From assembly GCA_947487905.1 (NCBI GenBank), contig CANLAV010000015.1, positions 1-32,669 on the forward strand: 32,669 bases of DNA, in the 5' to 3' direction. The DNA comes from Bacteroidota bacterium (GTDB lineage: Bacteria > Bacteroidota > Bacteroidia > B-17B0 > Aurantibacillaceae). How positions within the stretch are numbered: position 1 is the stretch's first letter; every line of letters starts with the position of its first letter. Under the pieces are notes generated by a model. That model was not told where the DNA came from. It made no database searches and saw nothing but the letters and a program-made list of their open reading frames with translations. This document shows positions 1 to 32,669 of the stretch, in pieces. A program made the translations under genes and the position numbers.

Positions 1-917
1 AAGATAGCTTGTTTGCTTTAAGCAAAAGAAATCCAAGTATTTCCGCGACTGTAAATCGCGAAATATCGTCCATTATTTTAAATATGCGAAAAACTGTTGG
101 CTCGTTAGAAGAAAGACAACAAATGGAAGCACAAACTCGTATGCAATACTCTATGACCTCTATTAACAACTTAGCTTTGTTATTAAATGAATCGCTCGAA
201 CAGATGCAACAAAAAGCAAAAGATGGTAAAAAAGACGGCTCAGGAAAATGCAAAAAACCGGGAAAAGGAGCTAAACCATCAAGCAAACCAGGATCTAAGC
301 CAAGCATGCAAAGCATGAAACAAATGCAAGAACAACTCAATAAGCAAATTGAAGAGCTAAAAAAAGCGTTAGAAAAAGGCCAAAAACCAGGAGGAGAAAA
401 ACCTGGAAACAAACCAGGTGTTAAAAAACCAGGCGAAAAAGGCGGGCCAGGTGGAATGGGAGGGCAAGGACAAAGTGGCGCACAAGGTTTGCCAAGCATA
501 AATCAACAATTAGCTAAAACTGCCGCCCAACAAGAAGCTTTGCGTAGGCAAATGCAACAGATGCTTGACAAAATAAAAAAAGAGGGTGGAAATAATCCCA
601 GCGGAAATATTGCGGATATGATGGAACAAACCGAAAGAGACATCGTCAATAAGCAGATTACACAAGAAACCATGAAACGACAACAAGATATTTTATCGAA
701 ACTTTTAGAGAGCGATAAAGCAGAAAGAGAAAGAGAGCAGGTTGAAAAAAGAAAAAGTAATGAAGCTAAAAATCAAAATTTAAGTAACCCTAAAGCATTT
801 TTAGAGTATAAAAGGCTAAAAGAAAAAGAATTGGAGTTGTTAAATACGCTTCCTCCAAATTTAACACCGTACTACAAAGAAAAAGTCAATACGTATTTTA
901 AAAATGTTACAAAATGA
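1..917 (+). CDS. DUF4175-family protein, C-terminal part (5' end outside window)
   Basis: The reading frame is open at the left edge (first full codon at base 3) and ends with TGA at 915-917, so only about 304 C-terminal residues are present. It opens with DSLFALSKRNP, a stretch I associate with Bacteroidota DUF4175 proteins, which normally have N-terminal membrane helices and a long soluble part. The visible part has Met/Gln-rich helical segments around a low-complexity Gly/Lys/Pro linker (roughly residues 75-160 of the visible part), then a charged coiled-coil-like region and an end of the form LPPNLTPYYKEKV. No catalytic motif is seen and the function is unknown. TGA overlaps the ATG of the next gene (ATGA), so the two are probably translationally coupled. 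The apparent TTG start at base 9 is internal, not a true start. Confidence 0.75.
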   Translation, partial: DSLFALSKRNPSISATVNREISSIILNMRKTVGSLEERQQMEAQTRMQYSMTSINNLALLLNESLEQMQQKAKDGKKDGSGKCKKPGKGAKPSSKPGSKPSMQSMKQMQEQLNKQIEELKKALEKGQKPGGEKPGNKPGVKKPGEKGGPGGMGGQGQSGAQGLPSINQQLAKTAAQQEALRRQMQQMLDKIKKEGGNNPSGNIADMMEQTERDIVNKQITQETMKRQQDILSKLLESDKAEREREQVEKRKSNEAKNQNLSNPKAFLEYKRLKEKELELLNTLPPNLTPYYKEKVNTYFKNVTK

Positions 918-1324
918 TTAATACAGAAGTAGAAAAACTAAAGATTGCATCGTCAATAGAAAATATTGCTTTAGTAGAGCAACTAGTGGATAAAGTGTGT
1001 GAAAAATATAATGTTAATGAAGACAGTTACGGAACTATCCTTGTAGCTGTAACAGAAGCTGTAAACAACGCCATCAACATTGGAAATAATGGCAATCCGA
1101 ACAAACAAATAAAAATTGAGTGTATTCCTAACGACAAAAACCTTCTGTTTTCAGTCACCGATGAAGGCATAGGTTTTGACTATGATTCATTGCCAGACCC
1201 TACAGATCCTATAAACATGGATACGCCTCAAGGAACCAGTGTTTTTTTAATGAAGCAGTTGGCAGATAAAGTTGAATTTAACCATCAAGGAAAAGAGGTT
1301 CTTCTAACCTTTAATTTAAATTAA
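914..1324 (+). CDS. ATP-binding protein, RsbW/anti-sigma-like HATPase_c_2 family
   Basis: A 136-residue single-domain GHKL ATPase fold. The N box is seen at residues 48-52 (E48 to N52 in VTEAVNNA) and the G1 box at 83-87 (DEGIG). The lid region reads GTSVFLMKQLAD (107-118), whereas relatives usually have G-R-G before the [IL]FLM; here the second glycine is a serine. The family includes Ser/Thr kinases that phosphorylate anti-anti-sigma factors (SpoIIAB/RsbW), but in Bacteroidota this gene usually stands alone and its target is unknown. It lies between the DUF4175 gene and ybeY, a conserved Bacteroidota neighbourhood as I recall it. It overlaps upstream by ATGA and downstream by TAATG, so it belongs to a tight operon. 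Confidence is high for the fold and low for a specific partner. Confidence 0.85.
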   Translation: MINTEVEKLKIASSIENIALVEQLVDKVCEKYNVNEDSYGTILVAVTEAVNNAINIGNNGNPNKQIKIECIPNDKNLLFSVTDEGIGFDYDSLPDPTDPINMDTPQGTSVFLMKQLADKVEFNHQGKEVLLTFNLN

Positions 1325-1749
1325 TGATTTCCTTCAACAACCAAACCATTGCGTTTACGCTTAAAAATAAACTCAAACTAAAGCAATGGATAAAATTAAT
1401 TACAGAGAAAGAAAAGCATACTGTTGGAACGATAAATTATGTCTTTTGTAATGACGATGAACTTCTCGAAATCAACCTAAAACATTTAAAACACAATACA
1501 CTAACCGACATTATTACTTTTGATTATACAGAGGGAAATGTCATACATTCTGACCTATTTATTAGCATTGACCGAGTAAAAGAAAATGCCACAAAGTTTA
1601 AAGTAACCTTTGAAGAAGAGTTACATCGTGTTCTAATTCACGGCATTTTACATTTATGTGGTTATAAAGATAAATCGAAGTTTGACGCTGAATTAATGAG
1701 AAAAAAAGAAAATTGGGCTTTAAAAATCAAAAGTCAATTCGATATTTAA
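1324..1749 (+). CDS. ybeY: Endoribonuclease YbeY (rRNA maturation factor)
   Basis: A 141-residue protein of the UPF0054 family, a metal-dependent single-strand endoribonuclease needed for 16S rRNA 3'-end processing and ribosome quality control. The signature is at residues 106-116: HGILHLCGYKD. The first two zinc-ligand histidines (H106, H110) are present, while the third position, histidine in Escherichia coli, is aspartate (D116), as I recall for many Bacteroidota members. TLTDIITFDY (59-68) matches the family's conserved strand region. The start shares one base with the stop of the preceding gene (TAATG at 1322-1326), implying coupled translation. In many relatives mnmG follows; here an OmpA-type gene with its own promoter follows instead. 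Confidence 0.92.
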   Translation: MISFNNQTIAFTLKNKLKLKQWIKLITEKEKHTVGTINYVFCNDDELLEINLKHLKHNTLTDIITFDYTEGNVIHSDLFISIDRVKENATKFKVTFEEELHRVLIHGILHLCGYKDKSKFDAELMRKKENWALKIKSQFDI

Positions 1750-1796
1750 AATAAAATTAGTTTATTAACGTAACCCTAACTTTTTGTTAATAAACT

Positions 1797-1826
1797 TTTG
1801 TTTTTTTAAAAAATTTTCTATCTTAG
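1797..1826 (+). promoter_or_regulatory. Bacteroidota-type promoter for the PorE-like gene
   Basis: TTTG at 1797-1800 is followed after 18 bases by TATCTTAG at 1819-1826, close to the Bacteroidota -33/-7 consensus (TTG, 17-23 bases, TAnnTTTG). Transcription would begin at about 1831-1833. This leaves almost no leader before ATG 1836 but about 19 bases before ATG 1851, which supports the second ATG as the start. Confidence 0.5.
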
Positions 1827-1850
1827 CATTCTACAATGATCAATAAACCT

Positions 1851-3911
1851 ATGAAAAACTTAAAAAAAGGAGTTCTAACCGCTAGTGCCGTTATTGCGTT
1901 TGTGTTTTCAATGAGTGCACAAAAAAATTATTTTAAAGATGCCGAAAAAGCTTACGACACGCATCAGTATTTTAATGCTATCGAATTATATAAGCAAGCT
2001 TATAGTAAAACGAAGAAAGCAGATGCAAAAGCTAAAATTTTATTTAAAACTGCTGATTCTTACCACCAAATAAACGACCTTAAAGGTGCTGAAACCTACT
2101 ATAATAAAGCAATTAAAGCAAAATACGCAGATCCAATCGTACTATTAAAATTAGCAGATTGCTTAAAAGCACAACAAAAATACCCTGAAGCCATTGTAGA
2201 ATACAATAACTACAAAAAAGAAGCTCCAGATGATGTAAAAGGTGAAAACGGAGCGAAATCTTGTGAATTAGCACAACAATGGAAAGACGCAAAAAACACA
2301 GTTGAAACGCGCTTAAAAGTTGAGAATGTAGCATCGATTAACACCAAAGAATCTGATTTTGGCCCTGCTTTTTCAGATAAAAAATACACTACGTTAATGT
2401 TTACCTCAACACGTCAAGGAGCTTTAGGCACAATTGACCTTACTACTGGGCAAAATCACTCTGATTTATACGAAACAAAAATTGACAAAAACGGAAAATG
2501 GAGTACGCCAGCACCATTAGGAACAACATTAGTATCAAAAATGAATGAAGGTGGTGCTTATGTTTCTAAAAAAGGGGATTTAATGTTTGTAACACGTTGC
2601 CCTGAAGCGAAAAACAAACAATTAAAATGTCAGTTATATGTATGCAAGAAAAAAGGCCCAACTTGGGGAGAACCTGAATTATTGCCATTCTGTATCGATA
2701 CTGTTTCATTCAGACACGCTGTCATTTCAAATGATGGAACAACATTGTATTTTGATTCAAGATTAGGTGGTGGATATGGTGAAAATGATATCTGGATGTG
2801 TACTTATAATTCAAAAAGTAAAGCCTGGGGAGAACCAGTAAACTGCGGGCCAAGCGTTAACACAGCAGGATTAGAAGGTTATCCGTATATTTCTGATGAT
2901 AATAAAACGTTGTACTTCTCTTCAAACACGCATTTAGGAATGGGTGGATTAGATATTTTTAAAGCAGAAAAAGACGCCAATGGCAAATTTACAAAAGCAC
3001 CAGAAAATTTAAAATCCCCAATGAACTCTGCTGGTGATGATTTTGGTATTGTATTTGAAGGAAAAAAAGTAAAAGGTTACTTCACTTCAAACCGTGAAGG
3101 CGGAAAAGGAAGTGATGATATCTATTCTTTTATATTGCCCCCATTATTTTTCAACTTAAATGGTAAAGTGGTAAGCACAGAAAACAATGAGCCCGTTCAA
3201 AATGCTTTAATCCGTTTAAAAGGGTCAAGTGGAGAAATGTTTGAATTTAAAACTCCTGCTGATGGAAAATACACCTTTAAATTAAAAGAAAATACATCTT
3301 ATGAAGTTACTGTAGCAACAGATAAAAATACGGTTTCAAAATCTTTTGTATTAGGGTTTTTAGCTAACCAAGAAATGGGGAAACTAACAACAGTTGCAGA
3401 AAATGAATCAAAAGACTTTGTTAAAGATTTTGCCTTAACACCTGTTAAAGCAGAAATTAGATTCCCAGCTGTACTTTATGAATTAGGTAAAGCTGATTTA
3501 AAACCAGAATCTAAGGACTCATTAAACTTTTTATACCAAACGTTAATTGATAATCCAGGGATTGTAATTGAATTACAAGCTCATACAGATAGCCGTGGTG
3601 CGGATGATAAAAACCAAACGTTATCTGAAGCTCGTGCTCAATCTTGCGTTGATTATCTAGCCAACGAGAAAAAAGTTCCATTAGCTCGACTTATGTCGAA
3701 AGGTTGGGGTGAGAAAAAACTTTTAGTGAAAGATGCTGAAATTGATAAGGCTCCAACAAAAGAAGAAAAAGAGGCTTTACACCAAAGAAATCGTCGTACA
3801 GTGTTTCGTATTTTAAATTGGGATTATCAAGATCCAAATGCTCCAAAATCTAACAAACCGGTTTACAAACCGCAAGTTTCTGGAGAAGAAAACTCAGAAG
3901 AAGTTGAATAA
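1851..3911 (+). CDS. PorE-like OmpA-family protein (TPR, PD40 propeller, CRD, OmpA)
   Basis: From ATG 1851 the protein is 686 residues; an in-frame ATG at 1836 would add five residues. It begins with a signal peptide (MKNLKKG, hydrophobic core, cut near SMSAQ). Counting from ATG 1836, TPR-like helices span about 30-150, WD40-like PD40 repeats 170-435 (for example SDDNKTLYFSSN at 353-364 and GGLDIF at 370-375), a carboxypeptidase-regulatory-like beta domain 440-535, and an OmpA C-terminal domain 540-660 with the peptidoglycan-contact residues D585 (HTDSRG) and R600. The order matches PorE of the type 9 secretion system, which links the secretion complex to peptidoglycan. Unlike PorE there is no lipobox cysteine, so it should be periplasmic or barrel-associated rather than a lipoprotein. 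Many paralogues share this layout, so PorE identity is not proven. It has its own promoter and terminator. Confidence 0.85.
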   Translation: MKNLKKGVLTASAVIAFVFSMSAQKNYFKDAEKAYDTHQYFNAIELYKQAYSKTKKADAKAKILFKTADSYHQINDLKGAETYYNKAIKAKYADPIVLLKLADCLKAQQKYPEAIVEYNNYKKEAPDDVKGENGAKSCELAQQWKDAKNTVETRLKVENVASINTKESDFGPAFSDKKYTTLMFTSTRQGALGTIDLTTGQNHSDLYETKIDKNGKWSTPAPLGTTLVSKMNEGGAYVSKKGDLMFVTRCPEAKNKQLKCQLYVCKKKGPTWGEPELLPFCIDTVSFRHAVISNDGTTLYFDSRLGGGYGENDIWMCTYNSKSKAWGEPVNCGPSVNTAGLEGYPYISDDNKTLYFSSNTHLGMGGLDIFKAEKDANGKFTKAPENLKSPMNSAGDDFGIVFEGKKVKGYFTSNREGGKGSDDIYSFILPPLFFNLNGKVVSTENNEPVQNALIRLKGSSGEMFEFKTPADGKYTFKLKENTSYEVTVATDKNTVSKSFVLGFLANQEMGKLTTVAENESKDFVKDFALTPVKAEIRFPAVLYELGKADLKPESKDSLNFLYQTLIDNPGIVIELQAHTDSRGADDKNQTLSEARAQSCVDYLANEKKVPLARLMSKGWGEKKLLVKDAEIDKAPTKEEKEALHQRNRRTVFRILNWDYQDPNAPKSNKPVYKPQVSGEENSEEVE

Positions 3912-3920
3912 ATTTTAAAT

Positions 3921-3951
3921 AAAAAACCTCTCAAATGAGAGGTTTTTTTTT
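3921..3951 (+). terminator. Rho-independent terminator after the PorE-like gene
   Basis: CCTCTC (3927-3932), loop AAAT and GAGAGG (3937-3942) form a perfect stem, extended by A-T pairs from the flanking A run (3921-3926), followed by a run of nine T (3943-3951). It lies 10 bases after the stop codon. Confidence 0.9.
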
Positions 3952-4042
3952 GATAGTATATTGAGCAAAAAAAATGTTAATTATTTAATCCTATTCATAA
4001 ATAACGTAATTTTACTTCATTAATAATTAACCTTTACGAACC

Positions 4043-4276
4043 GTGAGAGATATTGTTTGGACTATTATTGGCATATGGATTTTATGGAAAATCTTAAATG
4101 CCTTTAAAACAATGGGAACAGCTCATAAAAATAGTGCTTATAAACAGCAGGATTCTGGTGACACTTTCAGCCGAAAAAAAGAAGGAGAGATTACTGTTAA
4201 TCACGTTAATGATAAACGTAAATCACCTATAGATCCAAAAAACACTGAATACGTTGATTACGAAGAAATAAAATAA
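4043..4276 (+). CDS. DUF4834-family small membrane protein
   Basis: A 77-residue protein starting at GTG 4043 (weak initiation context). One N-terminal transmembrane helix (IVWTIIGIWILWKIL, residues 4-18) is followed by a charged soluble tail. The tail holds KKEGEITVNHV and ends NTEYVDYEEIK, which matches the pattern of Bacteroidota DUF4834 proteins (GE[IV].V followed by a C-terminal Y.[DE][FY]EE[IV]K). No function is established for the family. It is followed after 6 bases by a beta-barrel gene and then yraN, so the three are probably cotranscribed. No convincing -33/-7 pair is seen upstream, although TAATTTTA at 4008-4015 could serve as a -7 box. Confidence 0.7.
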   Translation: MRDIVWTIIGIWILWKILNAFKTMGTAHKNSAYKQQDSGDTFSRKKEGEITVNHVNDKRKSPIDPKNTEYVDYEEIK

Positions 4277-4282
4277 AACAAG

Positions 4283-4855
4283 ATGAAAATCAAAACCAAT
4301 ATTTTAATTGTATTAGTAGCCTCCTTTTTTTTGTTTGTTAAACAAGGTTTTGCACAAGAAGCTCCACCTGCATTTCGACCTCAGCCAAAAGCGGCTAACC
4401 CTTTTAACAACCTGCAAGAAAAACTATACTATGGAGGAAACGTTGGCGCTTGGTTCGGCTCAACAACCTATCTTAATATCTCTCCCATTGTGGGCGTAAA
4501 ATTAAATGATCAATTTTCGGTTGGTATTGGCGCTATTTACAATTATTACAGCCAAACCTATGCCAATAAAAAATACACTACAACCATTTATGGAGGAAGT
4601 GCCTTCGCTAGGTATTTTATCTTCGAAAATGTATTCGCTCATGCAGGCTGGGATAGAATAAGTGTTCCAGATTACACCTCTAATATCATGAACCGTAGAA
4701 CTTGGGTTGATAATCTATTAGTTGGTGGCGGCTATCGTGAATCTTTTTCAGATAATGGTTCTATTGTAGCGATGATACTCTATAACATCAATCAAACGCC
4801 CTTGTCTCCTTATCAAAACCCTATTATTCAAATCGGTTTTAATGTTGGCTTATAA
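4283..4855 (+). CDS. Secreted protein, probable small outer-membrane beta-barrel
   Basis: 190 residues. A signal peptide (MKIKTNILIVLVASFFLF, cut near GFAQ) is followed by a short Pro-rich segment and then alternating beta strands rich in Gly and aromatic residues (YYGGNVGAWFG, SVGIGAIYNYY, YGGSAFARYF), ending GFNVGL. The pattern fits an 8-stranded outer-membrane barrel of the kind widespread in Bacteroidota. No specific family, ligand or catalytic site can be named. It lies 6 bases after the DUF4834 gene and 15 bases before yraN, all on the same strand. Confidence 0.65.
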   Translation: MKIKTNILIVLVASFFLFVKQGFAQEAPPAFRPQPKAANPFNNLQEKLYYGGNVGAWFGSTTYLNISPIVGVKLNDQFSVGIGAIYNYYSQTYANKKYTTTIYGGSAFARYFIFENVFAHAGWDRISVPDYTSNIMNRRTWVDNLLVGGGYRESFSDNGSIVAMILYNINQTPLSPYQNPIIQIGFNVGL

Positions 4856-4870
4856 TCATCTTCCAAGGCC

Positions 4871-5236
4871 ATGGCGAAACACAATGAAAAAGGAAAGTTA
4901 GGTGAAACTTACGCCATAGAGCACTTATTAAAAAATGGATACACCATTCTCCACACAAATTGGAGGCACAAGCACTTAGAAATTGACATCATTGCTCAAT
5001 TCAACACTACCTTAGTTGTAGTGGAAGTAAAACTACGCTCATCAGACTCCTTTGGTGCACCTGAAGATTTTGTTTCTATAAAAAAACAGAAAAATACCAT
5101 CAAAGCAACAAATGCTTTTATTGAAGAACATAATATCCATCTTGAAACACGATTCGATATTATTTCCATCATTCAAAACAATAATCAGTTTTCGTTAGAG
5201 CATTTCGTAGATGCTTATTATCCAACTTTAAAATAA
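4871..5236 (+). CDS. YraN-family (UPF0102) endonuclease-like protein
   Basis: A 121-residue protein, the usual length for UPF0102/YraN, with the PD-(D/E)XK nuclease-like core. The N-terminal GKLGETYAIEHLLKNGY (8-24) matches the family's G..GE..A...L...G[YF] signature. LEIDIIA then supplies the Glu and Asp, and VVVEVKLR the E-x-K of the catalytic-type motif. The biological role is unknown; the family is linked to DNA processing by its fold and by context in other phyla (rnhB is often nearby, and here rnhB lies 5 kb away on the other strand). It is the last gene of the 4043-5236 cluster. Confidence 0.88.
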   Translation: MAKHNEKGKLGETYAIEHLLKNGYTILHTNWRHKHLEIDIIAQFNTTLVVVEVKLRSSDSFGAPEDFVSIKKQKNTIKATNAFIEEHNIHLETRFDIISIIQNNNQFSLEHFVDAYYPTLK

Positions 5237-5238
5237 AA

Positions 5239-5320
5239 TTAGCAATAGATTAATGACTATATTATATCTTTTAATTATTTATTTTATTCGACTAATAATT
5301 AATTTAAGTAATATTGCTAA
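5239..5320. repeat. Widely spaced 9-bp inverted repeat after yraN
   Basis: TTAGCAATA at 5239-5247 is the exact reverse complement of TATTGCTAA at 5312-5320, separated by 64 very AT-rich bases. There is no T run, so it is not a typical intrinsic terminator. In DNA this AT-rich it may be chance. The rest of the 249-base gap (5237-5485) holds only TAAGTTAG (5448-5455), a possible -7 box for the next gene. Confidence 0.3.
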
Positions 5321-5485
5321 CTTTAAAACGTTTAATAACGAATTTACCTTTTTTATTTCTAACATTAACTCATTAAAAAAACCATTTTGTAAAATCCAGT
5401 TTTATTGAACCAGCTTTTCAATAAATAGAAAACAAATCCGTTGCCTTTAAGTTAGATTACTATAAACAGTATAACATCACAAATT

Positions 5486-6034
5486 ATGAAAAACGTCCTA
5501 CTACTTTCTTTTTTTTTATACACTCTTACTATTTTATCGCAAACTAATAAATGTGATTGCGTTGTTAAATTGATAGGAAATAACTTAAAATTAGAAACAG
5601 TATTTAAACATAATGGGTATGAAGATTATTTTAAAATGAAACCAAAGGGGGATAGTAAAGTGAGTTATAATAAAATAATAAAAGATTCTGCGTCTTTTTG
5701 GTTTATTTTACCATATGTAAATGATACTAATTCAAAGAAAATTGTGAAAGTGAAAAAAATCTCTAGTTTATTATGCGTAAATATTTCATTTAATAACTTA
5801 GATAGCATCCCTATTTATGTTGAGCCTACAAAAGATGCCAAGATTATAAAATATCTGCACAAAGAAAAGAAACCACTATCTTCCGGAGAAAAGTCTATGG
5901 GGTATGAATTAAATGACCACTGGTTTAGCAGTTGTAAAAAGGACTGGGTAAAAATAATTAATATTGATGGAAATAACGGAAATAAGTATAGTGCAACAGG
6001 TTGGATAAAAAAGGAACATTATTTAAAACAATAA
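5486..6034 (+). CDS. Secreted protein of unknown function with SH3-like C-terminal segment
   Basis: 182 residues, not recognised as a named family. A signal peptide (MKNVLLLSFFLYTLTILSQ) is followed by a Cys pair, CDC, at the mature N-terminus; there is no lipobox. The middle part is Lys/Asn-rich. The C-terminal third (about 108-182) has the layout of a bacterial SH3 domain: IPIYVEP, a gap, WVKII and a final GWIKKEHYL, like the G-W-[VI] end of SH3b modules. Such domains bind peptidoglycan or proteins in the envelope, but binding here is inference. It stands alone between yraN and the convergent transglycosylase gene, with a shared bidirectional terminator downstream. Confidence 0.6.
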   Translation: MKNVLLLSFFLYTLTILSQTNKCDCVVKLIGNNLKLETVFKHNGYEDYFKMKPKGDSKVSYNKIIKDSASFWFILPYVNDTNSKKIVKVKKISSLLCVNISFNNLDSIPIYVEPTKDAKIIKYLHKEKKPLSSGEKSMGYELNDHWFSSCKKDWVKIINIDGNNGNKYSATGWIKKEHYLKQ

Positions 6035-6111
6035 TTTGGTTCATTATTTATTTCTTTCCAAATGTTAATTTAAAACCTCATTTTTTTTAATTAGTCCAAC
6101 CGTTTATAGAT

Positions 6112-6140
6112 AAAAAAAGCCTCTGAATAGAGGCTTTTTA
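6112..6140. terminator. Bidirectional intrinsic terminator
   Basis: AAAAAGCCTCT (6114-6124), loop GAAT and AGAGGCTTTTT (6129-6139) form a perfect 11-bp stem with a run of A before and T after. It can stop transcription from both the gene ending at 6034 (+) and the gene ending at 6177 (-). Confidence 0.88.
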
Positions 6141-6176
6141 AATACAACATAAAAGTTGCTTCATTATAAGTTATAA

Positions 6177-7721
6177 CTAAAGGATTTGTTTCACTTTAAC
6201 GCGCTGTCCTCTTTGCAATTGAGCATTTTGATTTAAATCATTCATCTTAGACAACTCTTTCACGCTGATGCCAAACTTTTTTGAGAGTCTGTAAAGTGTT
6301 TCACCTTTCTCAACTTTGTGATATTTGTATTTAGCATTGCTGCTTGAATTATCGGCTAATTTTTGTTTCCCATCAGAATGAATGGACGTATCTGTTTTAG
6401 AAGCTAAATTAGATGGAGCATCCTTAGGTGCGTCAGATTTAGAATCGCTATTAACAGGTGTTACAACTGGTACATTTTGCTTCACATACACAATTAATTT
6501 TTTTCCAGAACGTAGTCCTTTCTTTCCAATGTAATTCCACGATTTCAAATCTGCTACTGTTACACCGTACTTGCGAGCAATAGCACTTATTTTTTCTCCG
6601 TTCTTTACTGTATGAGTTTTTTGTATTTCTTTTACAGCAATCGCGCTTTCTTGAACTTCTAATTTTTGAGATTTAATAGCGGCATAAATTTCTAACTCAT
6701 TACTCAAAAACATCCCAATTTTTGCTTTTGGAAGCGTTAAGGCATTTCCTCCTTCAGGAATCACATTTTTTCGATATTGTGGGTTAAAATAAATGACTTC
6801 CTCAACAGGCACATCTAGAGCAGCAGAAATCTGTTCAAAAGACATGCTTTCTTTTACAATCGCAGTATCTACTTCAAAATAGGTTTTGCGCGGCATAGAA
6901 GCGTAAATGTTATGCTCCACCGGATAATTCATCACATAGTTTGCTGCAATAAATGCTGGAACATACGCTTGTGTCTCTGTTGGTAAAAACGGTCTGATTT
7001 CCCAATACGTTTTCTTTCCGCCGCTTCTACGAATAGCCTTGCTGATAGTTCCAGGTCCGGCATTGTAAGCCGCTAATACCATTTGCCAATCTCCAAACAT
7101 ACTGTATAAACTCTTTAAATACTCTGCTGCCGCTTCCGTTGCCTTGTAAACATTAGAACGCTCGTCAATATAGGAATTAACCGTTAAGCCATACATTTTA
7201 CCCGTTGGATACATAAACTGCCATAAGCCAGTAGCTCCGCATTTAGAGCGAGCATTTGGGTTTAATGCAGATTCAATAACAGCTAAGTGCTTTAATTCTA
7301 ATGGAATATTGTGTCGATCGAAAACTTCTTCAAACATTGGATAGTACAATTGCGATAAGCCCATCATACGGCTCACCAACGTACGTTTTCTCATGGCGTA
7401 TAACTCAATAAATCCTTTTACATGAGGATTGTATACCAAATCAAAAGGAGAATTAGCGTCCAACTTAGCTAAACGACTTTCATAAACAAAATCTTCAAAT
7501 CGAGGAACACTATCTTCGGCGTATTTATACTTGTTTTGTTTTGGATAAATGGGCTTTGCCAGGGCTTTTTCCAATAATTTTTGGTTTGACAAACTATCTA
7601 ACATGGCTGCCACTGGATTATCGGTAATTGTAAGCCCGTTTTGACCAAACAGAGTTACGCTTGCAAACAAAACAAACGTTAATAACGTTCTTTTGAATAT
7701 GTTTTTTAAGAAGATTACCAT
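6177..7721 (-). CDS. MltD-type lytic transglycosylase with LysM domains
   Basis: A 514-residue periplasmic murein hydrolase that cleaves the MurNAc-GlcNAc bond with formation of 1,6-anhydro-MurNAc. A signal peptide (residues 1-26, cut after LFG-Q) is followed by an SLT/lysozyme-like domain at about 115-270, with catalytic Glu150 in AVIESALNP, then GATGLWQFM (162-170) and LAAYNAGPGT (216-225), the standard MltD/Slt motifs. After a weak LysM-like stretch (about 280-332) come two clear LysM domains, at about 369-413 and 466-512 (YHKVEKGETLYRLSKKFGIS), joined by a Ser/Asp/Lys-rich linker. LysM domains anchor the enzyme to glycan strands. No lipobox cysteine is seen, unlike MltD of Escherichia coli. 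Single-gene unit. Confidence 0.93.
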   Translation of the reverse strand: MVIFLKNIFKRTLLTFVLFASVTLFGQNGLTITDNPVAAMLDSLSNQKLLEKALAKPIYPKQNKYKYAEDSVPRFEDFVYESRLAKLDANSPFDLVYNPHVKGFIELYAMRKRTLVSRMMGLSQLYYPMFEEVFDRHNIPLELKHLAVIESALNPNARSKCGATGLWQFMYPTGKMYGLTVNSYIDERSNVYKATEAAAEYLKSLYSMFGDWQMVLAAYNAGPGTISKAIRRSGGKKTYWEIRPFLPTETQAYVPAFIAANYVMNYPVEHNIYASMPRKTYFEVDTAIVKESMSFEQISAALDVPVEEVIYFNPQYRKNVIPEGGNALTLPKAKIGMFLSNELEIYAAIKSQKLEVQESAIAVKEIQKTHTVKNGEKISAIARKYGVTVADLKSWNYIGKKGLRSGKKLIVYVKQNVPVVTPVNSDSKSDAPKDAPSNLASKTDTSIHSDGKQKLADNSSSNAKYKYHKVEKGETLYRLSKKFGISVKELSKMNDLNQNAQLQRGQRVKVKQIL

Positions 7722-7846
7722 GGCTTATGTTTTTAATTATAACGAAAGGTTTGTAAATCGTTACAATCCAATTTAGTTGTTAGACAATAATAAAAAATAA
7801 TTCGCATAAATAAAAGTTAAAGAACTTTAATTTTTAACTTAGCGCT

Positions 7847-8281
7847 GTGAAAAACAAATCGATAGAAGAACCAAAGATGTATTTCGAAAGAAATACAATC
7901 GTCATTTTAGTTTTGGCAAGTTTAGCCATTACAGCAGATTATTTTGGCTACACCATACTTATACAACCAAATCCTTGGGGAATTTTTTTAGCCATACTTG
8001 GCTTGGCATTAACAATGCAAACGTTGTGGTTAATTTTAAATCCTTACACACTTGTGTATGATGATAAATTTGAAATCAAACAATCGTTTTTTTTAAATAA
8101 AGAATATTATTTTCTCGATATAAAATCGATTGAATTAATTCATCAAAAGATGATTATTACATATAATGATTTAGAGAAAGATGCATTACCACTATTTGGA
8201 ATTAGAAACGCTCATAAAAAAACAATGTTTGAGCATTTAAAAAAACACATTGATTTAAATATGATTGGACGAGACTTTTAA
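7847..8281 (+). CDS. Small membrane protein with two TM helices and a PH-like tail
   Basis: 144 residues from GTG 7847; ATG 7877 (MYFERNT) is an alternative start giving 134 residues. TAACTTAG at 7835-7842 looks like a -7 box and ends only 5 bases before the GTG, which favours the ATG if it is the promoter. Two adjacent hydrophobic helices (IVILVLASLAITADYFGY and WGIFLAILGLALTMQTLWLI) are followed by a soluble beta-rich part, LVYDDKFEIKQSFF ... YFLDIKSIEL, the layout of bacterial PH-like domains. No enzyme motif is visible and the function is unknown. It is the first gene of an operon with two Sco-like genes and a TM2 gene, 2 bases before the next start. Confidence 0.65.
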   Translation: MKNKSIEEPKMYFERNTIVILVLASLAITADYFGYTILIQPNPWGIFLAILGLALTMQTLWLILNPYTLVYDDKFEIKQSFFLNKEYYFLDIKSIELIHQKMIITYNDLEKDALPLFGIRNAHKKTMFEHLKKHIDLNMIGRDF

Positions 8282-8283
8282 TT

Positions 8284-8931
8284 ATGAAAAAAAAATTACT
8301 TCTATTTTCGATTCTTTTTCTTCCCACTTCCATTTGGTTGTTCCTAGAATTAAGCACCATCAATTCTAAAAAACTACCTTATTATGGTCCGAAATTATTG
8401 AATGGAGCAGACACTGTGTATTATACCGTAAACGCTAACTTTAATGAGTTTAAATCAAATCAAACGTTAAATACTTTAACGCTCGACACCAACAACTATC
8501 CCCTATTTGCAGTTAGTTTTATAAAGCAAACATATAAAAAGGATAATTATCGAATGGCAGGATTAAGTGAATACATTCAATTTAAAAAAGAAAAAATTTC
8601 AGAAATTCCTTTTGTGATTATAACAGAATGTAATGATTCAAATGATTGCTTTAGAGAGTTTGAATTGTTGCAAACAAAAACTCCATCCGTTAAAAATTAT
8701 TATTGGCCAAGCTCGTCTTTTGATAGTTTAAACTATTCATACTTTATTGAAAAACCTTATTACGTTGACTATAGTTTTTTTGTTTTAGTGGATAGTAAGC
8801 GTCACATCCGCGGTTACTACGACGCACGCTATATTTCTGAAATAAAGAGACTGATTGAAGAATACCAGCACCTTCGATTAAAACACGAAAAGAAAAATTT
8901 AATTAATCAAAATAAAATTGAAAATAAATAA
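8284..8931 (+). CDS. Degenerate Sco1/SenC-like protein lacking the copper ligands
   Basis: 215 residues with an N-terminal membrane or signal helix (LLLFSILFLPTSIWLFLEL). The body resembles the neighbouring true Sco: LPYYGPK...DTVYYTV parallels LPVFGEK...DTLYHSV, and FVLVDSKRHIRGYYDAR parallels FVLIDSKKRIRGFYDGT. However, there is no CxxxC; the only cysteines are in TECNDSNDCF, in a different place, and the conserved histidine before FVLVD is replaced (VDYSFFVLVD against FLHSELFVLID). It should keep a thioredoxin-like fold without Sco-type copper binding. It overlaps the next gene by TAATG (8929-8933). The most likely origin is duplication and divergence of the adjacent gene; the role is unknown. 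Confidence 0.7.
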   Translation: MKKKLLLFSILFLPTSIWLFLELSTINSKKLPYYGPKLLNGADTVYYTVNANFNEFKSNQTLNTLTLDTNNYPLFAVSFIKQTYKKDNYRMAGLSEYIQFKKEKISEIPFVIITECNDSNDCFREFELLQTKTPSVKNYYWPSSSFDSLNYSYFIEKPYYVDYSFFVLVDSKRHIRGYYDARYISEIKRLIEEYQHLRLKHEKKNLINQNKIENK

Positions 8932-9560
8932 TGAACTCCTATTTAAAATACCTTGTTTTCTCGCTAGTACTCTTTGCTTGTTCAGATAATAAAACTAATC
9001 AGGAAAAACTACTTCCTGTTTTTGGCGAAAAAAAAGTAGATAAGAAAGGCGATACACTATATCATTCTGTAAGCCCATTTTTATTTGTGAATCAATTCGG
9101 TGAAAACGTAACAGAAGAGACTGTAAAAGGTAAAATTTATGTGGCTGATTTTTTCTTTGCTACCTGCGAAAGCATTTGCCCAAAAATGAGTTCACAATTG
9201 GTTAATGTGCAACAAGCATTTTTAAAAGATAATGATGTTTTGATATTATCTCATACCGTAAACCCAATGCACGATAGCGTGGCTGTTTTGAAAAAATATG
9301 GCGAACGATTTGGCGCTCAAAAAAATAAATGGCATTTACTAACGGGTAATAAAAAAGAAATATACGACATGGCTCGTTTCAGCTACTTAGTCAATGCTTT
9401 AGAAGCTGATGGTTCGGCAGAAGGATTTTTACACAGTGAACTTTTTGTTTTGATCGATTCGAAAAAAAGAATTCGCGGTTTTTATGATGGCACTGATAGC
9501 GTTACTGTAGTTAAATTAATTTCAGACATTAAATTATTAAAAACAGAAATGCCGTTTTAA
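8931..9560 (+). CDS. Sco1/SenC/PrrC-family lipoprotein (copper chaperone/thiol protein)
   Basis: 209 residues. A lipobox (SLVLFAC, Cys17) predicts a lipoprotein on the periplasmic side. The thioredoxin-like Sco domain contains the copper/redox motif C79-x3-C83 (FFATCESICPKM) and the distal ligand His168 (FLHSELFVLID), the full set needed for Cu binding. Sco proteins help assemble the CuA site of cytochrome c oxidase or act as thiol-disulfide reductases. No oxidase gene is in the window, so the client is unknown. The gene is coupled to both neighbours by TAATG overlaps (8929-8933 and 9558-9562), which ties it closely to the degenerate Sco upstream and the TM2 protein downstream. Confidence 0.9.
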   Translation: MNSYLKYLVFSLVLFACSDNKTNQEKLLPVFGEKKVDKKGDTLYHSVSPFLFVNQFGENVTEETVKGKIYVADFFFATCESICPKMSSQLVNVQQAFLKDNDVLILSHTVNPMHDSVAVLKKYGERFGAQKNKWHLLTGNKKEIYDMARFSYLVNALEADGSAEGFLHSELFVLIDSKKRIRGFYDGTDSVTVVKLISDIKLLKTEMPF

Positions 9561-9967
9561 TGCGTTACTATTTGCTATCTATATTAATACTAACTTGTCT
9601 TTTTTCTAAGTCAGAAACTATTCAAGCATCTCTCCTTTATTTAGATAGTTCGCAAACCGTTATATCAGAAGAAATCATTTCATTTGATTCAAAAAGACCA
9701 AATCCCATTTTTTTATTATTTAAAAAAAAACAACGGTTAAATAAACGTATAACCGCAGCCGTTTTATCGTTTCCTTTTCCGTTCGGTATCGTTGGCTTGC
9801 ATCGCATCTATCTTGGCACAGATCCGCACGTCCCTGTTGCTTATATTGCTTCATTAGGTGGCATCTTCGGTTTACTTCCCTTAATGGATTTTATAGCCAT
9901 TACCTTTGGGAACGATTTCGAAACATATCGAAATAACGGAAACGTATTTATGTGGATGAAAGATTAA
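9560..9967 (+). CDS. TM2-domain membrane protein
   Basis: 135 residues. An N-terminal signal-like helix (YYLLSILILTCLF) is followed by a short soluble segment and a Lys-rich stretch, then a TM2-type pair of helices. The second half reads AAVLSFPFPFGIVGLHRIYLG, then a second helix with GGIFGLLPLMDFIAI, matching the TM2 pattern (G..G.HR.YLG, then G..G...L.D). TM2 proteins have no settled biochemical role. It is the last gene of the Sco operon, with a one-base overlap upstream. The convergent rnhB stop is 26 bases away with no hairpin in between. Confidence 0.75.
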   Translation: MRYYLLSILILTCLFSKSETIQASLLYLDSSQTVISEEIISFDSKRPNPIFLLFKKKQRLNKRITAAVLSFPFPFGIVGLHRIYLGTDPHVPVAYIASLGGIFGLLPLMDFIAITFGNDFETYRNNGNVFMWMKD

Positions 9968-9993
9968 TACCATTTACACAAAGTATTTTAGTT

Positions 9994-10593
9994 TTAAATC
10001 CCTAACTCTAATTGCTTTGGTAATAATTGAAACGTCATTCGATGTAACGGCGTTGTTCCATAGGTCTTTATTGCTTCACGATGTTTCTTCGTTGGATAAG
10101 CCATGTTTTGTTCCCAACTGTAATGAGGGTAAATAATTGCTTGCTCTTTCATGTAATCATCTCTGTATGTTTTTGCTAAAATACTGGCAGCTGCAATACT
10201 TAAATATTTTGAATCGCCTTTAATGATGCATTGATGGCTAATTTTTTTATACGGTGTAAATCTATTTCCATCGATTAATAATAATTCAGGTTTAAACTTA
10301 AGCTTATCTATCGCCCGGTGCATGGCTAAAAAAGAAGCTTTCAAAATATTGATACGATCAATTTCGAGATTGTCTACAATGCCAATAGCCCAAGCCGTTG
10401 CTTTTTCTTCAATTTCAGGACGGAGTTCATAGCGATCTTTATCTGATAATTTTTTACTATCATCGAGCCATTTATTTTTATATGTTTTCGGCAAAACAAC
10501 TGCACTAGCATATACAGGACCAGCTAAACAGCCTCTACCTGCTTCGTCACACCCGGCCTCAATTAATAGCTTATCGAAATACGATTTAAGCAT
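9994..10593 (-). CDS. rnhB: Ribonuclease HII
   Basis: 199 residues, the usual length. It cleaves the RNA strand of RNA-DNA hybrids and starts ribonucleotide excision repair at single ribonucleotides in DNA. The catalytic carboxylates are visible: D16 and E17 in [16 protein letters not shown]108 in LLIDGN, and D145 or D146 in KTYRDDYM. The family's [14 protein letters not shown] stretch is intact. It lies 6 bases downstream of a peroxiredoxin gene on the same strand, so the two are probably cotranscribed. Confidence 0.95.
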
Positions 10594-10599
10594 GTAGCA

Positions 10600-11067
10600 T
10601 TAAATTGATGCTAGACACTCTTTTATAGCATCGAAATTAGGTTGCTTACCAGCATCTTCTAACACTTCTTTATACTGTAAAATGCCGTTTTTGTCAATAA
10701 CAAAAGCCGATCGCTTTGATACACCTAGCATTCCAAAAGCAAAGGTATCATACATCGTGTCGTAGTCTTTTGATGCAGTTTTGTTGAAATCAGATAGTAA
10801 GTCGAAATGATAATTTTGAGCTATTTTAAATTGTTCTAAGGCAAATAATGAATCTACTGAAATGCCTATTACTTCTGCATTTAAAGCAGTATACGTATTA
10901 TAATTATCTCTGATACTGCACAATTCTGCTGTACAAACGCCCGTAAATGCAAGAGGGAAAAATAAAATTACGACGTTTTTTCCTTTATAATCCGTTAATG
11001 AGATTTCCTTTTTTTCAGTATTGAATAAAGTAAAATTTGGGGCTGCTTGTCCTATTATAGTTGACAT
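10600..11067 (-). CDS. Peroxiredoxin, AhpE/Bcp-like
   Basis: 155-residue thioredoxin-fold peroxidase reducing H2O2 and organic peroxides. The peroxidatic Cys45 lies in FPLAFTGVCTAELC, with the family's Thr42 and the downstream Arg (SIRD). Cys50, five residues on, is spaced as the resolving Cys of Bcp/PrxQ proteins, while FPLAFTGVC is closer to AhpE, so the catalytic mechanism (1-Cys or atypical 2-Cys) is uncertain. The end KQPNFDAIKECLASI contains a third Cys. It is divergent from the 2-Cys peroxiredoxin gene at 11216 across a 148-base gap, which could allow shared control. Confidence 0.88.
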   Translation of the reverse strand: MSTIIGQAAPNFTLFNTEKKEISLTDYKGKNVVILFFPLAFTGVCTAELCSIRDNYNTYTALNAEVIGISVDSLFALEQFKIAQNYHFDLLSDFNKTASKDYDTMYDTFAFGMLGVSKRSAFVIDKNGILQYKEVLEDAGKQPNFDAIKECLASI

Positions 11068-11169
11068 GTGTTTATGGTTTTAAATGAGTTAGAAAAAATG
11101 AATTTAAATTTCTTTATTAATTATTTGTTAAACAATTTAAAAATTAAATGGTTTAAACAAAGTAAATGA

Positions 11170-11177
11170 TAATTTTG
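11170..11177 (+). promoter_or_regulatory. -7 promoter element for the 2-Cys peroxiredoxin gene
   Basis: TAATTTTG exactly matches TAnnTTTG. It sits 38 bases before ATG 11216. No clear TTG is found at the proper upstream distance (TTTA at 11152-11155 is the nearest candidate), which might mean activator dependence. Confidence 0.45.
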
Positions 11178-11215
11178 CACAGTTAAATTATAAATCACTT
11201 AAAATAAAAAATAAA

Positions 11216-11845
11216 ATGGCATTAGTAGGAAAAAAAGCACCAGCATTTACTGCAGCAGCAGTTTTAAATGGAGGAGAAATCGTTGAAAATTTCTCATTAG
11301 ATCAATACATTGGAAAAAAACACGTTGTACTATTCTTTTATCCAAAAGATTTTACATTTGTTTGTCCAACAGAATTACATGCGTTTCAAGAAAGATTAGC
11401 AGACTTTGAAAGCAGAGGTTGTGCGGTTGTTGCCTGTAGCACTGATACAGAGCAAAGTCACTGGGGTTGGTTGCAAGTTGAGAAAAAAATGGGTGGAATT
11501 AAAGGAATTACTTATCCAATTGTTGCAGATACAACAAAAACTATTTCATTAAACTTTGATACATTATTTGGTGATTATGACGTTGATGATAATAGTGATT
11601 TAATCGCAACAGGTCCAATGATTGCATACCGAGGATTGTTTTTAATTGATAAAGCGGGTATTGTTCGTCACCAATTAATTAATGATTTACCATTAGGAAG
11701 AAACGTTGACGAAGCTATTCGTGTTGTGGATGCTCTACAATTTAATGAAGAAAATGGGGAAGTTTGTCCTGCAAACTGGAGTAAAGGAAAAGAAGGGATG
11801 AATGCAGATCACAATGGAGTGGCTGATTATTTATCTAAACACTAA
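11216..11845 (+). CDS. 2-Cys peroxiredoxin (AhpC/Prx1 family)
   Basis: 209 residues. The peroxidatic Cys50 is in FYPKDFTFVCPTE, the classic AhpC/Prx1 signature, and the resolving Cys184 in GEVCPANW near the C-terminus, so it is a typical 2-Cys enzyme that works as an obligate dimer with inter-subunit disulfides. The active-site Arg is in AYRGLFLID. Two more cysteines lie at 69 and 74. Thioredoxin or AhpF-like reductases usually regenerate it; neither is in the window. It has its own promoter and a terminator downstream, and is divergent from the AhpE/Bcp-like peroxiredoxin. Confidence 0.93.
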   Translation: MALVGKKAPAFTAAAVLNGGEIVENFSLDQYIGKKHVVLFFYPKDFTFVCPTELHAFQERLADFESRGCAVVACSTDTEQSHWGWLQVEKKMGGIKGITYPIVADTTKTISLNFDTLFGDYDVDDNSDLIATGPMIAYRGLFLIDKAGIVRHQLINDLPLGRNVDEAIRVVDALQFNEENGEVCPANWSKGKEGMNADHNGVADYLSKH

Positions 11846-11862
11846 TTAATTTTTCAAACTTT

Positions 11863-11893
11863 AAAAAAGCGAAACCTAGGTTTCGCTTTTTTT
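11863..11893. terminator. Bidirectional terminator with perfect palindromic stem
   Basis: GCGAAACC (11869-11876) and GGTTTCGC (11879-11886) flank TA, giving a perfect inverted repeat, bordered by A x6 and T x7. It can serve the peroxiredoxin gene (+) and the convergent FemAB-like gene, whose TAA stop (complement of 11892-11894) overlaps the edge of the element. Confidence 0.88.
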
Positions 11894-13127
11894 ATGCTTT
11901 AAACGGGTTCCGCCGGACCCAATCCGTTGGTTGCAAAAACTGCATAAACGGATTCAATATTAATTTCGATACAGCATTTTGTGGTTTTATATAACACAAC
12001 AATTCATGAGGCTTTGCGCCAACCGTAGTTTTTATTTCTGAAGCCGTTCTTCCTAAATTTATTTTTGTTTTATTAATTCTGATCGCCTCTTCTATATAAC
12101 TATGTAAGATAGTTTGATATAATTCAAATTCTTTATTGTGGTTATAATCAAATCCTATATAATGAGCTTCAAGTTCGTAGTTTAAATTAAAACCACTTGC
12201 AAACGATACTATAACATCATTCAAAAACCAAGCATCAATATAAAATTTATCCGGATATATCTTAATCACCTCACTAAAATATGTTTTTGAAAGCTGGACT
12301 AATTTAAACTTAGCTTGTGTAAATACCTGTACATACAAATCGTACAGTGAGTCATTGTATTTTAAAATCTCCTCAGCTGATAAACGCATTTTAGTGAGCG
12401 TAGAACTGGCTTTCATAATTCCTTTGGCACGATTTCGATATTTCTTGGAAAAAGAATGTATATACTCCGTAAAATTTGATATTCCTGATGGTAAATCAAT
12501 AATCATATTAGGCTCTACATTAAAGTGCTTAAACTTCGTGCAGTACCAACAATCCTTATCACCAAAACCTTCTTCGTAAAAATCCTTTACAAGAATAGCC
12601 GATATTTTACCTCTCAATTTTTCGGCACGTGATACACAATTAATTATTTCTTCAATAATTCTGAAGGTTGTTTTTTTACTATTAATTCCCAAGTAAAAAC
12701 CATGTTCTCCACTAATAAAATTATTCCCGCATGTTACTAAACGCATGATGGTTTCGTTGTGACTGTGTTTAATGTACTTTTGGAAGATGGATGTTTTTTT
12801 TTCCTGTAAGTCTGAAATCTGATTAGACATTAATTCCCCAAATAAGGCTGCTGAAAAATCATTAATTTGAAAATAAACAACGCCAATAGGCTTTAATCGA
12901 TTATAAACAATAACATATCTAAATCGAAATGTATCCGTTTTTTGTTTATGTATCAGACTTAAATACTGAAAACTCAAAAAAGGATTATGGTCTTTTATAG
13001 CTTTATTCCAATCATCTAAAGGAATATTTTGAACGTCATCAAAACAAGAAAAAGAATAATTACCAAATAATTTTTTATAGGGCCGAAATACATTTTTTTT
13101 GGTAATCGAATCGCAAAATGAAAACAT
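11892..13127 (-). CDS. FemAB/GNAT-like acyltransferase family protein
   Basis: 411 residues from ATG 13127 (MFSFCDSITKK); an upstream ATG at 13196 would add 23 residues that look like translated leader. PFLSFQYLS near the N-terminus recalls the NPFLS..FL motif of FemAB-like (DUF482 and Acetyltransf_6) proteins. A second GNAT-like half follows, with SKKYRNRAKGIMKA, DAWFLNDVIVSFASGF, LEAHYIGFDYNHNKEFELYQTIL and INLGRTASEIKTTVGAK. In characterised relatives such folds transfer amino acids or acyl groups to cell-wall or lipid acceptors; the substrate here is unknown. Single-gene unit, divergent from deoC. Confidence 0.65.
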   Translation of the reverse strand: MFSFCDSITKKNVFRPYKKLFGNYSFSCFDDVQNIPLDDWNKAIKDHNPFLSFQYLSLIHKQKTDTFRFRYVIVYNRLKPIGVVYFQINDFSAALFGELMSNQISDLQEKKTSIFQKYIKHSHNETIMRLVTCGNNFISGEHGFYLGINSKKTTFRIIEEIINCVSRAEKLRGKISAILVKDFYEEGFGDKDCWYCTKFKHFNVEPNMIIDLPSGISNFTEYIHSFSKKYRNRAKGIMKASSTLTKMRLSAEEILKYNDSLYDLYVQVFTQAKFKLVQLSKTYFSEVIKIYPDKFYIDAWFLNDVIVSFASGFNLNYELEAHYIGFDYNHNKEFELYQTILHSYIEEAIRINKTKINLGRTASEIKTTVGAKPHELLCYIKPQNAVSKLILNPFMQFLQPTDWVRRNPFKA

Positions 13128-13206
13128 GAAAAATAAGTTATAAAAAATAGACGTTAAACTTCTCGATTTATGTTCTATTAAGATATAAAAATACAATAAT
13201 TTATTT

Positions 13207-13214
13207 TATATTTG
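13207..13214 (+). promoter_or_regulatory. -7 promoter element for deoC
   Basis: TATATTTG exactly fits TAnnTTTG and lies 31 bases before ATG 13246, giving a leader of about 25 bases. No TTG is found at the right spacing upstream. Confidence 0.4.
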
Positions 13215-13245
13215 AGTGTATTACATGTTTTAATGCAATAAGTCT

Positions 13246-14148
13246 ATGATTTACAATACTCAAAATACGATAGCCATTGATCAAGTTGGAATTGAAGAAC
13301 GCGTGGCTCGATTTAATACCCGCAGCATAAAAAAAGAAAGTAAAGTTCAGGCATTAAAATTAGCGTTAAGTATGATTGATTTAACAACGCTAGAAGGAAA
13401 AGACACTGATGGAAAAGTAAAACAAATGTGCTACAAAGCACTTCATCCGCATGATGCATTACCAAACTTACCAACAACTGCAGCGGTATGCGTTTATCCA
13501 ACCTTTGTAAAAACAGCTAAAGAAGCATTAAAAAATAGCGATGTAAAAGTCGCTTCAGTATCCACTGCATTTCCAAGTGGAAATTCTACACGACAAGTAA
13601 AATTATTAGACACGCAATTTGCACTTGATCATGGTGCAGACGAAATTGACATGGTAATTAGTCGTGGTCAGTTTTTAATTGGCAACTATACTTTTGTTTT
13701 TGATGAAATTGCAAGCATCAAAGAGCTTTGTAAAAAACACCATGCTCGTTTAAAAGTAATTTTTGAAACAGGCGAAATTTCTACACTTGATAACGTGAGA
13801 AAAATAAGTGATTTGGCTATGCATGCAGGAGCTGATTTTATAAAAACATCAACTGGAAAAATTGGTGTTGCCGCGACCATGCCCGTAACATTAGTGATGC
13901 TAGATGCTATTAAAGACTATTATCATAAAACCGGCATTATGGTTGGGATGAAGCCTGCTGGCGGAATTAGTAGTGCAAAAAGCGCCATTCAATATTTGGT
14001 GATGCTCCACGAAACTCTTGGTAATGCTTGGTTAACTAACACTTATTTTAGATTTGGGGCAAGTAGCTTAGCAAACGATATTGTGCTACAGCTAGAAAAA
14101 GAAATAAGAGGTGTTTACTTTAGTAAGGACTATATTTCAGTTGATTAA
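13246..14148 (+). CDS. deoC: Deoxyribose-phosphate aldolase
   Basis: 300 residues; a class I aldolase that splits 2-deoxyribose 5-phosphate into acetaldehyde and glyceraldehyde 3-phosphate in deoxynucleoside catabolism. The Schiff-base lysine is K200 in ADFIKTSTGK and the second active-site lysine K236 in VGMKPAGGIS; DEIDMVISRGQF and KVIFETGEI are also standard DeoC strands. It is longer than Escherichia coli DeoC (259 residues) mainly by an N-terminal extension of about 40 residues. Its last codons overlap by 4 bases, tail to tail, the end of the convergent response regulator gene; no terminator lies between them. No other nucleoside-catabolism gene is nearby. Confidence 0.95.
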   Translation: MIYNTQNTIAIDQVGIEERVARFNTRSIKKESKVQALKLALSMIDLTTLEGKDTDGKVKQMCYKALHPHDALPNLPTTAAVCVYPTFVKTAKEALKNSDVKVASVSTAFPSGNSTRQVKLLDTQFALDHGADEIDMVISRGQFLIGNYTFVFDEIASIKELCKKHHARLKVIFETGEISTLDNVRKISDLAMHAGADFIKTSTGKIGVAATMPVTLVMLDAIKDYYHKTGIMVGMKPAGGISSAKSAIQYLVMLHETLGNAWLTNTYFRFGASSLANDIVLQLEKEIRGVYFSKDYISVD

Positions 14149-14834
14149 AATTCAAACTTATAGCCTATTCCTTTTATGGTTTTAATATAGTTATCGCCTA
14201 GTTTTTCACGCAGTTTTCGGATATGAACATCAATTGTTCTGTCACCTACAACAACTTCATCACCCCAAACTTGCTCTAGAATATATTCTCTTGTAAATAC
14301 TTTACCAGGCTTGCTAGCTAAAAGTACCAATAACTTAAATTCTTTCTTAGGAAATGTGATTTCCGTCTCTCCTTTATATACGGCGTGTCTTTCTTTATCA
14401 ATACGAATATCGCCTAAGCTTACCTGTTCGTCCTTCTTTTGATTTGGAGCAAATCTTCTTAGTAAAGCCTTGATTCTACTTGTAAATACACGAGGTTTGA
14501 TTGGCTTTGTAATGTAATCGTCTGCCCCCACTTCAAAACCTGCAATTTGAGAATAATCTTCATTTCTAGCACTTAAAAAAGTAATCATAACGTCTTTTAA
14601 GCTTGGAATTAATCTAATTTCTCTACATGTATCAATACCGTCCATGTCAGGCATCATCACGTCTAAAACAATTAAATGGGGAACTTCTTTTTTTGCTATT
14701 TTTAAGGCGTCTCTGCCGTTTAAAGCAGTAAATACCTGATATCCTTCTTTATTTAAATTATAACTTAAAAAATCTAAAATATCTTGCTCGTCATCTACCA
14801 AGAGTATTTTTACAGCGCTGTTCTCAGAATTCAT
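14145..14834 (-). CDS. OmpR/PhoB-family response regulator
   Basis: 229 residues with a receiver domain (about 8-122) and a winged-helix DNA-binding domain (about 132-228). The acidic pocket is D14/D15, the phosphoacceptor D58 (LIVLDVMMPDMDG), with S88 (LSAR) and K110 (ITKPIK). The output domain carries FPKKEFKLLVLLASKPGKVF and DRTIDVHIRKLREKLG and ends TIKGIGYKFEF, typical of OmpR-type transcription factors. No histidine kinase gene is adjacent, so the partner is elsewhere. A -7-like TACTTTTG (complement of 14851-14858) lies about 16 bases upstream of the start, preceded by three tandem TTAAG[GC] hexamers. Convergent overlap of 4 bases with deoC. Confidence 0.93.
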   Translation of the reverse strand: MNSENSAVKILLVDDEQDILDFLSYNLNKEGYQVFTALNGRDALKIAKKEVPHLIVLDVMMPDMDGIDTCREIRLIPSLKDVMITFLSARNEDYSQIAGFEVGADDYITKPIKPRVFTSRIKALLRRFAPNQKKDEQVSLGDIRIDKERHAVYKGETEITFPKKEFKLLVLLASKPGKVFTREYILEQVWGDEVVVGDRTIDVHIRKLREKLGDNYIKTIKGIGYKFEF

Positions 14835-14850
14835 AATTTATAAATATAAT

Positions 14851-14858
14851 CAAAAGTA
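14851..14858 (-). promoter_or_regulatory. -7 promoter element for the response regulator
   Basis: Reading on the minus strand, TACTTTTG fits TAnnTTTG, 16 bases before ATG 14834. No TTG at the usual distance is visible. Confidence 0.4.
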
Positions 14859-14868
14859 AAGGTAATTG

Positions 14869-14886
14869 TTAAGGTTAAGGTTAAGC
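14869..14886. repeat. Three tandem hexamers TTAAGG/TTAAGC upstream of the response regulator
   Basis: TTAAGG TTAAGG TTAAGC lies just upstream of the predicted promoter. OmpR-family dimers usually bind repeats spaced 10-11 bp, so a 6-bp period is not a standard site. It may be an operator or a short slippage repeat. Confidence 0.35.
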
Positions 14887-14953
14887 TAACATTAAGAAAT
14901 ATGTTTTATTTAAAATTAAAGGCTAAAATATAACGATTCCTTCATTTTTTGGT

Positions 14954-14993
14954 AAAAAAAATCCTCCTAATTTTTAAAATTAGGAGGATTTTA
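14954..14993 (-). terminator. Rho-independent terminator of the trigger factor gene
   Basis: ATCCTCCTAA (14961-14970) pairs with TTAGGAGGAT (14980-14989), extended by A-T pairs into the loop. On the minus strand the stem is followed by a run of T (complement of A 14954-14961). It lies about 25 bases beyond the tig stop. Confidence 0.88.
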
Positions 14994-15015
14994 TGACTAA
15001 TTTGTTTTCTGAATT

Positions 15016-16356
15016 TTAATTAGAAATTCCAAAAAACTCGTTATAACTAACTTCTTTAGTTTCTAGCTTACAATTTGTTTTTAAAACGTCTAATACTTTT
15101 TTACTGTAGATTCCTTCAAAGATTTTTTGTGCCTCTTCTTGCTTTGCTAAAATAGAATCAGCGATTTTTGCAACTTCCGTTTCATCAGGAGATTGCCCAT
15201 AACGAGCATATTGACTACGAACAAAATTTCCAGCTTCTGCTTTAGCTTCATCAATGCCAACTGTAATATTATTTCCTTTAATGATTTTATTCTCAATTAA
15301 TTTCCACTTCATCGATGTAGCATAAGCAGGATACTCAGCTTCTAATTGTTCTTTTGTTAGGGGTTTTTCATTAACAGCCATTAACCAACGTTTTAAGAAA
15401 TCATCTGGAAGTGCGATGTTTAATTTTTGAACTAACGTTTTTTCTACTCCTTCAACAAATTTACGATCCGTATCCTGAGTAAACATGATTGCTAACTCCG
15501 CTTTAATTTTATCTCTGAATTCAGCTTCTGAATTGATAACACAAGCACCATACAAACGATCGAATAATTCTTGGTTTAATTCAGCCTCTTCCATGCGCGC
15601 GATATTGCGAACCGTTAACTGTAAATTAGAATTAAACATTTCTGCCATTTCTTTATCAATGCCTAAAGAAATAGATTTGTCAACAGCAGAGTCGTACAAT
15701 TCATTTGCATTAATAATAATTTTTGACTCTTTAGTTGCGCCAACTAATTTAGCTTTCGCTGCCTCATTTTTTAATCTATCAATGCCGATGCTTGTTGATT
15801 TAAAAATTCCACCAGCCACAATATTATTATCTGCATCTAATTCAACAATATCAATATAAAGTACATCCACTTCAGTTGCTACTTCTGGATTCGAAGGCTT
15901 TCCGTAATTACGTTTAACATCCTTTAAATATTTGTCTACAAGCTCATCGTCAATTTTAACCGTATTGTATTCAAATGTATGAGATTTATCAAGTGCCAAT
16001 TCAAATTGAGGGCTTAATCCAACTTCATAATTAAAAGTCCATTCTTTTTGATTTTCAAAATCAATCACATTGTCTTCCTTTGGCATCGGATTACCAAGAA
16101 TTTCGATGTTATTTTCTAAAATATACGATTGAAGGCTAGAATTCAATACTTTATTAACTTCTTCAACTAATATTCCTTTCCCGTATTGTTTTTTTATCAA
16201 ACCAACAGGAACTTTACCCGCTCTAAAGCCAGGTAATGTTGCTTGTTTCTGAACTTTTTTAATCGCATTCTCAACTTTCGTTTCGTAATCAGCTGGCGAT
16301 AAAGTAATGCTTAACTCTGCATTTAACGCATTAATGTCTTTTTTAGATATATTCAT
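15016..16356 (-). CDS. tig: Trigger factor, ribosome-associated chaperone
   Basis: 446 residues, the usual length. The ribosome-docking signature GFRAGKVP is at residues 43-50. The N-terminal ribosome-binding domain (about 1-115), a strongly diverged FKBP-like PPIase domain (about 150-245) and the helical C-terminal chaperone domain (about 250-440) can be traced. The PPIase part is recognisable only by position, as I recall is common in Bacteroidota trigger factors. It binds L23 at the tunnel exit and shields nascent chains. The gene is monocistronic here, with its own promoter and terminator; clpP/clpX, often downstream, are absent. Confidence 0.93.
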   Translation of the reverse strand: MNISKKDINALNAELSITLSPADYETKVENAIKKVQKQATLPGFRAGKVPVGLIKKQYGKGILVEEVNKVLNSSLQSYILENNIEILGNPMPKEDNVIDFENQKEWTFNYEVGLSPQFELALDKSHTFEYNTVKIDDELVDKYLKDVKRNYGKPSNPEVATEVDVLYIDIVELDADNNIVAGGIFKSTSIGIDRLKNEAAKAKLVGATKESKIIINANELYDSAVDKSISLGIDKEMAEMFNSNLQLTVRNIARMEEAELNQELFDRLYGACVINSEAEFRDKIKAELAIMFTQDTDRKFVEGVEKTLVQKLNIALPDDFLKRWLMAVNEKPLTKEQLEAEYPAYATSMKWKLIENKIIKGNNITVGIDEAKAEAGNFVRSQYARYGQSPDETEVAKIADSILAKQEEAQKIFEGIYSKKVLDVLKTNCKLETKEVSYNEFFGISN

Positions 16357-16388
16357 TTTTAAATAATTTTAAAATTTAATAAGGGCTA

Positions 16389-16418
16389 TAAAAATACTGA
16401 TTTTTAAGAAAGAATCAA
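16389..16418 (-). promoter_or_regulatory. Promoter of the trigger factor gene
   Basis: On the minus strand TTG (complement of 16416-16418) is followed after 19 bases by TATTTTTA (complement of 16389-16396), close to the TTG-N17-23-TAnnTTTG consensus. The predicted leader is roughly 25-30 bases. Confidence 0.55.
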
Positions 16419-16556
16419 CGGTTTTTTGGAAAATTTTAGGGCTAATTTGGTCTCTAAATGGCTTAGGTTATTTACACCAACTTTGTGAAAAACTAATTTG
16501 CTATGGTACCTTTTCAGCAGAAAGAATTGCGCACCTTGTGTATTATTCGTTAAATC

Positions 16557-18002
16557 ATGCACAAGCCGATTCATACACTCGCATTTATCATTGCAACAAG
16601 CTTTGTGCTTATTGCTATAGCGCTTATTATCCCAGATAATGGCATAGCAATTTCCGAAAGCGTTTGCATTAAATTTCCAAGCTTTCACTCTTTATTTTCA
16701 TCTCAATCACCACAAAAAAAAGACATTACTACAATTATTGCCTTAGCGGATAGTGTTGAACATAATGCAACACCAAAGGTAGATACTTTGTTAAATGACA
16801 AGAAAGAGCCAGTTATAAAATTAAACACTAGTATACAATACAAAGATGAATCGCGACAATCTCTCAGTCAATTTTTTAATGCCTTGCAAAACATTTCCAA
16901 CGAAGCAAATAGTATTCGCATATTACATTATGGTGATTCGCAAATTGAAGGAGATAGAATAAGTGATTATCTGCGAATGAAACTGCAGGATCAATTTGGA
17001 GGAGCTGGCCCTGGCTTAATATCATTCATGCCTGTTGCACCAAGCGTCATTAATAAACTATCATGGAGCGAAAATTGGGACAGATACCCCGTTTTTATAG
17101 GAAAAGATAAACGTGTAAAACATTCTAGCTTTGGTATTTTAGCGCACATGACACGCTTTTCAAAATACATCGAATTACAAGATACAACTCAACATAAATC
17201 AGCATGGATAAAAATGACAACGAGTAAAAATGGTGGTATGCAAGCCGCATCGTATCAAACCATAAAATTATTTTACGGAGGAGCCAAAACAAAAACGCAA
17301 ATTGATTTTTACGAAAATGGCGTTTTAAACAACTCTGATTCTTTATCAGCAGGTGGCTACTTCAATGTCAAAGAATATCATTTAAATCAAAAGCCATCAT
17401 TACAAGAATTTAAATTCAAAGGTAAAGATAGTCCAGATTTTTACGGCGTTTCTTTAGAAGGAGAAAAAGGTGTTATGGTTGATAACATAGGTTTAAGAGG
17501 TAGCTCTGGAACTTTTTTTAACCAAATAAATTTTAATCAACTTCAACAGTTTTACGCTTACCTAAACACTAAATTGATCATTCTTCAATTTGGGGGAAAT
17601 ACATTGCCATATATTTCAACTCCTGAACAAACCATTCAATATGGTAGGTATCTCAAAGCCCAAATATTAACCATTAAAAAACTAGCTCCACAAGCATCAC
17701 TCTTAATCATTGGCCCAGCAGATATGAGCGTAAAAGTTGGCACCTCATACGAAACACATCCTCAATTAGAAGATTTACGTGATGCCATTAAAGAAACAGC
17801 CTTTGAAACGGATTGTGCTTTTTTTGATTTATACAATTGCATGGGTGGAAAAAATAGTATGGTTAGTTGGGTTGATGCTGGTATCGGCGCCAAAGATTAT
17901 ATTCACTTTAGTGCTGGTGGCGCACGAAAAATTGCAGTATTGTTATACACATCGTTAATTAATGACTATTCGAATTACACACAATTAAAAAAGACACTTT
18001 AA
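16557..18002 (+). CDS. SGNH/GDSL-hydrolase family protein, membrane-anchored
   Basis: 481 residues. An N-terminal hydrophobic helix (TLAFIIATSFVLIAIALII, 7-25) acts as anchor or uncleaved signal. After a 90-residue linker comes an SGNH domain: block I HYGDSQIEGDR with nucleophile S128, block III FGGN with N348, and block V D447-x-x-H450 in KDYIHFSAGG. Between blocks I and III is an inserted beta-rich domain (about 150-330), as in the two-lobed AlgX-type or DUF459-like proteins. With the MBOAT gene two genes downstream it probably takes part in O-acetylation or deacetylation of an extracellular polymer, as AlgX/AlgJ do with AlgI. First gene of a three-gene operon; 4 bases separate it from the next start. 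Confidence 0.82.
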   Translation: MHKPIHTLAFIIATSFVLIAIALIIPDNGIAISESVCIKFPSFHSLFSSQSPQKKDITTIIALADSVEHNATPKVDTLLNDKKEPVIKLNTSIQYKDESRQSLSQFFNALQNISNEANSIRILHYGDSQIEGDRISDYLRMKLQDQFGGAGPGLISFMPVAPSVINKLSWSENWDRYPVFIGKDKRVKHSSFGILAHMTRFSKYIELQDTTQHKSAWIKMTTSKNGGMQAASYQTIKLFYGGAKTKTQIDFYENGVLNNSDSLSAGGYFNVKEYHLNQKPSLQEFKFKGKDSPDFYGVSLEGEKGVMVDNIGLRGSSGTFFNQINFNQLQQFYAYLNTKLIILQFGGNTLPYISTPEQTIQYGRYLKAQILTIKKLAPQASLLIIGPADMSVKVGTSYETHPQLEDLRDAIKETAFETDCAFFDLYNCMGGKNSMVSWVDAGIGAKDYIHFSAGGARKIAVLLYTSLINDYSNYTQLKKTL

Positions 18003-18006
18003 ATAC

Positions 18007-19239
18007 ATGATTAAAAATAGTCATTCACGCATATTACTTTTTTTGCGTTACTTAACTCTTATGCTAATTACAACTAATCTTGTTCATGCTCAACAGTATC
18101 CGTTTATAAACCAACAAGCAAGCGTTTTACATTTAAGTAAAGATAGTAGTGCGTTCATGAATTTTTATAAAAAAATAGATGAACTAAAAACTGGACATCG
18201 AAATAAAGTAAGCATTGTTCATTTTGGTGGATCACATATTCAAGCTGGATTTTGGACAGAAGTACTGATGGATGGATTTCAAAAGATGGGAAATTTTAAA
18301 GGTGGTGGCACATTCATTTTTCCATTTAAAATTGTAAAAACAAACAACCCTTCGTTTTTTAAATCATTTACAACTGGGCAATGGATTCGGAAACGAAATG
18401 CCCTATCAAAAGAAATGTGTGATAACCTTGGAATGGCTGGAATAGCTGGAATTACAAACGATTCAGAAAACACATTTGGTTTTAAATTACTGCCAAACAA
18501 CCACCACCAAACATTTAACTCGTTGAGAGTTTACCATAACTTTAACCCAAGTTTTGAATTTTCTATAACAGAGCAAGTAGGTTTGCACTTCACACGCAAG
18601 GATGATAAGGCAAAAAGCTATACCGAATTTATATTCGAATCATACATAGATTCCATAAACTTTAAACTCATTAAAAAAGATACCTTAATCCGTGATTTTA
18701 TGTTACGTGGATTTAGTATCGAAAATTCAAATCCAGGATTTTACTATGCCTCTATTGGAGTAAATGGAGCGAGTACATCATCCTACCTAAAATGTCAAGA
18801 ATTTGTCAATGAGCTATCTGGCTTACCTCCAGATTTAGTTATTTTTTCTTTGGGAGTCAACGATACACATGCGCCAAATTTTTCGAAACAACAATTCATT
18901 GCTAATTATGATAGCCTAATCACATTAGTAAAATTGGCATCTCCCAACTGTGTGTTTTTATTTACAACAGTAACGGATAATTACATGACAAGGAAAGCAT
19001 CCAATAAAAGGCCCATAAAAGCACAAGAAGCTATGTTTGAACTCATGGAAAAACATCATGCCGCTGTATATGATTTATACGAAGTGATGGGTGGTTATAA
19101 ATCTATCAGTAAGTGGTATAAAGCGGGGATTGCAGCCAAAGATAAAGTTCACTTCAATGGAAAGGGTTATACACTTCTAGCAAACCTCATGTTCGATGCT
19201 ATTTACAAGAGTTACCAATATAATACGAAAATAAAATAA
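18007..19239 (+). CDS. SGNH-like secreted protein with GGS variant of block I
   Basis: 410 residues. A signal peptide (LLFLRYLTLMLITTNLVHAQ) is followed by an SGNH-like domain. Block I reads VHFGGSHIQAG, with S76 but Gly instead of the usual Asp of GDS. Block III is SLGVNDTHAPN (N285, D286) and block V is D379-x-x-H382 in KDKVHFNGKG. The catalytic Ser, Asn, Asp and His positions are therefore all filled. It is similar in plan to the upstream SGNH protein (the ends AGIAAKDKVHF and AGIGAKDYIHF correspond), so the two are likely diverged duplicates with a shared job. It is followed after 23 bases by the MBOAT gene. Confidence 0.8.
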   Translation: MIKNSHSRILLFLRYLTLMLITTNLVHAQQYPFINQQASVLHLSKDSSAFMNFYKKIDELKTGHRNKVSIVHFGGSHIQAGFWTEVLMDGFQKMGNFKGGGTFIFPFKIVKTNNPSFFKSFTTGQWIRKRNALSKEMCDNLGMAGIAGITNDSENTFGFKLLPNNHHQTFNSLRVYHNFNPSFEFSITEQVGLHFTRKDDKAKSYTEFIFESYIDSINFKLIKKDTLIRDFMLRGFSIENSNPGFYYASIGVNGASTSSYLKCQEFVNELSGLPPDLVIFSLGVNDTHAPNFSKQQFIANYDSLITLVKLASPNCVFLFTTVTDNYMTRKASNKRPIKAQEAMFELMEKHHAAVYDLYEVMGGYKSISKWYKAGIAAKDKVHFNGKGYTLLANLMFDAIYKSYQYNTKIK

Positions 19240-19262
19240 ACGCGTTATTGATTGTATGAATT

Positions 19263-20930
19263 ATGCTAAATTCAATTATTGACTTTTTAAAACCTTATCT
19301 TCTTTATACGAAAGGAGAACCCATTTTATTTACCCAACTTTATTTTTGGGGGTTCTTTGGTATTGTACTAGCACTCTATACGTTAGTCTACAAAAAAAAC
19401 ACATGGCGTACCTTTTATTTACTACTCATCAGTTTTTTCTTTTACTACAAAACGAGTGGTGTTTTCTTACTGCTCATGATTTTTACTATTATCAGCGATT
19501 ACAATTGGGGGAAACTTATTTATAAAAGTCAATCCGAATCACACAAAAAAATATACCTCACATTCAGCCTTGTTTTAAACCTAACTTTATTGTGTTATTT
19601 TAAATATGCTTACTTCTTTACCGAGAGCATCAATCAATTAGCTGGAACTGACATCTCATTTTTTAATTACTTCTCCCAATTTAGTAATACATATCTGGGG
19701 ACAAAAGACCCTGTGGATAAATTAATTTTACCTGTGGGCGTTTCATTTTTTACATTTCAATCCATTTCTTACACAATCGATATGTATAGGAGAAAGGTAA
19801 CTCCTGTAAACTCTATTTTTGATTACGGATTTTTTGTTTGCTTCTTTCCTCATCTTGTAGCGGGGCCAATTGTCAAAGCAAATGAATTTTTATACCAAAT
19901 TTACGAGCCCTATAATTTAAAAAGGAAAGAATTTGGTTTAGCTATTTTTTGGATATTAAACGGACTTGCCAAAAAAATGATGGCCGATTACATCGCTATT
20001 AATTTTATTGATAGAATTTTTGACAACCCAAATTATTATTCGGGTGTTGAAACGATGTTTGGTATTTTTGGCTACTCTCTACAAATTTATGCAGACTTTA
20101 GTGGATACACAGATATTGCCATAGGAATCGCTTTACTGTTAGGATATCGCTTAAAAACAAACTTCAAATCACCTTACAAAGCTCAAGACGTGAGTGAGTT
20201 TTGGAAACGCTGGCACATCTCTCTTTCTACTTGGCTCAAAGATTATTTATACATCCCACTCGGCGGAAATAAAAAAGGAAGCATTGGATCCTATCTATGC
20301 ATAGCATTTTTATCATTTGTACTCGTTTTACTGACTGGAAAGATATGGCTGTTATATGTTCTTCTCTTTACAGCGTTATTACTAGTTATTCTTGCTTTCT
20401 CATTTCCAAAAATCAAACAAAGCATCAACACGAACATTAATTTATTAGTAACGATGTTACTTGGTGGTTTTTGGCATGGCAGTTCGTGGCTATTTATCAT
20501 CTGGGGAGGATTAAATGGCTTAGGTTTAATTGTACATAAGCTATGGCAGCGCTATTCCCCGTTTAAAAACACACAATCTTTCCTCGTAAAAGGAATTTTA
20601 GTAATGGTAACATTAACTTTTATTAGTTTCACGAGAATATTTTTTAGAAGTAATAGTTTGGAAACCGTTAGTAATATCTTTGATAGATTACAAAACCATT
20701 TTGGAGCAAACTTACTGCTTGATGTTATAAAAGGATATTGGATTGTGTTTTTAATTATGTTTACTGGATATCTCATTCATTGGATTCCAGAACGCATAAA
20801 AGAAAATTACAGAACACGGTTCGCTGAACTTCCATTGCCGATAATGGCATTTGTATCTGTCGTGTCAATCATTTGTATTTATCAATTAATGAGTGGTGAA
20901 ATGCAACCCTTCATTTATTTTCAGTTCTAA
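19263..20930 (+). CDS. MBOAT-family membrane O-acyltransferase (AlgI/DltB-like)
   Basis: 555-residue polytopic membrane protein. Family motifs are clear: FPHLVAGPIVKANEFL (195-210), YADFSGYTDIAIGIALLLGY (276-295), SEFWKRWHISLSTWLKDYLY (311-330, with H318), IPLGGNKKG (331-339) and LLGGFWHGSSW (399-409) with the essential-type His405. Such proteins move acyl groups across the membrane to exopolysaccharide, peptidoglycan or teichoic acid via a partner SGNH protein. Between IPLGGN and GGFWHG sits a hydrophobic block of about 50 residues (341-390) that adds about two helices and is longer than in AlgI as I recall it. Third gene after two SGNH genes; the acceptor polymer is not indicated by the context. 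Confidence 0.92.
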   Translation: MLNSIIDFLKPYLLYTKGEPILFTQLYFWGFFGIVLALYTLVYKKNTWRTFYLLLISFFFYYKTSGVFLLLMIFTIISDYNWGKLIYKSQSESHKKIYLTFSLVLNLTLLCYFKYAYFFTESINQLAGTDISFFNYFSQFSNTYLGTKDPVDKLILPVGVSFFTFQSISYTIDMYRRKVTPVNSIFDYGFFVCFFPHLVAGPIVKANEFLYQIYEPYNLKRKEFGLAIFWILNGLAKKMMADYIAINFIDRIFDNPNYYSGVETMFGIFGYSLQIYADFSGYTDIAIGIALLLGYRLKTNFKSPYKAQDVSEFWKRWHISLSTWLKDYLYIPLGGNKKGSIGSYLCIAFLSFVLVLLTGKIWLLYVLLFTALLLVILAFSFPKIKQSINTNINLLVTMLLGGFWHGSSWLFIIWGGLNGLGLIVHKLWQRYSPFKNTQSFLVKGILVMVTLTFISFTRIFFRSNSLETVSNIFDRLQNHFGANLLLDVIKGYWIVFLIMFTGYLIHWIPERIKENYRTRFAELPLPIMAFVSVVSIICIYQLMSGEMQPFIYFQF

Positions 20931-20932
20931 AA

Positions 20933-21637
20933 CTACCACTCGGCAGGACCAAATCTTTTTGTAAGTTCATGATTAGGCATCAAAACATAAAAAAGCTGAT
21001 CAAACCACAACATCAATTTAAACGCGTAAGTAGGTGAATTTAGTTTTTCGCCGATTTTGTCTGTGTTCTTTAAAGTAAATCTATATCCAATGTCAGTTCC
21101 AAGCCCAAACCACTGCGTTAATTTGAACTGAACAGAAACGCCAGGCTCGTAAAGTAATAAAAAATGTTTTTCTGTTTGAATCTTCTTCCTATTGTCTAAA
21201 TGTTCAAACCAAGCCAAGCCAGTACCTAGCTGCAGTGGCACACTTAACTGCCAATGCTTTGTTTTATGAAAAACAAAATCTGTGTAAAACGCCACATAAC
21301 CAAATTTTAAATAATTACTAACGATTTCTTTGTTTCCTAATGCATTCGTTATTTCTAATTTATCACTAACTCCAGAATCTAACCAACTATAACCAATGCC
21401 CGCTTTTAATTTTTTTTGAAATACTAAGCCTAAACGAACACCGCTGACTTTCACTAACTCGTTTCTCAAAAAAGAATGACGGGATTCTAAACGAATATCG
21501 ATACTCGGCTTTTTTTTAGTAGCCGATTTTATAGAATCTAAAAATTGCGCTTGAGTTACCGAAGCACAAAAGATTAAAAAAAATATGTAGAGGTATTTCA
21601 CAGCATAAAAATAAACTAGATTTTTAAATGTTAGCAT
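20933..21637 (-). CDS. Secreted protein, probable outer-membrane beta-barrel
   Basis: 234 residues. The signal peptide is YLYIFFLIFCASVTQAQ, preceded by a longish N-terminus, so a start at an internal codon nearer the helix is possible. The body consists of amphipathic strands (SGVRLGLVFQKKLKAGIGYSW, LKFGYVAFYTDFVF, WFGLGTDIGYRFTL), consistent with a barrel, and ends FGPAEW. No named family is recognised. The stop lies 2 bases from the stop of the convergent MBOAT gene with no terminator between, so the 3' ends of the transcripts probably overlap. Confidence 0.6.
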   Translation of the reverse strand: MLTFKNLVYFYAVKYLYIFFLIFCASVTQAQFLDSIKSATKKKPSIDIRLESRHSFLRNELVKVSGVRLGLVFQKKLKAGIGYSWLDSGVSDKLEITNALGNKEIVSNYLKFGYVAFYTDFVFHKTKHWQLSVPLQLGTGLAWFEHLDNRKKIQTEKHFLLLYEPGVSVQFKLTQWFGLGTDIGYRFTLKNTDKIGEKLNSPTYAFKLMLWFDQLFYVLMPNHELTKRFGPAEW

Positions 21638-21650
21638 ACTTACATTGGAA

Positions 21651-21681
21651 TTGTATTAACAAAAATCAAATAGTATTTTTG
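21651..21681 (+). promoter_or_regulatory. Promoter of recG, almost touching the start codon
   Basis: TTG (21651-21653), a 20-base spacer and TATTTTTG (21674-21681) match the Bacteroidota consensus fully. The last base of the -7 box is only 6 bases from ATG 21688, so the transcript would have a leader of about 0-2 bases. Confidence 0.6.
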
Positions 21682-21687
21682 TAGTAA

Positions 21688-23802
21688 ATGAGTCAATTAC
21701 ATTCTTTTCTAGACACTCCCATTGGATACCTTAAAGGTATTGGTCCTTTACGTGCCGAGGGTTTACAAAAAGAACTACATATCTTTTCTTATAAAGATTT
21801 AATGACGCATTATCCATTTCGATACGTTGATAAAACAAAGTTTTATAACATCAACGAAGTGAATGAAGATGGCGCCTCATACCAACTGAAAGGATTTATT
21901 GAAAGCATGGAAACCCTTGGCGATAAACGCAGTAAACGGTTAGTTGTGAAATTTAGAGATAGAACAGGCGTTATTGAATTAGTTTGGTTTCAAGGACATA
22001 AATGGATGTCAGAAAAATTAAAACTTCAAACAGAATATATTGTATACGGTAAAGCAACACAGTTTAATTACAAGTTTAATATATCTCATCCCGATATTGA
22101 ACTAGTTTCTGAAGAAATTATAAAGCAGCAATCTGCTTTTCAATCTGTATATCATAGTACCGAAAAATTAAAAAACAAAAATTTAGATAGCGACGGAATT
22201 AGAAAAGCACAGAGGGTCTTAAATCAGCAACTCAACGAACACATCCTTCCTGAAACGCTTACGCCAAGTATTATTTCTGACTTTAATTTTATTTCTAAAT
22301 ACCACGCTTTAAAACAAATTCATTTTCCGGATTCAAAAGAACTTTTAGAAAAAGCAACCTATCGTTTAAAATTTGAAGAGTTGTTTTATAACCAATTAAA
22401 ACTACTTCGATCAAATACACTGAGGCAAGAAGCCATCAGAGGTTTTGTATTTAATAAAGTAGGTGATGTGTTTAATTCTTTTTATAAAGACCATCTACCT
22501 TTTGAATTAACCAATGCACAAAAAAGAGTGGTTAAAGAAATACGCATTGACATGGGTTCGGGCAAGCAAATGAGCCGATTAGTGCAAGGTGATGTGGGAA
22601 GTGGGAAAACGTTAGTAGCTTTATTAAGCATGTTGTTAGCCATCGATAATGGCTTTCAAGCTTGTTTAATGGCGCCTACCGAAATATTAGCAAAACAACA
22701 TTTTGAAACCATATCAGAATTAGTAAAACCATTGCACTTACATGTTGCATTGCTCACAGGATCTTCTAAAACGAAAGAACGACGCGTCTTACATCAATCT
22801 TTAGAAACTGGAGAAATTCATATATTGATTGGCACACATGCATTGATTGAAGATACCGTTGTTTTTAAAAATTTAGGTTTGGTTGTGATTGATGAACAAC
22901 ATCGGTTTGGTGTGGCGCAACGTGGAAAAATGCATAAAAAAAATGTGCAACCTCCGCACGTATTAATTATGACTGCAACACCTATTCCGCGCACGCTGGC
23001 CATGACGCTTTACGGCGACTTAGATACATCGATTATAGATGAATTGCCGCCAGGCAGAAAACCAATTACCACGATGCATTTTATGGAAAGCCAACGCTTA
23101 CGTTTAATTGGATTCATGAAAGAACAAATTGCACTAGGCCGACAAGTTTATGTGGTGTATCCATTAATACAAGAAAGTGAAAAACTTGATTTTCAAAATT
23201 TACAACATGGTTACGATTGTTTGGTAGATGATTTTAAACCACCTCAATATCAAATTAGTATTGTTCATGGCAAACTCAAACCACAAGAAAAAGAACTTGA
23301 AATGCAGAGGTTTATTAATAAACAAACGCAAATCATGGTTGCTACAACGGTGATTGAAGTGGGTGTAAATATTCCAAATGCAAGTGTGATGGTTATTGAA
23401 AGTGCCGAACGATTTGGTTTAGCACAACTCCATCAATTACGTGGACGTGTTGGAAGAGGATCCGACCAATCGTATTGTGTGTTAATGACGTCTTACAAAT
23501 TAGGGGCAGATAGCAAACTCCGCATGGAAACGATGGTAAGATCAAATGATGGATTTGAAATTAGTGAAGTAGATTTAAGATTGCGTGGACCTGGCGATTT
23601 AGATGGTACACAACAAAGTGGTGTACTCGATTTTAAAATTGCAGATTTAGTACACGACGGACAACTATTACAATTAGCTCGCTCTACAGCACAAGCTATT
23701 TTAAATGAAGATGAACAGTTAACGATACCCGAAAATCAATTATTAGTGCGACAGTTAGCAGCGCAAGCACAAAGTAAAAGTTCGTGGAGTAAAATTGGAT
23801 AA
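21688..23802 (+). CDS. recG: ATP-dependent DNA helicase RecG
   Basis: 704 residues, the usual length. An N-terminal wedge/OB domain (about 65-145) that binds branched DNA is followed by an SF2 helicase core: Walker A GDVGSGKT (301-308), DEQH (402-405), TATPIPRTLAMT (429-440), then the C-terminal helicase lobe with VATTVIEVGVNIPNAS and HQLRGRVGRG. The enzyme remodels replication forks and Holliday junctions by fork regression. The start at 21688 fits the RecG N-terminus (helix-hairpin-helix-like PIGYLKGIGPLRAEGL). A small unknown gene follows 25 bases later and may be cotranscribed. Confidence 0.96.
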   Translation: MSQLHSFLDTPIGYLKGIGPLRAEGLQKELHIFSYKDLMTHYPFRYVDKTKFYNINEVNEDGASYQLKGFIESMETLGDKRSKRLVVKFRDRTGVIELVWFQGHKWMSEKLKLQTEYIVYGKATQFNYKFNISHPDIELVSEEIIKQQSAFQSVYHSTEKLKNKNLDSDGIRKAQRVLNQQLNEHILPETLTPSIISDFNFISKYHALKQIHFPDSKELLEKATYRLKFEELFYNQLKLLRSNTLRQEAIRGFVFNKVGDVFNSFYKDHLPFELTNAQKRVVKEIRIDMGSGKQMSRLVQGDVGSGKTLVALLSMLLAIDNGFQACLMAPTEILAKQHFETISELVKPLHLHVALLTGSSKTKERRVLHQSLETGEIHILIGTHALIEDTVVFKNLGLVVIDEQHRFGVAQRGKMHKKNVQPPHVLIMTATPIPRTLAMTLYGDLDTSIIDELPPGRKPITTMHFMESQRLRLIGFMKEQIALGRQVYVVYPLIQESEKLDFQNLQHGYDCLVDDFKPPQYQISIVHGKLKPQEKELEMQRFINKQTQIMVATTVIEVGVNIPNASVMVIESAERFGLAQLHQLRGRVGRGSDQSYCVLMTSYKLGADSKLRMETMVRSNDGFEISEVDLRLRGPGDLDGTQQSGVLDFKIADLVHDGQLLQLARSTAQAILNEDEQLTIPENQLLVRQLAAQAQSKSSWSKIG

Positions 23803-23827
23803 GGTAGAGTAACATAAAAACTAAAAC

Positions 23828-24091
23828 ATGAGAACAGAAAAAAAGAAACAAGTTAAAATAAAACCAAAGTTTAATTTAAAAGGCATTCCTGCACCTTACA
23901 AATGGATTGCTGAAATTGCCATAACACATGCAAGCACACAAACACAATGTGAAGAATTATTTTTAGTTGGGGTGAAAGTACTTGACGAACAAGCTGAAAC
24001 AATACATGCAGACGATTTAAAGAAAACAGAAAAAGATTTAGTCGTTCAAGCTATTTTACAAAAAGTAGAATTGAGTAAAGAGAATATTTAA
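23828..24091 (+). CDS. Small protein of unknown function
   Basis: 87 residues, very basic at the N-terminus (RTEKKKQVKIKPK), then a mixed segment with GIPAPYKWIAEIAITHA and a helical C-terminus with DDLKKTEKDLVVQAILQKVEL. There is no signal peptide, TM helix or recognised motif. It sits 25 bases after recG and overlaps the convergent bshB1 end by 4 bases (24088-24091). Likely real because the frame is closed by neighbours on both sides and the codon use resembles theirs. Confidence 0.55.
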   Translation: MRTEKKKQVKIKPKFNLKGIPAPYKWIAEIAITHASTQTQCEELFLVGVKVLDEQAETIHADDLKKTEKDLVVQAILQKVELSKENI

Positions 24092-24804
24092 ACTAAATCA
24101 AATAAATTATTCACGCCCATATAACGGTTTACCGTGAATCCTTCAGCAAAATCAACGTTGATAGACCTGCCAAATAATCTGGCTTTTGCGTTGATGTAAT
24201 CTATAAAGTTTTTACTCGAAATAGGTGTTTGTGGCTCTTTAGAATTTGGATCAAAAAACTGAGACGAATACGCCATAATTGATTCCATTTTTTTATCGTT
24301 ATAAGCGGTAACATCAATAACAAAATCAGGTGCAATGAAATTGTCTTGTATGTAATGATACACGGCTTTTGGTCGCCAAGGTTTTTGTGTAGCATTATTT
24401 TCTTTGGTTTCTACTTTCAGCAAGCCACTGTAAAAACAAGCATCGGTTGTTAATTTAGCGGCTCTGCCATGATCGGGATGCCTATCACTGATGGCATTAC
24501 ATAAAATAAGTTCTGGTTGGTATTTTCTTATGACTTCAATAATCAAGCGCTGATTTGTTTCGTTGTTTTCAAAAAAACCATCTGCCATGTTTAATTGTTC
24601 GCGCACCGAAACACCTAAAATACTGGCTGCACGCATGGCCTCTTGTGATCTAATTGTTGCGTTTCCACGCGTACCAAGTTCGCCAAGCGTCAGGTCTAAT
24701 ATGCCAACTGTTTTTCCAAGTTCAATATGCTTTAAAATAGTTCCTGCACATGATAATTCTACGTCGTCAGGATGAACACCTATTGCTAATATATCTAATT
24801 TCAT
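24088..24804 (-). CDS. bshB1: Bacillithiol biosynthesis deacetylase BshB1
   Basis: 238-residue LmbE/PIG-L zinc deacetylase, which hydrolyses N-acetylglucosaminyl-malate to glucosaminyl-malate, the second step to bacillithiol. The zinc/catalytic motif HPDDVE is at 11-16 (H11, D14) and the second motif SDRHPDHGRA at 106-115 (H112 as third ligand). DLTLGELGTRGN (37-48) and ADGFFEN (74-80) are BshB1-typical. It lies 2 bases downstream of a GT4 gene, as last gene of an M16-GT4-bshB1 operon. bshA and bshC are not in the window; the neighbouring GT4 does not begin like BshA. Confidence 0.92.
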   Translation of the reverse strand: MKLDILAIGVHPDDVELSCAGTILKHIELGKTVGILDLTLGELGTRGNATIRSQEAMRAASILGVSVREQLNMADGFFENNETNQRLIIEVIRKYQPELILCNAISDRHPDHGRAAKLTTDACFYSGLLKVETKENNATQKPWRPKAVYHYIQDNFIAPDFVIDVTAYNDKKMESIMAYSSQFFDPNSKEPQTPISSKNFIDYINAKARLFGRSINVDFAEGFTVNRYMGVNNLFDLV

Positions 24805-24806
24805 AT

Positions 24807-25943
24807 TTACTTTTTTAATCCGTTATATAATGCTATGATTTCGTTGACAAAAATAGACCATTCGTATTTTTGTTTTTCTTGTTTCATACCTTCAGTAAAG
24901 GCCTGTTCTTTATTATTCTCAAAATAATCTTCTAAACTCGATGCAATGGCTTGAGGATTTGGTTCAACCACATAACCCGCCACATTGTGCGGAATAATTT
25001 CGCCTAAGCCGCCAACGTTAGTAACCAAAGTAGGCACTTCAAAATGAAATGACACTTGCGTCACACCACTTTGCGTAGCCGAGCGATAAGGCAAAGCAAC
25101 AATATCCGCAGCCGAAAAATAATACTTCACATCTTCGTTCGGAATAAATTGATTTAATAATATAATCTGTTCCTCCAATTTGTATTTTGAAATTAAATCG
25201 AAGTACGGCTGTTTATCTTCATAAAACTCACCAGCAATAAGTAATTTATTATGTGGGTTTGCTTTCAGTAGTGAAAATGCTTCTATTAATAAATCTAAGC
25301 CTTTGTATTTTCGTATTAAACCAAAAAACAAAATAACGCGATCGTCTTGTTTTAAGTTTAACTTCAATCGTGCTTCTTGTTTCGGGATTTTATCTCCAAA
25401 AGCTGTATAAAGTGGGTGTAATAAATATTTTTTATGCGATGTGTTGGTGAATTTTTCCAAATCGTTCATCACTGCTTTACTCATCGTAACAAAAGCATCA
25501 CAACCTTTGATAAAATAAGACGCTAATTGTTTATCCCCTAAACGCTTTTCGTGCGGAATCACATTATCAGTAATAGCTAGCACTTTGATGTTTTGTTTTT
25601 TTACTAAACGAGCAATCGTTCCCAATGCTGGGCCCATAAAAGGAATCCAAAATCTAAAAATAATAAAATCAGGTTTTTGTTTTTTTATAAACGAAGCCGT
25701 TTTAAACCACGATAGTGGATTGACAGAATTAATAAGAGTATGAATCGTGATGTTTTTTGGAGCAGTTCCGTTAACATGATATTGCGTGCTACCTGGAAAT
25801 AAAAAATTAGGGTATTGCAAACTATACGAAATGATTTCGCACTGATGTCCTTCTTTATTCAAAGCCTCGCAAAACAATTCATCGAAGCTTGCTAAGCCTC
25901 CACGTAATGGAAATGCAGGACCTATGATAAACACTTTTGCCAT
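24807..25943 (-). CDS. Glycosyltransferase, GT4-like (GT-B fold)
   Basis: 378 residues. The N-terminal domain opens MAKVFIIGPAFPLRGGLASF, with the glycine-rich loop of GT-B enzymes. The C-terminal domain contains VILFFGLIRKYKGLDLLIEAF, LLIAGEF and the donor-site region ADIVALPYRSATQSGVTQVS, followed by VPTLVTNVGGLGEII. In this branch the first Glu of the usual E-x7-E donor motif is replaced by the YRSATQSG stretch. The donor and acceptor cannot be deduced. It is not BshA-like at the N-terminus. Spaced 6 bases from M16 upstream and 2 bases from bshB1 downstream, so it is in one operon with them; a role in envelope glycan synthesis is a guess. Confidence 0.85.
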   Translation of the reverse strand: MAKVFIIGPAFPLRGGLASFDELFCEALNKEGHQCEIISYSLQYPNFLFPGSTQYHVNGTAPKNITIHTLINSVNPLSWFKTASFIKKQKPDFIIFRFWIPFMGPALGTIARLVKKQNIKVLAITDNVIPHEKRLGDKQLASYFIKGCDAFVTMSKAVMNDLEKFTNTSHKKYLLHPLYTAFGDKIPKQEARLKLNLKQDDRVILFFGLIRKYKGLDLLIEAFSLLKANPHNKLLIAGEFYEDKQPYFDLISKYKLEEQIILLNQFIPNEDVKYYFSAADIVALPYRSATQSGVTQVSFHFEVPTLVTNVGGLGEIIPHNVAGYVVEPNPQAIASSLEDYFENNKEQAFTEGMKQEKQKYEWSIFVNEIIALYNGLKK

Positions 25944-25949
25944 TCTCTC

Positions 25950-27239
25950 TTATTTCTTTCCTACAACTAATTCAATTAAATCTTTTTCTTGAAAATACCT
26001 ATTTGCTAAATCCTTAATGTCTTGAGGCGTGATGGTTTTAACTGCATTAAAATACGTTTCAAAATAGCTATAATCTAAATCAAATTCCCAAATCGCTTTA
26101 AATTTATCTGCTAATGCATAAGGGCCGTCAACACTTCTTAAAAATTGTCCTAGCACATAATTTCTAACTGTCTCGAGCTCTTCCTCATCTACAAGTTCAG
26201 TGCGTAATGTATGTAGTTCTTTATAAATTTCGGTTAATGTTTGGTTAGTTACATCAGCCCCAACTTCTGTTGATATAAAAAAATAACCAGCATTGACTAA
26301 CGACGATAATCCAGAACCAATACCATACGTATACCCTTTATCTTCACGAATATTAGCCATTAAACGAGACCCAAAATAGCCGCCTAAAATGGTATTTAAA
26401 ACTTGAAATTTAAAATAATCAGGGTGCGTTTTGTTAAATAATAGGCGACCAACTCTAATAGCAGATTGAATAGCATCTGGTCTTTCAATAAAATGTTTTT
26501 GAACTTGTGTCGGGTTGATGTGAACTTCTGGCTTACTTATATCGCAAACGGTTCCCCAAGTTGTTTTTCCAAAATAACGATTTAAAGTCTCAATTAAATT
26601 ATCGTCGAGTTTCCCAGATGCAATAATTGTGCAGTTCCCAGAGTGATAGTGCTCTTTATAAAACTGAACGACTGTTTCTAACGTAATGTTATCAAAGTCT
26701 TCTGTTTTAACCGAAACACCATACGGATGTTTTTCGCCAAACATTAATTCTGTATAACGTCTTCTCGCTAACACATTTACTTTCTCTGAATTTACTAAAT
26801 GCTTTTGCTGTTTGTTTGACATATAAATATCAAACTCATCTTTTGGGAAAGTAGGATGTTTAATAATTTCCTCAACATAGTGTAAACTTTTATCAACGTA
26901 TTTATTGAGGCTAAATAAAGCCAACGTTGCATAATCTTGATCAACGGCACATTCAAAAAAAGATCCAAAAAAATCAATATTATCAGAGATTTGATTCGCT
27001 GTATAATTTTTAGTTCCGGTTTCTAAAAGATTATTCGCTGCCGAAGCAACCAAGGGCTGTTTTTGGTAATACATGCCCGCTTTAAAAATAAATTCAATTT
27101 TAGTTAGTTCTTGCGAGCCACTATTGAGTGTATATACCTTAATGCCATTATCTAATATGTCCTGCTTCGCTCTTGTAATATCAATTTTATCAATTGTTTT
27201 AAATGCAGGCGCTTGTTTTCGATTTAAGTTCATAGGCAT
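25950..27239 (-). CDS. M16-family peptidase homologue lacking the zinc motif
   Basis: 429 residues, the length of M16B/MPP-like subunits. Both halves of the M16 fold are traceable: GIKVYTL and KIEFIFKAGMYYQ in the first, GGYFGSRLMANIREDKGYTYG in the second. The zinc motif HxxEH that should follow AGMYYQ is absent; the site reads ASAANNLLETG (65-75). The R298...Y303/Y305 cluster (REDKGYTYG), typical of the substrate-binding non-catalytic partner, is kept. It is therefore likely the inactive subunit of a heterodimer, but no HxxEH partner is in the window. No signal peptide is seen. The start may be ATG 27239 or ATG 27233 (MNLNRKQ). First gene of the GT4-bshB1 operon. Confidence 0.85.
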   Translation of the reverse strand: MPMNLNRKQAPAFKTIDKIDITRAKQDILDNGIKVYTLNSGSQELTKIEFIFKAGMYYQKQPLVASAANNLLETGTKNYTANQISDNIDFFGSFFECAVDQDYATLALFSLNKYVDKSLHYVEEIIKHPTFPKDEFDIYMSNKQQKHLVNSEKVNVLARRRYTELMFGEKHPYGVSVKTEDFDNITLETVVQFYKEHYHSGNCTIIASGKLDDNLIETLNRYFGKTTWGTVCDISKPEVHINPTQVQKHFIERPDAIQSAIRVGRLLFNKTHPDYFKFQVLNTILGGYFGSRLMANIREDKGYTYGIGSGLSSLVNAGYFFISTEVGADVTNQTLTEIYKELHTLRTELVDEEELETVRNYVLGQFLRSVDGPYALADKFKAIWEFDLDYSYFETYFNAVKTITPQDIKDLANRYFQEKDLIELVVGKK

Positions 27240-27324
27240 AAATTTAATCAGAAATTTGAGTTATACCAAGACCACATGGAGAATAGTCTAATTAATTTTT
27301 TTGAAAGTGAAGTTCATAAAACAC

Positions 27325-27413
27325 AGGTGTCATGCTGAACTTGATTCAGCATCTCGGTTATAAAACTTTACTATTACAAATAGATTGAATTGAGTTCAAG
27401 GTGAGAACAACAC
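27325..27413. repeat. REP-like palindromic intergenic element
   Basis: ATGCTGAA (27332-27339), CTTGA and TTCAGCAT (27345-27352) form a perfect 8-bp palindrome with a 5-base spacer. About 30 bases on, TTGAA (27385-27389), TTGAG and TTCAA (27395-27399) form a second, and 27382-27406 resembles a diverged reverse complement of the first, so the whole can fold as paired inverted repeats like a BIME. Intergenic sequences of the type GTCATGCTGAAC-TTGTTTCAGCATCTC are, as I recall, dispersed in Bacteroidota genomes. Only this copy is seen in the window. It fills the gap between the merR end and the M16 start. Confidence 0.6.
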
Positions 27414-27431
27414 AAAAAAATTGACTTTTAA

Positions 27432-27770
27432 TTACAGCCTATTTTTCAACTGAAGCAACTCTTGTTTGATTTGCTTCAACTTAGCAACAACTTCAGCATT
27501 TTTTTGATCGCTTTCTTTTAATCCACCTTTGAGTTTATCTTTAGCGCCTTGAAGTGTGTAACCTTTTTCTTTTACAAAATGAAATATCAACTTGAAGTTT
27601 TCTATGTCCTTTTTTGTAAAAAGGCGATTTCCTTTTTTATTTTTTGAAGGCGTGATGATGTCAAATTCTTTTTCCCAAAAACGAATCAACGAAGTATTTA
27701 CATCAAACATATCAGCGACTTCGCCAATCGGATAAAACAATTTTTCTGTTTCTTTTTCAAGTAATGCCAT
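27432..27770 (-). CDS. MerR-family transcriptional regulator
   Basis: 112 residues. The MerR-type winged helix is at about 10-80: FYPIGEVADMFDVNTSLIRFWEKEFDII, then GNRLFTKKDIENFKLI, a wing and a second helix pair. A short C-terminal coiled coil (KLKQIKQELLQLKNRL) would dimerise it. There is no effector-binding domain and no Cys metal site, so it is a minimal MerR like those common in Bacteroidota; its targets are unknown. TATATTTG on the minus strand ends 4 bases before the ATG, suggesting a leaderless mRNA. Confidence 0.9.
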   Translation of the reverse strand: MALLEKETEKLFYPIGEVADMFDVNTSLIRFWEKEFDIITPSKNKKGNRLFTKKDIENFKLIFHFVKEKGYTLQGAKDKLKGGLKESDQKNAEVVAKLKQIKQELLQLKNRL

Positions 27771-27774
27771 TAAT

Positions 27775-27782
27775 CAAATATA
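27775..27782 (-). promoter_or_regulatory. -7 promoter element abutting the merR start codon
   Basis: On the minus strand TATATTTG exactly fits TAnnTTTG, and only 4 bases (ATTA) separate it from ATG 27770. TTG occurs upstream but only 14 bases away, shorter than the usual 17-23. Confidence 0.45.
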
Positions 27783-27819
27783 ATTAAGAAAATGAACAAC
27801 GGTAGTTCTGTTTTTCAAC

Positions 27820-27846
27820 AAAAAACCCACCAATTAACATTTTGGT
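27820..27846 (-). terminator. Weak candidate terminator after the multi-TM protein gene
   Basis: On the minus strand ACCAA, an 8-base loop and TTGGT (complements of 27846-27842 and 27833-27829) form a short stem followed by GGG and six T. The stem is only 5 bp, so this is tentative. Confidence 0.35.
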
Positions 27847-27875
27847 TTATCATTTTATAAAAAATGAATGGCGCT

Positions 27876-28667
27876 TTATTTAAGGATCTCCTCATTTACT
27901 TCTTTGTTCTTAAACAATGGCTTGCCCTGCAATGCTTGTAAAAGAGTGATTACAGCTAAGGCGCCATATAACAAAGATACAATGACTGTTGCTTTCGTGT
28001 TTTTTAATACATAAAATGAAAGGAGTGGTAATACTTGTAGAGCATGCATGCCGATAAAATGAGCTATTCTCGGGTCACCAAATTTTGTGCTCCAATTTAA
28101 AAACGGTATCCCTTCACCGCCATCAGCACCCCCAATTGTATGAGACAAACGAGACCCCATCACAAAACCTTCAAACGAAAAAATGACAAAAATTAAAATG
28201 CCTAAACGAATTGACCACACATAATAATTTGGTAGTGTAGGAAATTCATTGGTAAAAAAAAGAAAACCAACATATGCCGCATAAACGGTAACCAAAGTAG
28301 CTGCTAATGCCATTAATCCATACAACGCAGAATAAACCGGTGTACTTACATTATAATGCGATAATTGGCCTTTGCCAGCTTGTAAGGCAATATATATAAT
28401 TTCAAATCCCAATAAAATAATAACTGTCCAATTAAAAAATCGAATATTAAAGTCTGGTAAATAAAAACAATACCAAGCCATAGCCCAGGCAAATAAAAAT
28501 GTTGAAAAAGCAAACTTAAATGGTTTATACCAGGCGTTTACATTATACACTTGAGTATGAGAAAATTTTACTAAAACCAAACAAATGATTGAAAATAATA
28601 AACAGATGATTCCATAATAAAACAGCGCTTCGTTTCTTGATTTTAAGTTATGTAAAAAATCCATCAT
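27876..28667 (-). CDS. Multi-pass membrane protein of unknown function
   Basis: From ATG 28667 (MMDFLHNLKSRNEALF) 263 residues; the frame extends to a TTG at 28691 but that region looks like leader. Seven or so hydrophobic helices. Strikingly conserved-looking motifs lie between helices: NAWYKPFKFAFST, GKGQLSHYNVSTPVYS, and FLNWSTKFGDPRIAHFIGMHALQVLPL, with His residues near membrane edges. I recall uncharacterised Bacteroidota proteins of this layout but cannot name a family or function. It lies downstream of the TonB-like gene on the same strand (gap 69 bases) and is followed by merR. Confidence 0.65.
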   Translation of the reverse strand: MMDFLHNLKSRNEALFYYGIICLLFSIICLVLVKFSHTQVYNVNAWYKPFKFAFSTFLFAWAMAWYCFYLPDFNIRFFNWTVIILLGFEIIYIALQAGKGQLSHYNVSTPVYSALYGLMALAATLVTVYAAYVGFLFFTNEFPTLPNYYVWSIRLGILIFVIFSFEGFVMGSRLSHTIGGADGGEGIPFLNWSTKFGDPRIAHFIGMHALQVLPLLSFYVLKNTKATVIVSLLYGALAVITLLQALQGKPLFKNKEVNEEILK

Positions 28668-28736
28668 AGTTAGTATTTTAAATTTCTGCAAAATTCAACA
28701 CATTACATGACAAATTTTTCAATTTCTTAAAAACAA

Positions 28737-30176
28737 TTATTTAGTAAACAATTCATCATCACTTTGACAAGTCATACATTTTGGCCCTAAGCGAGGATTA
28801 ACCGTCAACTCTTCTGCTATTAAACTTTTTGTTTTTTTATCGTATTTTAAAATCATTTTCACTTCCGATTTAATAGTTAAACCAGACCTTACCGAAGCAT
28901 TCCAAACCATGTCTTTAACAGCAGCTTCAACTAGCTTATTTAATTCATCGTTATCGCCAAGAGCAACTATTTTTTTAATGGTGCCATCTACATTCAATTG
29001 TAATTTTAAATCCACGTCATCCCTTTTCATTTTTTTTGTAATCGCCACGTTCTCTCTTAAAAAATCGTTTAAATCATTCTCACCATTTCCATAACAAGCA
29101 GTACGACAAGCCTTAGGATCTTTTGCTTTACGTGGCTTTCCATTCGGTAATGGGGCTTTGCTTTTCGTGTCACTAACCACTTCTGCATTTTCATTATTTA
29201 CAGGTGTTATAACTTCAACTTCTTTTTTCGGCTCTTCTGTTTTTACAAGCTCAACAGGTTTTACTTCCTCTACTTTTGCTACAACTTCTTTGACCTTTTT
29301 TGGTTCTTCTTTCTTTGCAACTTCAGCCACTTTTTTTGTCTCTTCTTTTATAATTTCCTTCTTAGGTTCAATAACCTTTGGCGTTTCTGTTTTAACGACT
29401 TCAGCAACTTTTTTCGGCTCTTCCTTTTTTACAATCTCAACAGGTTTTACTTCCTCTACTTTTGCTACAACTTCTTTGACCTTTTTTGGCTCTACAAACT
29501 TTACTGATTCAATATCCTTTTTGGGTTCAACTGGTTTAGGCGTTTCCGTTTTAACAACTTCCACCTCTTTTTTAGGCTCTTCTTTTACAATCTCTTTTTT
29601 TGGTTCAACAACTTTCGGCACTTCAGATTTCACTACTTGAGCAACTTTCTTAGGTTCTTCTTTTACAATGTCTTTTTGAGTTTCAGCTGGCTTTGCGATT
29701 TCCGTTTTCGCTACTTCCACTTCTTTTTTTGGCTGACTTCCAGCCTTTGGTGTATAATAAATGTAAAAGCCTTGCACTTCCTTATAACTAGGGCTTGCTG
29801 CATCTTGACTGCATTGGCAAATATTTTTATAGGTTGTGGTTGTTTGAAAAAATTCTGGATAGGTGGGCATTAAATTCTCCCAACGCTCTTGATTATACGA
29901 CTCGCGATTCTCGATTTCTGAAGTTGAACTTTCAGAAAAAACTAGGACTATTTGTTGAATAGCAAATGATTTGATAGAGTCGCCGGATGATGTTGCTTTT
30001 ACTGGCTCTGTGCCTCTTTTAGACCGAATAAATACGTAATTACTGTTACTTGACTTGTACGGGGTTGTAGTTGAATCCATACCAAAGTTAAGATCATAAA
30101 AAGAAGGCTCTTGACCAAAAACTAAGTTACTAGATATAATGAGTGAGATTACAAAAAAAGCTTTTAATGATTTCAT
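28737..30176 (-). CDS. Secreted TonB-like protein with long Lys/Glu/Pro/Val repeat linker
   Basis: 479 residues. A cleavable signal peptide (SLKAFFVISLIISSNLVFGQ) is followed by an N-terminal region with two Cys (CQC near 120), then a linker of about 190 residues (150-340) built of EPKK, VVKTE[TV]PK and EVVAKVEEVKPVE units, and a C-terminal domain (about 365-460). That domain recalls a TonB C-terminus: LNDFLRENV, VDLKLQLNVDGTIKKIVAL, LVEAAVKDMVWNASVRSG, EVKMILKY. The last 25 residues add CMTCQS. True TonB is anchored by an uncleaved N-terminal helix; here the mature protein appears free in the periplasm or envelope. The linker could span peptidoglycan. Two 54-bp perfect DNA repeats lie in the linker. 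No exbB/exbD is nearby. Confidence 0.7.
   Translation of the reverse strand: MKSLKAFFVISLIISSNLVFGQEPSFYDLNFGMDSTTTPYKSSNSNYVFIRSKRGTEPVKATSSGDSIKSFAIQQIVLVFSESSTSEIENRESYNQERWENLMPTYPEFFQTTTTYKNICQCSQDAASPSYKEVQGFYIYYTPKAGSQPKKEVEVAKTEIAKPAETQKDIVKEEPKKVAQVVKSEVPKVVEPKKEIVKEEPKKEVEVVKTETPKPVEPKKDIESVKFVEPKKVKEVVAKVEEVKPVEIVKKEEPKKVAEVVKTETPKVIEPKKEIIKEETKKVAEVAKKEEPKKVKEVVAKVEEVKPVELVKTEEPKKEVEVITPVNNENAEVVSDTKSKAPLPNGKPRKAKDPKACRTACYGNGENDLNDFLRENVAITKKMKRDDVDLKLQLNVDGTIKKIVALGDNDELNKLVEAAVKDMVWNASVRSGLTIKSEVKMILKYDKKTKSLIAEELTVNPRLGPKCMTCQSDDELFTK
29250..29489 (-). repeat. Pair of perfect 54-bp direct repeats inside the TonB-like gene
   Basis: Bases 29250-29303 and 29436-29489 are identical over 54 bp, 186 bp (62 codons) apart and in frame. 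They encode the PKKVKEVVAKVEEVKPVE part of the linker. Flanking linker sequence is similar but diverged. The identity suggests recent duplication or gene conversion and a length-variable linker. Confidence 0.85.
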
Positions 30177-30369
30177 ACGTTTCGTTTTTTTAATTCAGTC
30201 GTAAAAATTACATAATTCATTTTATTAAAAAAAATTTTTTTACCCTAATAGCTATTTCCCCATTTGCTAAATAACTCATGTCGTTCAGCACCATAAAGAG
30301 TAAAAGTTTGTTTTACACCCAAACATGGCGACTAAATATGAAACACAATAAATAAAAAACTATTACGTT

Positions 30370-30585
30370 ATGAGTATTATTAACCACATAAATTACTCTA
30401 TGCAAAAAACTTTTACTCTTGTTTATTCTACTTTAAAATCTACTAAAAACAAGCAACAAGCCGCTAAGCATGTTGTCGATTATGAGCCTTCAGACTCTGC
30501 TATTCAAAACATCCTTAATTACTCAAAGTCTTTAACAATTAATCCATCAAAAGCAATTGGGTTTATTGAAATTATTGCAAGCTAA
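30370..30585 (+). CDS. Small cytoplasmic protein of unknown function
   Basis: 71 residues starting at ATG 30370. It has no signal or TM segment. The second half reads YEPSDSAIQNILNYSKSLTI followed by AIGFIEIIAS; I recall short Bacteroidota proteins with a similar PS...I.NIL.YS..L pattern and a final IE-hydrophobic stretch, but they are unnamed. It stands alone between the divergent TonB-like gene (194 bases upstream) and the E2 gene, 126 bases before the E2 start. A short inverted repeat GTAAAA/TTTTAC lies upstream near 30300-30315. Confidence 0.55.
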   Translation: MSIINHINYSMQKTFTLVYSTLKSTKNKQQAAKHVVDYEPSDSAIQNILNYSKSLTINPSKAIGFIEIIAS

Positions 30586-30658
30586 ACTATAATACGAGTC
30601 TGTTTCCTGCATAATACAGGTACTTTCTGTAAAAACTCTTTGAATACGCATAATTTAA

Positions 30659-30689
30659 TTTGTGTAGTGCCGATATTCCCTTATTTTTG
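30659..30689 (+). promoter_or_regulatory. Promoter of the E2 gene, which decides its start codon
   Basis: TTTG (30659-30662), 19 bases and TATTTTTG (30682-30689) match the Bacteroidota consensus completely. Transcription would start near 30695, so translation must begin at ATG 30712, not at the earlier in-frame alternative start at 30640. Confidence 0.65.
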
Positions 30690-30711
30690 TGTTCTACATT
30701 ATTTAACGACA

Positions 30712-32049
30712 ATGGCTCAATTCGAATTAACAATGCCTAAAATGGGCGAGAGTGTTGCAGAAGCAACTATAATTAAATGGACTAAAAACGAAGGCGATTC
30801 AATTAAAATTGATGAAACCGTTTTAGAAATTGCTACAGATAAAGTAGACTCTGAAATTCCATCACCATTTGAAGGAACGCTTATAAAAAAATTATTTAAC
30901 GAAAATGACGTTGTTCAAGTAGGTGCTGTTATTGCTATAATATCATCTGATGCAAATGCGTCAGTTGCAGAAACTCCTAAAACAGTAGCGCCATCTCAAC
31001 AAACAGCATCTACCCCTCCTCCTTTTTCTGTGGTTGAAACTCCCGCAGTTGATTTTTCAAACTCAGATAAATTCTATTCTCCATTAGTAAAAAGTATTGC
31101 TAAAGAAGAAGGTATTTCTTTAACAGAACTGGATTTGATAAAAGGAACAGGCCAAGAGGGTCGTGTTACAAAAGCTGATATTTTAGCATATTTACCAAAT
31201 AGAAATAAACAAACAACAACCCCTGTTGCTGAAGAAATTAAAGTTGCTACTCCTACAGCATCTGTTTCTAAATCAACAGTAGGTGTTCCTGATCATACGG
31301 TTTTAGTGCAAAGACCAGCTGTATCTGTTGGTGGAGGAGACGAAATTATTGAGATGGATCGTATGCGTAAAATCATTGCCGATAACATGGTAATGAGTAA
31401 GCATGTTTCTCCACATGTAACTTCTTTTGTAGAAGCAGACGTTACTAATTTAGTTCAATGGAGAGATCGTGTTAAAAAAGATTTTGAAAAAAGAGAAGGA
31501 GAAAAAATTACGTTTACTCCATTATTCATTGAATGCGTAGCAAAAGCTATCAAAGATTTTCCAATGATAAATGTTTCTGTTGATCAAACAGGAACAAAAA
31601 TTATTAAACGTAAAAATATAAATATTGGTATGGCGGCAGCTTTACCAACAGGCAATTTAATTGTGCCAGTTATTAAAAACGCGGATCAAAAAAACTTAGT
31701 AGGTATTACCAAAAACGTAAATGATTTAGCAATACGAGCTCGTGCAAACAAATTAACCCCAGATGAAATTCAAGGAGGCACATTTACTCTAACAAATGTT
31801 GGAGGCTTTGGAAATGTAATGGGAACCCCAATCATTTTACAACCTCAAGTTGCGATTTTAGCAGTTGGAACCATAAAGAAAAAACCGGCGGTTATTGAAA
31901 CGCCGCAAGGTGACGTTATTGCCATCCGACATTTTATGTTCTTATCCTTATCATACGATCATAGAGTTGTTGACGGCTCATTAGGCGGTAGTTTCTTACG
32001 AAAAGTAGCCGATTATATGGAAAACTGGGATATAACCCGCAATGACTAA
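30712..32049 (+). CDS. 2-oxoacid dehydrogenase E2 (dihydrolipoyl acyltransferase), probably branched-chain type
   Basis: 445 residues from ATG 30712 (MAQFELTMPKMGESV). One lipoyl domain (1-80) with lipoyl-lysine K44 in EIATDKVDSE, a Pro/Thr/Ala-rich linker, a peripheral-subunit-binding domain (about 117-157; YSPLVKSIAKEEGISL, GTGQEGRVTKADIL), a second linker, and the catalytic core (about 205-440) with H417 and D421 in YDHRVVDG. It transfers acyl groups from E1 to coenzyme A in a multi-enzyme complex. MGESVAEATI at the start is typical of branched-chain and 2-oxoglutarate-type E2 in Bacteroidota, and I favour the branched-chain complex; E1 and E3 genes are not adjacent. Own promoter and strong terminator. 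Confidence 0.92.
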   Translation: MAQFELTMPKMGESVAEATIIKWTKNEGDSIKIDETVLEIATDKVDSEIPSPFEGTLIKKLFNENDVVQVGAVIAIISSDANASVAETPKTVAPSQQTASTPPPFSVVETPAVDFSNSDKFYSPLVKSIAKEEGISLTELDLIKGTGQEGRVTKADILAYLPNRNKQTTTPVAEEIKVATPTASVSKSTVGVPDHTVLVQRPAVSVGGGDEIIEMDRMRKIIADNMVMSKHVSPHVTSFVEADVTNLVQWRDRVKKDFEKREGEKITFTPLFIECVAKAIKDFPMINVSVDQTGTKIIKRKNINIGMAAALPTGNLIVPVIKNADQKNLVGITKNVNDLAIRARANKLTPDEIQGGTFTLTNVGGFGNVMGTPIILQPQVAILAVGTIKKKPAVIETPQGDVIAIRHFMFLSLSYDHRVVDGSLGGSFLRKVADYMENWDITRND

Positions 32050-32070
32050 TTAAGATCAAAATAAATATGT

Positions 32071-32096
32071 AAAAACCCCCTAAAAGGGGGTTTTTT
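32071..32096 (+). terminator. Rho-independent terminator of the E2 gene
   Basis: CCCCC (32076-32080), loop TAAAA and GGGGG (32086-32090), with A x5 before and T x6 after. It lies about 20 bases past the stop. Confidence 0.9.
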
Positions 32097-32127
32097 GTTA
32101 AAAAAAATTTTTATTTACACAAAATGC

Positions 32128-32135
32128 TAATTTTG
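32128..32135 (+). promoter_or_regulatory. -7 promoter element for the TPR protein gene
   Basis: TAATTTTG exactly fits TAnnTTTG and is 21 bases before ATG 32157. No TTG at the usual spacing. Confidence 0.4.
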
Positions 32136-32156
32136 TATAAGTATAATTTTTTGAAA

Positions 32157-32669
32157 ATGGAAAAATCATATTTGCTTTTTATTATCGCTTTATCTTCTTT
32201 TTTATATTCTTCGTCGCAACAAAATAGAGTTTCGTATGAGGGCTATTTTAGAGAGGGTTGCATCTTACTGTCAGAAAAAGACTATGAAAATGCCTTAATC
32301 CATTTTGAAAATGCTTATAAAATAGATTCTACTAATGCTAATATAAATTATCAAATTGGCTGTTGTTATTTGAACTCACAGACTAAAAAAGCTAACGCAG
32401 AACGTTATTTTGGAAAGGCTATTCAAGATATTAATTCAAATTTTATTCCAGATGAGGCGCATGAAAGGAGCGCACCACCATTAGCATTATTATATTTTGG
32501 TCGCGCACTACACGTTAACTATAAATTTAAAGAAGCGCTCATTCATTATACATTATTTAAATCTATCTATGCCAAACATCATTCACAGAAGAAAATTGTT
32601 AATTATTACGAAAAACAAACTTTGTTCGCCATAGAAAAAACAACCGTACCTCTATCTTTAAGCCTAGAA
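32157..32669 (+). CDS. TPR-repeat secreted protein, N-terminal part (3' end outside window)
   Basis: The frame is open from ATG 32157 to the right edge (171 codons). A signal peptide (YLLFIIALSSFLYSSSQQ) is followed by tetratricopeptide-like helices: REGCILLSEKDYENALIHFE, INYQIGCCYLNS, AERYFGKAI, then LLYFGRALHVNYKFKEALIHY. The order and wording resemble the N-terminal TPR block of Bacteroidota proteins that continue with PD40 repeats and an OmpA domain, like the protein at 1851-3911. Whether it continues that way cannot be seen. No lipobox Cys is present in the signal region. Confidence 0.75.
   Translation, partial: MEKSYLLFIIALSSFLYSSSQQNRVSYEGYFREGCILLSEKDYENALIHFENAYKIDSTNANINYQIGCCYLNSQTKKANAERYFGKAIQDINSNFIPDEAHERSAPPLALLYFGRALHVNYKFKEALIHYTLFKSIYAKHHSQKKIVNYYEKQTLFAIEKTTVPLSLSLE

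Follow-up and report, generated by a model that had tools for sequence, protein, structure and literature searches.

A very probable peptidoglycan O-acetylation cluster with two Ape1-fold SGNH proteins in a Bacteroidota bacterium

Which polymer is modified by an operon that encodes two SGNH proteins and one MBOAT, and how is the work divided between the two SGNH proteins? The question arose from a stretch of 32,669 nucleotides from a Bacteroidota bacterium (hereafter the window), in which an original prediction, made from the sequence, had proposed a candidate polymer O-acylation operon. The operon and its neighbours are as follows.

16557..18002, + strand: SGNH-A, an ORF of 481 aa with a Lipase_GDSL_2 match; Ape1 fold, N-terminal anchor; position of Ape1b
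18007..19239, + strand: SGNH-B, an ORF of 410 aa with a Lipase_GDSL_2 match; Ape1 fold, probable signal peptide; position of Ape1c
19263..20930, + strand: PatA-type MBOAT, an ORF of 555 aa with an MBOAT family match
15016-16356, - strand: trigger factor, divergent, upstream of the operon
21688-23802: recG-like helicase, read from the sequence, downstream of the operon

The tight SGNH-SGNH-MBOAT arrangement was borne out by the three ORFs, which lie on the same strand and are separated by 4 and 23 bases, and by their Pfam matches. Lipase_GDSL_2 scored 36.7 bits for SGNH-A and 51.6 bits for SGNH-B (cut-off 32.9), and MBOAT scored 78.6 bits for the third gene (cut-off 27). A promoter scan returned 23 sites, with 21.6 expected by chance. 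The end of the MBOAT gene is followed after 2 bases by a convergent gene (20933-21637, - strand) for an exported 234-aa protein, which matched no Pfam family above cut-off and gave weak PagL and TP0733-type hints. Elsewhere in the window, a 691-aa protein (1836-3911, + strand) matched TPR, PD40 and the OmpA family; peptidoglycan could be bound by a domain of the OmpA type.

All three genes were present in 76 of the 87 genomes of the window's order and were collinear (A-B-MBOAT) in 69 of the 87, which argues that the trio is not a chance arrangement. Counted with paralogues, SGNH-A matched in 80/87 genomes (E 1e-12), SGNH-B in 82/87 (E 1e-20) and the MBOAT in 87/87 (E 1e-20). The collinear trio was found in 0/7 genomes of one genus of the order (g10), of which 5/7 had SGNH-A and SGNH-B adjacent and the MBOAT elsewhere or without an orthologue found. 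Among 80 named loci chosen by SGNH-A, the best 80 of at least 570 confirmed, the trio was complete in 66, these counts being of related genomes and not of independent events. The three-gene order, a search for which across Bacteroidota genomes had been proposed as a check, was thus found to be conserved. The trigger factor gene adjoined the trio in the closest relatives only; the flanking genes varied while the trio stayed constant. In a sample of 395 genomes from the phylum, the MBOAT was detected in 122 at E 1e-80, and SGNH-A and SGNH-B, each at E 1e-30, were detected in 75 and 67, respectively. Among the matches listed, most relatives were MAGs or isolates of Bacteroidota and Chlorobiota. 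Usable proteins were absent from 3 (SGNH-A), 11 (SGNH-B) and 25 (MBOAT) of the 80 named loci, and the alignments included 71 of 77, 67 of 69 and 53 of 55 usable proteins, respectively. Three loci (L173, L174 and L175) had the order A-MBOAT-B, or a convergent B gene.

AlphaFold2 models of both SGNH proteins were of high confidence (pLDDT 92.6 for SGNH-A and 94.2 for SGNH-B), and the best Foldseek matches of both were the Ape1 proteins of Neisseria meningitidis and Campylobacter jejuni (E 2e-22 and 3e-24). SGNH-A matched N. meningitidis Ape1 with Z 37.7 (rmsd 2.8, 341 residues) and C. jejuni Ape1 with Z 34.9, the next family reaching Z 16.9; for SGNH-B the values were Z 37.8 (rmsd 2.5, 342 residues), Z 35.1 and Z 16.4. 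Both models share with these Ape1 structures (4k3u; 8gld, 8gkd) the fold, the inserted beta-rich domain and the catalytic residues, at approximately 18–23% identity, with two copies here and one there. The beta-rich domain is inserted after the strand of the catalytic Ser, where 187 residues lie between Ser128 and Gly315 of SGNH-A and 178 residues between Ser76 and Gly254 of SGNH-B, with strands throughout. The two-lobed architecture on which the original prediction depended was thus present in both predicted structures, in Ape1-like form. Plain lipases or esterases were ruled out, since the Ape1 matches were far above those to other SGNH esterases.

The catalytic Ser, block II Gly, block III Asn, Asp and His were invariant in 72 SGNH-A rows and 68 SGNH-B rows, in the ordinary S-G-N-H order with Ser first and DxxH last. 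The catalytic Ser codons are as follows.

16938..16940, + strand: catalytic Ser128 codon of SGNH-A
18232..18234, + strand: catalytic Ser76 codon of SGNH-B

In SGNH-A, G126-D-S128-Q, G315, N348, D447 and H450 were conserved in every row of a 27-row and a 72-row alignment. Motif I was accordingly GDSQ in 72/72 and 27/27 rows; the former count is partly a selection effect, as one search pattern contained GDSQ, and the 27-row set was not picked by that pattern. G74, S76, H77, G254, N285, D379 and H382 of SGNH-B were conserved in 68/68 rows, with GGSH as motif I. Motif VII is DYIH in SGNH-A (DYIH, DYTH or DYVH in relatives; the motif published in 2005 is Dx(V/T)H) and DKVH in SGNH-B, which fits the published form. 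The N-termini differ. SGNH-A begins with a hydrophobic helix at about residues 7–25, followed by a linker; mean hydropathy in this helix was at least 1.6 in 70/72 members, and an AxAQ-type cleavage site was found at the N-terminus in 0/72. SGNH-B is probably exported via a signal peptide, with the cleavage site read from the sequence as VHA-QQ.

The nearest solved structures to the MBOAT by sequence were DltB. Its C-terminal tail carries the features of an acyl shuttle.

20910..20927, + strand: FIYFQF, a C-terminal FXYXXF motif with F550 and Y552 invariant in 54/54 rows
20916-20918, + strand: Tyr552 codon, the proposed acetyl carrier

The tail FIYFQF itself occurred in 45/54 MBOAT rows, and H318 and H405 were invariant in 54/54. 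FXYXXF is described as an acyl-shuttle motif, and the Tyr of C. jejuni PatA was shown to be acetylated (PMC12148441). The FXYXXF motif and an invariant His are common to this MBOAT and the PatA/PatB systems of Neisseria and Campylobacter covered in that source. Several related loci varied around the MBOAT. In L173, L174 and L175 the tails were PIYLQF or PIYLKF, which retain the shuttle Tyr but have Pro in place of the first Phe of FXYXXF. Two loci (L164, 7252-10214; L165, 7239-10201) had two tandem MBOATs behind one SGNH-A gene, both ending in PFIYFQF. In L167 a gene for an AMP-binding enzyme (7537-9252) lay between SGNH-A and the MBOAT, and ORFs similar in size occupied the same place in L168-L171; the acyl group there could be other than acetyl.

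The combination of an MBOAT with two SGNH proteins is also the layout of the alginate system AlgI/AlgJ/AlgX (PMC4148444), in which one SGNH protein would act as acceptor and the other as final transferase for an exopolysaccharide. Such a relay is very improbable here, as both SGNH proteins have Ape1 folds and the S-G-N-H order. AlgJ, in contrast, is described as circularly permuted with a DxH motif (PMC4148444), and the alginate system differs further in its ALGX family and in its alginate genes. No polysaccharide synthase is adjacent to the operon, as the original prediction had observed. Moreover, the same genome has two other MBOAT genes, each followed with a 1-base overlap by a gene for an ALGX-domain SGNH protein.

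L072 6200-8946: MBOAT and ALGX gene pair, same genome; MBOAT tail FIYFRF
L073 1457-4191: MBOAT and ALGX gene pair, same genome; MBOAT tail FIYFRF

Since the other two MBOATs are each paired with an ALGX-domain gene, exopolysaccharide-type acetylation seems to be separately served. The relay was rejected for the operon on residue order and family.

The trio instead very probably constitutes a peptidoglycan O-acetylation (OAP) cluster. OAP clusters were described in 2005 by Weadge, Pfeffer and Clarke (PMC1199599), with ape1b-ape1c-pat reported in Bacteroides thetaiotaomicron (proteins NP_811593-811595), Bacteroides fragilis and Porphyromonas gingivalis, and O-acetylated peptidoglycan was measured at 27.0% in B. 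thetaiotaomicron and 69.4% in B. fragilis (PMC1199599). The order is the same here, with a pair of Ape1-type genes ahead of the MBOAT gene, and all of these organisms are Bacteroidota. An OAP cluster is defined by a pat MBOAT gene that clusters with one or more ape genes, and the window holds such a set. The individual proteins depart from the published classes: the 2005 motif I is GDS(H/F), whereas the window has GDSQ (A) and GGSH (B), and the 2005 Ape1c is without the segment of approximately 100 residues after motif I, where SGNH-B has its inserted domain. In the related operons L176 and L177, motif I of A was GDSF and that of B was GDSH. Orthology to the 2005 Bacteroides and Porphyromonas genes rests on gene order, folds and these related operons. 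We accordingly class the operon as an OAP cluster without assigning its SGNH proteins to Ape1b or Ape1c in the strict sense; it is a known type of system, published in 2005, in a new lineage. The polymer O-acylation operon of the original prediction was in this respect upheld by the conserved gene order and the two-lobed SGNH proteins.

O-acetylation of peptidoglycan blocks lysozyme and lytic transglycosylases. A candidate for such an enzyme was encoded in the window.

6177..7721, - strand: MltD-like lytic transglycosylase, 514 aa, SLT and two LysM domains; 9 kb from the operon

The statement that no peptidoglycan gene lies beside the operon held locally; within the same window it did not. Among the named loci (the best 80 of at least 570), in 42 of the 80 the gene preceding SGNH-A, in the same orientation, belonged to one family, and in 40 of these 42 it lay within 300 nt of SGNH-A. 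The one member of this family that was scanned combined an SLT domain with two LysM domains. The window transglycosylase shared up to 40% identity with this upstream gene of the relatives and is likely a functional partner of the operon. In the 14-kb loci from the window's own order, no transglycosylase was found beside the operon. For lytic transglycosylases to act, the C6 hydroxyl must be free (PMC1199599), and full function of N. meningitidis Ape1 is described as depending on the transglycosylase LtgA (PMC7083599).

LysM domains also occurred on relatives of SGNH-B, at the C-terminus, in L063 (5351-6886), L064 (1669-3198) and L065 (4727-6214), near MBOAT paralogues. The genomes with these LysM-fused relatives (G084, G006) gave no SGNH-A match, and L063 also carries a gene for a 313-aa protein that belongs to no Pfam family. 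Taken together, the upstream transglycosylase, the LtgA dependence, the need for a free C6 hydroxyl and the LysM domains on SGNH-B relatives point to peptidoglycan as the target. The target polymer had been considered not evident in the original prediction; this no longer stands, as peptidoglycan is indicated by the Ape1 folds, the link to an SLT-LysM gene and the 2005 cluster. A literature search, mostly outside subscription journals, returned no report of this cluster being linked to a transglycosylase gene in Bacteroidota.

We hypothesize that the MBOAT would move acetyl from acetyl-CoA across the inner membrane, where Tyr552 of the FIYFQF tail would carry it. From the tail, the acetyl group would go to the active-site Ser of one of the SGNH proteins, which would then attach it to the C6 hydroxyl of peptidoglycan MurNAc. 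The second SGNH protein would take the acetyl group off again, so that lytic transglycosylases could act there. In C. jejuni, deleting ape1 increased peptidoglycan O-acetylation from 12.5 to 35.6%. That the acyl group is acetyl, that it sits at C6 of MurNAc and which way each enzyme works are all inferred.

Which of the two SGNH proteins adds the acetyl group? The Gram-negative enzymes of the textbooks are PatA, PatB and Ape1, with PatB (DUF459) as the known transferase. PatA/PatB systems of Neisseria and Campylobacter have PatB, whereas no DUF459 protein was found above the 27.2-bit cut-off in the window's genome (a draft, 95% complete). The best match there was SGNH-B, at 15.8 bits and below that cut-off; the Pfam scan gave 16.2 bits for SGNH-B and no DUF459 (PF04311) match to SGNH-A. 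Nor was any further Lipase_GDSL_2 protein found in this genome besides SGNH-A and SGNH-B. Across the phylum sample, a DUF459 match at E 1e-8 was obtained in 29 of 395 genomes and exceeded 150 bits in only 3; the 29 include 4 of the 75 genomes with SGNH-A. PatB not being found in the genome, one of the Ape1-fold proteins likely does the transferase job. Structural comparisons did not return PatB chains among the Foldseek top 50 of either model; PatB structures matched SGNH-A over the SGNH core alone (Z 14.7) and were absent from the structural match list of SGNH-B, though neither absence argues against a likeness to PatB.

Replacement of the block II Gly, by Ser or Asn in PatB, is described as the transferase mark of PatB and OatA. 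This mark was absent, with Gly in 72/72 SGNH-A and 68/68 SGNH-B proteins, and neither block II nor the hydrophobic residue before the catalytic His separated SGNH-A from SGNH-B. As this Gly is kept in esterases, both SGNH proteins might be esterases with the transferase encoded elsewhere. We consider this very improbable: the genome held neither DUF459 above cut-off nor further Lipase_GDSL_2 (with 95% of it in the draft, a missed gene is possible), and its two ALGX proteins each adjoin their own MBOAT.

We lean slightly towards SGNH-B as the O-acetyltransferase and SGNH-A as the esterase. Weak DUF459 similarity was detected in 41 of 68 SGNH-B members compared with 7 of 72 SGNH-A members, and motif I of SGNH-B is altered. 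In addition, SGNH-A and the MBOAT occur in another family without a B-type gene, and a small SGNH gene with a single domain lies ahead of A there at 8 of the 11 loci examined (L161-L171, the exceptions being L166, where the match is weak, and L169 and L171, with none). This small gene led us to drop the reading that SGNH-A functions alone in these loci. LysM-fused SGNH-B-like proteins accompanied an MBOAT without SGNH-A in L063 and L064. It is the DUF459 similarity, the altered motif I and the replacement of SGNH-B while SGNH-A stays that favour SGNH-B as the transferase.

The same OAP cluster could operate with the roles reversed, the anchored SGNH-A being the transferase and the exported SGNH-B the esterase. 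A PatB-like membrane anchor is present on SGNH-A and not on SGNH-B, and its uncleaved N-terminal helix is as described for PatB (PMC12148441). However, a retained anchor is also described for some Ape1 proteins (PMC1199599), SGNH-A is the constant partner where the second SGNH protein varies, and SGNH-B is nearer to DUF459. We regard the reversed assignment as possible and rather doubtful. Of the two alternatives offered by the original prediction, a two-step relay or a transferase/esterase pair, the pair is favoured, and a relay of the AlgJ/AlgX type is less likely given the ordinary S-G-N-H order and the ALGX proteins elsewhere. The literature search, mostly outside subscription journals, also returned nothing on the transferase of PatB-less clusters.

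More generally, we tentatively propose that in most cluster-bearing Bacteroidota PatB is missing and an Ape1-fold SGNH-B with GGSH became the transferase beside a paralogous esterase, often with a transglycosylase in the operon. If true, an esterase fold was turned into a transferase, and the operon would often encode the transglycosylase that is controlled by the acetyl groups. With the transglycosylase gene in front of the cluster, the presumed control of wall turnover could be tested as a single unit. Much of the phylum, possibly including gut Bacteroides, may then have a transferase that is misnamed as an esterase.
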